Positions 1-64,000 of a stretch of 64,000 nucleotides of DNA are shown here, one piece after another. Source of the stretch: Psychroflexus torquis ATCC 700755 (GTDB lineage Bacteria > Bacteroidota > Bacteroidia > Flavobacteriales > Flavobacteriaceae); assembly GCF_000153485.2 (NCBI RefSeq), contig NC_018721.1:1736001-1800000 (forward strand), in the 5' to 3' direction. The stretch's first letter is position 1; every line of letters starts with the position of its first letter. Below the pieces are notes generated by a model that did no database searches, was not told where the DNA came from, and saw only the letters and a program-made list of their open reading frames with translations. Both the position numbers and the translations under genes were made by a program.

Positions 1-1699
1 CTATTTGATCACAAGTTTTGACAGTACTTAGTCGATGGGCGATCATAATTATGGTATATTCTCCTTTTAAATCATCAATACTTTTTTGGATATTTTTCTC
101 TGTTTTGGTGTCCAAAGCAGAAGTAGCTTCGTCCATAAGCAATATATCTACGTCCTTGTATAATTCTCGGGCGATGGATATACGTTGCTTTTGGCCACCA
201 CTTAAAGTCACCCCATTATTACCTATCCTCTCCTCTTCCTTATCGGATAGATCACTTATAAAGCTACTCAGTTGTGATTTTTTTATAGCTTCTTGAAACC
301 TTATTAAGTTTTCTTCATTCTTTTGGTCCCATAAGGTGACATTATTAAACAAAGTATCATCAAATATAATAGGTTCCTGAGTGATATAGCCAATGCGTCT
401 TCTATAATTTACTAGCTCTATGCTGTGTATTGATTTTTGATTGATCAATAAATCTCCGTTGCTTGGTTTTAACAAACCTGCGAGAAGGTTGATTAAAGTA
501 GTCTTCCCCGAACCACTTTCTCCAATAAACGCGATACTTTGTTTTGGTTTAATATTTAAATTTATGTTTCTTAAGACGGTGTTCTTTTTATTATAAGAGA
601 AGCTAAGGTTTTTAAATTCAATGTTTTGAATTGAACTTACTTTATCATCACCATTTACTTCAGGGGAAGCTTGTAAACTTTTAGTAAAACTTTTCATATT
701 ATCTATAGAACCTGAAAAGCTTAAAAACTTGTTGTAAGACGTTTGTATGCTTGATAGTGCTGTTAACCCCCTGTAAAAAAATAATAAACTCAACATAATT
801 GTAGCTAAGCTTCCCTCTAATAATTCAACTTGTATTAAAATAACAGCTACAACAACTCCAATCATAAGAGGTTCTCTCATTCCTAACATAATACTGCTAA
901 GTATGCCCATTTTTCTAGTAATAAACTCTATTTCATTAACTTTTTCTTTTAAAAAACGTTTGTAATCTATAATACTGGCAGTCGCTTTTAAATATTTATA
1001 AAAAGCTACGGATTGAATAATAAAACCCTGGAATAAATTATTGCTTTTCACTAAATCAAAAGATAAGAGTTTTGTCTTTTTGTACATAGAACTAAATAAC
1101 AGGTTTGTTAAAAAACCTCCCATAACTATTAACATCGCAAATTGTGGACTAGATATAACTGCTAAAGCGGCATAAGTCAACAACATGACAGATTGCTGAA
1201 GCATATCACTATAGGTTCTAAAACTTTGCATTACTCTTTCCACTTCGCCACTTAATGTATTTTGAATTTTACCAGCATCAGCACTGGTAAAAGCTTCATA
1301 ATTGTAATTGACTAATGCATCAATGTTTTCAAATCGTATTCTTGAAATAAAATATTGTTGGTATACCACTCTTAGATACCGTTCAAAGAATTTAGCAAAC
1401 CCTTTGCCTACAAAAAAGACAAGCATCGTCATCAGCACTACAACTAAATTTAATTCCAATCCAATGTTGTTTAAACCCTCTACAATAAATCCAAAATTCC
1501 CTAAAGCACTTGAACTTGCCTCTGCTTGATCTGAGGCAATCATACTTAATAAAGGTATAAACATAGTTAGCCCTAAACCATCTAGAAGACCTACCAAAAT
1601 ACTGGTGATTAATAAAAACCACATTCTGTATCCTAGATAAGAATAATAGTATGCGAAAGAACCCATGTACTTTTTAATAATATTTTTAATTAATTTCAT
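1..1699 (-). CDS. ABC exporter, MsbA-like permease/ATPase fusion (3' end outside window)
   Basis: The reading frame starts at ATG 1699 and stays open to the left edge (566 codons seen), so the C-terminus lies outside the window. The N-terminal half is a hydrophobic transmembrane domain. The nucleotide-binding domain follows with Walker A GESGSGKTT near residue 390, the signature LSGGQKQR near 498, Walker B DILLMDEATSALD near 515 and the H-loop IAHRLS near 553. A half-transporter of this type works as a homodimer in the inner membrane and flips a lipid or lipid-linked sugar using ATP; in a polysaccharide region, export of a lipid-linked glycan is plausible. The substrate is inference. A decayed paralogue lies at 3022-3532, so the exporter was once duplicated here. 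Confidence 0.9.
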   Translation of the reverse strand, partial: MKLIKNIIKKYMGSFAYYYSYLGYRMWFLLITSILVGLLDGLGLTMFIPLLSMIASDQAEASSSALGNFGFIVEGLNNIGLELNLVVVLMTMLVFFVGKGFAKFFERYLRVVYQQYFISRIRFENIDALVNYNYEAFTSADAGKIQNTLSGEVERVMQSFRTYSDMLQQSVMLLTYAALAVISSPQFAMLIVMGGFLTNLLFSSMYKKTKLLSFDLVKSNNLFQGFIIQSVAFYKYLKATASIIDYKRFLKEKVNEIEFITRKMGILSSIMLGMREPLMIGVVVAVILIQVELLEGSLATIMLSLLFFYRGLTALSSIQTSYNKFLSFSGSIDNMKSFTKSLQASPEVNGDDKVSSIQNIEFKNLSFSYNKKNTVLRNINLNIKPKQSIAFIGESGSGKTTLINLLAGLLKPSNGDLLINQKSIHSIELVNYRRRIGYITQEPIIFDDTLFNNVTLWDQKNEENLIRFQEAIKKSQLSSFISDLSDKEEERIGNNGVTLSGGQKQRISIARELYKDVDILLMDEATSALDTKTEKNIQKSIDDLKGEYTIIMIAHRLSTVKTCDQI

Positions 1700-1775
1700 T
1701 AAAGTTCTTGCTTAAAGAATTGTAGTATGTTATACTTATATAGCTTCATATATTTTAAGCTTGAAGATTGGCTTA

Positions 1776-1858
1776 TATCTCGTGCATTTTTTTTCTTAGA
1801 TTTCGACTTGTTTGCCAAACTTTGAGATCTTCAAAGGTCTTGATAGCTTTTTGAAGCG
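1776..1858 (-). pseudogene. N-terminal fossil of a four-helix-bundle (S23-type) protein
   Basis: Read on the minus strand this stretch gives IKTFEDLKVWQTSRNLRKK and then hits a stop. It matches the conserved start of the S23/four-helix-bundle family (F-x-D-L-x-V-W-x-x-S), of which a full copy with KSHKDLNLWKESMNL lies at 4665-5027. Nothing recognisable of the rest of the family follows. The repeat block at 1868 starts about 10 bp upstream of the fragment in its reading direction. Called from conserved residues only. Confidence 0.55.
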
Positions 1859-1867
1859 AGATAACCG

Positions 1868-2540
1868 CAAACATCCAGCAGCTAACTATTCAAAAAAATC
1901 ACTGCTTCGCCTTACTGGATCCCATAAATGGGTCAGATGAGGCTTTTCATGTTTTACTCTAGAGCTTCTTGGTTACTCAGCTTTAGAATTGGCTAAAATA
2001 CACTTGCTATGTTATGCGAAAGTTGACTAAACGTTAGTTTTATAGGCAATTTATATTTAACGCCTCATGACCTGCAAATAAAAGCGTTTTCTTAAAGAAA
2101 ACAAAAATAAAGTGGATAATTTTTTGATGAATCTTGCTGCGTCTTAAGGTGGCGGTTGTTTTTTTGCTGTATTGTGAAATTATTTGATGAAGAGATGGGT
2201 GTCACTTCGAGCCTGTCATTCCGTGCAAGGCTATAGCCGCGATGCGAAATCTTTGTAGGTAATGTTCTAAATATTGAAAAAATCTATCTCAATGTGGCTT
2301 CGATACACCTCGTTACAAAAAAGCGGGTCACTAAGCCACCTATTCACTATTGTCATTCCGACAGAGAAGTTCTTTTTACTTCGACAAGGAATCTTTCCTA
2401 TTCCGTTCAAGGCGATAGCCGCGATGCGGGATCTTGTCTTTCCGTGCGAGCGATAGCGAGATGCGGAATCCTTATAAGTGATGTAATTTCTTGTTTAATT
2501 TCTGGATAAAATTAGTGCTTTTATTCATTTTTTCCATTGA
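1868..2540. repeat. Composite intergenic repeat block, copy 1
   Basis: About 670 bp that recurs at 7848-8480 with the same order of parts. First comes a 265-bp unit (cttcgcc ... gggtcagatgagg ... tagaattggctaaaatacac ... aaaagcgttttcttaaagaaaac). Then a hairpin of the type ATTCCGTGCAAGGCGATAG/CCGCGATGCGGAAT, a hairpin GTGGCTTCGATAC ... GGGTCACTAAGCCAC, a unit TCATTCCGACAGAGAAGTTC, and two more ATTCCGTG hairpins. The copies differ by substitutions and small indels. No gene is seen in it; short open frames here recur with the repeat and are not supported as genes. Confidence 0.8.
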
Positions 2541-2850
2541 TGAAAAAACGAACCAAAAAAATCTAGGCTTACGAAATTCTTCCTAAAATTATCGCTTATC
2601 CTCTAAATTTTAAAAACTCGGCTTAAAACAGCCTCAGACAGTCTAAAATTTTACGAGGCTTTTGCTTCAATTTTTACGGCTTAATTTAGTAGGCCGTTTT
2701 CTTTTTATTGATAAACTTGTCACTTCGAGTGATTTTCGATAGAAAATTGTATCGAGAAGTAGTTTGAAGTTTTACGTTTAATAAAGTTCTAGATACAAAT
2801 TTCACTTTTTTCAAAAGCAAAATTCACTCGAACTGACAGAGTCTAAATAT
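2520..2850. repeat. Dispersed repeats: long CTAGGCTT...TAGGCCG element and CTTCGAG/CTCGA pair
   Basis: Starts with a 180-bp element bounded by TTTTCCATTGATGAA/AATCTAGGCTT and AGTAGGCCGTTTTC; inside it TAAATTTTA- and CTAAAATTTTAC-type arms can pair. It is followed by an imperfect hairpin CTTCGAGTGATTTTCGATAG...TATCGAGAAGT and by the facing unit CTCGATACAAATTTCAC...TTCACTCGAACTGAC. All recur many times up to about 23,000. The stretch 2851-3021 holds a short inverted repeat (ccctgaacttgtttcaggg, 2858-2876) and nothing else recognised. Confidence 0.75.
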
Positions 2851-3021
2851 TTATTACCCTGAACTTGTTTCAGGGTCTAAGCTTAAGTTAATGAAGATCC
2901 TGAAATGAATTCATCATAACAAAACTCATTACTCACCTCTAACGACTATTAGAGCCTTGAACATTTATAGTAAAGCCGCGCAAAAAAAGTAATACTCAAA
3001 TTAATATAAAAATCTAAATAA

Positions 3022-3532
3022 CTATAAAGGAATTTTATTTTGATAACCAAATTCAATATCATCTGAAACCATAACTCCTTGCTGAGAGGCAATCATATAA
3101 ATACCATAACCCAAAGTTATCTTCTCAATCTCAGCACTCATGGTATTTTACATACGCCCTGCATCTGATATCATAAGTACTTTAAACTTGATATTGTTTG
3201 AAGCATAAAGCAATTCAGGTCTGAGTTTTTTAACAAAGCTTTATTTAAAGAAAAAATTTATAAGCAGTTGATGCAAAATTTTGACCGCTTCATAGTATAA
3301 AATCATAAATAAATTAAGCCTAAATTTTTAATATCATCCAATAAAAACTTAAATTTCTTATCTCTTCTGGATTTACTCGCTCACTTCCTCCTACCATTTG
3401 CAATAAGGGTAAAAACATAAAAAGACCAAAACCGTCTAAACGGCTACTTATATGCTAAGGCTTAACGCTAGAAATATGCGGTAGCCTAGAGGACTATAAA
3501 AATAGTAAAATGTAGAAAATTGCTTAGCTAAT
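3022..3532 (-). pseudogene. Decayed second ABC exporter gene (internally deleted)
   Basis: Minus-strand fragments match the exporter at 1-1699 in the same order. FYYFYSPLGYRIFLAL parallels AYYYSYLGYRMWFLL; DGFGLFMFLPLLQMVGGSE parallels DGLGLTMFIPLLSMIASDQ; ISDAGRM-stop-NTMSAEIEKIT parallels TSADAGKIQNTLSGEVERVM; and YMIASQQGVM parallels YSDMLQQSVM. The fragments fall in different frames, with stop codons and an internal deletion of roughly 60 residues. The frame then closes at 3022 with no ATPase domain left. It is a non-functional paralogue of the exporter. Seen directly in translation; homology judged by eye. Confidence 0.75.
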
Positions 3533-3676
3533 ATTTTTTTGATGCTTTGCATTTAAATTGGATTAATTGACCTAGTACTAGTTTGGGTAGTTGTTAAGTT
3601 TTAGGTTGTTTGATTTCAAATTATCTTGAAAATTAATAAGTTAAAAGCTTCAGCTTAAAGGCTGCCTATTGATGTA

Positions 3677-4546
3677 TTAATCTATTATGCTGGCTAGATA
3701 GCTATAATATTCTCCTTTTTTCCCTTCTAAGTCTTTTGAAATATCAGCTTTATTAAGCCATTGCATTTTTAAGCCAATCTCTTCTAAGCAAGCAATTTTT
3801 AAACTCGTGCGTTTTTCAACTACTTTTACAAATTCTGTAGCTTCTGTAAGAGCTTCGTGTGTCCCCGTATCTAACCAAGCAAAACCACGGCTTAAAATTT
3901 GCATTTTTAAATTTCCTTGTTTTAAATAAGTCTCATTTACAGTGGTTATCTCTAGTTCACCTCTATGGGATGGCTTAACGTTTTTCGAAATTTCTACCAC
4001 TGAATTGGGATAAAAGTATAAACCTACTACTGCAAAATTTGATTTTGGTTTTTCGGGCTTCTCTTCAATACTCACCACATTTTGATGTTCGTCAAATTCT
4101 GCAACACCATACCGCTCAGGATCATTTACATAGTTTCCAAAGACTACTGCTTTGTTGTCTTGTTTAACAGTTTTTACTGCATTGGACAATAAGTTTTGTA
4201 ATCCAGCACCGTAAAAAATATTATCGCCTAAAACTAAACAGACATCATCGTTACCTATAAATTCTTCTCCTAAAATAAAGGCTTGTGCCAATCCATCTGG
4301 TGATGGCTGTTCTTTATAAGTCAAGTTAATCCCAAATCGAGACCCGTCCCCCAAAAGGCGTTTAAAATTTGGTAAATCGTGAGGTGTAGAAATAATTAGA
4401 ATCTCTCTAATCTCTGCTAGCATTAAAACCGACAACGGATAATAAATCATCGGCTTGTCGTAAATAGGTAAAAGCTGCTTGGACGTCGCAAGGGTTAAGG
4501 GGTGTAATCTAGTACCTGAACCCCCTGCTAGGATTATTCCTTTCAT
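3677..4546 (-). CDS. rfbA: Glucose-1-phosphate thymidylyltransferase
   Basis: 289 residues, normal length. It condenses glucose-1-phosphate with dTTP to dTDP-glucose, the first step to dTDP-rhamnose and related deoxysugars in the cytoplasm. The nucleotidyltransferase signature [11 protein letters not shown] is at residues 8-18, followed by [17 protein letters not shown], the LGDNIFYG metal-binding segment near residue 107, and [19 protein letters not shown]. It pairs with rfbB at 5317-6366, but the four-helix-bundle gene and its repeats lie between them, so the usual tight rfbBA order is broken. No rfbC or rfbD is seen here; they may lie elsewhere or the final sugar may not be rhamnose. Confidence 0.95.
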
Positions 4547-4555
4547 TTTTTTGTT

Positions 4556-4676
4556 GTTAAGTAGTTATGTTGTTATGAAGATTGTTAAGTAGTTATGGTG
4601 TTATGGTGTTATCGAGTTATGAAGATTGTTAAGTAGTTATGGTGTTATCAAGTTATGAAGACTGTTAAGTTGTTAT
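4556..4676. repeat. Degenerate short-period GTTATG repeat downstream of the four-helix-bundle gene
   Basis: Strings of gttaagtagttatg, gttatggtgttatcg and agttatgaagatt are strung together, with 7-9 bp subunits ending in GTTAT or GTTAA. On the strand of the adjacent gene these read ATAAC. The run touches the 3' end of the four-helix-bundle gene. Confidence 0.75.
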
Positions 4677-5027
4677 GCTTTTAATCAATTTTGCTAGCAT
4701 TCTTCTAATATAAATAATTTTTTCAAAGGTGGATTGAGTATCGACTTCGTTTGCGATGTAGTTTAATCTTATCGAAATTTCAAATTGTGTCTCTAGTTCC
4801 GATAACGAGCCTAATGCTATATATAAAAAACGTGCAAATTCTTTTTCTCCTTTTCTACCTGCTCCTTCTGCAATATTTGACGGTATAGAAACTGCACATC
4901 TTCTCATTTGACTTGTTAATCCATACATTTCTTCTTTGGGAAATGATTTTGATATGGAGTAAATGTCTTCAACTAGATTCATGCTTTCTTTCCATAGGTT
5001 GAGGTCTTTGTGGCTTTTGACGTTCAT
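4665..5027 (-). CDS. Four-helix-bundle protein (S23 / TIGR02436 type)
   Basis: 120 residues, normal length for the family first found encoded in intervening sequences of 23S rRNA. Family marks are HKDLNLWKESMNLV at the start, the central SQMRRCAVSIPSNIAEGAGR motif, and a C-terminal helix rich in Arg and Lys. Members form a pentameric four-helix bundle; a relative, Avd, assists diversity-generating retroelements by binding RNA and the reverse transcriptase. No rRNA and no reverse transcriptase are present here, so neither role is supported. The gene sits between two blocks of ATAAC-type short repeats, and splits rfbA from rfbB, which suggests it arrived together with the repeats. Function unknown. 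Confidence 0.85.
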   Translation of the reverse strand: MNVKSHKDLNLWKESMNLVEDIYSISKSFPKEEMYGLTSQMRRCAVSIPSNIAEGAGRKGEKEFARFLYIALGSLSELETQFEISIRLNYIANEVDTQSTFEKIIYIRRMLAKLIKSITT

Positions 5028-5028
5028 T

Positions 5029-5290
5029 TTATAGTTATGGAGTTGTGAATACTGTTATGGTGTTATCGAGTTATGAATACTGTTATCATGTTATCGAGTT
5101 ATGAAGATAGTTATGGGGTTATAAAACAGTTATGATGTTATCTTGTTATAAAAACTGTTATCATGTTATCGAGTTAAAAAAGAGTTATGGTGTTATAGTA
5201 TTATAGTACAGGTATGATGTTGTCGAGTTAAAAAATAGTTAGGATGTTATGGACGGTAAACTGGTTCTAATAGACATAAACCCCGTAGCT
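5029..5290. repeat. Degenerate GTTATG repeat upstream of the four-helix-bundle gene
   Basis: About 260 bp made almost only of variants of gttatggtgttatcgagtta and gttatcatgttatcgagtt, with unit lengths varying between about 8 and 26 bp. It is the same motif set as at 4556-4676 on the other side of the gene. It ends near gtagctacttaacaacgtaacagc just before the rfbB stop. No gene in it. Confidence 0.8.
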
Positions 5291-5316
5291 ACTTAACAAC
5301 GTAACAGCATAACAAT

Positions 5317-6366
5317 TTACTTATACTGCTCCTCATAATAATTCTGATACTCCCCACTCGTTACTTTCTTCATCCATCCCTTATTCTCTAAATACCAATC
5401 TATTGTAATACTCAAACCTTCTTCGAAAGTTACTGTTGGTTTCCAACCTAGTTCTTTATTTATTTTGGAGGCGTCTATTGCATATCTTAAATCATGTCCT
5501 GGTCTGTCCTTAACGTAGGTGATTAGTTCTTCACTTGTCCCCACTGGATTTTCTAACTTCTCATCCATTTGTTGGCAAAGTAATTTTACTAAATTGATGT
5601 TTTTCCATTCATTAAATCCACCGATGTTGTAGGTTTCTTTGACTTTTCCTTTTTCTAGAATCAAGTCAACTGCAAGTGCATGATCAATAACATATAGCCA
5701 ATCTCTTGTGTAGTTGCCGTCTCCATAAACAGGAAGTGATTTTTTATTAAGAATATTGTTTATGAAAAGAGGGATTAGTTTTTCTGGAAACTGGTTTTGA
5801 CCATAGTTGTTCGAGCAGTTAGAAATGATAAATGGTAAACCATAAGTTTCTCCATAGGCTCTCACAAAGTGATCGCTACTCGCTTTAGAGGCTGAGTAGG
5901 GGGAGTTAGGATCGTAGGAAGTTGTTTCTGTAAACAGTCCCGTTTCTCCGAGTGTTCCATAAACTTCATCCGTACTAATGTGGTAGAACATTTTATGACT
6001 AAAATCTTCTTTCCAAATTTCAAGTGCAGCATTTAATAGATTCATCGTTCCCATCACATTTGTTCTAACAAAAGAAACTGGGTCAGAAATAGATCTATCT
6101 ACATGTGATTCAGCCGCAAGATGGATAACTGTATCAAATTTATATTTTTTAAATAAATCAGATATTTTTTGTGTGTCATTTATATCTTCTCTAATAAAAG
6201 TATAATTCTCTTTATTTTCAATATCCTTTAAGTTCTCGAGATTTCCTGCATAGGTGAGCGAGTCTAAATTGTAGATGTTTTGATTTGGATATTTATTTAC
6301 AAATAGACGAACAACATGTGACCCGATAAATCCAGCTCCTCCAGTAATTAATATATTTTTGTCCAT
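5317..6366 (-). CDS. rfbB: dTDP-glucose 4,6-dehydratase
   Basis: 349 residues, normal length. It turns dTDP-glucose into dTDP-4-keto-6-deoxyglucose with bound NAD+. Short-chain dehydrogenase fold: GGAGFIGSH (9-17) binds NAD; the active site has S131-T-D-E134 followed by VYG, and Y157-x-x-x-K161 in SPYSASKAS. AESHVDRSI (85-93) and the C-terminal VKDRPGHDLRYAID are typical of RmlB. It acts after RfbA (3677-4546). Roughly 80 bp separate it from the epimerase gene upstream, which faces the same way, so both may be one transcript. Confidence 0.96.
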   Translation of the reverse strand: MDKNILITGGAGFIGSHVVRLFVNKYPNQNIYNLDSLTYAGNLENLKDIENKENYTFIREDINDTQKISDLFKKYKFDTVIHLAAESHVDRSISDPVSFVRTNVMGTMNLLNAALEIWKEDFSHKMFYHISTDEVYGTLGETGLFTETTSYDPNSPYSASKASSDHFVRAYGETYGLPFIISNCSNNYGQNQFPEKLIPLFINNILNKKSLPVYGDGNYTRDWLYVIDHALAVDLILEKGKVKETYNIGGFNEWKNINLVKLLCQQMDEKLENPVGTSEELITYVKDRPGHDLRYAIDASKINKELGWKPTVTFEEGLSITIDWYLENKGWMKKVTSGEYQNYYEEQYK

Positions 6367-6446
6367 TTTTTGAGATTAATTATTCTACGCTAATCGTTTT
6401 AAATTATTCAGAAATAAATTCTTTTTACAAAATATATTAATATAAT

Positions 6447-7463
6447 CTATAAATTCATGTGATAGTCTTTATACCAACGAACAAACTCTTCTATTCCTTT
6501 ATCAATTTTAGTTGTTGGCTTATAATTGTAATCTTTAAAAAGTGCACTTGTGTCCGCCCATGTTTGTTCGACATCTCCTGGTTGCATAGGCATCATTATT
6601 CTTTCAGCTACTTTTCCAGTAGCAACTTCAATTTCTTTAATGTAGTCATTTAATTTAACAGGACTTCCATGACCAATGTTGTATAAATTGTACAGACTTT
6701 TATTCGGATTTTTCTTTTCAATAGTATTTATCACACCTTCTACAATATCGTCAATATAAGTAAAATCACGTGAAAGATTTCCTTCGTTAAAAACCTTAAT
6801 AGGTTTATTATTCAGGATGGCATCAGTAAATAAAAACATGGCCATGTCAGGTCTTCCCCAAGGTCCGTAAACGGTAAAGAATCTTAAACCAATTGTTTTT
6901 ATACCAAATAAATGACTATACGTATGCGCCATCAACTCGTTACTCTTTTTAGTAGCAGCGTACATGCTAATTGGGTTGTCCACATTATCATTAGTTGCAA
7001 AAGGTGTTTTTTCGTTTAAACCATACACACTAGAGCTACTTGCATAAACGAGTTTTTTTACTTTTGTATTTCGCACACACTCTAATAGATTGGCGAAACC
7101 CATGATGTTACTTTCTACATACTTCATAGGTTTTTCGATACTATATCTAACACCTGCTTGAGCAGCAAGATTACAAACTACATCGAAACTGTTTTCTTCA
7201 AAAAAAATAGGTAAATTTTCTTGATCTTCTAAATTAATTTTGATAAACTTTAGTTTATCACCATGTGAATTACTATTTATACCTTTATTGTATTGAATTT
7301 CACTCTCTGAAATACCTAATTCTTTTAGACGAGCATATTTTAAGTTGACATCATAATAATCATTGATATTATCTAATCCGACAACATCATGTCCTAATTT
7401 TAGAAGTTGCTCGCAAAGATGGTATCCAATAAATCCTGCTGCTCCAGTGACTAATATTTTCAT
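6447..7463 (-). CDS. NAD-dependent sugar-nucleotide epimerase, UDP-glucuronate 4-epimerase (CapI) type
   Basis: 338 residues, normal length. Extended short-chain dehydrogenase: TGAAGFIGYH (6-15), GLDNINDYYDVNLKYARL (29-46), AAQAGVRYSI (100-109), SSSSVYG (142-148) and catalytic Y168-x-x-x-K172 in MYAATKKSNE. The DNINDYYD and QAGVRYS segments and the C-terminal QPGDVEQTWAD are typical of the CapI/GalE-like group that interconverts UDP-glucuronate and UDP-galacturonate at C4. Two UDP-glucose dehydrogenases (14028 and 18563) would supply UDP-glucuronate, which supports this. Other UDP-hexose 4-epimerase activities cannot be excluded. Confidence 0.9.
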   Translation of the reverse strand: MKILVTGAAGFIGYHLCEQLLKLGHDVVGLDNINDYYDVNLKYARLKELGISESEIQYNKGINSNSHGDKLKFIKINLEDQENLPIFFEENSFDVVCNLAAQAGVRYSIEKPMKYVESNIMGFANLLECVRNTKVKKLVYASSSSVYGLNEKTPFATNDNVDNPISMYAATKKSNELMAHTYSHLFGIKTIGLRFFTVYGPWGRPDMAMFLFTDAILNNKPIKVFNEGNLSRDFTYIDDIVEGVINTIEKKNPNKSLYNLYNIGHGSPVKLNDYIKEIEVATGKVAERIMMPMQPGDVEQTWADTSALFKDYNYKPTTKIDKGIEEFVRWYKDYHMNL

Positions 7464-7847
7464 TCTGTATTTTATTTCTCTGAAAAAGTCTATTTATGAC
7501 TTTTTCTACTTTTTTTTAAAATTTTAATAAAATATTTAGCAACAAACAAAAAATTTAATTTTCTCATTTCTTCTTGCACTCTACGTTTCTCTATCTTAAA
7601 AAAGTTCTGCTGATGTATTGTAAAATTATTTGATGGGTATAGTTGGCATTTTGGAGTGTGGGAGACTTCTTACTTCAAACCAACTTTATTAATATAATAC
7701 TATTTCTCTGAAAAGTTTAAATCAAATTATTTAAGCTCACCTCTCACTACTATTTACTCACCACTAATAGCTTCCTTAGGCTTAATCGAGTTCTCGATAC
7801 ATATTTCACTTTTTTCAAAAGCAAGATATACTCGAACTGACGGCAGT
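7464..7847. other. Gap upstream of the epimerase gene; possible C-terminal gene fragment
   Basis: On the minus strand about 7488-7612 stays open and reads KRRVQEEMRKLNFLFVAKYF..., ending in a stop just before the epimerase. It could be the C-terminal end of a lost glycan gene, but I cannot name a family. The rest (7613-7847) is AT-rich and holds a gtattgtaaaattatttgatg motif also seen at 2169 and one CTCGATACA...TCGAACTGAC repeat at 7797. Confidence 0.35.
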
Positions 7848-8480
7848 TAACAACTCAAAAAAATTACAGCTTCGCCACCCTGAGTCCCTTAAATGGGTCA
7901 GATGAGGATTTTCATATTTTAACTCTAAAGCCTTGGTTACTCAGCTTTAGAATTGGCTAAAATACACTTGCTATGTTAAGTAAAAGTTGACTAAATATTA
8001 GCTTTATGTGCAATTTGTATTTAACGCATAAGCGAATGCAAATAAAAGCGTTTTCTTAAAGAAAACAAAAATAAAGTGCATAATTTTTTTGATGAATCTT
8101 GTTGAGTCTTAAAACAGTGTCATTCCGTGCAAGGCGATAGCCGCGATACGGAATCTGTTTAAGTCATGTTCTAAATATTGAAAAAACCTATCTCAACGTG
8201 GCTTCGATACACCCCGCTACAAAAAAGCAGGTCACTAAGCCACCTATTCACTATTGTCATTCCGACAGAGAAGTTCTTTTTACTTCGACAAGGAATCTTT
8301 CCTATTCCGTTCAAGGCGATAGCCGCGATGCGGAATCTCTTCATTCCGTGCAAGGCGATAGCCACGATACGGAATCCTTATAAGTGATGTAATTTCTTGT
8401 TTAATTTCTGGATAAAATTAGTGCTTTTATTCATTTTTTCCATTGATGAAAAAACGAACCAAAAAAATCTAGGCTTATTT
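7848..8480. repeat. Composite intergenic repeat block, copy 2
   Basis: Second copy of the block at 1868-2540, with the same units in the same order and orientation: the gggtcagatgagg ... aaaagcgttttcttaaagaaaac unit, ATTCCGTG hairpin (8122), GTGGCTTCGATAC hairpin (8198), TCATTCCGACAGAG unit (8256) and two further ATTCCGTG hairpins (8305, 8342). Differences from copy 1 are scattered substitutions and short indels. No gene supported. Confidence 0.8.
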
Positions 8481-8890
8481 TTATGTCTTTGAAAACTACA
8501 AAAGTGGCTCCTCCACGCAAAGCAAACCGTTTCACTAGTGCTTTGCTCCTTCATCCTTTCTTCACCACTTTTTTGTTTTCTAATCTCCATAAAAAGTAGG
8601 CCGTTTTCTAACAGTCGAGAGGTGCTTCGAAATCAGTTACTCAGTCGAGTTCTCGATACAATAGTTTTGGTCTTTCGCCACAAACCCATTACTCGAACTG
8701 ACATTTATTGAATTAAAAATTCTTAATTATAAATTAATAATTAGTTTAACTCACCTCACACGTCTAACCACTCAAGACTATTCGCTCATCCTCTAAATTT
8801 TAGAAACTCGGCTTAAAACAGCCTCAGACAGTCTAAAATTTTACGAGGCTTTTGCTTCAATTTTTACGGCTTAATTTAGTAGGCCGTTTT
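8410..8890. repeat. CTAGGCTT...TAGGCCG elements (b form and partial a form) with CTCGATACA unit between
   Basis: 8410-8610 is a b-form element, with GCAAAGC...GCTTTGC arms and the core aaaactacaaaag. Next is a CTCGATACAATAGTTTTGG...TACTCGAACTGACAT unit (8646-8704). 8770-8890 is a partial a-form element lacking its left end. On the minus strand the b form contains an open frame starting MEIRKQKSGEERMKEQS, repeated with changes in at least five copies in this window. It looks like repeat structure rather than a gene. Confidence 0.7.
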
Positions 8891-8914
8891 TCTTTGTATC
8901 GTGTAACTTGAAAC

Positions 8915-9504
8915 CTCGAGGATGTCACTTCGAGCCTGCCTGCGTTCCTTGGAAGGCAGGTGATTTTCGATAGAAAATTGTATCGAGAAGTGCTTTGAAG
9001 TTATGAGATTAGACGAGTTCTCGATACAAATTTCACTTTTTTCAAAAGCAAAATTCACTCGAACTGACATTCATTCAATTAATAATTTTTAATTAAAAAT
9101 TATTAATTGAATGAATGTCAGTTCACTGTTCGTTATTCTGTGTTCAGCAATCCTTATTCAATATTCGGTATTCACCACTCACCTCTCACGGCTACTCACT
9201 ACCGACTAATATCTCCCTTAGGCTTAATCGAGTTCTCGATACAAATTTCACTTTTTTCAAAAGCAAAATTCACTCGAACTGACATTGACAGAAGAAAATT
9301 TGAATTGTAAATTTTGAAATTTTAAATATGAAATATACTTCACCACTCACCTCTCACAACTAACGACTCACTTATCACTTCGAGCCTGCCTGCGTTCCTT
9401 GGTAGGCAGGTGATTTTCGATAGAAAATTGTATCGAGAAGTAGTTTGAAGTTTTTAGCTAAAAGAGTTCTCGATACAAATTTCACTTTTTTCAAAAGCAA
9501 AATT
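8915..9504. repeat. Run of CTTCGAG/CTCGA repeats, two with nested CCTGCC hairpins
   Basis: Imperfect hairpin units CTTCGAG...TGATTTTCGATAG...TATCGAGAAGT at about 8926 and 9377, each split after CTTCGAG by a small hairpin CCTGCCTGCGTTCCTTGG(A/T)AGGCAGG. Facing units CTCGATACAAATTTCAC...CTCGAACTGAC stand at 9015, 9234 and 9467, the last cut short at 9504. AT-rich filler (ctcacctctcac...) lies between. No gene seen. Confidence 0.75.
9061..9124. repeat. 64-bp perfect palindrome without spacer
   Basis: The left half runs from gaactgacattcattcaatt to the centre at 9092/9093. The right half 9093-9124 is its exact reverse complement over all 32 positions. It lies where a CTCGA...GAACTGAC repeat meets an AT-rich stretch, as if a repeat end had been copied back on itself. 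Read directly from the sequence. Confidence 0.9.
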
Positions 9505-9556
9505 CATCTGCCATATCGTCCACAAATAAAAACTCCCGAAAAGGAGTTCCAGAAAT
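9505..9556 (-). pseudogene. Fossil fragment of a GDP-L-fucose synthase gene
   Basis: The minus strand encodes SGTPFREFLFVDDMAD, which matches SGTPIREFLHVDDMAD of the fcl copy at 10904-11641 at 14 of 16 positions. At its downstream end it is fused to a truncated CTCGATACA repeat; at its upstream end it lies 12 bp from the ATPase stop codon. It is a remnant of a second fcl copy, same orientation. The stretch also holds a small stem (AACTCC/GGGAGTT, 9531-9550) followed on the minus strand by a T-rich run that could now end ATPase transcription. Confidence 0.7.
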
Positions 9557-9567
9557 TATATTCAAAG

Positions 9568-10788
9568 TTAAGTAAGTAAAAAACTTCTTAGGTCTTGGGT
9601 CTCGATTCCTGCAACTGTATTTCCGGAAAAGCTTTCCATGGTAACTACCTTTTTGGGATAATTATCTTTAATTTGTTTTAGATTGCCAAACTCACGTTCT
9701 AGCGTAGCAGGATCATTAATAGTTAAAGCCACCTGCACATATAATTTTTCTCCTTCTTTTTCTGCAATAAAATCTACTTCTTTGTTCCCCAGCATTCCTA
9801 CCTGTACTTTATATCCTTTAAAAAGCAGATGATTATATACTACGTTCTCCATGATCTTTCCCCTATCCTCCAACCTGAATCCCCAGAGTCCGTTCCGGAT
9901 GCCCAGGTTTTCAAAATAATACTTTTCGCCTATCTCGAACAACCGCTTCCCAATTAAATCGTAGCGCCCCACTTTATGGACTAAAAAAGCATTTACCAAA
10001 TGCTGTATATAATTCTGTACTTGGTTGGGCGCCATCTTTACGCGCTGAGACTTTAAAAAATCACTGATCTTTTTTGCAGAAAAGATGCTGCCTGTATGTG
10101 CCGCTAAAAACAAAACCAACTGTTCCAGAAAATTAACATTCCGAATAGCATAACGATTAATGATATCCCGGTAAACAATACTCTGGTAGATATTCTTTAA
10201 ATATTCAAATACCACTTCGTCTTTCAGTTCCAAATGAATGAGATAGGGAAGCCCACCGAATTTGAGATATTTGTTTAAACTCTCCTCATTTTCTGTTAGC
10301 CCGTGAAAAGATATAAACTCTGGGTAAGCAAGACTAAAAACCTCTATGGCAATATATCTACCACTGAGATGTCCTGCGATGTCCCCCGACAATAAATTAG
10401 CGTTGCTGCCAGTACAATAGAGATCCAGATTGGTTTGAAGTAATAAGGAACGAAGGGCATCCCCAAAATTTTCAATATCTTGGATCTCATCAATAAAAAC
10501 ATAGGTTTTTCCAGATTTCGCTTTATGAGCCTGTACATATTCATGTAAATCTTGGGCAGTCTTTATAAATGAAAAAGCTAGATCTTCTTTATTGATATAA
10601 ATAATCGTTCCGCTGCTATCATTTTCTTTGATCCATTGTATGATCTGAAAAAGCAAATAGCTCTTACCTACACGCCGCTGACCCGTTAACACCTTAATAA
10701 TATTCTGCCCGATGAATGGCCGCACCTTCTCTAAATAATGAGAACGTTTATGTATATTATCTGGAATCACTAAATTATTTTCTATCAT
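9568..10788 (-). CDS. AAA_14/DUF4143-type ATP-binding protein
   Basis: 406 residues, usual length. Walker A GQRRVGKS (36-43), Walker B YVFIDEIQDI near 95-104, and a sensor-like LYCTGSNANLLSG. A winged-helix-like middle segment (AKKISDFLKSQRVKMAPNQVQNYIQHLVNAFLVHKV) is followed by the DUF4143 region with a PD-(D/E)xK-like pattern (NKEVDFIAEKEGEKLYVQVA). This family is abundant and often multi-copy in Bacteroidetes; no function is established. It has no operon partner. A palindrome pair straddling a TATATTTG box lies just upstream (10794-10827), pointing to its own promoter and probably autoregulation. The fcl fragment directly downstream suggests insertion among fcl remains. Confidence 0.85.
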   Translation of the reverse strand: MIENNLVIPDNIHKRSHYLEKVRPFIGQNIIKVLTGQRRVGKSYLLFQIIQWIKENDSSGTIIYINKEDLAFSFIKTAQDLHEYVQAHKAKSGKTYVFIDEIQDIENFGDALRSLLLQTNLDLYCTGSNANLLSGDIAGHLSGRYIAIEVFSLAYPEFISFHGLTENEESLNKYLKFGGLPYLIHLELKDEVVFEYLKNIYQSIVYRDIINRYAIRNVNFLEQLVLFLAAHTGSIFSAKKISDFLKSQRVKMAPNQVQNYIQHLVNAFLVHKVGRYDLIGKRLFEIGEKYYFENLGIRNGLWGFRLEDRGKIMENVVYNHLLFKGYKVQVGMLGNKEVDFIAEKEGEKLYVQVALTINDPATLEREFGNLKQIKDNYPKKVVTMESFSGNTVAGIETQDLRSFLLT

Positions 10789-10793
10789 TATGA

Positions 10794-10827
10794 TTATAAC
10801 TTTTTACAAATATAGCAAAAGTTATAA
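10794..10827 (-). promoter_or_regulatory. -7 box flanked by inverted repeat upstream of the ATPase gene
   Basis: TTATAACTTTT (10794-10804) and AAAAGTTATAA (10817-10827) are exact inverted copies separated by 12 bp. That spacer carries, on the minus strand, TATATTTG (10814-10807), a perfect match to the Bacteroidetes -7 consensus TAnnTTTG. The arrangement is that of an operator overlapping a promoter. The other ATPase gene has a comparable arrangement with a different palindrome (17771-17834). Confidence 0.55.
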
Positions 10828-10903
10828 GTATGTTTATGTCTTTTGGGTTGTGGTTAGTGAGGAGTGAGCTTTATTGCTCATTGTTTATTGCTATTAACTG
10901 CAT

Positions 10904-11641
10904 TTACAATTTCACTTGTTTATACTTATTTTCATTCTCTAAAAACCAATTATAACTACTTTCAATCCCATCTTCCAAATTAGTAGAAGCCTGCCAACCT
11001 GCTTTTTTCATCTTATCTACATTCATCAATTTTCTTGGAGTACCATCTGGTTTAGAACTATCCCAAACGATCTCGCCATTATGCCCCACTACTTTTTGAA
11101 TGGTTTCTGCTAGTTCTTTTATAGTGAGATCCTTACCTGTTCCAATATTATATAAGTGTTCCGGCAATTTATTTTCTAAAGCGAAGACTACCGCATCTGC
11201 CATATCGTCTACATGTAAAAATTCACGTATTGGAGTTCCACTACCCCATAATTCAACGGGCTCGTTATTATTAAGCTTGGCTTCGTGAAACTTACGAATC
11301 ATGGCAGGAAGAACATGTGACGTTTTTAAATCAAAATTATCGTTAGGACCATATAAATTCGTAGGCATAAGACTCACAAAATCCCTACCGTATTGCTTGC
11401 GGATAGCCTCACAGGCCATCACCCCTGCAATTTTTGCAATGGCATACCACTCAGTAGTGGGCTCTAAACTACCCGTTAACAAATACTCTTTCTTCAAGGG
11501 TTGGGGAGCCAGTTTAGGATAAATGCAAGAGCTTCCTAAAAAGATAAATTTTTTAGCTTCCGTACTATGAGCAGTGTCTATAAGATTATTTTGAATTGTA
11601 AATTTTGGAATTTTAAATATGAAATCTGGTTTACTTCTCAA
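10904..11641 (-). pseudogene. fcl: GDP-L-fucose synthase, 5'-truncated
   Basis: The intact enzyme (about 310 residues) reduces GDP-4-keto-6-deoxymannose to GDP-L-fucose. Here family sequence begins only at IQNNLIDTAHSTEAKK and continues well: [24 protein letters not shown]-like segment, catalytic Y-x-x-x-K in EWYAIAKIAG, NLYGPNDNFD, SGTPIREFLHVDDMADA. The N-terminal NAD(P)-binding Rossmann part, roughly 75-80 residues with GxxGxxG, is missing. In its place is a short AT-rich stretch (aattttggaattttaaatatgaaatctggttt) resembling ones at 9300 and 16540. The only start codons left would be TTG 11641 or internal ones. A protein without the cofactor site should not work, so I call it a pseudogene. 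No gmd is seen in the window. Confidence 0.75.
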
Positions 11642-11685
11642 GACTATTCACTTACCACTAACGACCCATTTTCAGTCACAAATAA

Positions 11686-12009
11686 CTAATCCACAAAAGT
11701 TTCTTTTAAAACTTCTTTACACTTGTCTATTTCAGATTGTTTTAGTGAGTCAAAAACTTTGAGGACTCTTTGTTTGTCGATGGTTCGGACTTGATCTATG
11801 ACTATCATTCCTTTTTTACCATTGGATTCAACAGGTACTCGAGTGGGATAAGCTTTTAGAGTTGTTGTCATGGGTGCTACAACAATGGTCTTTAGAAATT
11901 TGTTCATTTCGTCTGGTGAAATGATGACACAAGGCCTTGTTTTTCTGATCTCACTTCCCGTTGTGGGATCTAAATTGACTAGAACAATTGAATATTGATT
12001 TAGTTCCAT
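11686..12009 (-). CDS. MazF/PemK-type mRNA interferase toxin
   Basis: 107 residues, normal size. MazF fold marks: an N-terminal segment QYSIVLVNLDPTTGSEIRKTRPCVIISPDEMN, where the Arg after the loop is the usual catalytic site; VVAPMTT; and GMIVIDQVRTIDKQRVLKV. Such toxins cut single-stranded mRNA at short motifs. Its start overlaps the end of the upstream antitoxin gene by 10 bp, the usual translational coupling of a toxin-antitoxin pair. It sits between the broken fcl and a repeat field, and may help keep this unstable region. Target sequence not predictable. Confidence 0.9.
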   Translation of the reverse strand: MELNQYSIVLVNLDPTTGSEIRKTRPCVIISPDEMNKFLKTIVVAPMTTTLKAYPTRVPVESNGKKGMIVIDQVRTIDKQRVLKVFDSLKQSEIDKCKEVLKETFVD

Positions 12010-12245
12010 TCTTCAAAGGTATCCTCTTCAAAAACATCATTGATAAGAAGGGTATCGTCATCATTTTTCGACATTTCTTTGAACTTTTTGTCCCAGTTTT
12101 TTCTAGGATTATGTATAGGTCTAAGAATAATTTGACCTTTTTCTAAAATGAGCTCAACTTTATCTTTAATCTGGTATTTTTCTAATATAGTTTTACTCAA
12201 CCTTAATCCTTTAGAGTTTCCTATTTTTATAATTGATACTTCCAT
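12000..12245 (-). CDS. MazE/AbrB-type antitoxin
   Basis: 81 residues. The N-terminal swapped-hairpin (SpoVT-AbrB) DNA-binding domain is clear: MEVSIIKIGNSKGLRLSKTIL, then YQIKDKVELILEKGQIILRPI. The acidic tail (NDDDTLLINDVFEEDTFEEWN) would wrap the toxin. It overlaps the toxin gene by 10 bp and is first in the operon, as usual. On the minus strand TAACTTTG (12272-12265), a perfect -7 box, lies 19 bp before the ATG. MazE proteins normally repress their own operon; the sequence does not show a clear operator. Confidence 0.88.
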   Translation of the reverse strand: MEVSIIKIGNSKGLRLSKTILEKYQIKDKVELILEKGQIILRPIHNPRKNWDKKFKEMSKNDDDTLLINDVFEEDTFEEWN

Positions 12246-12264
12246 AAGTTATAAAATGTGTATA

Positions 12265-12272
12265 CAAAGTTA
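12265..12272 (-). promoter_or_regulatory. Putative -7 box of the toxin-antitoxin operon
   Basis: TAACTTTG on the minus strand fits TAnnTTTG exactly, 19 bp upstream of the antitoxin start. No convincing -33 TTG at the expected distance was found. Confidence 0.4.
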
Positions 12273-12329
12273 TTACTTTTATTGTTGTTTTGTTCTATTA
12301 TTTTAAAATTTATACCAAACTCAAGACTT

Positions 12330-13990
12330 ATTTTAATATGGCTCCGATACGCCCCGTTATAAAAAAACGGGTCACTCAGCCACCAATTCACCCTTGTCAT
12401 TCCGACAGAGAAGTTCTTTTTACTTCGACGAGGAATCTCTCCCATTCCGTGCAAGGCGATAGCCGCGACGAGGAATCTTTCCCGTTCCGTGCAAGGCGAT
12501 AGCGAGATGCGGAATCTTTATAAGTGATGTAATTTCTTGTTTAATTTCTGGATAAAATTAGTGCTTTTATTCATTTTTTCCATTGATGAATCCCGAGGTG
12601 TCGGGAGAACCAAAAAAGACTAGGCTTATTTTTATGTCTTAGAAAACTACAAAAGCGGTTCCTCCACGCAAAGCAAACCGTTTCACTAGCGCTTTGCTCC
12701 ATTATCCTTTCTTCACCACTTTTTTGTTTTCTAACCTCCATAAAAAGTAGGCCGTTTTCTTTGTGTCGAGAAGCCTAAAGGCTCGAGGCTGTCACTTCGA
12801 GTGATTTTCGATAGAAAATTGTATCGAGAAGTAGTTTAAAGTTAGGAGATTAGTTCATGTCTCTATATCATTTTCTCTCTCTTTTCTTTTTTGCATCGCC
12901 CAATCCCGAAGGGTCGGGAGAAACAAAAAAGACTAGGCTTATTTTTATGTCTTAGAAAACTACAAAAGCGGTTCCTCCACGCAAAGCAAACCGTTTCACT
13001 AGTGCTTTGCTCCATTATCCTTTCTTCACCACTTTTTTGTTTTCTAACCTCCATAAAAAGTAGGCCGTTTTCTAACTATCGTGGAACTTGACGCCTCAAG
13101 GCTGTCACTTCGAGTGATTTTCGATAGAAAATTGTATCGAGAAGTAGTTTGAAGTTATGAGATTAATCCAGCTTTCTATATCATTTACTCTCTCTTTTCT
13201 TTTTTGCATCGCCCAATCCCGAAGGGTCGGGAGAAACAAAAAAGACTAGGCTTACGAAATTCAGTCTAAAATTTACGTTTGCTGTCTAAATTTTAGAAAC
13301 TCGGCTGAAAAAAACAGCCTCAAACAGTCTAAAATTTTACGTCATCTTCACTTTAATTTTTACGGCTGAATTTAGTAGGCCGTTTTTCTTTGTATCGTGA
13401 AACTTGACGCCTTGAATTTACTATTGTCATTCCGACAGAGAAGTTCTTTTTACTTCGACGAGGAATCTTACCCATTCCGTGCAAGGCGGTAGCCGCGATG
13501 CGGAATCTTGTCATTCCGTGCGAGCGATAGCGAGATGCGGAATCCTTATAAGTGATGTAATTTCTTGTTTAATTTCTGGATAAAATTAGTGCTTTCATTC
13601 ATTTTTTCCATTGATGAAAAAACGAACCAAAAAAATCTAGGCTTATTTTTATGTCTTTGAAAACTACAAAAGCGGCTCCTCCACGCAAAGCAAACCGTTT
13701 CACTAGTGCTTTGCTCCTTCATCCTTTCTTCACCACTTTTTTGTTTTCTAATCTCCATAAAAAGTAGGCCGTTTTCTAACAGTCGAGAGGTGCTTCGAAA
13801 TCAGTTACTCAGTCGAGTTCTCGATACAATAGTTTTGGTCTTTCGCCACAAACCCATTACTCGAACTGACATTTATTCAATTCAAAATTAATTTTACTCA
13901 CGTCTAACCACTCAAAACTATTCGCTCACCACTAATATCTCATTTAGGCTTAATCGAGAACTGACATTTATTCAATTCAAAATAAAGGCA
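12330..13990. repeat. Repeat field between the toxin-antitoxin pair and ugd copy 1
   Basis: In order: GTGGCTCCGATACG hairpin, TCATTCCGACAGAG unit and two ATTCCGTG hairpins (12337-12515); b-form element with nested TCCCGAGGTGTCGGGA hairpin (12560-12755); CTTCGAG unit (12796); partial b form with TCCCGAAGGGTCGGGA (12890-13075); CTTCGAG unit (13105); a form (13195-13390); TCATTCCGACAGAG and ATTCCGTG units (13425-13540); b form (13590-13775); CTCGATACAATAG unit (13814-13872). Open frames here recur with the repeats on the minus strand (MEVRKQKSGEER...) and are not accepted as genes. Confidence 0.75.
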
Positions 13991-14027
13991 TTTTCATCTT
14001 ACGACGAAAACACCCTATTTATAGATA

Positions 14028-15428
14028 TTAGTTGCCAATAATATTCAAATTAAATCCGAGTGCTTCCATCCTGATTTGGTCTAGTATTCGTCGACCATCA
14101 AAAACAAAAGCTGGTTTGTACATATCGTCATAGACGCTTTTCCAGTCTAAAGATTTGAACTCATCCCATTCTGTCATCACCGCAATAGCATGGGCATTTT
14201 GACAAGCCTCTTTAGCGGTTTTGACAACTTTCACTCGTTGGCGAATGGTTTCAGAATCATGATGACCTAAATACTCCAAGTCAGCATAAATTTGTTCTGT
14301 CTTAACTTTCGGATCATAAACAATAACATCAGCTTGCTCACTAAGGAGATAATCTGATACATAAATCGCCGCCGACTCCCTCGTATCATTGGTATCTTTT
14401 TTGAAAGCCCAACCTAGCATCGCTATTTGCTTACCAGAGACTGTATTATATAGTGTTTTAACAATATTTTTGGCAAAACGGAGCTTTTGGTGGTCATTGA
14501 GTATAATCACTTGCTCCCAATAATCCGCCACTTCTTGAAGTCCTAAGGACTTAGATATGTAGACTAGATTGAGAATATCCTTTTGAAAGCAAGAGCCCCC
14601 AAAACCAACAGAAGACTTTAAAAACTTAGAACCAATTCTGGAATCCATACCTATAGCACGTGCCACTTCATCGACATTTGCGCCTGTTTTTTCACAAATT
14701 TCACTCATGGCATTAATACTTGAGATCCGTTGTGCTAAAAATGCATTGGCAGTGAGTTTGCTCAACTCCGAAGACCAAACATTGGTCGTCAAAATTTGAG
14801 CCTTTGGTACCCAATGGGCATAGACATCTACTAAAGTCTGCATAGCCGCTTGACCTTCTGCTGTATGTGTATCGCCACCTATCAAGATACGATCAGGATC
14901 TAATAAATCATCAATAGCCGTCCCTTCAGCCAGAAACTCTGGATTAGACAAAATTTGAAAATTGACACCATTCCCAGTATTATGAAGTATATCCTTAAGC
15001 GCCTCTGCTGTTCTCACTGGCAATGTTGACTTTTCGACGATAATTTTGTCAGTCTTCGCTACACGCGCAATTTGGCGAGCGCATAGTTCGATAAATTTAA
15101 GATCAGCGGCCATACCTTTACCGATACCATACGTTTTAGTTGGGGTGTTTACTGAAATAAAAATAATATCCGCTTGATCAATAGCTTCATCTACTTTTGT
15201 GGAGAAAAATAGATTTCTGTCACGTGTTTCCGCGACAATTTCAGATAAGCCAGGTTCATAAATCGGAATGTGTTCTACATTGGGATCATTCCAAGCTGCC
15301 ACTCGTGATTCGTTGATATCAACCACATGAACTTTAATTTCTGGGCATTTCTGGGCAATTACAGCCATTGTTGGTCCACCTACATAACCTGCTCCAATAC
15401 AGCAGATGTTTTTTATTGTTTTAGTCAT
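14028..15428 (-). CDS. ugd: UDP-glucose 6-dehydrogenase, copy 1
   Basis: 466 residues from the chosen ATG 15428 ([18 protein letters not shown]); an in-frame ATG at 15449 would add seven residues not typical of the family. It oxidises UDP-glucose to UDP-glucuronate with two NAD+. Domains: N-terminal Rossmann [14 protein letters not shown], central dimer domain, catalytic Cys in [10 protein letters not shown], and C-terminal domain with [19 protein letters not shown]. It belongs to the long form resembling animal UGDH. A second copy lies at 18563-19963; the proteins differ at only a few C-terminal residues (SVYDD/SIYDD, QIRMEA/QTSMEA, NLNI/NVNI). UDP-glucuronate would feed the epimerase at 6447-7463. 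Confidence 0.95.
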
Positions 15429-15510
15429 TGTATTTGTTAGTGAAATCATTAATTAATAATAGATCTTTATGTTTTTTAATTCTAAGTTATTGTCATTGAA
15501 AGCTTAAAGA

Positions 15511-15540
15511 TTGTTTTATTAAATAAATTTAATAAAACAA
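15511..15540. repeat. Perfect inverted repeat upstream of ugd copy 1
   Basis: TTGTTTTATTAAA and TTTAATAAAACAA are exact inverted copies around a 4-bp centre. The same element lies at 20046-20075 upstream of ugd copy 2, at the same distance from the start codon. It could be an operator or mRNA stem; it may just be part of the duplicated segment. Confidence 0.6.
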
Positions 15541-15651
15541 GATTACGAAATTATAGTTTTTTTATAAGTAATTGTTCTAGTCGTCCAAATTTTAGATGAA
15601 AAGTTCAAAACATGAAATGATATCTAGTCCACCGATCACTTCGAGGCTTTC

Positions 15652-16065
15652 ATTCCGTGCAAGGCTATAGCCGCGATGCGGAATCTTTGTAGGTGGTCTT
15701 CTGAATATTGAAAAAATCTATCTCAACGTGGCTTCGATACAACCCGCAACAAAAACGGGTCACTCAGCCACCAATTCACTATTCTTCCCATTCCGTACAA
15801 GGCGATAGCCGCGATGCGGAATCTTTGTAGGTGGTGTTCTGAATATTGAAAAAATCTATCTCAACGTGGCTTCGATACAACCCGCAACAAAAACGGGTCA
15901 CTCAGCCACCAATTCACTATTCTTCCCATTCCGTGCAAGGCGATAGCCGCGATGCGGAATCTTTGTAGGTGGTGTTCTGAATATTGAAAAAATCTATCTC
16001 AACGTGGCTTCGATACAACCCGCAACAAAAACGGGTCACTCAGCCACCGATTCACTGTTGTCATT
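15652..16065. repeat. Tandem array of three 138-bp repeat units
   Basis: Unit starts at ATTCCGTG/ATTCCGTAC at 15652, 15790 and 15928, an exact 138-bp period. Each unit holds the ATTCCG...CGGAAT hairpin, the spacer ctttgtaggtggtgttctgaatattgaaaaaatc-type stretch, and the GTGGCTTCGATAC...GGGTCACTCAGCCAC hairpin. The array runs into a TCATTCCGACAGAG unit at about 16062 and another ATTCCGTG hairpin at about 16110. Copies are almost identical. The matching array upstream of ugd copy 2 has four units. Confidence 0.85.
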
Positions 16066-16137
16066 CCGACAGAGAAGTTCTTTTTACTTCGACGAGGAAT
16101 CTTTATTATTCCGTGCAAGGCGATAGCCGCGATGCGG

Positions 16138-16483
16138 AATCTTTTCAAGTGTAACTCTTTATTTAAGATTTAGATAGAACTAGTGCTTTTATTCATTTTT
16201 TCCATTGATGAATCCCGAGGTGTCGGGAGAACCATTCTGCCTTCTCAACCGCAGGTAGGCAGGAAAAATCTAGGATTATTTTTCTTTGAAATTTTTCTTG
16301 AATACTATTCATTATTGCTTATTGTGTTAAGCAATAATAGATAATAAATGCTTGTTACATTAAGCAGTGTGATTTCAAAAATTATTTAAACTCACCTCTC
16401 ACCACTGTTCACTCATGACTCATTGACCCTTAGTCTTAATCGAGTTCTCGATACAAATTTCACTTTTTTCAAAAGCGAAATTC
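16138..16483. repeat. Long direct repeat flanking the second ATPase gene, left copy
   Basis: About 345 bp, nearly identical to 17994-18339. It contains a CTAGGCTT-type element with nested TCCCGAGGTGTCGGGA and CCGCAGGTAGGCAGG hairpins, an AT-rich stretch with gcttattgtgttaagcaataat, the phrase ctcacctctcaccactgttcactc, and a CTCGATACAAATTTCAC unit. Just to the right (16484-16510) a CCTGCC hairpin interrupts the CTCGATACA unit. Confidence 0.8.
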
Positions 16484-16585
16484 ACCTGCCTACCAAGGAA
16501 CGCAGGCAGGCTCGAACTAACATTAACAGAAAAAAATTTGAATTTGAAATATGAAATCTGGTTTACCAATCTACCCATTATGATT

Positions 16586-17755
16586 TCAATACATCAATCC
16601 AAAATGCCATAGGGGAATGGTATTCAGAAAACCTCTTTCTATGTCATCTTTAACTAAAAATCCTTTTTCAGCATTTTTAATTTGTTTTAAGTCTTTATTT
16701 TTTCCTCCAATTTCAAAATCCATGGTATCCACTTTAAAATCACCTAATACCGATGAAGATACTTGATGATTCACTCTTAACTGATTCAGAAAGAAGGTTT
16801 CCCTTACATTTCCTGTATTTTGATGTTCTTCAGCTAAATTATATACTAAATTGGTGTTGTCCAAATACACTTTATCTACCTTTCCCAAAGCCCGAATTCC
16901 TTTTGTAGGACCTCTCAACTGAGCAACCATACCTGCTTCTTCCATATAAAGAAGATAATCGGCTATGTTATTTCGACTGATTTTAAGCATTTCGGCAATT
17001 TTACTCATATTCGGTTTAAACGGTACGCTCTGAGCCACAATAGCTAGTAATTGCTTCAATTTTCTGCCTGTCGCTACATTCATTTCTGCATAAGTAGGAA
17101 TATCTACTTCCAATGTTTGATTGACGACCTGCTGTAATTTCAAACCGAAATCATCTTCTTTGGCATAGGGGTAGTAACCTTTCTTAAGATAGTCAGCAAA
17201 CAAAGGAAGCGGGTGGGGAATTTGCGGCACAACTACCTGATGATTCACGATGTCCTCCAAGGTAAATTTCGGCACTTGTTTCTGATGAAACAGCGTTAAA
17301 TATTCACGAAAAGATAAGCCTTGCATAGTATAAACCACAGCTCTTCTACTCAAATCTGAACTGCCTTTTTTGATATCAAGCACTGACGAACCAGTAAAAA
17401 CCACTTTCAAATCTTGATGATAATCGTAAATTAATTTCAGCTCTTTAGACCAATCAGGATATTTGTGTATTTCGTCTATAAACAAATATTTGCCTCCCGA
17501 TTTTACAAAATCCTCAGCAAGATCAGTTAAACGGTTTTTGGCAAAATAAAAATCCTCGGCTGTAACGTAAAGTGTTTGTTGAAAATTCAGATTGCTTTTG
17601 ATGTATTGCAAAACTAAAGTAGTTTTACCAACACCCCTTGGACCTATAAGCCCAACTAGTCTGTTTTGCCAATTCATCTGATGGTAAGAATAGCGAATAA
17701 ATTCTGTATCTACCCGGGCAATCAATTGATTTGAATATTCAAATAAACTATCCAT
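16586..17755 (-). CDS. AAA_14/DUF4143-type ATP-binding protein
   Basis: 389 residues, usual length. Walker A GPRGVGKTT (38-46), Walker B KYLFIDEIHKYPDW (about 89-102), VVFTGSSVLDI sensor segment, winged-helix-like middle (MSKIAEMLKISRNNIADYLLYMEEAGMVAQL), and a C-terminal DUF4143 part with a nuclease-like DFEIGGKNK pattern. It belongs to the same broad family as 9568-10788 but is only distantly similar. It is a single gene between two 345-bp direct repeats and between the two ugd copies, which fits arrival by, or survival of, a repeat-mediated rearrangement. Paired palindromes and a TATATTTG box lie upstream. Molecular function unknown. Confidence 0.85.
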   Translation of the reverse strand: MDSLFEYSNQLIARVDTEFIRYSYHQMNWQNRLVGLIGPRGVGKTTLVLQYIKSNLNFQQTLYVTAEDFYFAKNRLTDLAEDFVKSGGKYLFIDEIHKYPDWSKELKLIYDYHQDLKVVFTGSSVLDIKKGSSDLSRRAVVYTMQGLSFREYLTLFHQKQVPKFTLEDIVNHQVVVPQIPHPLPLFADYLKKGYYPYAKEDDFGLKLQQVVNQTLEVDIPTYAEMNVATGRKLKQLLAIVAQSVPFKPNMSKIAEMLKISRNNIADYLLYMEEAGMVAQLRGPTKGIRALGKVDKVYLDNTNLVYNLAEEHQNTGNVRETFFLNQLRVNHQVSSSVLGDFKVDTMDFEIGGKNKDLKQIKNAEKGFLVKDDIERGFLNTIPLWHFGLMY

Positions 17756-17770
17756 TGCTATTTATTTATG

Positions 17771-17834
17771 CAAATATACAATTATTTGCACTTTCGTAGT
17801 GCGTTTTATATAATAATTTGCACTATAATAGTGC
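17771..17834 (-). promoter_or_regulatory. -7 box and two tandem palindromes upstream of the second ATPase gene
   Basis: TATATTTG on the minus strand (17778-17771) fits the -7 consensus, 15 bp before the ATG. Upstream of it stand two palindromes with the same arms: GCACT-ttcgt-AGTGC (17788-17802) and GCACT-ataat-AGTGC (17820-17834). They are 32 bp apart, about three helical turns, so on one face of the DNA. They look like operators for a dimeric repressor. Confidence 0.6.
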
Positions 17835-17874
17835 GTATTTAGGCATTAGCTTGTCATCTCGAGTTCCTGTAATT

Positions 17875-18339
17875 GTCATTCCGACAGAGAAGTTCTTTTT
17901 ACTTCGACGAGGAATCTCTTCATTCCGTGCAAGGCGATAGCCGCGACACGGAGTCTCTCCCATTCCGTGCAAGGCGATAGTCGCGATGCGGAATCTTTTC
18001 AAGTGTAACTCTTTATTTAAGATTTAGATAGAACTAGTGCTTTTATTCATTTTTTCCATTGATGAATCCCGAGGTGTCGGGAGAACCATTCTGCCTTCTC
18101 AACCGCAGGTAGGCAGGAAAAATCTAGGATTATTTTTCTTTGAAATTTTTCTTGAATACTATTCATTATTGCTTATTGTGTTAAGCAATAATAGATAATA
18201 AATGCTTGTTACATTAAGCAGTGTGATTTCAAAAATTATTTAAACTCACCTCTCACCACTGTTCACTCATGACTCATTGACCCTTAGTCTTAATCTAGTT
18301 CTCGATACAAATTTCACTTTTTTCGAAAGCAAAATTCAC
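17875..18339. repeat. Right copy of the long direct repeat, preceded by short hairpin units
   Basis: 17875-17993 holds a TCATTCCGACAGAG unit and two ATTCCGTG hairpins. 17994-18339 repeats 16138-16483 with only a few changes. The stretch 18340-18521 holds a CTTCGA unit with a nested CCTGCCTGCGTTCC hairpin (18433-18497) and no gene. Confidence 0.8.
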
Positions 18340-18521
18340 TCGAACTGACATTTTTTCAATTAAAAATTCTTAATTAATAATTCAAAATTATTTCAACTCA
18401 CCTCTCACGACTAACTACTCAAGACTCACTTGTCACTTCGACCCTGCCTGCGTTCCTTGGAAGGCAAGTGATTTTCGATAGAAATTTGTATCGAGAACCG
18501 ATATTTATTTTACTCAAAATA

Positions 18522-18553
18522 AAGGCGTTTTCATTTAACATAAGAAACGCCTT
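18522..18553 (-). terminator. Stem-loop downstream of ugd copy 2
   Basis: AAGGCGTTTTC and GAAACGCCTT can pair around an 11-bp loop, ten bases after the ugd stop codon. Minus-strand sequence after the stem is AT-rich (ttattttgagt), so termination is likely but the T-run is short. Confidence 0.5.
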
Positions 18554-18562
18554 ATATATAGA

Positions 18563-19963
18563 TTAGTTGCCAATAATATTCACGTTAAATCCGAGTGCTT
18601 CCATGCTGGTCTGGTCAAGTATTCGTCGACCATCAAAAACAAAAGCGGGTTTGTACATATCGTCATAAATGCTTTTCCAATCTAAAGATTTGAACTCATC
18701 CCATTCTGTCATCACTGCAATAGCATGGGCATTTTGACAAGCCTCTTTAGCGGTTTTGACAACTTTCACTCGTTGGCGAATGGTTTCAGAATCATGATGA
18801 CCTAAATACTCCAAGTCAGCATAAATTTGTTCTGTCTTAACTTTCGGATCATAAACAATAACATCAGCTTGCTCACTAAGGAGATAATCTGATACATAAA
18901 TCGCCGCCGACTCCCTCGTATCATTGGTGTCTTTTTTGAAAGCCCAACCTAGCATCGCTATTTGCTTACCAGAGACTGTATTATATAGTGTTTTAACAAT
19001 ATTTTTGGCAAAACGGAGCTTTTGGTGGTCATTGAGTATAATCACTTGCTCCCAATAATCCGCCACTTCTTGAAGTCCTAAAGACTTAGATATGTAGACT
19101 AAATTGAGAATGTCCTTTTGAAAACACGAGCCCCCAAAACCAACAGAAGACTTTAAAAACTTAGAACCGATTCTGGAATCCATACCTATAGCACGTGCGA
19201 CTTCATCGACATTTGCACCTGTTTTTTCACAAATTTCACTCATGGCATTAATACTTGAGATCCGTTGTGCTAAAAAGGCATTGGCAGTGAGTTTGGACAA
19301 CTCCGAAGACCAAACATTAGTCGTCAAAATTTGGGCCTTTGGTACCCAATGGGCATAGACATCTACTAAAGTCTGCATTGCCGCTTGACCTTCTGCTGTA
19401 TGTGTATCGCCACCAATCAAAATACGATCAGGATCTAATAAATCGTCAATAGCAGTCCCTTCAGCCAGAAACTCTGGATTAGACAAAATTTGAAAATTGA
19501 CACCATTCCCAGTATTATGAAGTATATCCTTAAGCGCCTCTGCTGTTCTCACTGGCAATGTTGACTTTTCGACGATAATTTTGTCAGTCTTCGCTACACG
19601 CGCAATTTGGCGAGCGCATAGTTCGATAAATTTAAGATCAGCGGCCATACCTTTACCGATACCATACGTTTTAGTTGGGGTGTTTACTGAAATAAAAATA
19701 ATATCCGCTTGATCAATAGCTTCATCTACTTTTGTGGAGAAAAATAGATTTCTGTCACGTGTTTCCGCGACAATTTCAGATAAGCCAGGTTCATAAATCG
19801 GAATGTGTTCTACATTGGGATCATTCCAAGCTGCCACTCGTGATTCGTTGATATCAACCACATGAACTTTAATTTCTGGGCATTTCTGGGCAATTACAGC
19901 CATTGTTGGTCCACCTACATAACCTGCTCCAATACAGCAGATGTTTTTTATTGTTTTAGTCAT
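18563..19963 (-). CDS. ugd: UDP-glucose 6-dehydrogenase, copy 2
   Basis: Same length and motifs as copy 1 (14028-15428): [38 protein letters not shown]. Start chosen at ATG 19963 for the same reason. The 5' part of the gene and about 180 bp upstream look identical to copy 1, while the 3' part shows scattered, mostly silent changes (for example around 18600, 19100, 19390 and 19440). That pattern suggests gene conversion or a recent exchange covering one half. Both copies appear intact, so the cell has two sources of UDP-glucuronate, or this one was kept after its neighbours decayed. Confidence 0.95.
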
Positions 19964-20186
19964 TGTATTTGTTAGTGAAATCATTAATTAATAATAGATC
20001 TTTATGTTTTTTAATTCTAAGTTATTGTCATTGAAAGCTTAAAGATTGTTTTATTAAATAAATTTAATAAAACAAGATTACGAAATTATAGTTTTTTTAT
20101 AAGTAATTGTTCTAGTCGTCCAAATTTTAGATGAAAACTTCAAAATATGAAATGAGATCTAGTCCACCGATCACTTCGAGGCTTTC

Positions 20187-20665
20187 ATTCCGTGCAAGGC
20201 GGTAGCCGCGATACGGAATCTTTGTAGGTGGTGTTCTGAATATTGAAAAAATCTATCTCAACGTGGCTTCGATACAACCCGCTAAAAAAAAGCGGGTCAC
20301 TCAGCCACCAATTCACTATTCTTCCCATTCCGTACAAGGCGATATCCGCGATACGGAATCTGTTTAGGTGGTGTTCTGAATATTGAAAAAATCTATCTCA
20401 ACGTGGCTTCGATACAACCCGCTAAAAAAAAGCGGGTCACTCAGCCACCAATTCACTATTATTCCCATTCCGTGCAAGGCGGTAGCCGCATTGCGGAATC
20501 TGTTTAGGTTATGTTCTGAATATTGAAAAAATCTATCTCAACGTGGCTTCGATACAACCCGCAACAAAAACGGGTCACTCAGCCACCAATTCACTATTCT
20601 TCCAATTCCGTACAAGGCGATAGCCGCGATGCGGAATCTGTTTAGGTGGTGTTCTAAATATTGAA
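20187..20665. repeat. Tandem array of four 138-140 bp repeat units
   Basis: ATTCCG unit starts at 20187, 20327, 20467 and 20605, giving periods of 140, 140 and 138 bp. The units have the same two hairpins as the array at 15652-16065; three-copy and four-copy arrays both stand upstream of a ugd copy. The 2-bp length difference comes from the loop of the second hairpin (cgctaaaaaaaagcg versus cgcaacaaaaacg). Confidence 0.85.
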
Positions 20666-20669
20666 AAAC

Positions 20670-22965
20670 TTGTCACTTCGAGTGATTTTTGATAGAAAAT
20701 TGTATCGAAAAGTGCTTTGAAGTCTTGAGATTAGACGATGTCTCTATAACATTTATGTTCTCTTTCTTTTTTGCATCGCCCAATCCCGAGGTGTCGGGAG
20801 AAACAAAAAAGACTAGGCTTATTTTTATGTCTTTGAAAACGACAAAAGCGGTTTCTCCACGCAAAGCAAACCGTTTCACTAGCGCTTTGCTCCTTCATCC
20901 TTTCTTCACCACTTTTTTGTTTTCTAACCTCCATAAAAAGTAGGCCGTTTCCTAAATATCGTGAAACTTGTCACTTCGAGCTTCAATAAAAATAATTTTT
21001 CAATTGAAAATTCTTAATTAAAAATTAGTTTAACTCACCTCTCACGACTAAACACTGACATCCATTAGATGTATCAACTAAGCTACAGATAGAATTAATG
21101 CTTTCATTCATTTTTTCCATTGATGAAAAAATGAATGAAAAAAATCTAGGCTTACGAAATTCAGTCTAAAATTTACGTTTGCTGTCTAAATTTTAGAAAC
21201 TCGGCTGAAAAAAGCCTCAAACAGTCTAAAATTTGACGGCACCTTCACTTTAATTTTTACATCCTCTTTTCGTAGGCCGTTTTCTAGCTATCGTGAAACT
21301 TGAAGCATTTTGGCTGTCACTTCGAGCCTGCCTGCGTTCCTTGGAAGGCAGGTGATTTTCGATAGAAAATCGTATCGAGAAGTAGTTTGGGGTTGTGAGC
21401 TGGAAAAAGTTCTCGATACAATAGTTTTGGTCTTTCGCCACAAACCCATTACTCGAACTGACATTTATTCAATTAAAAATTCTCAATTATAAATTAATAA
21501 TTAGTTCAACTCACCTCTCACGGCTACTCACTACCGACTAATATCTCAACTTGGCTTCGATACACCCCGCTACAAAAAAGCGGGTCACTCAGCCACCAAT
21601 TCACTATTGTCATTCCGACAGAGAAGTTCTTTATACTTCGACGAGGAATCTTTCCTATTCCCTGCTATGCGAGAGCCGCGATGCGGAATCTTTTCAAGTG
21701 ATGTATTTAAGCTTTAAGTGTAACTGCTTATTTAAGCTTTAGATAAAATTAGTACTTTTATTCATTTTTTCCATTGATGAATCCCGAGGTGTCGGGAGAA
21801 CCAACCTGCCTGCACAACCGAAGGTAGGCAGGAAAAATCTAGGCTTATTTTTATGTCTTAGAAAACTACAAAAGCAGTTCCTCCACGCAAAGCAAACCGT
21901 TTCACTAGTGCTTTGCTCCTTTATCCTTTCTTCACCACTTTTTTGTTTTCTAACCTCCATAAAAAGTAGGCCGTTTTCTAAATATCGTAAAACTTGTCAT
22001 TTCGGGCTTCAATAAAACTACTTTTTGAATTAAAAATTCAAAATTATTTCAACTCACCTCTCGCGACTAAGCACTGACGGCTATTAATACTTTCAATTAA
22101 GCTCTAGATAAAATTATTGCTCTCATTCATTTTTTCCATTGATGAAAAAACGAACCAAAAAAATCTAGGCTTATTTTTATGTCTTTGAAAACTACAAAAG
22201 CGGTTCCTCCACACAAAGCAAACCGTTTCACTAGTGCTTTACTCCTTTATCCTTTCTTCACCACTTTTTTGTTTTCTAACCTCCATAAAAAGTAGGCCGT
22301 TTTCTAAATATCGTGAAACTTGTCATTCCGTACAAGGCGGTAGCCGTGATGCGGAATCTTTTCAAGTGATGTATTTTGGCTTACAGTGTAACTGCTTATT
22401 TAAGCTCTAGATAAAATTATTGCTTTCATTCATTTTTTCCATTGATGAAAAAACGAACCAAAAAAATCTAGGCTTACGAAATTCAGTCTAAAATTTACGT
22501 TTGCTGTCTAAATTTTAGAAACTCGGCTGAAAAAAGCCTCAGACAGTCTAAAATTTCACGACATCTTCACTTCAATTTTTACGGCTTAATTTAGTAGGCC
22601 GTTTTCTAAATATCGTGAAAGTTGATACTTCGAGGCTGTCACTTAGAATGATTTTCGATAGAAAATTGTATCGAGAAGTAGTTTGTAGTTGTGAGTTGGA
22701 AAAAGTTCTCGATACAATGGTTTTGGTCTTTCGCCACAAACCCATTATTCGAACTGACATTTATTCAATTAAAAATTCTCAATTATAAATTAATAATTAG
22801 TTTAACTCACCTCTCACGACTAACTACTCAAGACTAACTTGTCACTTCGAGTGATTTTCGATAGAAAATTGTATCGAGAAGTGTAATAGGGTTTTGAGCT
22901 AGAAAGAGTTCTCGATACAAATTTCACTTTTTTCAAAAGCAAAATTCACTCGAACTGAGATTAAT
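20670..22965. repeat. Repeat field upstream of the metalloprotease gene
   Basis: In order: CTTCGAG unit (20675); b form with TCCCGAGGTGTCGGGA (20755-20950); a form (21100-21285); CTTCGAG unit with nested CCTGCC hairpin (21317) and CTCGATACAATAG unit (21411); GTGGCTTCGATAC-type hairpin, TCATTCCGACAGAG unit and ATTCC hairpin (21545-21695); b form with two nested hairpins (21755-21980); b form (22120-22305); ATTCCGTAC hairpin (22323); a form (22430-22605); CTTCGAG and CTCGATACA units (22640-22760, 22844-22960). No gene is supported in this 3-kb stretch; 22966-23085 is AT-rich leader of the next gene. Confidence 0.75.
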
Positions 22966-23085
22966 TCAATTGAAAATTCTTAATTAAAAATTAGTTTTAC
23001 TCACCGCTCAACTCTACTGACTCACAGCTCACCTAAAAACTACTTTAAACTTTTTTGTTTATTTTCAGTCCTAAATATAAACTCT

Positions 23086-25425
23086 ATGAAATATCTATTA
23101 CTCATCGTTTTTGGATTGAGCTTGCAGCTTGGAGTTGCCCAAGACAAGCCCATAAAAAACCTAGACTCCATTCTGAATACAATGCCCAAGAGCGAAGGGC
23201 TCCTCACTACTTATTTTGATGGAGATAAACTTTACCTGGAGTTTTCAAAAGAAGCTTTGGAAAAAGACTTACTCATGGTCACTCGCCTTAAGCAATTGCC
23301 GTCCAACTATTCAGCCTACAGAAATGCAGGATCTAAAACGTCAGAACAACTGATTCATTTGGTGAAAGTAGGAAAATCAATTGATCTCATCCAGGTGTCT
23401 ACCACCAATGTCGCCGATGAGGACGATCCCATACAGCTGAGTGTCGCTCAAAATAACTTAAATCCCATTTTAGTGACCTTCCCTATAAAATCTGAGGAAG
23501 GTGAGAATATTGTTATTGAGGCCTCTTCGTTCTTCAATTCTGACTCTCCTTCTTTTAATATTATCCCCGACGGATTAAAAAAAGACTATAAAATTGGCAA
23601 AGCTGACGATAAACGTAGTCGTATCAATTCTGCTAAAAGTTTTCCTCAGAATACAGAAATCACCCACACGCTAACCTTTCCCACCGATAACCCACCACGG
23701 GGAAATTCTACCAATACGTTTACCTTTCAAGTGAACCATTCCATTATCGCTTTACCCGAAGATCTTATGCAAGTCCGCTATGAAGACCCTCGTGTTGGCT
23801 GGTTTGGGTTGAGAAAATACAATTATAGCTCCGATGCTTTAAAATCAGATGAAGTTCGACTCATCAGACGTTGGAGGCTGGAACCCAAAAACAAAAAAGC
23901 TTATGCTAGAGGCAAGCTCACAGAACCCGTTAAACCTATTGTATACTATCTAGACCCCGCCACTCCAGAGAAATGGAGACCTTATTTTATAAAAGGGATT
24001 GAAGACTGGAATTCAGCTTTTGAAAAAGCGGGTTTCAAGAATGCTATTCAGGCTAAAATAGCGCCAACCGCAGAGGAAAACCCTGACTTTAGTCCTGAAG
24101 ATGTTCGCTTTTCTACAGTAAGATATGTAGCGTCGACGACCCGAAATGCGGTTGGACCAAGTGTTTCCGACCCGAGGACCGGTGAAATTATAGAAAGTGA
24201 TATCATTTGGTATCATAATCACTTAAAGTCTTATCGCAATCGCTATTTATTGGAGACTGGGGCAGCCAATCCTAAAGCTAGAACTTTAGACACCCCAGAA
24301 GAAGAAATTGGAGAGATGATGCGCCGTGTGATTTCTCACGAAATCGGTCACGCCTTAGGCTTACCTCATAACATGAAAGCAAGTTCTGCCTATCCTGTAG
24401 ACTCTCTCAGATCTGGAAGCTTTACCCAGGAAAACGGAATTGCGACTACGATCATGGACTATGCACGGTATAATTATATCGCACAACCCGGCGACGAAAA
24501 CATCCGTTTTGTAAGACAGCTTGGTCCTTACGATGACTATGCGATAGAATGGGGTTACCGCTATTTCCCAAACAGTTCTGCGGAAGAAGATCAAAAGATT
24601 TTGAAGAGTTTTGTAGATGAACGTAGCACCGACCCTATGTATATGTTTGGTGGGAGAGGTAATGACCCCGATGCACAGACCGAAGATATTGGAGATAATT
24701 CTGTACAAGCAAGTACCTATGGTTTGAGTAATCTTAGAATCGTAGCCGAAAATCTAGAGCAATGGACCACCACTTCAGGGCAGAGTTATGAAGATCTGGA
24801 AGAGCTCTATGGTGAAATGCTAGGCGTGTACCGCCGCTATATTTATCACGTGGCTTCAGTTGTGGGCGGAGTTCATGAAACCTTGTTAACAAAAGGTCAG
24901 CCTGGAGAGCCTTATCAAGTTGTGAATAAAGCCGAACAGGAAAAGGCTCTTGAATTTCTGAATGAAAATGTCTGGACACCTCAATATTGGTTGATCGAAA
25001 ATGCGCTGGTTTCCAAATTTTCAAAATCAGGAAAACTCAAGAGTGTCATCAGCTTAAATAAAAGAATGTTGAATCGGCTTATGGATGCGGATCGACTCAA
25101 CCTCATGTGGGATACCAACTCCTCTTTAATTGGAAATGGTCTTTCCCCTCAAGAGCTTTTGGATCGTTTAGCGGGGGATCTCGTCTATGGGAGAACCACT
25201 CCAGACCAAGTTGAACGCGAGTTACAAAAGTATTTTGCACATCAACTTAAGGAATTAATGAGTGATGACGGCTTAGCGCTTGAACTTAAAGGTAAGAGTC
25301 TAGCGCTTCAAAATGAACTTAAATCCTATGTCAAAACCAAAAAAGAATCAGAGAATGAGACTTTAAATGCACATTATGCTTATATCCTAAACGTATTGGA
25401 GGAGGAAAATAAGGGCTCTAAATAA
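23086..25425 (+). CDS. Secreted zinc-dependent metalloprotease (DUF5117/DUF4953 type)
   Basis: 779 residues with a signal peptide (MKYLLLIVFGLSLQLGVAQ). The zinc site is H418-E-I-G-H422-A-L-G-L-P-H428, an extended HExxHxxGxxH motif, followed by a TTIMDYARYNY Met-turn. The N-terminal half (PKSEGLLTTYFDGDKLYLEF, KSEEGENIVIEASSFF) and C-terminal half (WTPQYWLIENALVSKFSKSGK) match the large Bacteroidetes family annotated as zinc-dependent metalloprotease with DUF5117 and DUF5118. It acts in the periplasm or at the cell surface; substrate unknown. It stands alone, with a strong terminator at 25561-25590. It marks the end of the repeat-rich region; codon use looks like core genes. Confidence 0.9.
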   Translation: MKYLLLIVFGLSLQLGVAQDKPIKNLDSILNTMPKSEGLLTTYFDGDKLYLEFSKEALEKDLLMVTRLKQLPSNYSAYRNAGSKTSEQLIHLVKVGKSIDLIQVSTTNVADEDDPIQLSVAQNNLNPILVTFPIKSEEGENIVIEASSFFNSDSPSFNIIPDGLKKDYKIGKADDKRSRINSAKSFPQNTEITHTLTFPTDNPPRGNSTNTFTFQVNHSIIALPEDLMQVRYEDPRVGWFGLRKYNYSSDALKSDEVRLIRRWRLEPKNKKAYARGKLTEPVKPIVYYLDPATPEKWRPYFIKGIEDWNSAFEKAGFKNAIQAKIAPTAEENPDFSPEDVRFSTVRYVASTTRNAVGPSVSDPRTGEIIESDIIWYHNHLKSYRNRYLLETGAANPKARTLDTPEEEIGEMMRRVISHEIGHALGLPHNMKASSAYPVDSLRSGSFTQENGIATTIMDYARYNYIAQPGDENIRFVRQLGPYDDYAIEWGYRYFPNSSAEEDQKILKSFVDERSTDPMYMFGGRGNDPDAQTEDIGDNSVQASTYGLSNLRIVAENLEQWTTTSGQSYEDLEELYGEMLGVYRRYIYHVASVVGGVHETLLTKGQPGEPYQVVNKAEQEKALEFLNENVWTPQYWLIENALVSKFSKSGKLKSVISLNKRMLNRLMDADRLNLMWDTNSSLIGNGLSPQELLDRLAGDLVYGRTTPDQVERELQKYFAHQLKELMSDDGLALELKGKSLALQNELKSYVKTKKESENETLNAHYAYILNVLEEENKGSK

Positions 25426-25429
25426 AAAT

Positions 25430-25468
25430 TTACGGTTTAACCGTAATACATGTACGGTCAAACCGTAA
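25430..25468. promoter_or_regulatory. Two near-palindromes TTACGGTT-AACCGTAA
   Basis: ttacggtttaaccgtaa (25430-25446) and tacggtcaaaccgtaa (25453-25468) follow the metalloprotease stop codon immediately. They could be operator-like sites or a processed stem; four half-sites ACGGT(T) in 39 bp are unlikely by chance. Confidence 0.45.
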
Positions 25469-25560
25469 CTCAAAGTGATAAAATCTAAGGTTATTTGTAT
25501 AACTATCCATTTAACTTGAATATCACAAATTTCATCCAATTTTGAGATTGTTCAAAAATT

Positions 25561-25592
25561 AAAGCAAGACTCTAGGGTCTTGCTTTTTTTAT
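25561..25592 (+). terminator. Rho-independent terminator of the metalloprotease gene
   Basis: AAGCAAGAC and GTCTTGCTT pair around a short loop (tctagg), followed by a run of T. It lies about 135 bp after the stop codon. Nothing coding is seen between 25469 and 25560. Confidence 0.85.
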
Positions 25593-25640
25593 GCATTAAT
25601 GTTTTCCTTCTGAATTTATGCAGAGAAAATCTCTTAGTTT

Positions 25641-25751
25641 TTAGACATCCAGCATAAGACATAAAGTTGATTTATAAGTTTCGTCTGGGGTTGAAAGTTT
25701 TACCTGAAGCATTTTCGTAACGGGATCAAATTCAGAATAAATGAATGTCAT
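25641..25751 (-). other. Small open frame, 36 codons, unassigned
   Basis: ATG 25751 to stop 25641 encodes MTFIYSEFDPVTKMLQVKLS and 16 more residues. No family recognised; it may be a fragment of an older gene in a region where neighbours are decayed. The flanks (25593-25640 and 25752-25891) show nothing else. Confidence 0.2.
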
Positions 25752-25891
25752 ATCAAGAGTTATATAACTGCATTAGAAACTGAAAAACCTTTGTTTTACT
25801 AAGTTGAATTAAGCACCAACAGCTATAATAGTTTATGGTTTTCACGTCGACTAGTCTACTCTTAAAAGCTAAAATCGCAAACAGGTGAAAC

Positions 25892-26240
25892 CTAATCTTT
25901 AGGCTCGAAGCTCAACAAATCTTCAGGCTGGCAATTCAACACCTCGCAAATGCGTTCTAATACCAAATTATATTTATAATGCCGTATGAATAAATTGAAT
26001 TATTTTTTGATTGATTGAAATCAAAAATAATTAGCATAGCCTTAGCTACGGTAATTATTTTTGATGTAAAGCAGGCGAAAAAGAAGCGATTTATTGCGAC
26101 ATTATATGTCTAATTTGGTATAAGGTCGATAACCTTATGGCTTAGGCTTTTGCTGTTTTTAAAATGGATAAATTAGCTAAATCTACCGATTGCATGTGAC
26201 GATCTTTGAGAACCTGATCCAGATTAATTTTAATAGACAT
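25892..26240 (-). pseudogene. XRE-family regulator gene interrupted by a MITE
   Basis: From ATG 26240 the minus strand reads MSIKINLDQVLKDRHMQSVDLA then NLSILKTAKA-stop-AIRLSTL, the helix-turn-helix of small XRE (YozG-like) proteins. After a 161-bp MITE (25960-26120) it resumes with ERICEVLNCQPEDLLSFEPKD-stop at 25892. Taking out the MITE and one TA copy rejoins codons S-T-L-E-R in frame. In addition the gene has a Lys-to-stop change before the insertion and a short internal deletion in the helix-turn-helix. It partners the DUF2975 gene upstream, a common pair. Clearly inactive. Confidence 0.8.
25960..26121. mobile_element. MITE copy 1 (IS630-type ends), inside the XRE gene
   Basis: Terminal inverted repeats ATACCAAATTA...TAATTTGGTAT, about 161 bp, flanked by TA on both sides (25958-25959 and 26121-26122). 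The inner part (gatttaaat/gaaatc...attagcatagccttagctacggtaattattttt) matches the other copies. It is the short form, lacking the aaagcctgtgccgaattcg segment of copies 3-5. No coding capacity. Confidence 0.85.
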
Positions 26241-26243
26241 GGC

Positions 26244-26610
26244 TTAGATTGTTAAGTCTTGTTCCTGCTTCGCTTGAATAGATAATTTGAGCATTTTGCT
26301 TAAACGTATAAAACTAAGTCCGATGACAATCAACAGTAGATAAATCATTGAATTGAAAAAAGGGGGAAGTCAATTCAAAATAATACAGTAAAAATATTTT
26401 TTTAACCACTAGACTTAATCCTAGAATTATTAAGAATTGACCACTGCGTTTAAGATTTTTCACCAAATTGAACGATTTGAATTCTCCGTTAATCATAAAT
26501 AGTCTAGCTGCTCGACGCAGATGATACGCTACAAAAACAAAGGCCACAGAAAAAATAATTTCGCTGATTAACGCAGATAAATAATACAATATTAGAAGTG
26601 CGATATACAA
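26244..26610 (-). pseudogene. DUF2975-type membrane protein gene, frameshifted and 5'-truncated
   Basis: The main frame reads LISEIIFSVAFVFVAYHLRRAARLF and INGEFKSFNLVKNLKRSGQFL, matching the two middle membrane segments and the Arg-rich loop of DUF2975 proteins. Near 26340 a frameshift moves the rest, IYLLLIVIGLSFIRLSKMLKL...EQDLTI-stop, into another frame, ending at 26244 just before the XRE start. The 5' end runs into a 28-bp tandem repeat, leaving only a TTG start and no first membrane segment. With the XRE gene it forms a dead YoaS/YozG-like pair. Confidence 0.7.
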
Positions 26611-26685
26611 AGTACGATACTAGAAGTAAAATATACAAGGTATAATATTAGAAGTAAAACATATAAAGTATAAAATACGAATTAG
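26582..26685. repeat. 28-bp degenerate tandem repeat at the broken 5' end of the DUF2975 gene
   Basis: Units atatacaaagtacgatactag + aagtaaa, atatacaaggtataatattag + aagtaaa, then a partial acatataaagtataaaatac, with an older partial unit before them. About 3.5 copies. Confidence 0.65.
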
Positions 26686-27137
26686 ATCTTACCCATCTTT
26701 TGCGACCTTAGCGTTTTAGCTTTGCGGTCTTTGCGTGAAATAGAAGTGAGTTTAAAGTATCAAGTACAATGTAGAAAGAGAGATCATATTATCCAACTTT
26801 CGCTTTAGGGACTTTGCGAGAGAAAACACTTATAAATTGGTTCTCATTAAAAGATAAGTAGAAAATTCTTGATGATTTTTGAGTCAAACTTTGCAGTCAT
26901 TCAAAAGAACTTAGAGTGCTTTGCCTGAACCTTTATTCATTAACACGCTTCTTCCAGTAGTCCCTAAAAAAGGGGAGACGCTTAGGTTTGCTCCTAGCAG
27001 AATTACTTTAAATAGCCTAAATTACACTGATTATGTTTTTTAAAGAAAATAGGGTAAGTTTTATTTAAAGAAATAATACAACGGATAAGCAGTTAAACTA
27101 TCCTGAAAAAATAAAAAAACAGACTAAAATAAACCTT
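26686..27137. other. Gap upstream of the tricorn gene
   Basis: Contains a ttttgcgaccttagcg/tttagctttgcggtctttgcgtg stretch (26698-26740) of ctttgcg-like steps, a kind of low-complexity repeat seen near many genes of this phylum, and ordinary AT-rich sequence. No gene seen. The tricorn promoter should lie at the right end but no clear TAnnTTTG box is found. Confidence 0.4.
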
Positions 27138-30100
27138 ATGAAAATCAAGTACAAATTAGTATTATCAACGCTTTGTATTTTTATACTGCCGTTGTTCTCT
27201 TTTAGCCAAATCACTAAACTGATGCATCAACCTGCATTGAGCGATACACATATCGCTTTTATTTATGCTGAAGATTTATGGGTTGCCAACAGAGATGGGT
27301 CAAACCCGAAAAGACTTACAATAGATAAAGGCATTGAAGCCAACCCCGTATTTTCTCCAGACGGAAGTAAAATTGCCTTTGAAGCAGAATATGATGGCAA
27401 TGTAGATGTTTTTATAGTTTCAGCAAATGGAGGAGTTCCAAAACGCCTTACTTGGCATCCTTATAACGATTATGTCAGAGATTTTTCTGCAGATAGCAAG
27501 ACCGTTTTATTTGTCTCTCAACGCAATTCTTTTACCAACCGCTATATGCAAGTATTTTCTGTTTCAACTGATGGTGGAGCTATAACGCAATTGGATATTC
27601 CAAATGCATTTTGGGCTTCCTATTCAGATAACGATCAAAGCATCGCGTATACGCCTATTGCTGATCGGTTTAATCAATGGAAACATTACCGGGGAGGAAC
27701 CGTTGCTCGTATTTGGCTTTACAATACCCAATCACACAAAGTATCGGAAATTCAGAAACCAGAGGGTGGCAGTAATGATTCGCAACCACAATGGATGGGA
27801 GAATTCGTATATTTTAAAAGTGATAGAGATGGCGAATTTAATTTGTACAGCTACGAAACCAATTCAAAAGCAATTAAAAAACTGACAGATTACAAGGATT
27901 TTCCGGTTATCAATCTCAAAGCGCACAATGGTGCTGTAATTTACGAACAAGCTGGGACGCTTCATATTTACAACACTAAAACGAATACAGACAACGTATT
28001 AAACATTAGCATCACTACAGATTTACTAGAATTGCGGGAACGTTTTGTTTCTGGTGAAGATTATGTGCGTTCAGTTGGTGTTTCACCTTCTGGTGCTAGA
28101 GCAGTTGTAGATTTTAGAGGAGATATTGTTACGGTTCCTGGTCAAAAAGGAGATCCCAAAAATATGACTGCTACAACTGGGACTCACGAAAAATATCCAG
28201 AATGGTCTCCAGACGGCAAATTCATTGCTTATTTTTCTGATGCAACTGGCGAATATGCCTTGCATATTAAAAATAATGTTTTAGGAGATGTAAGTGCCAT
28301 TCCGTTAACTGGTTCTGGATTTTATGCTGATATACATTGGTCGCCAGACAGCAAAAATGTAAGTTATGTAGATAATGGTCGTAGGTTGTATGTTACTGAC
28401 ATTTCGACAAAGAAAACAACTAAAATTGATGAAGACATTTTATTTGTCCCTGGAATATTTAGGGAACTTTTTGGTTCTTGGTCACACGATTCCAATTGGA
28501 TAGCCTACACCGTCATTACCGAAACCAATTTTGAACGTGCTTATGCTTATTCCATTTCAGAAGACAAATCCTATCCACTTTCAGATGGGTTGTCTAATGT
28601 TTCTGAACCCGTTTTTGATCCAAGCGGGAAATATTTATACATGACAGCTTCAACAGATGCAGGACCACTTGTCAACTGGTTCGATCAATCTAATATAGAT
28701 AAAGAGCTTACACAATCTATCTACTTAGTCACACTTCAAAAGGAGGTGATTTCGCCTTTAGCAAAAGAAAACGATGTAGAGCAGCCAAAAGAAGAAGAAC
28801 CTAAAGAGGATAAAAAGAAAGAAGATAAAAAGGAAGTAGCAGAAAAGTCAGATTTAAAAATAGATTGGGACGGTTTTCAGGAGCGAATAATCAGTTTACC
28901 TATTGAACCAGGTGTATATAGTAATTTGAGTTTAGCAGGAGAAGGGGAATTGTATTATATCTCTTCCTCATTTCATTCTCCTAAGTCAAGCCTTCAAAAA
29001 TTCGATTTTAAGACCAGAAAAAGTGAAGAATTAATGCCAGCAAGTTCTTTTTCAATTTCTGCTGATGGCAAGAAAATGTTATATTCAGTTGATGGATCTT
29101 ACTTTATCTCAGACCTCGGTCAGAAATCTGAAGAAGCCCCTTTGAACTTTAATGCCATAAGTGTAAAGATAAATCCGAAGGAAGAGTGGGTAAATATTTT
29201 TAATGAAGCATGGCGGGTAAATAGAGATTTCTTTTACGATCCAGGAATGCACGGTGTAGATTGGAAGGCCATGAAAACAAAATACCAACCTTTTCTGAAA
29301 GAGGCTTCTTGTAGAGGAGATGTATACAGAGTGATGCAATGGATGTTTAGCGAGCTTTCTGTTGGACACCACCGTTTTTCTAGTCGTGGTGATAGATTAA
29401 ATGAACCAAAAAGCATAGGAGGAGGTTTGCTAGGTGCTAACTATATGGTTAAAAATGAGCGTTATCAAATCGCTAAAATATTTGGGGGTCTTAATTGGAC
29501 ACCCAGTTTGCGTTCGCCACTTACAGAACCGGGCGTTGGTATAAATACCGGCGATTACATTATCTCCGTTAATGGTGAAAATGTAAAAGGAAGCGACAAC
29601 CTGTATAGCTTTTTTGAAAATACAGCGAATAAAATAATGTCACTGGAAGTGAGTAAAAAAGCGGATGGTTCAGAGTCTAGAACCTATAAAGTGACCCCAC
29701 TAGCAACCGAATGGGCTATTAGAAATAGAGATTGGGTAGAAGGCAATATGAAAAAAGTGCACGAAGCCACAAATGGAGATGTAGCTTATGTGTACGTTCC
29801 CAATACAAGCGTGGCAGGCTTTAACTTTTTTAAACGCTATTTCTATCCGCAAGCCAATAAAAAAGCCATCATTGTAGATGAACGCTTTAATGGAGGTGGC
29901 TCTTTAGCAGATTATTACATAGATATATTAAAACGCCCAATGCAAGCAAATTGGAATTTCAGATACGGTAAAGATTTAAAATCACCTAGCGCCTCTATAC
30001 AAGGTCCGCGAGTGATGATAATAGATGAAACTGCAGGTTCTGGAGGCGATTATTTGCCTTGGATGTTTAGGAGATTTAAAATGGGAACCATTGTAGGAAA

Positions 30101-30380
30101 AAGCACTTGGGGTGGTTTAGTTGGCGTATTAGGTTATCCGGAATTTATTGATGGGGGTAGTGTAACCGCGCCAAATCTTGCCTTTTATTCTGAAGAAGGA
30201 TTCAACGTTGAAAACGAAGGCGTACCCCCAGATGTAGAAGTAGAACAATGGCCAGAATTAGTAATACAAGGCCGAGACCCACAACTAGAAAAAGCTATTG
30301 AAATTGCAATGAAACAACTTAAAGAAAATCCACCAGTAAAAGTTGAAACACCAGCTTATCCCATCAAAACTAAAAATTAG
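27138..30380 (+). CDS. Secreted tricorn-type protease (peptidase family S41)
   Basis: 1080 residues with a signal peptide (MKIKYKLVLSTLCIFILPLFSFSQ). Order of parts: N-terminal WD40-like propeller with repeated SPDGSKIAF, SPDGKFIAYF and SPDSKNVSY motifs (about 40-540); a Lys/Glu-rich linker (KEEEPKEDKKKEDKKE); second propeller part; core domain with SVGHHRFSS holding the catalytic His; PDZ domain around GVGINTGDYIISVNGENVKG; and the S41 part with DERFNGGGSLADYYID and the nucleophile Ser in ETAGSGGDYLPW, ending with VENEGVPPDVEV. Tricorn proteins degrade oligopeptides; secreted bacteroidete forms probably act in the periplasm on imported peptides. Single gene. Confidence 0.93.
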   Translation: MKIKYKLVLSTLCIFILPLFSFSQITKLMHQPALSDTHIAFIYAEDLWVANRDGSNPKRLTIDKGIEANPVFSPDGSKIAFEAEYDGNVDVFIVSANGGVPKRLTWHPYNDYVRDFSADSKTVLFVSQRNSFTNRYMQVFSVSTDGGAITQLDIPNAFWASYSDNDQSIAYTPIADRFNQWKHYRGGTVARIWLYNTQSHKVSEIQKPEGGSNDSQPQWMGEFVYFKSDRDGEFNLYSYETNSKAIKKLTDYKDFPVINLKAHNGAVIYEQAGTLHIYNTKTNTDNVLNISITTDLLELRERFVSGEDYVRSVGVSPSGARAVVDFRGDIVTVPGQKGDPKNMTATTGTHEKYPEWSPDGKFIAYFSDATGEYALHIKNNVLGDVSAIPLTGSGFYADIHWSPDSKNVSYVDNGRRLYVTDISTKKTTKIDEDILFVPGIFRELFGSWSHDSNWIAYTVITETNFERAYAYSISEDKSYPLSDGLSNVSEPVFDPSGKYLYMTASTDAGPLVNWFDQSNIDKELTQSIYLVTLQKEVISPLAKENDVEQPKEEEPKEDKKKEDKKEVAEKSDLKIDWDGFQERIISLPIEPGVYSNLSLAGEGELYYISSSFHSPKSSLQKFDFKTRKSEELMPASSFSISADGKKMLYSVDGSYFISDLGQKSEEAPLNFNAISVKINPKEEWVNIFNEAWRVNRDFFYDPGMHGVDWKAMKTKYQPFLKEASCRGDVYRVMQWMFSELSVGHHRFSSRGDRLNEPKSIGGGLLGANYMVKNERYQIAKIFGGLNWTPSLRSPLTEPGVGINTGDYIISVNGENVKGSDNLYSFFENTANKIMSLEVSKKADGSESRTYKVTPLATEWAIRNRDWVEGNMKKVHEATNGDVAYVYVPNTSVAGFNFFKRYFYPQANKKAIIVDERFNGGGSLADYYIDILKRPMQANWNFRYGKDLKSPSASIQGPRVMIIDETAGSGGDYLPWMFRRFKMGTIVGKSTWGGLVGVLGYPEFIDGGSVTAPNLAFYSEEGFNVENEGVPPDVEVEQWPELVIQGRDPQLEKAIEIAMKQLKENPPVKVETPAYPIKTKN

Positions 30381-30743
30381 TATAGTTTTTATGTAGGTTG
30401 AATTTAGGTTTGTTTTTTAGTTGAGGTGAGATTTTAGATTTTTTGTGTTGTTTTATGCGAAGTCTAAAATGGATAAAATTTGAATGAGTGTATTGTGATA
30501 ATTATTTTGTTTGGCTTTTATGAAAAAGTTTTGAAGACTTGGAGGTGAATATTAGTTGTGTGCATTTTAGTCGTCCTAAAATATGGATATATTAATAAAA
30601 GTATTCTCTTTTAGGTAAATTATTGATTAAGCGACAATAATTTAACATAAATTATAAAAACTAAAATTACTTTAATGACTGGTTCTAGATAACTTGTAGG
30701 GATTAAGTCTATCAAATTTTTATCGAATGATTTTGATTTAATC

Positions 30744-30900
30744 ATGGGCAAAACAAGATTTAAAGTAGAGCCTATCTTTGGAGGTATAAAGTTTTGGTAC
30801 TCTGGCGGAGTAGCAGGATATAAAGGTAGTACAAAATTGCATACTCAAAATCTTATGGAAGCTATGTGTTAAAATTCACATCGAAGTCTAGGGATAATAG
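30744..30900 (+). pseudogene. Remnant of an IS5-type transposase
   Basis: Plus-strand translation gives RFKVEPIFGGIKFWYSGGVAGYKG, then TKLHTQNLMEAMC-stop-NSHRSLG. It matches the C-terminal end of IS5-group transposases (RYxVERTFGxIKRWFG...ARYKGLAKTHTQHLMEAMAYNL), including the catalytic Glu of VEPIFG. Everything upstream of this end is gone and a stop breaks it. The flanks 30381-30743 and 30901-31101 are AT-rich with no other gene found. Confidence 0.7.
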
Positions 30901-31101
30901 TGTTCAATTTTATAAAATAAAAATAAATGAGCATTTAAAACGAGTATCCAAAACTGAAAATTAAATAGAAATTAAGTTGATTTATGAACTAAAAAAATGA
31001 AACTTAAAATATAAAGGAATTCACCTTGATTTATGCAACGGTCTTACAATGTGAAATGCTACGGCCATAGCTTACTATCCTTCCGCGCATTTTGCCTAGT
31101 A

Positions 31102-31267
31102 ATACCAAATAATATTTATAATGCCGTATGAATAAATTGAATTATTTTTTGATTGATTGATTTAAATCAAAAATAACTAGCATAGCCTTAGCTACGGTAA
31201 TTATTTTTGATGAAAAGCAGGCGAAAAAGAAACGATTTATTGCGTCATTATAGGTCTAATTTGGTAT
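31102..31267. mobile_element. MITE copy 2
   Basis: About 165 bp, ends ATACCAAATAATATTTATAATG and CATTATAGGTCTAATTTGGTAT, flanked by TA (31100-31101 and 31267-31268). Short form, close to copy 1 over its whole length. It lies between genes and breaks nothing visible. Confidence 0.85.
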
Positions 31268-31584
31268 AAGTTGCATCCTGAGGTCAGACCATATAACATT
31301 ATTATTAAGTGCTAAAATGTTGAAAACTATTTGCAGTAATGATCCGATTTGAGCAATAAACCACGTGCTGTTTTACTTTTATTAAGCGTACCTATTATTT
31401 AATTGAATTTCAGGTATTAAAAAAAATAATGCTTTTACCCGTAGTTGAAATTTCTGTCAGATATTAATTCTTCCATAAACGAAAAAAAACTCAATTTTTG
31501 ATGCTTTTTTCATAGAACACTAGCATCAAAAAATCTATTTAAAACAAATTAAGGGTGAAATATGTTAATTATCAAATAATAATA
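31268..31584. other. Gap upstream of the outer-membrane protein gene
   Basis: AT-rich, no gene found. A weak inverted repeat TTTTTGATGCTTTTTT...GCATCAAAAAA lies at 31494-31534 (gatgc...gcatc arms), possibly the end of an older element. The promoter of the next gene is at the right end. Confidence 0.4.
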
Positions 31585-31592
31585 TATATTTG
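31585..31592 (+). promoter_or_regulatory. Putative -7 box of the outer-membrane protein gene
   Basis: TATATTTG fits TAnnTTTG exactly and lies 24 bp before ATG 31617. A good -33 box is not seen. It would put transcription start inside the longer reading frame from 31590, supporting the later start codon. Confidence 0.45.
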
Positions 31593-31616
31593 TCCTTATC
31601 CTTTATATATTATAAA

Positions 31617-32303
31617 ATGAAATTTTTCATATTTACATTCATTTTTCTTGTTTTTGCTAATCTTTCAGCCCAACGTTCAGGTCAAGCTGAAAATTGGTCG
31701 ACATCGCTAGAATTAGGTGTGGCTTCTTCGAGTGGAACGTACACTTCGGGCTATTCATCTTCAGCTTTAAATAATTTTTCTACTTCTATTGGGTTAAGGT
31801 ATCTTTTTAATTCAGAAAGACGCCTCTATAAGCCTTACGGTATTCGATTGAAAGGTGGCTTTACAAACCTCACTGGAGACAACGATTCAAGAGATTTCGA
31901 AACTACCGTCTATCACATTACACTCGATGGTGTTTTAAATATTAAAGATCTATTGAAGCTAAGATCCCCAGATTGGCCAGACGGTTTTAATCTTTTCGTT
32001 AATTTAGGAGTTGGAGCTTCTCACTATGAACTATGGGATGAAGCTAGATACTCAGACGCAGATGATGGATATATCTTTGATGGCGATGATTTAGTGACGG
32101 TAAATTTTGGTACTACAGCAGAATATGAAATTTCAACAGATTTTTCTCTTCACTTAGATTTGACTTATAGTTTGTTTACCACTCCAGATTTTTCAACTGA
32201 TGGTAATAGCACAGTAGAAAGTATAGGTTCAAGTAGAGGTAATTTTGACCCTAGAATGTTTCGTGCATCTATAGGTGTAACCTATTATATCCCTTTTAGA
32301 TAA
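31617..32303 (+). CDS. Small outer-membrane beta-barrel protein, function unknown
   Basis: 228 residues from ATG 31617, which gives a clean signal peptide (MKFFIFTFIFLVFANLSAQ). A start 27 bp earlier would add nine residues before it and falls on the probable promoter. The mature part alternates hydrophobic and polar residues in strands (SLELGVASSSGTY, SIGLRYLFNSERR, HITLDGVLNI, FNLFVNLGVGASHYELW, TAEYEISTDFSLHLDLTYSLF) and ends with FRASIGVTYYIPFR, the aromatic C-terminal strand of an outer-membrane barrel. It resembles OmpA-like/PorT-like small barrels without a peptidoglycan domain. No operon partner. Confidence 0.75.
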   Translation: MKFFIFTFIFLVFANLSAQRSGQAENWSTSLELGVASSSGTYTSGYSSSALNNFSTSIGLRYLFNSERRLYKPYGIRLKGGFTNLTGDNDSRDFETTVYHITLDGVLNIKDLLKLRSPDWPDGFNLFVNLGVGASHYELWDEARYSDADDGYIFDGDDLVTVNFGTTAEYEISTDFSLHLDLTYSLFTTPDFSTDGNSTVESIGSSRGNFDPRMFRASIGVTYYIPFR

Positions 32304-32518
32304 TTTATTTGTTTTTTAGTTCAAGTTTAATCAAATTATCATTTTTATAGAAATACTCAACAAGTATATAGTTATTCGAAAATCAGTGACTTATCCTCTT
32401 ATAACTTTGTGCATTTTTTATAATTTAATGTGGTGAAATGCTTAAAATAATTGTAGATGTTAATAGTTGACTACATATAATTTGATTGTGATATATTTTT
32501 TCATTCTCAATCATTCTT

Positions 32519-33606
32519 ATACCAATTTAGTTATTAAATACCGTATTAAAAGCCTTTAGAAAATGATGATTTCCTGTTATAGATTTAATGGTTTCAGGTT
32601 TCATTTCGCAGACCATTTCGCTTAGCCATTCTTTTAAACTTTTCATCGATTCAAATCTTTGATTCTTAAATCGATTTTTAATGTATTGCCATACTTGTTC
32701 GCATGGGTTTAGTTTAGGATTGTACGGGGGTATTCTTAACAAGATTATATTTTGTGGCACCTCTATATTTTTTGTAGAATGAAATCCTGCATCATCAATC
32801 ACTACAATTTTATATTCCTTTGAATTATGTGTTGAAAATTCTCGCAGATAAGCTTGAAATATGTTAGTACTTACACCATTTATTTCCCAAACAAAAGAGT
32901 CTCCGTTTATTGGCGAGTAATTAACGTAGTGGTATGTTGTTTTATAAACAAGCTGGTAATTAACTAGGGGTTTGATTCTTGATACTGTAAGATATGGGTC
33001 TAAATAGTTCATCATTACAAATCATGCTTCATCTTATAAAGATAAATTTACAGAGTCAAACTTATCTTTATTTCGACTTAATTTAATCTGATATAGCTCA
33101 TTAGGGATTTTTAAAAAAAATTCACTTCCATATCTTTTTTATAATTATATTTTCAAAGGGTTTTAAGCTTTGTCTTAAAATGCTGTATCAAATAATGCCG
33201 CAGTAAATGATATTTAACATCCACTCCGTATTGTTCATATACCCATGACTTGGCTTCCCAATAGCCTAGAAAAGGTGTCATGCTCGAATTAACACTCTCT
33301 TTTAAACCTTGATGAATTTCTGAAGTTATTATTCTTGATTTAATAATCTTAGGTTGATCAGTCAATAAACCTTTTATTCCTAAGGCTACATATTTTTTAG
33401 CCTAACACTATTGGGTTCTTGGACTAATTTTTAAATAATCTGCAAGTTCATTTCTAGTTTTAAAACGCTTTGTAAGAATAGGTCCTAGCCAGATTATTCG
33501 TTTATCAAGCCTATGACTCGATTGCTTTTTACTATCCGGAATTCATAAGGTTTTGCCATTGTTATATTTAAACAATAATAACGACATTAATTATTTAAAT
33601 TGGTAT
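32519..33606. mobile_element. IS630-family insertion sequence, inactive
   Basis: About 1.09 kb with inverted ends: left ATACCAATTTAGTTATTAA, right (reverse complement) ATACCAATTTAAATAATTAA followed by TGTCG. The right end resembles the MITE ends (ATACCAAATTAAA...AATGTCG), so this IS or a relative is the likely driver of the MITEs. Its transposase gene is broken. Ends are inferred from the matching inverted repeats. Confidence 0.75.
32527..33559 (-). pseudogene. IS630-family transposase, broken
   Basis: The start is ATG 33559 (MAKPYEFRIVKSNR). The helix-turn-helix part shifts frame and holds stops (ELADYLKISPRTQ-stop). The second piece, 33153-33365, reads TDQPKII...MTPFLGYWEAKSWVYEQYGVDVKYHLLRHYL. 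A third piece has DEA-stop-F, which contains the first catalytic Asp, and 32527-33015 carries the rest of the DDE domain with KIVVIDDAGFHSTKNIE and NPKLNPCEQVWQYIKNRF. All three catalytic residues can be found, but the frame is broken at several points, so it cannot make a transposase. Confidence 0.85.
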
Positions 33607-33814
33607 TGAATTAATTTTACCTAACAAAAGGAGTTGAGCTTGTAGCAGACTATATTTTTCTTCTGAATTTACTCCTGATGCTACTAATGGTGAACTACTC
33701 ATTTTAATAGTTTAGTTCACTTTTCCCAGCAACTCAAATAATTGACAGTATTGAAACTTGATAGTATACATATAATACCAAATAAAATTTATAATGTTGT
33801 AAAAATAAATTGAT

Positions 33815-34782
33815 AGAGGTAGCTACTTAAGTACATATTAATTTGGATTGATATAATTTCGGTTTTTGCATCATTCTAGAAACAAGGTTATGAAAGATGG
33901 TTTTCTTACTTCTAGACCTATTCAATCGATAACAAAATTCATCAAAATATCCACTAATATGGAAAGAACTTACATATGAATAGGTAGTTCTAATCCACGA
34001 TTTGATTTGATGAATCATAGTGTGTAATATTTTGAAGTTTTTCCCAGAATTACTAGGTATCTGTTCGATATTAAATTCTTTAGCTATAGGTCTATATCCG
34101 CGCCACAAATCCGTGTTGATACTTGCCGTTTTTGAGATATGCTTATCAAATATTGGAAGTAATTCTTTAGCAGAAAAGTCATTTATTTGATTCACGTACA
34201 TTCTTTTCACTTTTCCATTTTCTGTTAGTTCAAGGGCTACTACAGCTTTTTTTTTCTTGGTATTATAGCTTCTCCCAACCTTACCATCTTCTTTTCCACC
34301 TACCACAAATTCGTCTACCTCAACGCGATTCATCATTGGAAAGTTCTCACTAGACTTCATAGCATCACGAACCTTGTACATGAACATTCGGGCAGTATAA
34401 GGTGTAACTCCTACTCGTTTTGCCAAATAACTTGCTGATAAACTACGAGTAGTCGTTGCCATTTCAAAACAGATGATAAAAGCCTTATCTAATCCAAATT
34501 TTACTTTATGAAAAAGCGTGTTTGCAGATGCTGATTCTGTATGACTACATTTATTACAGGTACGATCATAATTGGAACGAATTTGACAAGCACTATGATT
34601 ACATTTTACACATTTGAAACCATTTTCCCATTTTATTTCTGATAGGTATTCCTTACAAGAAAGCACAGAATTGAACCGAACATAAAACTCTTGGGCATTT
34701 TGCCCTTCAAAATTAATCATATAACTCTTATTTTATTCACATTCAAGATACAAAAAACTATGAAACTAAATAGCTACCTCTA
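33815..34782. mobile_element. IS1595-family insertion sequence with 8-bp target duplication
   Basis: 968 bp with inverted ends TAGAGGTAGCTACTTAAGT and, reversed, TAGAGGTAGCTATTTAGTT. The flanks carry the same 8 bp, TAAATTGA, at 33807-33814 and 34783-34790, the duplication length known for the IS1595 family. The target lies inside MITE copy 3. Transposase intact, so possibly still active. Confidence 0.9.
33827..34720 (-). CDS. IS1595-family (ISXO2-like) transposase
   Basis: 297 residues, full length. N-terminal zinc ribbon with C-x2-C pairs (CVKCNHSAC and CNKCSHTES), then ANTLFHKVKFGLDKAFIICFEMATTTRSLSA. The DDE/N core starts with RVEVDEFVVGGKEDGKVGRS (first catalytic Asp) and includes NTDLWRGYRPI (second Asp) and TMIHQIKSWIRTTYSYVSSFHISGYFDEFCYRLNRS at the end. 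It fills the element almost end to end and shows no stop or frameshift. It moves the IS by cut or copy and paste with 8-bp duplications. Confidence 0.93.
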   Translation of the reverse strand: MINFEGQNAQEFYVRFNSVLSCKEYLSEIKWENGFKCVKCNHSACQIRSNYDRTCNKCSHTESASANTLFHKVKFGLDKAFIICFEMATTTRSLSASYLAKRVGVTPYTARMFMYKVRDAMKSSENFPMMNRVEVDEFVVGGKEDGKVGRSYNTKKKKAVVALELTENGKVKRMYVNQINDFSAKELLPIFDKHISKTASINTDLWRGYRPIAKEFNIEQIPSNSGKNFKILHTMIHQIKSWIRTTYSYVSSFHISGYFDEFCYRLNRSRSKKTIFHNLVSRMMQKPKLYQSKLICT

Positions 34783-35011
34783 TAAATTGAATTATACTAC
34801 GGCGTAGCTCAGCACAGGTTTTTTGATTGTTTGAAGTTAAAATAATTGGCTTAGCCTTAGTTACAGTAATTATTTTTGATAAAAAGCAGACGAAAAAAGC
34901 CTGTGCCGAATTCGTATCGGTAAAACGATTTATACGACATTATAAATTTAGTTTAGTGCAGAAAAAATATCGAGCTAGGTTTTAAATTTTATCTATCTAG
35001 TGATAGTCGAC

Positions 35012-35063
35012 TTTATACAACCTAAAAACTCCTGAAGACTCAGGAGTTTTTAGGTTGTATAAA
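35012..35063 (-). terminator. Strong terminator of the T9SS protein gene
   Basis: TTTATACAACCTAAAAACTC plus CTGA pairs fully with TCAGGAGTTTTTAGGTTGTATAAA around a 4-bp loop (agac), a stem of about 24 bp ten bases after the stop codon. Confidence 0.8.
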
Positions 35064-35073
35064 GGATTAGAAT

Positions 35074-38000
35074 CTATTCTATAATAAGCTTAGTGGTTTG
35101 ACTGTTTTTAGCATCAGATAATTTTAAGACATAGACTCCAGAAGAAAGGCTATTATTTAGATTCACTGTCATCCTAAAAGAGTTGATCAACTCTTGATCT
35201 AGCACCATTCGTCCTTGAAGGTCAAATAACTGAAGACTTAAGACCAACCCGTTAAAGGCTTGTTGATGAAAAATACTGAAGCTGTTTCCTCTTACTGGAT
35301 TTGGATACACCACCATTGAAGAGTCCAAAACAACATCCTCTGTTCCTAAGTTGACTTGTTCGAACTTAACTACAAATCTATCCGTAGCTATTGATTCTGG
35401 TATAATTTTGTCCACATCAAATGAAATAGAGGTACTTTCATCTGGAGTTAATTCTACACTAGACTCTAAATAGTTATCGTACAAATACCCTTTAGTACCA
35501 GAAAAATTTTCAGGTTTCACCTCTAGACGGTAAGCGCTTCGAGTGAAGTTTCCTAAGTAAAAAGGAATACTATCTTGTTCTGTTGGCATCCCCCGAGTTT
35601 CTATAGACATATAGTTTGGAAATCTATCGATAGCAAACCACTCATCATAATTCCAAACCTTTGTGGCATCCAAGCTGTCCTTGGCATTATTTGCTTCTGA
35701 CCTAAACTCTACTCTTAAGGCATCAACTGGACTTGTATCTATGCCATCGTAGAAAAGGTTGATATTTAGGTTAGTCAATGGTTCTGGGACTTTAAAGGTC
35801 GTATTATTTCCTGTTGCAGTTGTTTTAAAAGATTCCTTAAATACAACCACTGGATTTGTTGTCGTTGTTTCCACAAAAAAGGCTTGATTGGGTTCTAAAA
35901 ATTGATTGGCATTAGAGGTTTCAGGAACTGCAGCTGTATTACTTCCTTCTGCCAACGTTACTGTAGCGTAACCACCTCTTGTTCCAAGGGTTGGGTCATA
36001 TATATAAACAAATTGTGAACTGACACCAGAAGAATTTCCTGAGGAAAGTAAATCTGCCATATTCACTTTAGCTTGATAAGGATTACCGATTAATGAAAAA
36101 CCTCCTAAGGTTGAAGATAGGTTAGTAACAGTCTTGGAACCAACCACCAATTTTCCAGTTGCTCGTAAGGTAGTCGCTGGACCAACTGCTATATTAGAAT
36201 TGAGTGTTGTCGACCTATCTCCTCTTATCAATAAAACATATGCATCTCCTGCTTTAAAGGTTTTAGTATCTGTATTGGGAATTGAGTTCCATTGAGCGTT
36301 TGCGGCGTTCCACTCAAACATAGATGGATTTCCAGTTAAAGTTGCATCAAACCCGTTAGCACCACTAGTTGATCCTGTAATATGAGTTCCAAAACCTGAG
36401 TTAAGATTACTATTATTGTCATCTCCAGTTTGGGTGTTGTTTTGACCGTCTTGCCAATTGTCTCGGATAGAGCTTGTTGTGGTTACTGAAGTGGATAAAA
36501 ATCTAAAAGCCCTATTACTTTTAGGAATATATCGTTCTATCTCATAATTTTCACCTGCTAATCTTCTATTTTCAAAATTAAATGGCCCTAAAGCAGCTGT
36601 TTTAGAGACTGTACTCCGGAAGATAACTTTCCCAAAATTGACAAAATCTCCATTCAAGGTAATTGCATCTTCAAGAATTAATGTTGCCCCTGCCCTTACG
36701 ACGACATCTGAAATGGTATTTGTTCCAGATAATGTAGTTTCAGCGCTTTCTATGAAAATGCTTTTATCTGTATTTGCTCCGTCAAAAGGAGGAGCTTCTG
36801 GATCTCCAAGTCCAGATGTTGTCCAGTTTTCTCTATAAACAAAGTCATTATCCCCAATACCAGTTGTAGCATCACCACTTGTAGCAGAAATTTTAGTCCA
36901 TTCAGTTGAATCATATAAGGGATTTGCTTCTCTTACTGTCGGGTAATTTCTAAAAGCACGAGCACCTGAAAACTCCCAAGTTGTGCCTATAGTTCCAGAC
37001 TCTGCTAAGACACCATAAACGTCCATTAACGATTTCTCAGTATTCGCAAAAGAAATATAATAAACATCTTGACCACCAGACGCTGTAGCAATTGAAGCTT
37101 CAAAATCTGGGTTTATACCATAAATTCCATTGAAAGTTGCCGCATCTGTAAAACTAATAATGTAGTAAGATTTTGGAGGAATTACGCCTGTTAGTTGAAT
37201 ACTTTGACCTGTTCCTGTAGGGTTATGCAAATAATAATTCTGATCGCCAAAATCTAAAGCCTCTACATCGGTATTGAATAATTCCACATATCTACCGTCA
37301 ACATTATCGCTAGGGTCAACAACCTCTGAAATAAGAAGCACTCGTTTTTGAGAAATGTCAAAAGTTGTACTCGTTATAGAACTAAACACGCCTGATGAAG
37401 CGGTTAACTGGAAGTCAAAACCAGGCTGGGTGTGATTGATCGCATTAAAATTAGCATAACCGTCGGTTCCAATAATGGGTTCTATTGGACTCTCCAAAAG
37501 CGTTCCTGTAGAAGTAATCGACACATTTTCACCACTATTAGCCAAATCTAAGTTCCCATTGTTATCTGTATTGGCAACTCTTATAGATGGGGACATATCG
37601 GTATTCACCAATGTCGTCGTTGGTTGAACAACAAATTCTAAACCATTACCCACTACATCAATAGTAAACACGACACCTTCAAAAGCTGTAATATCTCGTG
37701 AAAAAATAGACCCGTCAACAGAGGCGATTTGATCTTGATTACCGTCATCTATAGCTAATTGAATAACTGATTGATCTATAATGTCAGATTGTTTTAAGAA
37801 CACTCTAATCGTATAGGTCTTGGCATCTCCATCATCAATAACGAGTATATTATCAGGATCTGCATCGATATCCAATAAAATTTCAGTTGGCGTTATCAAT
37901 AATGTCTGGTCAGCTTGATCGAGTATAGTGGTTCCATCTGAAATAGAAATTCCTTGAACCGCATCTTCCCATTTAGCCGTATTCAGAGATCCAGGCACAA

Positions 38001-40866
38001 ATCTTAATCTAGTGATATTAGTTGATAGGTTGTCAAAATTACCAGAGTCTACTATACCAAAACTAAACACATCAACAGAGCTCCCCGAATTATCATTTAT
38101 GTCTGCAATAATAGTTCCCTCTGCAATTTGCATTGGTGGCGCTATAATTTGCGTGTCTCTTGCATTGGAATCTCCTGTTAGCTTTACGTTATCAAGACCT
38201 GAATAACCATCAGCCCCATTATTTTGAATAAAATATTTAAAAGAGACATCAGAAACTGTATCTGGGATACTTAAACTAAGTGTTCCTGAAGCAACATCTG
38301 TAGCTCCTCCTTCAAATAAAAATAGACGATCTTGAGACACTCCATCATAAACTACTTCATACTCTATTCTATCACCAGATACATTATAGCCACTAACTTC
38401 CCAGTCAAAAGTAAGGTCAACAGTGGAGTATCCGGAAATATCAACAGTCACAAAATCTAATGAGGCGAAACCTGTTGTTCCATTTGGGGAATTTAAATCG
38501 TTTTCTCCAAAAATATTATTGATAAAACTCCCACTCACCAAAGGTGAAGCCTCATCAGAATTAATTATTCCAAAAAAATCAGCCCCCCATCCTTCGTCAA
38601 ATAGTGGAATACTTGTAGTGTAAAGCCATTCTGATGGCGTCCCATCAAAGTCTTGAATAGCAATCACAGGAATAGCGGCACTAAAAGTGGAACTTATAAT
38701 TGAATTAGGAACTATTGAACCCTGCAACGCTTCTGCGGTTAAGTCTAGACCATTAGCTTGAGCAGTGTAAGCTATGTTAGGAAAAGTAGCTGCACCATTC
38801 ACAGCAGGAACTGGATGAAGGAGGTTGACCAAAGCACCTCCAGAAGACGTTAAGTTAATATCTGTTGTGATAGACGTATCTACATTCCCATTTTCATCAA
38901 CATAGGCTACCTGGACAGGTGGAGTCATAAAAGTATTCACTTCCACATCACTAGGTTGTTGTATAAAAGCTATTTCTGTCGCTATAACATCAAGAGTGAT
39001 ATTATTTCCAACCACGTCCCCGGCTGTAAAAGAAGAGCTAAATGAAGACCCAGAAAGGTCTGCTTCAAAACTAGAATTAGTTCCAGCAACCTGAAACTGG
39101 ATTACACTTTCATCTACAATGTTAGACTGATCCAAAGTGACATTCACCGTAAAATTGTCTGAAGCACCATCAGCAACAATTACAGAACTATCGGGCGTAA
39201 AAATAACTTCATTGGTCGTAATAACAGCTGTTCCTGGAATTTCAATTAATAAAGCATCCCGTATAGCAACATTCGAGAATGTTGACCAATCTACAGTATT
39301 ATTAGCTCCAGCCACAAAACGCATTTGAGTTACAGTCGTAGGCAAAACATCACCACTGCCTAAATCTTCAATATCAAAGCTAAAAACAGATAGTGTACTT
39401 GTATTGGCAGCAATAACAGTACTTACTCCCACTTGAGTTGAAGGAACAACAACTTCTGAGGTCCTATCATTATTTGAAACATTAAAAAGAGTGCTAATCA
39501 TTTCAGAAAAAGTGTCTGCATCTGCAATGAGTTCCAGATCAATTCCAACATGAGTATGAATTAAGTTTGAAAAAGTAGCAACACCTTCAACTGCAGATAC
39601 ACTAACGGGGTCTCCTTCAAGATCACCGGTCGAAGAAATATCTACTAAAGAAAAATTACCCGTATCCAAATTCCCATTGACATCCACAAGGCTAACCTCT
39701 AAATCTGGTTGCATCACTTCATCTAAACGCGTGTTAGTGGGTTGTTGTAAAAAGGCCATTTCTGACGCGACCACATTGAGAGTGATATTATTTCCAACCA
39801 CGTCCGCGGATGTAAAAGAAGAGCTAAATAAAGACCCCGAAAGATCTGCTTCAAAACTAGAATTAGTTCCAGCAACTTGAAACTGGATTACACTTTCATC
39901 TACAATGTTAGACTGATCCAAGGTGACATCAACCGTAAAATTGTCTGAAGCACCATCAGCAACAACCACAGAACTATCTGGCGTAAAAATAACTTCATTG
40001 GTCGTAATAACAGCTGTTCCTGGAATTTCAGTTAATAAAGCATCCCTTATAGCAACATTCGAGAATGTTGACCAATCTACAGTATTATTAGCTCCAGCCA
40101 CAAAACGCATTTGAGTTACAGTCGTAGGCAAAACATCACCACTGCCTAAATCTTCAATATCAAAGCTAAAAACAGATAGTGTACTTGTATTGGAAGCAAC
40201 AACAGTATTTACTCCCACTTGAGTTGAAGGAGCAACAACTTCTGAAGTTTGATCATAAAGAAATTCCCCCTGAAGTTTAACGTTGTCAATACGATTATTA
40301 CCACCTGCATTAGTCGCACCATTAAAGGTGATTCGAATAATTAAATTGGGTTGATTGTTTGCAAGAGGAGCTTCGTTTGAAATATCTAGACTTAAGATTG
40401 CCCCTGGATTAAGAGCTGGGGTGTAATCAAGATTAGAAAGATTTGTAAAGTTTAGACCTCCATCAATAGAATATTGTATTTGGTTATCATCAAATCCTGT
40501 TGGTGTGCGTCTTGACCAAAATGAAAGTGATAAATTTTCATAACCCTCTGAAGAAAAATTAAAATCAATATGTCTACCGTTATTAGCCAGACCAGCGGCA
40601 CCAGTTGGTCTAAAAGATTGTCCTACAGTACTACCAACACAGGCATTGGAACTAGTGCCAAGATTAGATTCTACACTTACAAAATTATGAGTAATTATGC
40701 CATTCCCAGTTGCTCTATTCGCATTAGAGAGAGGAGTGGTATTGAAATTTGCACCTCCACCATTAAAATCCCAGCAATGGATAACCTCTTGGGCATTTGT
40801 GACTTGAATGGATAGAAAGAATAAAACCAATGACCCTAATAATTTGGTAGATAATAGTTTTCTCAT
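35074..40866 (-). CDS. Giant secreted protein with lamin-tail domain and T9SS sorting domain
   Basis: 1930 residues. Signal peptide MRKLLSTKLLGSLVLFFLSIQ...NA at the start. Then a jelly-roll-like part (FNFSSEGYENLSLSFWSRR). Two long, nearly identical repeats follow, each starting S-E-V-V-(A/V)-P-S-T-Q-V-G-V (about 210-470 and 475-725), with MRFVAGANNTVDWSTFSNV in both. A more divergent third unit lies near 905-1125. A lamin-tail domain starts ISEVVDPSDNVDGRYVELFN (about 1140), then a GEN-type adhesive part, and the C-terminal T9SS sorting domain VYPNPVRGNSFSI...GVYVLKLSDAKNSQTTKLIIE. It is exported through the outer membrane by T9SS and probably anchored on the surface; likely role adhesion or binding. 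Domain functions are inferred. Confidence 0.88.
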   Translation of the reverse strand: MRKLLSTKLLGSLVLFFLSIQVTNAQEVIHCWDFNGGGANFNTTPLSNANRATGNGIITHNFVSVESNLGTSSNACVGSTVGQSFRPTGAAGLANNGRHIDFNFSSEGYENLSLSFWSRRTPTGFDDNQIQYSIDGGLNFTNLSNLDYTPALNPGAILSLDISNEAPLANNQPNLIIRITFNGATNAGGNNRIDNVKLQGEFLYDQTSEVVAPSTQVGVNTVVASNTSTLSVFSFDIEDLGSGDVLPTTVTQMRFVAGANNTVDWSTFSNVAIRDALLTEIPGTAVITTNEVIFTPDSSVVVADGASDNFTVDVTLDQSNIVDESVIQFQVAGTNSSFEADLSGSLFSSSFTSADVVGNNITLNVVASEMAFLQQPTNTRLDEVMQPDLEVSLVDVNGNLDTGNFSLVDISSTGDLEGDPVSVSAVEGVATFSNLIHTHVGIDLELIADADTFSEMISTLFNVSNNDRTSEVVVPSTQVGVSTVIAANTSTLSVFSFDIEDLGSGDVLPTTVTQMRFVAGANNTVDWSTFSNVAIRDALLIEIPGTAVITTNEVIFTPDSSVIVADGASDNFTVNVTLDQSNIVDESVIQFQVAGTNSSFEADLSGSSFSSSFTAGDVVGNNITLDVIATEIAFIQQPSDVEVNTFMTPPVQVAYVDENGNVDTSITTDINLTSSGGALVNLLHPVPAVNGAATFPNIAYTAQANGLDLTAEALQGSIVPNSIISSTFSAAIPVIAIQDFDGTPSEWLYTTSIPLFDEGWGADFFGIINSDEASPLVSGSFINNIFGENDLNSPNGTTGFASLDFVTVDISGYSTVDLTFDWEVSGYNVSGDRIEYEVVYDGVSQDRLFLFEGGATDVASGTLSLSIPDTVSDVSFKYFIQNNGADGYSGLDNVKLTGDSNARDTQIIAPPMQIAEGTIIADINDNSGSSVDVFSFGIVDSGNFDNLSTNITRLRFVPGSLNTAKWEDAVQGISISDGTTILDQADQTLLITPTEILLDIDADPDNILVIDDGDAKTYTIRVFLKQSDIIDQSVIQLAIDDGNQDQIASVDGSIFSRDITAFEGVVFTIDVVGNGLEFVVQPTTTLVNTDMSPSIRVANTDNNGNLDLANSGENVSITSTGTLLESPIEPIIGTDGYANFNAINHTQPGFDFQLTASSGVFSSITSTTFDISQKRVLLISEVVDPSDNVDGRYVELFNTDVEALDFGDQNYYLHNPTGTGQSIQLTGVIPPKSYYIISFTDAATFNGIYGINPDFEASIATASGGQDVYYISFANTEKSLMDVYGVLAESGTIGTTWEFSGARAFRNYPTVREANPLYDSTEWTKISATSGDATTGIGDNDFVYRENWTTSGLGDPEAPPFDGANTDKSIFIESAETTLSGTNTISDVVVRAGATLILEDAITLNGDFVNFGKVIFRSTVSKTAALGPFNFENRRLAGENYEIERYIPKSNRAFRFLSTSVTTTSSIRDNWQDGQNNTQTGDDNNSNLNSGFGTHITGSTSGANGFDATLTGNPSMFEWNAANAQWNSIPNTDTKTFKAGDAYVLLIRGDRSTTLNSNIAVGPATTLRATGKLVVGSKTVTNLSSTLGGFSLIGNPYQAKVNMADLLSSGNSSGVSSQFVYIYDPTLGTRGGYATVTLAEGSNTAAVPETSNANQFLEPNQAFFVETTTTNPVVVFKESFKTTATGNNTTFKVPEPLTNLNINLFYDGIDTSPVDALRVEFRSEANNAKDSLDATKVWNYDEWFAIDRFPNYMSIETRGMPTEQDSIPFYLGNFTRSAYRLEVKPENFSGTKGYLYDNYLESSVELTPDESTSISFDVDKIIPESIATDRFVVKFEQVNLGTEDVVLDSSMVVYPNPVRGNSFSIFHQQAFNGLVLSLQLFDLQGRMVLDQELINSFRMTVNLNNSLSSGVYVLKLSDAKNSQTTKLIIE

Positions 40867-41002
40867 GATTAGAGTCTATTTGTTCCAAAAATTAAAAAAT
40901 TAGATTTAAAAAGTCTATTAAAGATAACCTAAAAAGGTATACTTCCCTCACAGTCAGATATTTTTAAACAGTAAGAGTTAATTGACATGACTATCAGATT
41001 CT

Positions 41003-42120
41003 CTACACCTTACTTTTCCATTTACAAGAAACGGCTGCTATAACTGTCTTTTCAAAGACCAAATCAAAAGATCTTCTGTTGGATTTGTAATGAAATTCAT
41101 TGAGATAACTCTGGAGGTAATCGCTTCCAATAGACTGGTGTATGTCCCTTAGAACTCTCTTTGCATTACTAATTGCAATATGCACCCAATGTAAAAAATT
41201 CCCTGTTTGGCTTTTTATATCCATTACAACTGATACCAAATTAAATTTATAATGTCATATAAATAAATTTAATTATACTACGACGTAGCTCAGCAGAGGT
41301 TTTTTGATTGATTAAATTAAAAAGTAATTAGCATAGCTTTAGTTACGGTCATTATTTTTGATGAAAAGCAGGCGAAAAAAGCCTGTGCCGAATTCGTCTT
41401 GGTAAAACGATTTATTGCGACATTATAGGTTTAATTTGGTATGATTCATAATTAGCTAAATTTTCCTTGATATCATTATAGTTGTTCACCCCATCTGTTG
41501 TAGCTGATGATTGTCTATCAATTGCTTTATCTATTTGCTTATTAGTAGTTTCTAAAGAAATATTTCCAATAACTGCACTTTTATATGCCCTACCTTTTTA
41601 TTTAGCTTATTTTTATATTTTTCCGATGGCTCGACAGTCTTCGATTTCGGCATTAACAATACTCCTATTTTTTTTTGGATTCCCTTTCCTCGTTTATATT
41701 TACCCTTATTTTCTTTAAGTTCAATAGCAATTCTTTCACAGCTATGCTTACCAGGCTCTATTTCAAAAAAACCTCATCAAGTTCATCGACAAGAGTGTGT
41801 CTATCATCTCTTTTACTCATTTCATAGCGTATTTTTTGAAACATCTACCGCATAGGCTTATAGTAGCAATGACTTAATTGTAGATATACCTCTAAAGAAA
41901 AATAGCTTTTTTCTACCGTGGAACATCATTAAGCATCATTACAAAATTAGATTAATAGTATGCAAGCTAAGTTCTGTGCTATAGAGTATCATTTTTCAAA
42001 GATGTTCTATGCTCACAGTTCTTACATTGGTATTGATCTCTCCTAGAAAGCCAATAATGCTCTTAATGATTACATTTATTGCATTTGATACCCAGTTTTC
42101 CATTTCTAATTTAAAATGGA
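41003..42120 (-). pseudogene. Decayed IS1595-type transposase gene holding a MITE
   Basis: Minus-strand pieces in order: the zinc ribbon YWLSRRDQYQCKNCEHRTSL (about 41990-42060), stops and shifts in between, KRDDRHTLVDELDEVF (about 41775-41815), then after a MITE (41233-41442) the C-terminal end SQTGNFLHWVHIAISNAKRV...YLQSYLNEFHYKSNRRSF (41003-41230). This is the gene order of ISXO2-like transposases, distinct in sequence from the intact one at 33827-34720. Stops in all frames make it non-functional. Short open frames on the plus strand here are chance. Confidence 0.75.
41233..41442. mobile_element. MITE copy 4, inside a transposase pseudogene
   Basis: About 210 bp, ends ATACCAAATTAAATTTATAA and, at the right, TTAATTTGGTAT, the best-preserved inverted repeats of the family. 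Long form with inner arms aggttttttgattg and aaaaaagcctgtgccgaattcg. Confidence 0.88.
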
Positions 42121-42138
42121 CCTTATACCATAGAGAAA

Positions 42139-42172
42139 TTGCATAACATCTAAATAATTAAATGTTATGCAA
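42139..42172. repeat. Inverted repeat TTGCATAACAT / ATGTTATGCAA
   Basis: 11-bp perfect arms around a 12-bp AT-only centre, at the upstream border of the transposase pseudogene. It may be an operator or the end of the old element. The region 42173-42302, up to the dnaE stop, shows nothing else. Confidence 0.5.
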
Positions 42173-42302
42173 GGAATCCAATAGTCATATTAATTTAAGT
42201 AATAAAGACAAGCAACTAAAATAAAATCTTCAATACCACAATTAATCCCGTATAATTTCAGGATTTATAAAGTTTGGATTTGAAAAAGCAGACTTTACGT
42301 TT

Positions 42303-45300
42303 TTAATTGATTTTAAATTTAATATTTTGTTCAGACAATTCATCAATCAATTCATTACAAATTTGTACTTTTTGTGTCTTGCTCGGCATGTGAATTTTAA
42401 TCTTGGCTTGCATTTCATACACCACAAAATTGAGCAAGTGATCTCCCGAGTGAGTTTTGAACAAATCCTCTAAGGCTTTTATTTGAAACTCGTTAAGGTC
42501 ATCTACATTCATTTGGATCGTTAATTTTTTGGCATTTTCCTTTAGGACATCTTGAAGTTGTTTAAAAGACACAAAACCAATACGCGTTCGCCCAGGTTCT
42601 CCAGTATCTCTATTTGTAAATTGGGTTGCCCTCAATTTAAGATGAACGAAATTATCCTGAATTAAAAAGTGCCTAAATTTCAAATACTCTTCGCCAAAAA
42701 TCCAAAATTCATGACTTTCGTTATAATCTTCCAACACAAAAGTCGCAAAGCCTTTACCGGTTTTACTTACCTTGTGATTTACATCTGTCACCACTCCTGC
42801 TAGGGATAACTCTTTATTGAGGTGATTTTCAATTTCTGCAACTTCCTTTAGGTTTGACCTGCAAAAGGAGTTGATTTCCAGTTTAAAATCATCCAATGGG
42901 TGACCCGATAAAAACAGACCTACAACTTCCTTTTCTGCTTTTAAGGTTCGCATGGAATGCCAAGGCTCGCAAGGCGGTACTTCTGGTTCAGGAATTTGGA
43001 CTTCACTCGACTCACCAAACAAACTCACTTGGGATGAGTTTTTATTCTCTTGGTACCTTGCCGCATATTTAATCACCTTTTCCAGAAAGGTTAAATCTCC
43101 GTCGGTAGCTTGAAAATATTGAGCTCTATGCACTTCTCCCAAGCTATCGAAAGCTCCCGCATAAGCCAAGCTTTCAAAAGCTTTCTTGTTGGCAGCTCGA
43201 AGATCGATGCGTTTGGACAAATCAAAAATAGAGAGGTAATGACCTTTCTTCCGGTGTTCTACGATGGTATTCACCGCTCCTCCGCCAACGCCTTTAATAG
43301 CGCCCATGCCAAACCGAACAGCATCGTCTTTGTTCACTGAAAATTTATAATAAGATTCATTCACGTCTGGTCCCAAAACTGGTAAACGCATTCGCTTGCA
43401 TTCCTCCATAAAAAAGGAAACTTTCTTGATGTCACTCATATTATTAGAAAGGACAGCTGCCATATATTCTGCTGGATAATGAGCTTTTAAGTATGCTGTT
43501 TGGTAAGCAACAAAGGCGTAACAAGTCGAGTGGGATTTGTTGAAAGCATAACTGGCAAAAGCTTCCCAGTCTTTCCAGATTTTCTCTAGCTTTTCTTCAT
43601 TGTGCCCATTGTCTTTTGCTTGATTAATAAACTTTGGTTTAAGTTTAGCTAAGACATCTTTCAACTTTTTACCCATGGCTTTCCTCAAGACATCAGCTTC
43701 ACCTTTCGTAAAGCTGGCCAATTTTTGCGAGAGCAGCATCACTTGCTCTTGGTAAACCGTAATCCCATAAGTTTCCTCAAGATATTCTTGCATTTCAGGC
43801 AAATCGTAAGAGATGTCCTCCTCCCCGTGTTTCCGTTTAATAAAACTCGGGATATACTCCATTGGCCCAGGTCTATACAAAGCATTCATCGCGATAAGAT
43901 CTCCAAACACCGTTGGCTTTAGATCTTTCATGTGTTTTTGCATTCCTAGAGATTCATATTGAAAAATCCCAACGGTTTCTCCACGTTGAAAGAGCTCATA
44001 GGTCTTTTCATCATCTAGTGGGAAAGCTTCAGGATCTAGATCGACTTCGTGGCGTGCTTTTACAATCTCAACGGTATCTTTAATTAGGGTTAAGGTCTTT
44101 AACCCCAAAAAGTCCATTTTCAAAAGACCTGCATCTTCTACCACTGAGTTGTCGAATTGGGTAACATAGAGGTTGGAATCTTTTGCGACAGAGACGGGAA
44201 CAAACTTAGTAATATCATCTGGGGTGATAATAACTCCACAAGCATGAATGCCTGTATTCCTCACAGAACCTTCCAAAATCCTAGCTTGGTTTACCGTTTC
44301 AGCTTCTGGAGAATCTTGTTCTGAAATAGCAATAAGTTCTAAGACTTTATCCACTTCTTCGGATCTAAATTTCTTCCGAATTTCCTTTTCGTTCATACTA
44401 AAGATTTTCCCTAGCTTGGACATATCAGGAATTAATTTGGCAATGCGATCAGCCTCATACAAAGGCAAATCCAAAACTCTTGCGGTATCTCTTATAGCAG
44501 ATTTAGCTGCCATTGTTCCATAAGTGATAATTTGTGCAACTTGATTTTGACCGTACTTCTCAATCACATAATCCATTACTTTACTTCGTCCTTCGTCATC
44601 AAAATCGATATCGATATCGGGCATACTCACTCGCTCTGGATTTAAAAACCGCTCGAAAAGTAAGTCGTATTTTATAGGATCTATATTGGTAATCTTCAAG
44701 CAATAGGCTACTGCACTACCCGCTGCAGAACCACGTCCTGGACCTACCGAAACTCCCATCTTTCTCGCTTCGCGAATAAAATCTTCCACGATTAAGAAAT
44801 AACCAGGATAACCTGTATTGGCAATGACCGAAAGTTCAAAATCCAATCGGTCTTTGATCTCTTCACTTAATTCTCCGTAACGCCTTTTAGCCCCCTCGAA
44901 TGTGAGGTGCTTTAAGTATGCATTTTCTCCACGCTTACCAGCATCTGTTTTATCCGCCTCGTCCAAAAATTGTTCTGGGATTACAAAAGCCGGTAATAAT
45001 ACCTCTCTAGCCAGTTCAAAGGCTTCAACCTTATTGGCGATAGCCTCTGTATTGGAAATGGCTTGAGGTAAGTCTTTAAAAAGAGATTTCATCTCCTCAG
45101 CAGACTTGAAGTAGTACTGGTCATTCGGAAGTCCGTAACGGTAACCACGGCCACGACCTATAGGAGTGGCTTGCTTCTCCCCTTCTTTAACACACAATAA
45201 AATATCGTGCGCATTGGCATCTTTTTGATCTGCGTAATAGGTATTATTAGTCGCTACTAAATTGATATCGTGCTTATTGGCAAGTCGAATTAAAGCTTCA

Positions 45301-46661
45301 TTGGCGCGCTCTTCATCTTCTTGCTGATGACGCATAATTTCTACATAAAAATCATCGCCAAAAGTCTCCTTCCACCAGACCAAGGACTCTTCTGCTTGGT
45401 TTTCTCCAAGATTTAAAAGTTTACTAGCAATTTCACCATAGAGACTTCCCGATAAAACTATGAGGTCATCTTTATAGGTTTCAATAAGCTTTTTATCAAT
45501 TCTAGGGATATAGTAAAAGCCTTTGGTAAAGCCCATAGAAGACATTTTTGCTAGATTGTGATAGCCTTTTTTATTCTTGGCTAGAATCACCATTTGGTAG
45601 CCATTGTCTTTATGAGTTCTATCGGTATGATCTTCGCACACAAAAAATTCACAACCAATAATCGGTTTTATAGGTTGTGAAGTGTTTTCAGAATCATTGG
45701 CAATGGCGGAATTGTGTTTTTTAACAGCATTCACAAAGTGAAATGCCCCCATCATATTAGCATGGTCAGTTATAGCTACTGCTGGCATATTGTGTTTTGC
45801 CGCTGCCGCTACCAGATCTGGGACAGCCATCGTAGATTGCAAGACGGAGAATTGAGTATGGTTATGAAGATGAACAAAACTAGACTCCTGTAGTTGTTCT
45901 AAATTCTCATCAAGCTCTGCTTTAGAAGGTCCGCTTTCTTCTGATTTTGCTTCTAATTTTGCTTTTAATTGAGCAGAAGCTTTTTTAAGGTTAATATGAT
46001 TAAGACCAACCTTACTTAGAGGCCCCGTATGCCTAGACTTAAATTCTTGAAGATAACTACGCTCTGCCTGTAGTTCATTTTCTGTGTAATTTCCCGTGCG
46101 GATCAGCTCCAGAAAACAACGTGTCGTCGCTTCCACATCTGCTGTCGCATTATGAGCCTCATTAAAAGGCTGTCCAAAAAGATATTGGTGTAATTCAGTT
46201 AATGTAGGGAGTTTGAATTTTCCTCCACGCCCCCCAGGAATTTGACAAAGCTTAGCTGTTTTTTCTGTACAGGTATCCAATACAGGCATGGATGCCATTA
46301 AAGATTCTAGTTGAGCTCTATGGAATTCGGCTCCCATCACGTTTACATCGAAACCAACATTCTGCCCAACCACAAACTTAGATTCTGATAAGGCTTCATT
46401 GAACTCTGCTAATACCATGTCCAAAGACTCCCCTTTTTGCAGAGCCAAGGCAGTAGAAATACCATGAATGCGCTCTGCATCGTAGGGGATATCAAATCCC
46501 TCAGGACGAATCAAGTAATCTTTAGCTTTTACAAGATTTCCCCACTCATCATGAACTTGCCAAGCGATTTGTATAGCTCTAGGCCAGTTGTCGGTATCAG
46601 TGATTGGCGCATTCCAACGCTTAGGTAATCCTGTGGTTTCGGTATCGAAAATAATATACAT
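42303..46661 (-). CDS. dnaE: DNA polymerase III alpha subunit with N-terminal proofreading exonuclease
   Basis: 1452 residues, longer than the usual DnaE of about 1160 because of a DnaQ-like exonuclease at the front: D6-T-E8-T-T-G, then VGQNVGFDVNVM and HNATADVEAT (about 155-165), giving the DEDD-type site. Next comes the PHP domain (FVHLHNHTQFSVLQST near 257), the palm with PDIDIDFDDEGRSKVM near 675-690 carrying catalytic Asp residues, fingers (MPDIDIDF to VYQEQVMLLSQKLASF), helix-hairpin-helix motif and OB fold (LSLAGVVTDVNHKVSKTGKGFATF). It is the replicative polymerase of the chromosome. Fusion of proofreading to DnaE is known from Bacteroidetes. It is likely a single-gene transcript. Confidence 0.96.
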   Translation of the reverse strand: MYIIFDTETTGLPKRWNAPITDTDNWPRAIQIAWQVHDEWGNLVKAKDYLIRPEGFDIPYDAERIHGISTALALQKGESLDMVLAEFNEALSESKFVVGQNVGFDVNVMGAEFHRAQLESLMASMPVLDTCTEKTAKLCQIPGGRGGKFKLPTLTELHQYLFGQPFNEAHNATADVEATTRCFLELIRTGNYTENELQAERSYLQEFKSRHTGPLSKVGLNHINLKKASAQLKAKLEAKSEESGPSKAELDENLEQLQESSFVHLHNHTQFSVLQSTMAVPDLVAAAAKHNMPAVAITDHANMMGAFHFVNAVKKHNSAIANDSENTSQPIKPIIGCEFFVCEDHTDRTHKDNGYQMVILAKNKKGYHNLAKMSSMGFTKGFYYIPRIDKKLIETYKDDLIVLSGSLYGEIASKLLNLGENQAEESLVWWKETFGDDFYVEIMRHQQEDEERANEALIRLANKHDINLVATNNTYYADQKDANAHDILLCVKEGEKQATPIGRGRGYRYGLPNDQYYFKSAEEMKSLFKDLPQAISNTEAIANKVEAFELAREVLLPAFVIPEQFLDEADKTDAGKRGENAYLKHLTFEGAKRRYGELSEEIKDRLDFELSVIANTGYPGYFLIVEDFIREARKMGVSVGPGRGSAAGSAVAYCLKITNIDPIKYDLLFERFLNPERVSMPDIDIDFDDEGRSKVMDYVIEKYGQNQVAQIITYGTMAAKSAIRDTARVLDLPLYEADRIAKLIPDMSKLGKIFSMNEKEIRKKFRSEEVDKVLELIAISEQDSPEAETVNQARILEGSVRNTGIHACGVIITPDDITKFVPVSVAKDSNLYVTQFDNSVVEDAGLLKMDFLGLKTLTLIKDTVEIVKARHEVDLDPEAFPLDDEKTYELFQRGETVGIFQYESLGMQKHMKDLKPTVFGDLIAMNALYRPGPMEYIPSFIKRKHGEEDISYDLPEMQEYLEETYGITVYQEQVMLLSQKLASFTKGEADVLRKAMGKKLKDVLAKLKPKFINQAKDNGHNEEKLEKIWKDWEAFASYAFNKSHSTCYAFVAYQTAYLKAHYPAEYMAAVLSNNMSDIKKVSFFMEECKRMRLPVLGPDVNESYYKFSVNKDDAVRFGMGAIKGVGGGAVNTIVEHRKKGHYLSIFDLSKRIDLRAANKKAFESLAYAGAFDSLGEVHRAQYFQATDGDLTFLEKVIKYAARYQENKNSSQVSLFGESSEVQIPEPEVPPCEPWHSMRTLKAEKEVVGLFLSGHPLDDFKLEINSFCRSNLKEVAEIENHLNKELSLAGVVTDVNHKVSKTGKGFATFVLEDYNESHEFWIFGEEYLKFRHFLIQDNFVHLKLRATQFTNRDTGEPGRTRIGFVSFKQLQDVLKENAKKLTIQMNVDDLNEFQIKALEDLFKTHSGDHLLNFVVYEMQAKIKIHMPSKTQKVQICNELIDELSEQNIKFKIN

Positions 46662-46752
46662 GAAGCAGTTTTTGAAGTATAAAATTAGCGAAAAACAGAG
46701 TTTAAAATAGCATTATTTTGATTTTATCTGTACTAAATTATGAGATTTTGAA

Positions 46753-46995
46753 AGGGCTAACGCCCCCCAACTAAGATATCAGGGCTACGCCCCTCTAACT
46801 AAGATATCAGGGCTACGCCCCCAACTAAGATGCTAGAGTTAACGCTCGTTACCCTATAATATAGGGGCGTAGCCCTGATCTCTTCATAACACAGACTGCA
46901 AAGCCCCAACTAAGATATCAGGGCTACGCCCCTGACTAAGATGCTAGAGTTAACGCTCGTTACCTTATAATCTAGGGGCGTAGCCCTGATATCTT
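46753..46995. repeat. REP cluster downstream of the tyrosine transposase gene, with two REPINs
   Basis: Copies of AGGGCTACGCCCC or its reverse GGGGCGTAGCCCT lie at about 46754, 46791, 46809, 46863 (reverse), 46920 and 46974 (reverse). Two pairs form matching inverted doublets: 46803-46880 and 46915-46993. Each doublet has the same centre, ctaagatgctagagttaacg + ctcgttacc. Such doublets are REPINs. Confidence 0.8.
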
Positions 46996-46997
46996 TC

Positions 46998-47459
46998 TTA
47001 ATCATACCATTCAAATAAATATTTTGCATCATATTCGACTTCAAATTTTTTGAGAAGTGACAAATATTCATCTCTGAACGTTTGCTTTTTATGATGTTCA
47101 GGCTGATTCAAAATATATTTTACCACCCTGTCGATATGGGATTTGGAATAGGTAAAAGCCCCATAACCATTTTGCCAATAAAATTTACCAGAGATGAATT
47201 TTTTCTCATTAAGCCATTTAGAAGAGCCTGATTTTACCTGTTCCATAAGCTTAGATGGAGAAATCGCTGGATGCATCCCTACGAAGATGTGTGTATGGTC
47301 AGGATTGCAATAGATCGCATAGGTTTTGCATTTTTGGTTGGTAATTATGCCGCACATCACCTTTTCCAATTCGTCTCTGAAGGATTCTTTGATTAGGTTT
47401 TGTCGTCTTTTTACAGAAAAAACAAATTGGACGTATAATTGTGTGTATGTATTTGCCAT
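46998..47459 (-). CDS. REP-associated tyrosine transposase (RAYT, IS200-like)
   Basis: 153 residues from ATG 47459 (MANTYTQLYVQFVFSVKRR); a TTG three codons earlier is less likely. HUH motif in CNPDHTHIFVGMHP near residue 57, the helix with the probable catalytic Tyr in GAFTYSKSHIDRVVKYI, and PEHHKKQTFRDEYLSLL at the end, as in Y1-type transposases of the RAYT group. These cut and join single-stranded DNA at REP palindromes. REP sequences crowd both sides within 300 bp, as expected for a domesticated RAYT with its own REPs. Confidence 0.9.
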   Translation of the reverse strand: MANTYTQLYVQFVFSVKRRQNLIKESFRDELEKVMCGIITNQKCKTYAIYCNPDHTHIFVGMHPAISPSKLMEQVKSGSSKWLNEKKFISGKFYWQNGYGAFTYSKSHIDRVVKYILNQPEHHKKQTFRDEYLSLLKKFEVEYDAKYLFEWYD

Positions 47460-47465
47460 CGGTAC

Positions 47466-47655
47466 CAAGATTACAGGGCTAATGCCCCTAGGTTACTAAG
47501 ATTACAGGGCTGACGCCCCTAGGTTAATGAGATATCAGGGCTACGCCCCTTACCAAGATTACAGGGCTAACGCCCCCTACTCATGATGCCACTCATCAGC
47601 CCGACGATCGCAGGGCTACGCCCCTAAGTTAACGAGATATTAGGGCTACGCCCCT
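47466..47655. repeat. REP cluster upstream of the tyrosine transposase gene
   Basis: Six direct copies of AGGGCTAATGCCCC, AGGGCTGACGCCCC, AGGGCTACGCCCC and variants at about 47475, 47506, 47537, 47572, 47612 and 47642, separated by taggttactaagattac-like spacers. None is inverted here, unlike the other side. 47656-47754 shows no other feature. Confidence 0.8.
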
Positions 47656-47754
47656 TCTACATCCTAAATATAAGAATATCATCATTAATCATATCTTTTT
47701 AAGAAGAAGCAAAATTAAAAAGATCTCCTTTTCTTTTGGTATCGATCTTCAACA

Positions 47755-48837
47755 CTATTCACTTATAATTTTATGCTGGTGACCGATGGATTCCTCATGA
47801 ATGGCCTTTAAAAATTTGGTTATAAATTCTTTGCTTAAATTGTTTTCAGCTCCGGCAGCAATCATAGTATCCAGAATAGAATTCCAACGTTTGGTCTGAA
47901 GAATTGCTACATTGTTTTTCTTCTTAAGGTCACCTATCTCGTCTGCTATTTTCATTCGCTTTCCCAAGAGGTCTATCAACTGATGATCAACTACATCTAT
48001 TTTGGTCCTTAGGGTTTGAAGTTTATTTTGGAAAGCTGTAGCTTCTGTAAACTCCTTTCTCATTCTCAAGTCTACCGTCATTTGATCGAGGGCTTTAGGA
48101 GTAATTTGTTGCTTAGCGTCACTCCAAGCATTATCTGGATCAAAATGAGTTTCCACCATAATTCCGTCGAAATTAAGATCAAGTCCAGTCTGGCAAATGT
48201 CAAAAATAATATCACGTCGCCCTGCAATATGGGAGGGATCCAGAATGATAGGTAAATCTGGGTATTCCGACTGTAAATCGATAGCAATTTGCCATTCGGG
48301 ATTATTTCTATATTTAGTTTTCTCGTAAGTCGAGAAGCCTCTGTGAATAACTCCCAAGTTTTTGATACCCGCATCGTAAAGACGTTCTACAGCTCCCAAC
48401 CATAAAGCTAAATCTGGATTGACAGGATTTTTCACTAAAACTGTTTTATCAGTTCCTTTTAAGGCATCTGCAATCTCTTGAACAATAAAAGGACTTACTG
48501 TACTTCGAGCTCCAATCCAAAGGACATCAATATCAGCTTTAAGCGACATTTCTACATGAGTTTTATTGGCTACCTCAGTCGCCAATTTAAGACCAGTTTC
48601 CGCCTTAGCGGTTTTCAGCCAATCTAAACCAATAGCTCCAACACCTTCAAAATTCCCTGGGCGGGTTCTAGGCTTCCAAATTCCCGCTCGCATGATACTG
48701 GTGTCAGTGTCTTTTAATTGCTGAGCTATTTTGACCACTTGCTCTTCTGTTTCTGCACTACAAGGTCCAGCAATAACTAGAGGATGATCTAAATTAAAGT
48801 CAGTTAACCATTGTCTTTGTGTTGTGTTAATTTCCAT
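47755..48837 (-). CDS. Bifunctional DAHP synthase / chorismate mutase
   Basis: 360 residues. The N-terminal part (1 to about 265) is a DAHP synthase of the KDPS-like type I-beta: VIAGPCSAETEEQ (19-31), MRAGIWKPRTRPGNFEGVG, GARSTVSPF, VKNPVNPDL and ILDPSHIAGRRDII. The C-terminal part (about 270-360) is an AroQ chorismate mutase: LRTKIDVVDHQLIDLLGKRMKIADEIGDLKKKNN. It makes DAHP, first step of the shikimate pathway, and turns chorismate into prephenate, the substrate of TyrA and PheA in the same operon. Last gene of the four; its start overlaps tyrA by 11 bp. Controlled by the leader at 51736-51798. Confidence 0.94.
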   Translation of the reverse strand: MEINTTQRQWLTDFNLDHPLVIAGPCSAETEEQVVKIAQQLKDTDTSIMRAGIWKPRTRPGNFEGVGAIGLDWLKTAKAETGLKLATEVANKTHVEMSLKADIDVLWIGARSTVSPFIVQEIADALKGTDKTVLVKNPVNPDLALWLGAVERLYDAGIKNLGVIHRGFSTYEKTKYRNNPEWQIAIDLQSEYPDLPIILDPSHIAGRRDIIFDICQTGLDLNFDGIMVETHFDPDNAWSDAKQQITPKALDQMTVDLRMRKEFTEATAFQNKLQTLRTKIDVVDHQLIDLLGKRMKIADEIGDLKKKNNVAILQTKRWNSILDTMIAAGAENNLSKEFITKFLKAIHEESIGHQHKIISE

Positions 48838-49696
48838 TCTCTTCTTTTTTTATGATTCCGTTTAAAATGGGTTTCAAGTCATTGACCTCCGCCAATTGTT
48901 GATGTATACCCTTATAATTTTGAGTTTCTAGTTGCTTCTGAAAAGCTTTTAAATTCTGTATGTATTCTTCCAAGGCGTATTGGACTTCTTCTTGATTTTC
49001 TTTAAAAATAGCCGTCCAGGTTACAGGGTTGGATTTGGCTAGTCTAACCGTAGAGGCAAAACCACTCCCTGCCAAATCGAATATATCTCGGTCGTTTTTT
49101 TCAATGTCCAACACTGTTTTACCAAGCATAAAGGAGCTGATGTGTGACAAATGAGAGACGTAGGCTAAATGCTTGTCATGGGCTTTGGCCCCCATATATT
49201 TTAACGTCATGTGTAGAGGAGCAATTAAACTTTTAGCTATCTGTAAGAGACTAACCTCTGTGTGTTCAGCCTCACATAAAATCATGGTTTTGTGATCAAA
49301 TAAAGAATCAAAAGCAGCTTCAGGTCCAGAAAATTCAGTCCCTGCGATAGGGTGAGCAGCCAAAAACTGATGCCGCTTCGGGTTTTTGGCGACCGCTTCA
49401 CATAACTGTCCTTTTGTAGACCCCATATCCATCACCAAAGCTTGAGGATGAATTTTATCTAAAATTTCTTGTAATAATAGAGAGGCATGGTCCACAGGGA
49501 TACTGAGGATGACAACATCCATTTCAGACCATGCTGACTCTTCCAAAACTTGGTCGATAATATTCAAGGTTAAGGCCTTTTGTAGATGCTCAGAATTTTT
49601 ATCCATACCAAAAACTTGGACATCTGAAAAATTTCTCTTCATGGATAAGGCAAAAGATCCTCCTATTAAACCTAAACCTATACATCCTATTTTCAT
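48827..49696 (-). CDS. tyrA: Prephenate dehydrogenase
   Basis: 289 residues. NAD-binding GCIGLGLIGGSFALSM (4-19), AHPIAGTEFSGPEAA with the conserved His, and HDKHLAYVSHLSHISSFML in the helical dimer part. It oxidises and decarboxylates prephenate to 4-hydroxyphenylpyruvate for tyrosine. No ACT domain follows, so tyrosine feedback on the enzyme is not obvious. It overlaps the aminotransferase gene by 4 bp and the DAHP synthase gene by 11 bp; third in the operon. Confidence 0.94.
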   Translation of the reverse strand: MKIGCIGLGLIGGSFALSMKRNFSDVQVFGMDKNSEHLQKALTLNIIDQVLEESAWSEMDVVILSIPVDHASLLLQEILDKIHPQALVMDMGSTKGQLCEAVAKNPKRHQFLAAHPIAGTEFSGPEAAFDSLFDHKTMILCEAEHTEVSLLQIAKSLIAPLHMTLKYMGAKAHDKHLAYVSHLSHISSFMLGKTVLDIEKNDRDIFDLAGSGFASTVRLAKSNPVTWTAIFKENQEEVQYALEEYIQNLKAFQKQLETQNYKGIHQQLAEVNDLKPILNGIIKKEENGN

Positions 49697-50853
49697 ACAG
49701 TTTCAAGTTTTGAGATTCTCTCTTTACAAATGCTAAGTTCCTCCTCAGAAACACATAATGAAAAGCGGAGATAATTAGACCCATTAGATCCAAATACATC
49801 ACCGGGGGTTACAAATACATTTCTTTTGTATAGGAGCTCATCTGCCAGTTCTTTTGCAGATTGAGAAGAATTCACTTTGCCCCACACAAAAAGTCCAACT
49901 GCAGATTTATCAAAACTCAGGTTTAACGTTTCACACATCTCCCAAAGGATAGCCCTGCGTTTTTTGTAAACAGTATTCTGAGCATCAAACCAGTCGTTTT
50001 TTAGCTCCAAAGCTTTGGTCGCTGCCTTTTGAATAGGAAAAAACATCCCACTATCCATATTGCTCTTCACCTTTAATACGGCTGAAATAAATTCAGAATG
50101 ACCCACTAAAAACCCAACTCTGAATCCTGCTAAATTGTAAGACTTACTGAGCGAGTTTAATTCCAAACAGACCTCTTTGGCTCCTTCCAGTTGAAAAATA
50201 GAGAATTTATCATCGGTGAGGACCATGCTGTAGGGATTGTCATTGACCAACAAGATTTTATTAGCTTTTGCAAAATGAATCAGCTCTTGTAGTTTTACTC
50301 TATCTGCTGCTTGACCTGTGGGCATATTTGGATAGTTGATCCACATCAACTTCACCTTGGCTAGGTCTAATTTTTGAAGCGCTTCAAGATCTGGATGCCA
50401 CGCATTTCCTTCTGTTAAATCATACGAGATAAGTTCAGCATTCAAAAGCTTAGTCGCTGCTTGATAAGTGGGATATCCTGGATTAGGGACTAAAACCTGA
50501 TCTCCTTCGTTTAAAAAAGCCATTGAAATTAAAGAAATTCCTTCTTTAGACCCCATCAGCGGAAGCACCTCGTTTTCTTTATCAATTTGGACCGCATACT
50601 GATTTCCATAAAAACCACACATCGCTTGTCTCAATTCATCTAAACCTTTATAGGCTTGATATTGATAGGCCCCATGTTGTGTTGTCGCCTTCACCAATTC
50701 GTCAACAACCTCTTGAGGGGGCGCTAAATCTGGACTTCCAATTCCTAAATTGATGATCGGTTTTCCTGCTTTTTTAAGTTGAGCAACTTCTCTCAGCTTT
50801 TTGCTGAAATAGTACTCTTCTGTCTTCTGGAGTCGGTTGGATACTGAAATCAT
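49693..50853 (-). CDS. PLP-dependent aminotransferase, aromatic/aspartate type
   Basis: 386 residues, class I/II fold. Substrate motif NLGIGSPDLAPP (35-46), MGSKEGISLI, NPGYPTYQAA, VNDNPYSMVL with the PLP-contacting Asp and Tyr, the Schiff-base Lys in ELNSLSKSYNLAGFRVGF, and C-terminal NYLRFSLCV. Lying between pheA and tyrA, it probably transaminates phenylpyruvate and 4-hydroxyphenylpyruvate to phenylalanine and tyrosine; LL-diaminopimelate aminotransferase-like sequence means the exact substrate remains inference. It overlaps both neighbours by 4 bp (ATGA). Confidence 0.9.
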   Translation of the reverse strand: MISVSNRLQKTEEYYFSKKLREVAQLKKAGKPIINLGIGSPDLAPPQEVVDELVKATTQHGAYQYQAYKGLDELRQAMCGFYGNQYAVQIDKENEVLPLMGSKEGISLISMAFLNEGDQVLVPNPGYPTYQAATKLLNAELISYDLTEGNAWHPDLEALQKLDLAKVKLMWINYPNMPTGQAADRVKLQELIHFAKANKILLVNDNPYSMVLTDDKFSIFQLEGAKEVCLELNSLSKSYNLAGFRVGFLVGHSEFISAVLKVKSNMDSGMFFPIQKAATKALELKNDWFDAQNTVYKKRRAILWEMCETLNLSFDKSAVGLFVWGKVNSSQSAKELADELLYKRNVFVTPGDVFGSNGSNYLRFSLCVSEEELSICKERISKLETV

Positions 50854-51668
50854 GACTTTCCACTTTTATATTGACCTACACAGGTCGGATTGATACTAAG
50901 GTTTGATATGGCTTTAAAAGCGTCTTGAAAATGTTCTAGACTTGTAAATGCAACGTCCACAATAAAGGCATACTTCCATACTTCCTCAGGAATGGGGATA
51001 CTTTGGATCTTCGTTAAGTTTAATCCATGATCTGCCATGACATTAAGGACGTTTGCTAAGCTTCCCGATTCGTGGGCTATTTCAAATTTTAGAGTGGCTT
51101 TGTTCACTTCTTTAATTGAGTTCCCTAGTTTTTCGATAACGACAAAACGGGTTTCGTTAGCGCTATAGTTTTGGACATCTTCCACAATCACTTTTAAATT
51201 ATAAAGTTCTGCAGTCCCTTTTGGCACTAAGGCTCCGACACCAAACAGGCGTTGCTCTGCAAGCTGCTGAGCGGGGAGCGCTGTGTCTACATCTTCAACA
51301 AGATGGATATGGCTATGGTTTCCAAAAAAATGGCTACACTGGTGCAATGCCATTTGGTGAGACCTCACTTCTTTTAGGTCTTCTAATTTCTGTCCTGTCA
51401 GAGCCACTAAATTGTGACTTATGTTTAGATAATGCTCTGCAGTCACTTGAAGATCATGGTCCAAAATAAGGCGGTAATTGGGAAGGATACTCCCTGCTAT
51501 AGAATTCTCAATAGCCATCACTCCTTTTTCACATTCATCACTTATGATAGCCTGAACGAGTTTTTGGAATGTCATACATTCTAAAGCCTCGACATCGGTT
51601 TCTCCAAAAAGCTCTGTAAGGGCTTTATAGTGATTAGATCCTTTTATTCCTTGTATTGCTATTTTCAA
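50850..51668 (-). CDS. pheA: Prephenate dehydratase
   Basis: 272 residues. It decarboxylates and dehydrates prephenate to phenylpyruvate. The N-terminal half has periplasmic-binding-protein-like lobes: IQGIKGSNHYKAL, GVMAIENSIAGSI, ISHNLVAL, and NETRFVVIEK with the conserved T-R-F. The C-terminal ACT domain (ATLKFEIAHESGSLANVLNVMADHGLNLTKIQSIPIPEEVWKYAFIVDV) senses phenylalanine. First gene of the operon; a terminator ends 9 bp upstream of its start codon and a Phe/Tyr-rich leader peptide lies before that, so transcription of pheA and the genes after it is probably controlled by attenuation. Confidence 0.95.
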   Translation of the reverse strand: MKIAIQGIKGSNHYKALTELFGETDVEALECMTFQKLVQAIISDECEKGVMAIENSIAGSILPNYRLILDHDLQVTAEHYLNISHNLVALTGQKLEDLKEVRSHQMALHQCSHFFGNHSHIHLVEDVDTALPAQQLAEQRLFGVGALVPKGTAELYNLKVIVEDVQNYSANETRFVVIEKLGNSIKEVNKATLKFEIAHESGSLANVLNVMADHGLNLTKIQSIPIPEEVWKYAFIVDVAFTSLEHFQDAFKAISNLSINPTCVGQYKSGKS

Positions 51669-51677
51669 TTCTATAAA

Positions 51678-51707
51678 TTAAAAAAGCCTCGTAAAAAACG
51701 AGGCTTT
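51678..51707 (-). terminator. Attenuator terminator in front of pheA
   Basis: On the minus strand AAAGCCTCG (51707-51699) and CGAGGCTTT (51691-51683) form a 9-bp stem with a 7-base loop, followed by a T-run (51685-51678). It lies between the leader peptide stop codon (51736) and the pheA start (51668), so it can stop the operon transcript. A segment of the leader, ACGGGGTT (51745-51738), can pair with AA(G)CCTCGT of its first arm with one bulge and one G-U pair, an antiterminator. Confidence 0.8.
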
Positions 51708-51735
51708 GTATATTTGATAATGAATTTATTTCATA

Positions 51736-51798
51736 TCAACCCCGTTTCGCTAGACTAGCAAAATAAAAGTTGAAATAAATATAAAAACGAGTTGTCAT
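51736..51798 (-). CDS. Phe/Tyr-rich attenuation leader peptide of the aromatic amino acid operon
   Basis: A 20-codon frame, ATG 51798 to TGA 51736, contains the run FYIYFNFYF at codons 5-13: four Phe, three Tyr and one each of Ile and Asn in nine codons. It is followed 29 bp downstream by a Rho-independent terminator and then pheA, the exact layout of ribosome-mediated attenuators. Its last codons (AAA CGG GGT TGA) hold ACGGGGTT, able to pair with the first terminator arm. A ribosome stalled at the aromatic codons would leave this free and let transcription go on; a ribosome reaching the stop codon would cover it and let the terminator form. Too short for ordinary gene prediction. Mechanism is inference from established attenuation logic. 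Confidence 0.85.
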   Translation of the reverse strand: MTTRFYIYFNFYFASLAKRG

Positions 51799-51872
51799 TT
51801 GTATTGTAATATGGGACTAAATTAAAATTTATTTTGAATAAAATCCTATTAACCTAAATAAAATTCTAAATA

Positions 51873-53222
51873 TTAGTTTTTTAGATACGCCTTTTGTCTA
51901 GGAATCGTTAGAAATTCTTTTTGTCTCCCATTCAGATAAATGACTTCTTGCCCATTAAAATAAGCACCTTCTTCCAACATCACCCTAAAAGGCTTTTCCC
52001 ATTCGTCTAAGTAAACTTCAGCGTTGAGCTCTATCGCATACACCGTATTTGGGTGGAGTTCGTAATCACCAGAACCCGGTACTTTACCTTGATTGTCCCA
52101 CATCCCGATAGTAGGTCCTGCAGCATGTCCATGATATCCCATGGGATGAGTATAAATAGTGCCGATTATACCTTCAGAACTCATCTTAGATCTAGCTGCT
52201 TCTAAGATTTCATTTCCAGTTCTGCCAGTTTTAAAATTGGACGTTAATATATCTTGTAACCGATTTCCAACGGCAAGAGCCTCTTTAAGATAGTGGGGAA
52301 CTTCCTTTTCATCTGGCTTTAAGACGTATGCGAGTTCTTGCGTATCTGTGTTCAATCTTAAGTAGGTGATACCAAAATCCATATGTAAAATATCACCAGG
52401 CCTAATAATCTTTGGATCTGAATTAGTATCAAACGTTCTCAAATGTTCCTTGCTTTCGTTACTGCTTCTTTGAATATCTACCGTAGGATGAAACCAAGTT
52501 TCTAGACCAAGCTCTTTAATTTTATCTCTGTACCACCAGACCACATCTGTAGTACTGGTTACCCCTGGAGTAATCACCTGCTCCGATAAACCCTCTTGGA
52601 TAATATGATGAGCTATAGTTTGGATGTGTTTATACGTTGCCATTTCTGAAGGTGTTCTTGTTTCCAACCAACCTACGGCAAGGGCTTCTGCAGAAGTTAC
52701 TTTCTTTTGGTAGGATTTGGGCAAGTACTCCATCAGCATTTTGTATTCGGTATGGTTTAAGCCATCGGCATGTCCAAAATCTTCAGAAGTATTAATACCG
52801 ATCTGCTTTGGATCGCGTTCTTTAATAAGCTCTATCAATCGCTTCCATTGGTTTGGTTCGACCTCAGGATCCCATGCTTTTTTAAAATATGAGCCCACAT
52901 TATACCTAGCTACTGCCAAAGTTTCCACCTCATCTTCTCCTTCAGGCTTATACATCATTAGTATAGTCCTCCTCCGAGCCGCCAACCATGTGCTTGGCAG
53001 AAAAGTTTTAATAACTGGATCTTCATTGTATTCTCTAGAAATCACCAACCACATGTCTATCCCAGAACGGTCCATTAGTTTTGGCAAGACTGTTTCTATA
53101 CGTTCTCCAAGCCATTGATCAATAACTTTAGATTGTTCCTTTTGAGATAATACAGCTATGCCTTGAGCATTGGTGGTACAGCAAATGCATGCTATAAAAA
53201 ATAGGCTGAAAACTAATTTCAT
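51873..53222 (-). CDS. Secreted M24-family metallopeptidase (Xaa-Pro aminopeptidase type)
   Basis: 449 residues from ATG 53222, which gives a signal peptide (MKLVFSLFFIACICCTTNAQ); a start at 53258 would put twelve polar residues before it. Pita-bread fold: metal ligands in LHMDFGITY (Asp), THPMGYHGHAAGPTIGMWD (His), YAIELNAEV (Glu) and VMLEEGAYF (Glu). The DMWLVISREYNEDP start resembles the creatinase-like N-domain. It should cut peptides in the periplasm, perhaps at X-Pro bonds; the substrate is inference. Convergent with no gene; its stop is 75 bp from the leader of the pheA operon, whose promoter must lie in that gap. Confidence 0.88.
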   Translation of the reverse strand: MKLVFSLFFIACICCTTNAQGIAVLSQKEQSKVIDQWLGERIETVLPKLMDRSGIDMWLVISREYNEDPVIKTFLPSTWLAARRRTILMMYKPEGEDEVETLAVARYNVGSYFKKAWDPEVEPNQWKRLIELIKERDPKQIGINTSEDFGHADGLNHTEYKMLMEYLPKSYQKKVTSAEALAVGWLETRTPSEMATYKHIQTIAHHIIQEGLSEQVITPGVTSTTDVVWWYRDKIKELGLETWFHPTVDIQRSSNESKEHLRTFDTNSDPKIIRPGDILHMDFGITYLRLNTDTQELAYVLKPDEKEVPHYLKEALAVGNRLQDILTSNFKTGRTGNEILEAARSKMSSEGIIGTIYTHPMGYHGHAAGPTIGMWDNQGKVPGSGDYELHPNTVYAIELNAEVYLDEWEKPFRVMLEEGAYFNGQEVIYLNGRQKEFLTIPRQKAYLKN

Positions 53223-53263
53223 ATGTCTGTTTTTTAATTTAAAATTAAAAATAGACATAAATT

Positions 53264-53298
53264 AAATAAAAAACCTCATCAATTAAATTTGATGAGGT
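53264..53298 (-). terminator. Terminator of the clpP-clpX transcript
   Basis: On the minus strand ACCTCATCAA and TTGATGAGGT pair around a 6-base loop, followed by T-rich sequence, 33-60 bp after the clpX stop. Confidence 0.8.
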
Positions 53299-53330
53299 CT
53301 GTAACTATTTCTTATAAAAGTTAGGTGATA

Positions 53331-54563
53331 TTAACTCACTGCTTTCAATTTTCTTAAACTAGTTCTTTCAAGAGATTTTTCAGCATAGGATTTCGTTACC
53401 TTAAATTCAGTTTCATCACTTTCTGGCAGATAGAACATCGCATCGGTCAGGATAGCTTCACAAAGTGAACGTAAACCTCTTGCTCCAAGCTTGTACTCTA
53501 GTGCCTTTTGAACGATAAAATCTAAAGCCCCATCGGTAATTTGAAAATCGATATTATCCATTTCAAACAACTTTTTGTATTGTTTTATAATGGCATTTTT
53601 AGGTTCTGTCAAAATACGTCTTAGCGTCTCCTTATCCAAAGGATCCATATAGGTAAGAACAGGAAGACGACCAATAATCTCTGGGATGAGACCATAATCC
53701 TTCAAGTCCTTAGGGATAATATATTGAAGAATATTTTCTTTATCTACACTTTCACCCAATTTTGAAGCTCCATAGCCAACGGCTTGCATGTTTAAACGCT
53801 TTGAGATATTTTTCTCAATACCATCAAACGCACCTCCAGCAATAAACAATATGTTTTCTGTGTTGACTTCTATAAATTTTTGATCTGGATGCTTACGGCC
53901 TCCCTTTGGTGGTACATTAACGGTAGTGCCTTCTAAAAGTTTTAGCAAAGCTTGTTGAACACCTTCCCCACTTACATCTCTTGTAATGGAAGGATTATCA
54001 CTTTTACGTGCGATTTTATCAATTTCATCGATAAATACAATCCCATGCTCAGCTTTTTCAGTATTGTAATCTGCTGCTGCAAGAAGCTTAGTCAAAATGG
54101 TTTCCACATCTTCACCAACATATCCAGCTTCGGTTAATACAGTAGCATCTACAATAGCTAGAGGAACATTAAGCATTTTAGCTATGGTTTTGGCAACAAG
54201 TGTTTTACCTGTCCCCGTTTGCCCTGCCATAATAATATTACTCTTTTGGATTTCAATGTCATCCTTAGATTTTGGCTGTAGTAATCTTTTGTAGTGATTA
54301 TAAACGGCCACAGACATCACTTTTTTAGTTTGGTCTTGACCAATGACATATTGATCTAAGAAATCTTTGATAGCCTTTGGCTTTCTTAACTTCAATTCTG
54401 AAGAAAGCTCTTCTGTACTATCCTGTTTGGATTCCTCAACAACGATTCCGTGAGCTTGCTCGATACATCGGTCACAAATATGGGCGTCCAATCCTGCAAT
54501 AAGTAGGTTGGTTTCAACTTTTTTGCGTCCACAAAATGAACATTCTAACTCTTCTTTAGCCAT
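53331..54563 (-). CDS. clpX: ATP-dependent Clp protease ATP-binding subunit ClpX
   Basis: 410 residues, normal length. N-terminal C4 zinc finger ([12 protein letters not shown]...HICDRC), [24 protein letters not shown], Walker A GQTGTGKT (about 115-122), Walker [12 protein letters not shown], sensor 1, pore motif, the IGRLPV segment that docks on ClpP (I/L-G-F type), and sensor 2 GARGLRS. It unfolds tagged proteins and feeds them into ClpP. It follows clpP after 3 bp, so both are translated from one transcript, as usual. Confidence 0.97.
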
Positions 54564-54566
54564 AAT

Positions 54567-55241
54567 TTAGTCTCTAGTCAATATTTCATCAATCATTCCA
54601 TACTCTTTCGCAGCATCTGATTTCATCCAGAAATCTCTATCTCCGTCTTGGTAGACCTCATCATAAGATTTTCCAGAATGTTTTGAAATGATCGTATATA
54701 ATTCTTCTTTCAGCATTATGATTTGATTCGCTGTGATTTCAATATCATCTGCTTGTCCTTGTGCTCCACCCATAGGCTGATGGATCATCACTCTTGAATG
54801 AGGAAGACCACTTCGTTTTCCAGCAGTTCCTGCACAAAGCAGAACGGCTCCCATAGAAGCTGCTATTCCTGTATTAATAGTAGCCACATCCGGCTTTATA
54901 AATTGCATAGTATCATAAATTCCCAAACCAGCATAAACACTACCTCCGGGAGAGTTAATGTAAATCTGAATATCTTTTGAAGAATCTGTGCTTTCTAGAA
55001 ACAAAAGTTGGGCTTGGATAATATTCGCAACTTGATCGTTGATAGGTAATCCTAGAAAAATAATTCTATCCATCATCAATCTAGAAAAAACGTCCATAGC
55101 CACAGCATTCATCTGGCGCTCCTCAATAATATTGGGAGTCATCGCAGAAGGAGTCATGCTTGTAATAATTTTATCGTAATAATTGGCATTGACACCATGA
55201 TCTTTGGTGGCAAATTTTTTGAATTCTTTATCCATTTTCAT
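54567..55241 (-). CDS. clpP: ATP-dependent Clp protease proteolytic subunit ClpP
   Basis: 224 residues from ATG 55241; a second ATG two codons on is equally possible. Catalytic triad: Ser in GIAASMGAVLL, His in HSRVMIHQPMGG, Asp in the DRDFWMKSDAAKEYG region. RIIFLGLPINDQVAN and QIYINSPGGSVYAGLGIYDTMQ are typical. It forms the tetradecameric barrel that degrades proteins handed over by ClpX. Gene order tig - clpP - clpX is conserved in bacteria. An inverted repeat lies between tig and clpP (55266-55326). Confidence 0.97.
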   Translation of the reverse strand: MKMDKEFKKFATKDHGVNANYYDKIITSMTPSAMTPNIIEERQMNAVAMDVFSRLMMDRIIFLGLPINDQVANIIQAQLLFLESTDSSKDIQIYINSPGGSVYAGLGIYDTMQFIKPDVATINTGIAASMGAVLLCAGTAGKRSGLPHSRVMIHQPMGGAQGQADDIEITANQIIMLKEELYTIISKHSGKSYDEVYQDGDRDFWMKSDAAKEYGMIDEILTRD

Positions 55242-55265
55242 AATATCCTCTGTGTTTTAAAACAA

Positions 55266-55326
55266 ATATAGCTCGAAGCTAAGATCTTGCATGCTTCTTT
55301 TACTAAATGTTAACTTCGAGCTATAT
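55266..55326. repeat. Inverted repeat between tig and clpP
   Basis: ATATAGCTCGAAG (55266-55278) and CTTCGAGCTATAT (55314-55326) are perfect 13-bp inverted copies around a 35-bp loop. In RNA it would form a stem at the end of tig and just before clpP. No T-run follows, so it may separate or protect the two messages rather than end transcription. Confidence 0.6.
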
Positions 55327-55349
55327 CCTTTTGTAAGTATAAAATTGAT

Positions 55350-56672
55350 TTATTTATAAATCGTATCTACAAATTCTTTATAAGTAACGTCCTTTTCTTC
55401 AATCTTCATTTTCTCCTTGTAAAGTCCAAGTAATTTTTGGACCATTACTTCCTCTGAAAACTGTTTTACCTGCTCTTGGTTTGACATCAAATTTTGAATA
55501 ATTCCGTCCATTTGATCTTCTGGAAAATCCATTTGACCAAATTGCATCATTTGCATTTTAATCTTTTCTTTGGCGACTTTCTTAACGTCCTCCATCTCGA
55601 CCCTGACATTGTTGTCTTTCGCTATTTTGGCTTCGATAAGCTGGTACTTAATACCTTTCTCACTCTTTTCGTATTCGTCTTTAGCCTCTTCGACTGTCAA
55701 TTTCTTTTCACCTTGTGTTTGCATCCACTTTTGAAGAAACTCTGAAGGTAAACTCATATTTGACTTTTCAATCAGGTGCTCTGTGACATCATTAAAAAAT
55801 TGCTGATCGCCTTGTTGCTGAAAAGTTTGCTTGGATTGTTCTGCTATTTTTTCTTTAGCTTCTTTTTCTGAAGAGACTTCTCCTTCACCAAAAGCTTTAT
55901 CAAACAGTTCTTGATTAAGTTCTGCTAGAATTTGTTCATTGATATCTTTGATCGTAAACGTCAAATCAACTTTTAAACCCTCAGCTTTATCTTTTTCTAT
56001 ACCGAGTTGAGTCGCTAAAGTATCCTCATCTTTAAAAAGTTTGCTAGATTTTAAAATAACTTGATCTCCTGCCTTTGCTCCTAAAAGTTCTTTTTGGTTG
56101 CTCTCTCCATCGAGATCTTCAACGTTGAAGGTGGCCTCATTTTCGATACCTTCTTCTTCATTGTGAAACGTTCCAACCACTGTAAAGTTTTCCTTCACTT
56201 CGTTATGGGGCTCGAGTTTCCCGTATTGACGCTGAATGGTTTTGAGTTGATTATCAATCATCTCCTCATCTGCAGAAATGTTGTAATACTTAACTGGACC
56301 TTCACCTTCCAAAGTGATATCAAATTTTGGGGCTAATCCTAATTCAAATTCAAAGTTATAATCGTCGGACTCCCAGTTTAATTCGTCTTGTGGTTTAGGG
56401 AGTGGATTTCCCAAAATTTCGAGCTTCTCTTTTGTGATATATGAGTTTAATGACTCTTGTAACAATTTATTGACTTCATCTACTAAAACAGATTTTCCAT
56501 ACTGTTTTTTTATCATACCCGTTGGGACCATTCCTTTTCTGAAACCAGGAATACTTGCTGTCTTACGATGGTCTTTAAGTACTTTTTCTACCTTTGGACT
56601 GTAATCGTTTTTTTCAATATTGATTTTGATGACAGAATTTAGTTGGTCTTTATCTTCTCTTGTTATCTTCAT
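55350..56672 (-). CDS. tig: Trigger factor
   Basis: 440 residues from ATG 56672 (MKITREDKDQLNSVIKINIEK), the family start; a reading frame start at 56726 would add 18 residues overlapping the promoter. Ribosome-binding signature in PGFRKGMVPTGMIKKQYG (Gly-Phe-Arg-Lys). The PPIase-like middle domain is much diverged (VVGTFHNEEEGIENEA), and a long helical C-terminal arm part follows. It helps nascent proteins fold at the tunnel exit. A good promoter lies upstream at 56696-56727. Confidence 0.93.
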   Translation of the reverse strand: MKITREDKDQLNSVIKINIEKNDYSPKVEKVLKDHRKTASIPGFRKGMVPTGMIKKQYGKSVLVDEVNKLLQESLNSYITKEKLEILGNPLPKPQDELNWESDDYNFEFELGLAPKFDITLEGEGPVKYYNISADEEMIDNQLKTIQRQYGKLEPHNEVKENFTVVGTFHNEEEGIENEATFNVEDLDGESNQKELLGAKAGDQVILKSSKLFKDEDTLATQLGIEKDKAEGLKVDLTFTIKDINEQILAELNQELFDKAFGEGEVSSEKEAKEKIAEQSKQTFQQQGDQQFFNDVTEHLIEKSNMSLPSEFLQKWMQTQGEKKLTVEEAKDEYEKSEKGIKYQLIEAKIAKDNNVRVEMEDVKKVAKEKIKMQMMQFGQMDFPEDQMDGIIQNLMSNQEQVKQFSEEVMVQKLLGLYKEKMKIEEKDVTYKEFVDTIYK

Positions 56673-56695
56673 TTTAAAGAATTTTTTTGAAAGTG

Positions 56696-56727
56696 CAAAA
56701 TTACAATTTATTTCACTGCTTACCAAG
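56696..56727 (-). promoter_or_regulatory. Bacteroidetes-type promoter of tig
   Basis: On the minus strand TTG (56726-56724) and TAATTTTG (56703-56696) are separated by 20 bp, matching TTG-N19-21-TAnnTTTG. It ends 24 bp before the tig ATG. MITE copy 5 begins 34 bp upstream. Confidence 0.75.
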
Positions 56728-56760
56728 TTTTTATGCTGAAGGCTAGAGTGTAAGGCTTTT

Positions 56761-56965
56761 ATACCAAATTAAATTTATAATGTCATATAAATTTAATTAT
56801 ACGACGACGTAGTTCAGCACAGGTTTTTTGATTGATTGAAGTTGAAAATAATTAGCATTGCCTTTGTTACGCTAATTATTTTGATAAAAAACAGGCGAAA
56901 AAAGCCTGTGTCGAATTCGTATCGGTAAAACGATTCATTACGACATTACAGGTTTTATTTGGCAT
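56761..56965. mobile_element. MITE copy 5, next to the tig promoter
   Basis: About 205 bp with left end ATACCAAATTAAATTTATAA, the inner segment caggttttttgattgattga ... aaaaaagcctgtg, and a slightly worn right end TTTATTTGGCAT. Long form. It lies between tig and the CPBP protease gene and breaks neither. Confidence 0.85.
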
Positions 56966-56983
56966 TACACTAAGCCTTAAATC

Positions 56984-57559
56984 TTATTCCATTTCAGAAG
57001 ACATCGATCTCGCTTCTTTTCTGAGTTTAATAAACATGATGACATCAAAAATAAAATGCGCAGCCATTGCCGAAAAAATATCAATGTAAAGCGTGAGATA
57101 GCCAAAGCCAGCAGAAATTAAAATCAAAAATACTCCATAGATAGATTTTTTCCAATCCTTTGTAGATATATAGCCGTGAAGAACAACAAAGAGTATAGCA
57201 GCCCACCATAACCCCATTAGAGGCTGAAGCGCTCCGCGGAATAAAATTTCTTCTCCTATACCCGCACATAGAGAATAGAATACTATATCAATCCACTGAA
57301 GATCTAAGCCTTTAAAAAGCCTAGCATAAAAAGCACTTGTTTCTTTTAACACAGGAAGTTTTAAAAGCAAAGCTCCTATAAGAGCCGCCAATGAACCAAA
57401 GCCAAGACCAATTGGAATAGAGGTGACGAGATGATCATAATTGAACATCTCGAAATAATCAACTTTATCTGAAAATGATAAAATAAAAAAAGCTATTCCG
57501 CTAAAGCCAAAAAGAGTAAATATGGACATGATAAGCATGGCCTTTTTGGTTACTACCAT
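56984..57559 (-). CDS. CPBP-family intramembrane metalloprotease (CAAX protease-like)
   Basis: 191 residues, several hydrophobic segments (LIMSIFTLFGFSGIAFFIL, SIPIGLGFGSLAALIGALLL). Motif 1 with the two Glu and Arg, GEEILFRGALQP, is present; motif 2 is represented by AAILFVVLHGY with the His, and the last by MAAHFIFDVIMF. Family members cut or modify membrane-bound peptides; bacterial roles vary (bacteriocin immunity, protein maturation). It is 15 bp downstream of the holin-like gene and likely co-transcribed. Confidence 0.85.
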   Translation of the reverse strand: MVVTKKAMLIMSIFTLFGFSGIAFFILSFSDKVDYFEMFNYDHLVTSIPIGLGFGSLAALIGALLLKLPVLKETSAFYARLFKGLDLQWIDIVFYSLCAGIGEEILFRGALQPLMGLWWAAILFVVLHGYISTKDWKKSIYGVFLILISAGFGYLTLYIDIFSAMAAHFIFDVIMFIKLRKEARSMSSEME

Positions 57560-57574
57560 TTATTAAAGTTTAGA

Positions 57575-57919
57575 TTATCTTTTACGCTGTGCAAGGGCGA
57601 ACACTATAGATTGAAAGAAAGAGAGTAAAATACTAAATAAAACTGCCCACCAAAATCCATCCACACGGAAGGCCTCTATAAGCCAGTCTGCCATTAGAAT
57701 GATAAATGCATTGATTGCCAGCAAGAACAAACCAAAGGTGACGACGGTGACTGGAAGGGTAAGAATCAATAAAATTGGCTTTATAAAGATGTTAAGTAGA
57801 GCAAGAATTGCAGCAACAACGATAGCCGTAAAAAAGTCGGCGACATACACCCCACCCAGAATATTGGATAGTATAAGGACGATAAGTCCTGTGAGAACAA
57901 TTTGAAGTAAGGTTTTCAT
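57575..57919 (-). CDS. Phage-holin-family membrane protein (PF04020 type)
   Basis: 114 residues with four hydrophobic segments (IVLTGLIVLILSNILGG, FFTAIVVAAILALLNIFIKPIL, VTFGLFLLAINAFIILMADWL, FWWAVLFSILLSFFQSIVFAL) and the conserved LNIFIKPILLILTLPVTVVTFGLF signature. This is a widespread small membrane protein; the name comes from phage homologues, and no phage genes are nearby. Function in the cell unknown. It is upstream of the CPBP gene, same direction. Confidence 0.88.
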   Translation of the reverse strand: MKTLLQIVLTGLIVLILSNILGGVYVADFFTAIVVAAILALLNIFIKPILLILTLPVTVVTFGLFLLAINAFIILMADWLIEAFRVDGFWWAVLFSILLSFFQSIVFALAQRKR

Positions 57920-57952
57920 AGGTCTGTTTTAAATCTTAAATTTCCTAATATA

Positions 57953-57993
57953 AAAAAAACTGCCTCAACAATTAAGTTGAAGCAGTTTTTTTA
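57953..57993. terminator. Bidirectional terminator
   Basis: ACTGCCTCAAC and GTTGAAGCAGT pair around a 5-base loop with one mismatch, with A/T runs on both sides. It ends the SGNH-OmpP1 transcript (minus strand) 15-50 bp after the SGNH stop. Confidence 0.8.
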
Positions 57994-58007
57994 CAATTTA
58001 GAAACAG

Positions 58008-59558
58008 TTAATTCACATTGTCACTCAAAGATATTGTTCCAAATTCTCCAACATTTACTTTTGGCAAGTTAGACCCATACGTTTGATTAATAGCTTCTAG
58101 AGTTTCATTAGCTATAAGAGCATAACCCCGTGGAGTTAAATGCACACCATCCAAAGAAAATCCTCCACCAGTAACAAAGTCTGAAGTAATAATTCCACCA
58201 GGAAAGCTTATGCCTTGTCCTACTCTATTTAATAAAGCGTCAGCGTCTACAAAAGCCAATCCATTAGCTTCTGCTAAAGACTGTATTGTAGAATTGTAAG
58301 AAAGTCTAGCATTAGAAATGGCGCTAAGTTCACTAGAGTCTAAAGCATCTTTATCGTCGATACCATTCACCGCCCCCAAAACCAATTGCGCTTGTTCTTG
58401 AGTGGGCGTTCCTCCTTGCTGAAGAATTCCTAAAACTTGCAAAACTGCTGGTGAAAGAGCTACAGAACCATAACCTTGTGCCAAAGCAGCTCGATTGATG
58501 GTTAAAAGTATAAGCTCACCCTCCTGCATTTGTCTAAATCCTAATGGATTAGTTTGAGTTACAGGAACATCAATTACAAAACGATTTGGACCTTCATTAA
58601 ATGCAATAGCATATTGAGCCGCTAGAGCTTGTGCTTGTGCTGGTGGCACTCCTTGCTGAATCAAGCCTTGAGTAAAAATTCCAGCAACTGCTTGGAAGAA
58701 GCCGGTCAAACTACCCGCTGAAGCTGCATCCAGAACCAAAGCGTTGTTTGGAACCGTTGTAAAAAATGGGATGTCGGTAACATTCGGAATATTATAAACA
58801 ACTCCTCCAGAAGCATTTGCATTCAATTCATTTATCAACTGATTATAAACACCTCCAAATACGTTAGGGTCTGTAATATCCGTACTTCCATAAGTTGAAG
58901 GATCTAAATTTCCAGCTTGGTCAACACCTGTCCCTCCACTAGTAGCATAACCTAAGATATCATTATTTCCAATCCAAAGCGAAAAGAAACTAGGGTTTTG
59001 AGCTACAGCATCTGCAAGGACCGTCGTCGTTTCTGAAGTAGAAAATCTTACGAAATAAGGGTTAGACTGAGAGGGTAATCCTGCAGCAGCTCCATAACCA
59101 GGCGCCGCTAGATGGAAACTTTTTGCACCAGGGACTCCCATATTATTAAAAGGTCCCGATAATTTGTTGGTGATTTCAGTTTGAGGAGTTCCTGCAATTA
59201 TTGCTGGTGCTGGACTACCTGAAACAGTAGATAACACCAATCGATTATTAGCAATTTGGACTCCATTCAAAAGTAAGCCTCCTAAATTATCAGCCATTAA
59301 AGGCTGTGTAAACTCACCACCTCCTAAGAGTTTAAATTGACCAGCAAGAATATTAGGGTAAGAGTTTTGCTGTCCTTTTATGTAAAGTGCATTGTCTGCA
59401 AATCCTGCAGTTAACGAATTCCCTAGAGAAACATAGTTAGAGAAATCAGCTTCACCAGCGGTGTAGACTTCGTTTTCTTCGATTGCATCATCAAATTCTG
59501 GTTCACAAGACAGAAGTCCTATAGCTAGAAACGGTAAATATTTTATATAGTTTTTCAT
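58008..59558 (-). CDS. SGNH/GDSL-type hydrolase lipoprotein
   Basis: 516 residues. Lipoprotein signal MKNYIKYLPFLAIGLLSC with Cys at position 18. SGNH blocks: FSNYVSLGNSLTAGFAD (block I Ser, here GNSL instead of GDSL), GAKSFHLAAPGY (Gly), FFSLWIGNNDILGYA (Asn, GNND) and LDGVHLTPRGYALIAN (Asp and His). These would cut ester bonds of lipids or glycans at the outer membrane. It lies 9 bp after the OmpP1-type gene, a pairing common in Flavobacteriaceae, so a joint role in uptake of lipid-like compounds is likely (inference). Confidence 0.87.
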   Translation of the reverse strand: MKNYIKYLPFLAIGLLSCEPEFDDAIEENEVYTAGEADFSNYVSLGNSLTAGFADNALYIKGQQNSYPNILAGQFKLLGGGEFTQPLMADNLGGLLLNGVQIANNRLVLSTVSGSPAPAIIAGTPQTEITNKLSGPFNNMGVPGAKSFHLAAPGYGAAAGLPSQSNPYFVRFSTSETTTVLADAVAQNPSFFSLWIGNNDILGYATSGGTGVDQAGNLDPSTYGSTDITDPNVFGGVYNQLINELNANASGGVVYNIPNVTDIPFFTTVPNNALVLDAASAGSLTGFFQAVAGIFTQGLIQQGVPPAQAQALAAQYAIAFNEGPNRFVIDVPVTQTNPLGFRQMQEGELILLTINRAALAQGYGSVALSPAVLQVLGILQQGGTPTQEQAQLVLGAVNGIDDKDALDSSELSAISNARLSYNSTIQSLAEANGLAFVDADALLNRVGQGISFPGGIITSDFVTGGGFSLDGVHLTPRGYALIANETLEAINQTYGSNLPKVNVGEFGTISLSDNVN

Positions 59559-59567
59559 TGTCTTTAA

Positions 59568-60824
59568 TTATAGTTTATAAGTCACTCCTAAACCTGGTAA
59601 GAATGCATTTGATTTGTAGGTTCCACTAAAAGGGACGCTTTGTCCATTTTCAAGGTATGAGTCATAAGAGGCATCTACTTCTTGGAATCTTAAGTACAGA
59701 AAAGAAGCATCTATAGCAAGCTTTTCAGAGACCTGAAAAGACAAACCTGCTGTATAACCATTTCCATCATTTCTTGGAGTTTCTGGCGCAAAAAATCCAG
59801 CTTGAACTGGAGATTCATCAAAATAATAACCCGCTCTCAACGTCACATTGTCTGTTGCTTTATATTGAGCACCAAATCTATAGATAGAAGCATTTTTGTA
59901 GTTCCTTGGATTAATAGACGTTGGAACATTTGGATTTCCAAATTCAATGTCTAGAGAGTTATAAACATCCCAGAAGGCTCTCTGATAATCAAAGGCAAAT
60001 AACCATTTTTCATTAGGCTCGTAAGCAAACCCAATGGTTAACTCAGCTGGAAGTGGCAAAGTGGCATTAAAGGTAGTTGTGCCGTTTTGAGGAGTTAATG
60101 CCGAGTTTGGGAAATTACTAAAGACTGCCTCACCTCCCTCAGCATTCAAGAGTATTTCGGATCTGTAATTAAATCCAATTCTCAATTCTTTAACAGGAGT
60201 AAACATAAAACTTCCACTCCATCCTGTATTGCTTACTCCAGTGTCGTCTACGGTAATATTAGATCTGTTTCCTTGCTCATCGGTAAGAGTACGGCTGGCA
60301 TTTCTATTGAAATTGACATTACCTGTCACAAAAATAGGCCCACCTCCTATACTAAAATGCTCGGATAGCTTTATTGAAACTAAGGGCTGTATAAAGATAG
60401 CTGCTAAATTAATATCATTGACCAAGTGAGAACCTGCCCAATCTGGCTCCCACTCTACAGAGCTTCCATAGGGAGTCGTTACCGATAAACCTAAACTTAT
60501 CCATTCATTGACTTTATAAGCCGCATGAAGGTAAAACGGTGTTCCTGCACCCTGCTGGGTTTCTGCAAATTGCCCAGTAGACCTATTTTGCCATTTCACA
60601 TTAGAGAAGACACCTGTTACCCCGGCAGAAACCGTGAATTTGTCTTCCAAATAAACCATTCCTGATGGATTGAAAAATGCAATTTCCGCACTATTTACAA
60701 CACCTACACCAGCATGACCCATCGCTAAAGCGCGCTGCCCTTGGGCTGCTACTCGATAGCCTCCTGCATAGACTGAAGCTGATGCAAAAATTAAAAGCAT
60801 TCCTGAAATTAAAAAGTTCTTCAT
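59568..60824 (-). CDS. Outer-membrane transport protein, OmpP1/FadL family
   Basis: 418 residues from ATG 60824, giving a signal peptide (MKNFLISGMLLIFASASVYAG); a reading frame start at 60875 adds 17 residues in front of it. Family marks: GGYRVAAQGQRALAMGHAGVGVV..AEIAFFNPSGMVYL at the start (the hatch domain with the NPA/NPS motif), then beta-barrel strands and the aromatic end NAFLPGLGVTYKL. FadL-type channels pass long-chain fatty acids and other hydrophobic compounds. It shares a transcript with the SGNH lipoprotein. Confidence 0.9.
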   Translation of the reverse strand: MKNFLISGMLLIFASASVYAGGYRVAAQGQRALAMGHAGVGVVNSAEIAFFNPSGMVYLEDKFTVSAGVTGVFSNVKWQNRSTGQFAETQQGAGTPFYLHAAYKVNEWISLGLSVTTPYGSSVEWEPDWAGSHLVNDINLAAIFIQPLVSIKLSEHFSIGGGPIFVTGNVNFNRNASRTLTDEQGNRSNITVDDTGVSNTGWSGSFMFTPVKELRIGFNYRSEILLNAEGGEAVFSNFPNSALTPQNGTTTFNATLPLPAELTIGFAYEPNEKWLFAFDYQRAFWDVYNSLDIEFGNPNVPTSINPRNYKNASIYRFGAQYKATDNVTLRAGYYFDESPVQAGFFAPETPRNDGNGYTAGLSFQVSEKLAIDASFLYLRFQEVDASYDSYLENGQSVPFSGTYKSNAFLPGLGVTYKL

Positions 60825-60926
60825 ATCAATTTTGTTTAATTGTGAATTTCTAAAATTACAAATCAAATTTATCATTTATTAATAATTTCACACCATAAAT
60901 TTAAAATATTATGCATGCATTGTAAA

Positions 60927-61697
60927 TTAGTTTGTTTTCAAAAATTCTAAACTGGCTTGAAGGAAGTCCTCCCTTTTTTCTGCATGCACCCAATGACCTG
61001 AATTTTTAATGACTTTCATCTCAAAATTTTCAAAATGAGAAGCTGTATCTTTTTCATCTTCTTCTTGGATATAGTCTGAATTCCCTCCTTTTAAAAACAA
61101 GGTCTCTCCTGCATATTTTGAATTTTGCGGTAAACCTTTCCCCACTTCTTCTATATTGTCTTTTAGAGCTTGTAGGTTTATTCTAAGGTTGAGTTCGTCT
61201 TGCGTCTTCCAATACAGATTTTTTAAAAGAAATTGTCTTACTGCTTTTAAAGAAATATACTTAGCCAGAAGCTCATCCGCATCACTTCTAGAGGTTAGTT
61301 TAGCTTTAGAAACTTGGGTTAAACCCTCCAAAATTTGCTGGTGATGTTGTGGATAATATTTTGGGGCAATATCTACAATGATCAGTTTATTAAGACTCTC
61401 TGGATGTAAGGTAGCAAAGCGCATAGCAACTTTCCCTCCCATAGAATGACCAATAATAGAGACCTTTTCTAAATATTTATCCTCAAGATATTCCTTAAGG
61501 TCTTCGGCCATGAGTTCATAACTAAAAGCTGTGTCATGAGGACTTCTTCCATGATTTCTTTGATCGACAAGATGCACCTCAAACCCTTCTTTGTCGTAGG
61601 CATTGGCTAATGTTTTCCAATTATCGCCCATCCCCAAAAACCCGTGTAAAATAATAAGAGGCTTACCCTTTCCTTTTATTTTTGAATGTAACTTCAT
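60927..61697 (-). CDS. Alpha/beta-hydrolase (YbfF-like esterase)
   Basis: 256 residues. HGFLGMGDNWKTLA near the start forms the oxyanion hole, the nucleophile elbow is G-H-S-M-G-G (about residue 84), and the catalytic His is in KNSGHWVHAEK. It matches the small esterases next to pdxJ in many flavobacteria. Substrate unknown; acyl-ester cleavage is the family activity. It follows pdxJ with adjoining stop and start (61698/61697), so it is part of the pdxJ transcript. Confidence 0.88.
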   Translation of the reverse strand: MKLHSKIKGKGKPLIILHGFLGMGDNWKTLANAYDKEGFEVHLVDQRNHGRSPHDTAFSYELMAEDLKEYLEDKYLEKVSIIGHSMGGKVAMRFATLHPESLNKLIIVDIAPKYYPQHHQQILEGLTQVSKAKLTSRSDADELLAKYISLKAVRQFLLKNLYWKTQDELNLRINLQALKDNIEEVGKGLPQNSKYAGETLFLKGGNSDYIQEEDEKDTASHFENFEMKVIKNSGHWVHAEKREDFLQASLEFLKTN

Positions 61698-62411
61698 TTA
61701 GCTTAGTTTTTTTAGATAAGATTTAACCACAACTTCCAATCCATCATATAGGGCTTCTGAAATTAAAGCATGACCGATAGAAACTTCGTCTAGGAAAGGA
61801 ATCGTCTGAGCAAAGTATTCAATATTCTCAAGTGAAAGATCGTGCCCAGCATTGATCCCTAAGCCTAGACTTTTCGCTTCTTCAGCACATTTTAAATAAG
61901 GTGCAATCGCTTTTTCCTTATCTTTAATGTATCCTTGAGCATAAGCCTCAGTGAAGAGTTCTACTCTATCGGCCCCTACTTCGGCGGCCCCTTGAATCAT
62001 TTGCAAAGAAGGATCGACGAAAACTGAAGTTCTTATGCCATGAGCTTTAAATTCTGAAATTACCTCCTTCAAGAAATCCTTATGCTTTATAGTGTCCCAT
62101 CCAGCGTTGGAAGTTAAAACATCTTCCCCATCTGGGACCAAAGTCACCTGAGCGGGTTTAGCGTCTAGAACTAAAGCTATAAACTTCTGGTTAGGATTCC
62201 CTTCAATATTGAATTCGGTTTTAATCACTTTGGTTAGTTCATTAACATCGGCATATCGTATATGACGCTCATCTGGCCTTGGGTGAACCGTAATCCCTTG
62301 AGCTCCAAAAGACTCTAAATTTTTTGCAGATTCAACCACATTAGGGGTATCTCCTCCTCTAGCATTTCTAAGAGTCGCAATTTTATTGATATTAACACTT
62401 AATCGTATCAT
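61698..62411 (-). CDS. pdxJ: Pyridoxine 5'-phosphate synthase
   Basis: 237 residues, normal length. TIM barrel: LSVNINKIATLRNARGG, ITVHPRPDERHIR, FNIEGNPN, VTLVPD, RVELFTEAYA and LGINAGHDLSLENI. It joins 1-deoxyxylulose-5-phosphate with 3-amino-2-oxopropyl phosphate to make pyridoxine phosphate in the cytoplasm. First gene of a two-gene unit with the hydrolase. On the minus strand TATTTTTG (62433-62426) fits the -7 consensus 14 bp before the start. It is divergent from the CBS gene. Confidence 0.96.
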   Translation of the reverse strand: MIRLSVNINKIATLRNARGGDTPNVVESAKNLESFGAQGITVHPRPDERHIRYADVNELTKVIKTEFNIEGNPNQKFIALVLDAKPAQVTLVPDGEDVLTSNAGWDTIKHKDFLKEVISEFKAHGIRTSVFVDPSLQMIQGAAEVGADRVELFTEAYAQGYIKDKEKAIAPYLKCAEEAKSLGLGINAGHDLSLENIEYFAQTIPFLDEVSIGHALISEALYDGLEVVVKSYLKKLS

Positions 62412-62490
62412 TGTTAGTTTTTAAACAAAAATACAATCAAATACGAGACTTTGCTTTGATTTTACGTATTTTGCATGAAAAGATCATCTT

Positions 62491-63147
62491 ATGATTTGGC
62501 AAAATTTAATTGACAAAACCCTACAGCCTCTAGATATATCGAATTCAATTTCAGAAGTGAAGTCGGTTTTCAAGACCTCAACATTCAATCATCTTCCCGT
62601 CTTTAAGAAAGGCGTTTTTAAAGGAAGTATTAATATAGATGACTTGATCGATTTAGATAAAGACGCACCACTTTCGGAATTTAAATACCTGATAGAAGTT
62701 TTTTATGCGGAAGCACATAAAACCAACTTAGACCTTATCCATGAGTTTGCTAATCATCAGACCAACATGTTGCCCATTTTAGACCAAGATAAAAACTACA
62801 TTGGCGTAATGAAGCTTGAGGATGTTTTGGATTTATTTGGGGAAAGTCCTTTTGTAGCTAACGAAGGGGAAGTCATGATCTTAAGAAAAGAGAGAACCAA
62901 ATTCTCTTTTAGTGAAGTCGCTCAACTTATTGAAACTCTTAATGCGAAGTTATCTGGCATGTATGTGAGTTATCTCTCCAAAGATGTCGTTGAAATTACT
63001 GTAAAAGTAGAACACCAGAGTATCAATGAAATCCTACAAACCTTTAGACGTTACGATTATCAAATTGCTAGCGAACATCCCGAGGACCTCTTTACGGAGG
63101 ACCTTAAAGAACATTCAGACTATCTCAATAAATATTTAGACATATAG
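62491..63147 (+). CDS. CBS-domain protein
   Basis: 218 residues. Two CBS motifs: SISEVKSVFKTSTFNHLPVFKKGVFKGSI near 20-50 and LDLIHEFANHQTNMLPILDQDKNYIGVMKLEDVL near 85-120. They are followed by an ACT-like part (SPFVANEGEVMILRKERTKFSFSEVAQLIE). CBS pairs bind adenosyl compounds. Its position just before nadK (12-bp gap) is conserved in flavobacteria and suggests one operon, perhaps sensing adenine nucleotides; that is inference. Confidence 0.88.
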   Translation: MIWQNLIDKTLQPLDISNSISEVKSVFKTSTFNHLPVFKKGVFKGSINIDDLIDLDKDAPLSEFKYLIEVFYAEAHKTNLDLIHEFANHQTNMLPILDQDKNYIGVMKLEDVLDLFGESPFVANEGEVMILRKERTKFSFSEVAQLIETLNAKLSGMYVSYLSKDVVEITVKVEHQSINEILQTFRRYDYQIASEHPEDLFTEDLKEHSDYLNKYLDI

Positions 63148-63159
63148 CTTAAGTAAATC

Positions 63160-64000
63160 ATGGTGAAACACGTCGCTATTTTTGGCCAATCTTTTAATCT
63201 GGAAACTGAAAAGTACCTCCTTCAACTACTTGATGTCCTCAATGAACATCATATAAGTATAGTCATCGAGCAAGACTACTTTAGACTACTGAAGAAAGAG
63301 AAACCTATCCCCGAAATCAATAGCTTAAAAACATTTGCATCTCTTGATAAAACCATAGATTTATTTTTTACCATAGGTGGAGATGGTACTATTCTGTCGG
63401 CGGTAAAGTTTGTAAAAGATCTCAAAATTCCTATTATAGGTATCAACACTGGCAGGCTAGGATTTTTGGCTACTGTTCATAAAAACGAAATTAAAAAAAG
63501 CATAGAGGAAATTCTAGACGAAAAATACACAGTTTCGGAGCGGTCTGTCCTGGAAGTCTGCTGCGAATCTCAAGAGGGCGCTTTGCATTCTTTTCCTTTT
63601 GCCCTTAACGATATTGCCGTGAGCCGAAAGGAAACAACTTCTATGATCACCATTGAGACTTGGTTGAATGATGAATTCCTCAATGCATACTGGTCTGATG
63701 GTATTATTATTTCAACGCCAACGGGCTCCACGGGGTACTCTTTAAGTTGTGGAGGGCCCATTATTACACCTCAAACCAAAAGTTTCGTCATCACTCCCAT
63801 CGCACCACATAATTTAAATGCCAGACCTCTAGTTATCCCCGATGATTTAGAAATAAAGTTGAAAATTTCAGGCAGAGAAGATCAATATCTGATTTCTTTG
63901 GACTCTAGGTTAGCCAGTTTGGACAAAGACACCATTGTGCGGATCAAAAAAGCTGACTTCAAGATTAAACTTGTTTGGCTATTTAGCGATAGCTTTATTA
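63160..64000 (+). CDS. nadK: NAD kinase (3' end outside window)
   Basis: 280 codons seen from ATG 63160, open to the right edge; a full protein is about 290-295 residues, so only the tail is missing. It starts MVKHVAIFGQSFNLETEKYL. The ATP/NAD site has FFTIGGDGTILSAV with the GGDGT motif, INTGRLGFLAT, NDIAVSRKE with the NE/D motif, and STPTGSTGYSLSCGGPII. It phosphorylates NAD to NADP in the cytoplasm. Follows the CBS gene in the usual flavobacterial order. Confidence 0.95.
   Translation, partial: MVKHVAIFGQSFNLETEKYLLQLLDVLNEHHISIVIEQDYFRLLKKEKPIPEINSLKTFASLDKTIDLFFTIGGDGTILSAVKFVKDLKIPIIGINTGRLGFLATVHKNEIKKSIEEILDEKYTVSERSVLEVCCESQEGALHSFPFALNDIAVSRKETTSMITIETWLNDEFLNAYWSDGIIISTPTGSTGYSLSCGGPIITPQTKSFVITPIAPHNLNARPLVIPDDLEIKLKISGREDQYLISLDSRLASLDKDTIVRIKKADFKIKLVWLFSDSFI

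What the first reader, a model, noticed from the sequence alone, without database searches (positions are those of the whole stretch)
51678..51798. Complete Phe/Tyr attenuator in front of the aromatic amino acid operon of a Bacteroidetes bacterium
Seen: a 20-codon frame with FYIYFNFYF at codons 5-13, a Rho-independent terminator 29 bp after its stop, and pheA 9 bp after that. The frame's last bases, ACGGGGTT (51745-51738), can pair with the first terminator arm (AA-G-CCTCGT) with one bulged G and one G-U pair. This gives a simple switch: stalling at aromatic codons frees the segment and blocks the terminator; reaching the stop hides it. Known: such leaders control pheA in Proteobacteria. Inference: this one controls all four overlapping genes and reads both Phe and Tyr, fitting an operon that makes both. 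It is a one-switch design, without the separate 1:2 pause hairpin of the classic model.
Basis: partly seen in the sequence, partly recalled or inferred. Interest (0 to 1): 0.85.

Follow-up and report, generated by a model that had tools for sequence, protein, structure and literature searches.

The report
Phe/Tyr leader attenuator before pheA
A tiny reading frame packed with phenylalanine and tyrosine codons, followed by a switchable transcription stop signal, very probably lets this bacterium turn on its Phe/Tyr-making genes when those amino acids run short; nearly all examined members of its family carry the same switch, and it is a classic attenuator, not a simplified one.

Summary
Window 51798-51736 (-) encodes MTTRFYIYFNFYFASLAKRG*, followed by an intrinsic terminator and pheA-aminotransferase-tyrA-DAHPS/chorismate mutase. 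None of 1000 shuffles reaches its score. An aromatic leader plus terminator precedes pheA in 146 of 150 family genomes examined and in many examined genomes of other families of the class. The terminator's 5' arm covaries with both its 3' arm and the end of the leader ORF; the latter pair ranks first of the column pairs tested. In a folding model a ribosome midway through the aromatic run frees the antiterminator in 155 of 156 loci; at the stop codon it is down to 2 or fewer pairs in 142. So this is most likely a ribosome-mediated Phe/Tyr attenuator. Prior art: a 2021 F. psychrophilum study reported a conserved structured element before pheA and leader-peptide clues before amino acid operons. 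New here: anatomy, covariation, breadth, a Trp codon in 94 of 156 leaders. Not shown: translation, termination, response to amino acids.

The parts
51817..51824 (-). putative Bacteroidetes -7 promoter box TAATTTAG, its first base 26 nt before the leader ATG
   Evidence: TAnnTTHG within 70 nt upstream of the leader ATG in 150 of 156 loci against 66 of 833 background windows; TAnnTTTG is the sigma-A -7 consensus quoted in PMC9723704 (passage)
51736..51798 (-). leader ORF MTTRFYIYFNFYFASLAKRG*
   Evidence: conserved in relatives
51760..51786 (-). sensor codons 5-13 (FYIYFNFYF: 4 Phe, 3 Tyr)
51736..51773 (-). 1:2 hairpin: 51773-51756 pairs with 51752-51736, hiding the antiterminator arm; a weaker outer extension 51785-51775 with 51734-51725
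   Evidence: folds; synonymous-codon control; pair counts
51739..51748 (-). segment 2, 5' arm of the antiterminator (GAAACGGGGT)
   Evidence: covariation with the terminator arm
51715..51738 (-). inner stem of the antiterminator in Psychroflexus (TGATATGAA / TTCATTATCA)
51695..51704 (-). segment 3, 3' arm of the antiterminator, overlapping the terminator 5' arm
51680..51707 (-). intrinsic terminator: arms 51707-51698 and 51692-51683, then T run
   Evidence: 97.3% of cells paired in alignment A2
50850..51668 (-). pheA, prephenate dehydratase with ACT domain, TTG start
   Evidence: PF00800, PF01842
49693..50853 (-). class I/II aminotransferase
   Evidence: PF00155
48827..49696 (-). tyrA, prephenate dehydrogenase
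   Evidence: PF02153, PF20463
47755..48837 (-). DAHP synthase fused to chorismate mutase
   Evidence: PF00793, PF01817

Best explanation
A ribosome-mediated transcription attenuator. RNA polymerase starts a short way before the leader ATG and a ribosome follows it. If Phe-tRNA or Tyr-tRNA is short, the ribosome stalls in codons 5-13 and opens the 1:2 hairpin; segment 2 (51748-51739) then pairs with segment 3 (51704-51695) as an antiterminator and the four genes are transcribed. If charged tRNAs are plentiful, the ribosome reaches the stop codon and covers segment 2, so the terminator forms and transcription ends before pheA. If no ribosome loads, the 1:2 hairpin hides segment 2 and the terminator also forms. 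Shown by computation: the frame, the alternative helices, their conservation, and a switch point just after the last aromatic codon. Inferred: translation of the leader, real termination, and the response to Phe and Tyr.
For: Leader plus terminator upstream of pheA in 146 of 150 family genomes examined and in 11 of 11 named Psychroflexus loci; 156 of 160 real regions score 6 or more, 0 of 480 shuffles do. Of the column pairs tested in the 156-row alignment (columns over 60% filled, at least 4 apart) the antiterminator pair 51741-51701 ranks first (154 of 156 paired: AT 74, GC 62, GT 18); the same 51701 pairs with 51689 in the terminator in 156 of 156. Native antiterminator duplex -10.8 kcal/mol on average, swapped between species -8.1, shuffled -4.9. 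In the folding model the antiterminator forms (5 or more pairs) in 155 of 156 at the middle aromatic codon and in 154 at the last; at the stop it is down to 2 or fewer pairs in 142. The switch point lies 0-3 codons after the last aromatic codon in 134 of the 155 loci that have one. Clade-wise leader folds lie far below column shuffles (-31.2 v -14.9; -17.7 v -0.9; -19.3 v -2.9). Promoter box in 150 of 156. The operon content fits and is intact in 11 of 11 named Psychroflexus loci. The same genome has a WWW leader before a chorismate-binding gene that passes Rfam Bacteroid-trp.
Against: No expression data. Full-length minimum-energy folds show the terminator at every ribosome position, so the switch needs a kinetic argument. 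Without a ribosome the 1:2 hairpin (-18.0) and the antiterminator state (-17.9) are almost equal in energy. In the swap test the native arm is in the best tenth of partners in only 52 of 156 loci, median rank 27%. On alignment A2 only 76.2% of antiterminator cells pair, because the register shifts between clades, and the number of pairs with two-sided changes does not exceed shuffles (3 v 3.2), though 4 of 500 shuffles reach the covariation score. Within clades the 1:2 pair counts are weak evidence: two-sided changes are few and slid versions reach similar numbers; 88% of synonymous swaps keep a 1:2 pairing of 8 or more bases, against 145 of 156 native leaders. Four loci keep 5 or more antiterminator pairs with the ribosome at the stop. 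The window's own ATG has C, not A, at -3.
Confidence: 0.92

Rival explanations
1. One-switch attenuator: ribosome at the stop hides segment 2, stalling frees it, and there is no 1:2 hairpin.
For: The 2:3 and 3:4 helices alone reproduce the switch in the folding model; compensatory changes in the 1:2 hairpin are few within clades.
Against: Each of three clades has a strong predicted 1:2 hairpin inside the ORF; native leaders fold more stably than the mean of their own synonymous swaps in 145 of 156.
Confidence: 0.05
2. The hairpin before pheA acts on translation (coupling, or hiding the pheA start), not on transcription termination.
For: In the window the terminator hairpin ends 14 nt before the TTG of pheA.
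Against: The distance from terminator end to the aligned start of pheA varies from 9 to 346 nt, median 26.5, so the hairpin is often far from the gene start.
Confidence: 0.03
3. The short ORF makes a peptide that works in trans, and the terminator is an ordinary partial stop.
For: Some residues outside Phe/Tyr are conserved within clades; a trans-acting leader peptide is reported elsewhere (PMC7298713, start of abstract in a search listing).
Against: The peptide C-terminus differs between clades, lies over the antiterminator arm, and the RNA helices covary.
Confidence: 0.03

Closest known systems
Rfam RF01859 Phe_leader (proteobacterial pheA leader)
   Same: Leader ORF in a long 1:2 hairpin followed by a terminator; full-length model match at window 51801-51677.
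   Different: 33.6 bits against a gathering score of 55; three relatives' pheA leaders searched with it (L016, L055, L214) gave no match at E up to 1; Tyr as well as Phe codons; an operon with tyrA and DAHP synthase. That the family is proteobacterial is recalled.
Rfam RF01692 Bacteroid-trp
   Same: Leader RNA of the same phylum (PMC2864571, table seen); present in the same genome (60.3 bits).
   Different: Trp codons, before a chorismate-binding gene; does not match the pheA leader.
F. psychrophilum structured 5' element upstream of pheA (PMC9723704)
   Same: Same gene, same family, said to be present in other genera; leader-peptide attenuation suggested for amino acid operons.

Membership tests
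ribosome-mediated (leader peptide) transcription attenuator | short ORF rich in codons of the operon's product | tested here: met
ribosome-mediated (leader peptide) transcription attenuator | intrinsic terminator between leader and first gene | tested here: met
   sequence and covariation; activity not tested
ribosome-mediated (leader peptide) transcription attenuator | antiterminator exclusive with the terminator, conserved by covariation | tested here: met
   weaker on alignment A2
ribosome-mediated (leader peptide) transcription attenuator | 1:2 hairpin covering the antiterminator arm | tested here: met
   predicted in three clades; pair counts within clades weak
ribosome-mediated (leader peptide) transcription attenuator | leader translated, termination responds to amino acid supply | not testable with these tools
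   needs ribosome profiling, term-seq, reporters
Rfam RF01859 Phe_leader | score at or above the gathering threshold (55 bits) | tested here: not met
   33.6 bits; E 4.4e-4 for 301 nt, 0.024 for 16 kb; nothing at gathering in the window
Rfam RF01692 Bacteroid-trp | match to the family model at this site | tested here: not met
   not among 13 matches at E up to 1

The most novel reading that the evidence does not exclude
An old attenuator of the class that reads all three aromatic amino acids: most family leaders also carry a Trp codon inside the Phe/Tyr run, fitting an operon that holds DAHP synthase. It would mean that transcription and translation are coupled in a phylum whose mRNAs lack Shine-Dalgarno sites, and that a leader without Trp, as in this Psychroflexus, has lost one input.
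Probability: 0.35. Interest if true: 0.65.

Novelty: new member of a known kind. Interest (0 to 1): 0.45.

Why it matters
It gives Bacteroidota a counterpart of the textbook pheA attenuator, found in 146 of 150 family genomes examined and in several other families of the order and class, while no Rfam family reaches its gathering score at the site. It offers a natural assay for ribosome-polymerase coupling in bacteria that start translation without Shine-Dalgarno sites: 0 of 156 leaders has one of the four motifs tested, while A is enriched at -3 (77%) and -6 (61%), in line with the Kozak-like A-3 reported for F. johnsoniae (PMC6847099, abstract).

Tried and rejected
Rfam at gathering threshold: nothing in the window. 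A covariance model of alignment A2 (33 rows) kept only the terminator helix as consensus structure, because 1:2 and 2:3 shift in register between clades; in the own genome it reported only this place at E up to 0.001, but only 150 of 7037 first-look candidates were scored. A single family-wide structure was therefore dropped for clade-wise ones; the 49 loci outside clades P, A and B got no clade structure.

Trp as a third signal: W is in 94 of 156 leaders and is 2.7% of residues against 1.0-1.2% in other short ORFs. In the context Y[FI]x[NSQ][GSR][FS] the x is W, Y or F in 28 of 28; a second context gave 57 of 63 aromatic, but its pattern admitted only W, F, Y, N, L, R and A, so it is biased. 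Asn and Thr are also frequent in leaders and the Trp codon partly pairs in the clade B hairpin, so this stays a hypothesis.

Other operons of this genome: no leader followed by a terminator was seen before ilvD, a homoserine dehydrogenase gene (L262) or two other chorismate-binding genes (L258, L260); the start of thrA was not in the stretch held (L261).

Script misses: L184, L200, L220, L223 and L227 show a Phe/Tyr ORF when read without the strict terminator rule (20 misses were re-read, not all). L176 was first read at the wrong place because its contig ends early; re-read, its 209 upstream bases hold a leader and terminator.

Full report
WHAT IS THERE. On the minus strand, 51798-51736 encodes MTTRFYIYFNFYFASLAKRG*. 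A 10-bp terminator hairpin follows (51707-51698 with 51692-51683) with a T run, and pheA starts at TTG 51668. Downstream genes overlap: prephenate dehydratase with ACT domain, class I/II aminotransferase, prephenate dehydrogenase, and DAHP synthase fused to chorismate mutase. The window lies in a single-contig genome of 4,321,832 bases. From the genome size I would guess P. torquis, which is recall, not a result.

IS IT CHANCE? The region's best Phe/Tyr score (F or Y in the richest 10 codons of a short ORF followed by a terminator) is 7. In 1000 dinucleotide shuffles the best was 5, once.

CONSERVATION IN THE FAMILY. PheA was found in 178 of 199 family genomes. I examined up to 650 nt upstream in the 150 whose places were listed (30 loci, 120 regions); the other 28 matches were not listed and not examined. 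A leader with terminator was found in 146 of 150. The four misses are L033, L105, L111 (only 137 nt available) and L140 (382 nt). All 11 named Psychroflexus loci have it. L013 is from the same genome as L006 and is left out below, giving 156 leaders from 160 regions; 0 of 480 shuffles of those regions reached 6, while 156 of 160 real ones did. A further 15 family loci all have it, three of them from genomes already counted. The operon is pheA-aminotransferase-tyrA-DAHPS/CM in 11 of 11 named Psychroflexus loci. L033, which lacks the leader, also lacks the aminotransferase and tyrA beside pheA; but L186-L188 of another family have both genes and no leader was found.

BEYOND THE FAMILY. I examined 24 of 53 same-order genomes with a PheA match, 23 of 24 same-class and 33 of 127 same-phylum ones. 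By script, leaders were found in 8 of 24, 17 of 23 and 4 of 33 (group counts). Some are near-copies: L172, L175 and L178 have the same peptide, as do L195 and L196. Re-reading script misses adds L176, L184 and L200 (order) and L220, L223 and L227 (class), giving 11 of 24 and 20 of 23. No leader was found in 8 loci of family f5, whose PheA is far diverged, nor in 3 of the 600-kb genomes of family f16. Twenty-four of 29 outer leaders found by script show the same switch in the folding model.

THE HELICES. In an alignment of 156 leaders, the strongest covarying pair among columns over 60% filled and at least 4 apart joins 51741 (end of the leader ORF) to 51701 (terminator 5' arm): 154 of 156 pair, as AT 74, GC 62, GT 18. 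The same 51701 pairs with 51689 in the terminator in 156 of 156 (CG 63, TA 49, TG 44). One nucleotide that covaries with two partners is what alternative structures predict. Duplex energies agree: native -10.8, swapped between species -8.1, shuffled -4.9 kcal/mol; but the native arm is in the best tenth of partners in only 52 of 156 (median rank 27%), since many species share arm sequences. Several other top-ranked pairs pair poorly and probably reflect codon or clade effects. On the tool's alignment A2 the antiterminator has 76.2% paired cells (slid versions 23-61%); 1 of 500 shuffles reaches that and 4 of 500 the covariation score, but there is no excess of pairs with two-sided changes (3 v 3.2) or of pair types. 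The terminator has 97.3%, and no shuffle reaches its paired fraction or covariation score.

THE 1:2 HAIRPIN. Clade-wise consensus folding of the leader up to the terminator gives -31.2 (30 column shuffles: -14.9, sd 2.8) for 10 Psychroflexus, -17.7 (-0.9, sd 1.0) for 41 loci of clade A and -19.3 (-2.9, sd 2.1) for 56 of clade B. In each, Phe/Tyr codons pair with the end of the ORF. In the window 51773-51756 pairs with 51752-51736. Native leaders fold more stably than the mean of ten synonymous swaps in 145 of 156 and are the lowest of 11 in 54; yet 88% of swaps also keep a 1:2 pairing of 8 or more bases, so part of it follows from the peptide itself. Pair counts within clades: 97.0, 88.5 and 90.1% of cells paired (slid versions 43-65%); letter shuffles average 96.1, 85.2 and 89.5%, and the best shuffle exceeds the Psychroflexus value. 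Pairs with two-sided changes are 1, 10 and 7 against shuffle means 0.8, 6.2 and 4.1, and some slid versions reach as many. So the hairpin is strongly predicted and conserved, but compensatory proof is weak. Rfam's Phe_leader aligns end to end with 51801-51677 at 33.6 bits against a threshold of 55; the pheA leaders in L016, L055 and L214 gave no Rfam match at E up to 1.

THE SWITCH. Assuming that a ribosome protects the RNA to 15 nt from the first base of its P-site codon, I folded the free RNA before the terminator's 3' arm exists. In the window the antiterminator forms with the P site at any codon from 1 to 14 and vanishes from codon 15 on, just past the last Phe at codon 13. Across 156 loci it forms in 155 at the first and at the middle aromatic codon and in 154 at the last; at the stop it is down to 2 or fewer pairs in 142 and at 5 or more in 4. 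Among the 155 loci with a switch point, it lies 0-3 codons after the last aromatic codon of the run in 134. Limits: the footprint is an assumption, full-length folds favour the terminator at every position, and with no ribosome the 1:2 hairpin (-18.0) and the antiterminator (-17.9) are nearly equal, so order of synthesis must decide.

EXPRESSION SIGNALS. A TAnnTTHG box lies within 70 nt upstream of the leader ATG in 150 of 156 against 66 of 833 background windows. No leader has one of four Shine-Dalgarno-like motifs; A is enriched at -3 (0.77) and -6 (0.61) against 0.34 background, although the window itself has C at -3.

THE SAME GENOME. A chorismate-binding gene (L259) is preceded by MLKTNNKSWWWSLLRQTS and a terminator, matching Rfam Bacteroid-trp at 60.3 bits (gathering 49). 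hisG (L257) is preceded by a frame that I read by eye as MKNYNLHHYLSNTLNAVGM and a terminator-like hairpin that the script did not score. Leader-peptide attenuation is thus probably a habit of this genome.

WHAT IS KNOWN. PMC9723704 (passages and section 19 read) reports for F. psychrophilum structured 5' regions, one upstream of pheA present in other Flavobacteriaceae, 'strong clues' for leader-peptide attenuation upstream of amino acid operons, and no Rfam hits for the new elements. [quoted passage not shown] PMC7366714 (passage) mentions leader-like small ORFs in B. thetaiotaomicron. PMC4833913 (passages) cites a 2010 comparative study of attenuation (Lopatovskaya et al.) that I did not read. 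Seven searches listed no paper that I recognised as describing the pheA leader of Bacteroidota in detail; some listings were cut (10 of 3,329; 15 of 18), most subscription journals are not held, and supplements could not be read.

VERDICT. Real, well conserved, and very probably a classic ribosome-mediated attenuator of the Phe/Tyr operon; a member of a known kind with partial prior notice. The 'one-switch' claim should be dropped.

Noticed in passing
L259:744-858 (G000:C1 about 2743144-2743258), upstream of a chorismate-binding gene: Leader MLKTNNKSWWWSLLRQTS plus terminator in the same genome; passes Rfam Bacteroid-trp (60.3 bits, gathering 49).
   Followed up: partly
L257, upstream of hisG (G000:C1 about 4116600-4116750): Short frame with two His codons, MKNYNLHHYLSNTLNAVGM (read by eye), followed by a hairpin and T run: probable His attenuator.
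   Followed up: partly
L189, L194, L212, L214 (upstream of pheA in other classes of the phylum): Four examined genomes outside the class have PheA 39-41% identical to the window's and a Phe/Tyr leader; the other 29 examined there have lower PheA identity and no leader by script. The operon may have moved with its attenuator.
   Followed up: no
L201-L203 and L204-L211: No leader found before pheA in 3 loci of 600-kb genomes (f16) and 8 loci of family f5 with a diverged PheA: loss or replacement of the control.
   Followed up: no
94 of 156 family leaders (not the window): A Trp codon, mostly inside the Phe/Tyr run; at one site only W, Y or F occurs, 28 of 28.
   Followed up: partly
window 46998-47468 (-): IS200-like transposase (Y1_Tnp) downstream of the operon, same strand.
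   Followed up: no
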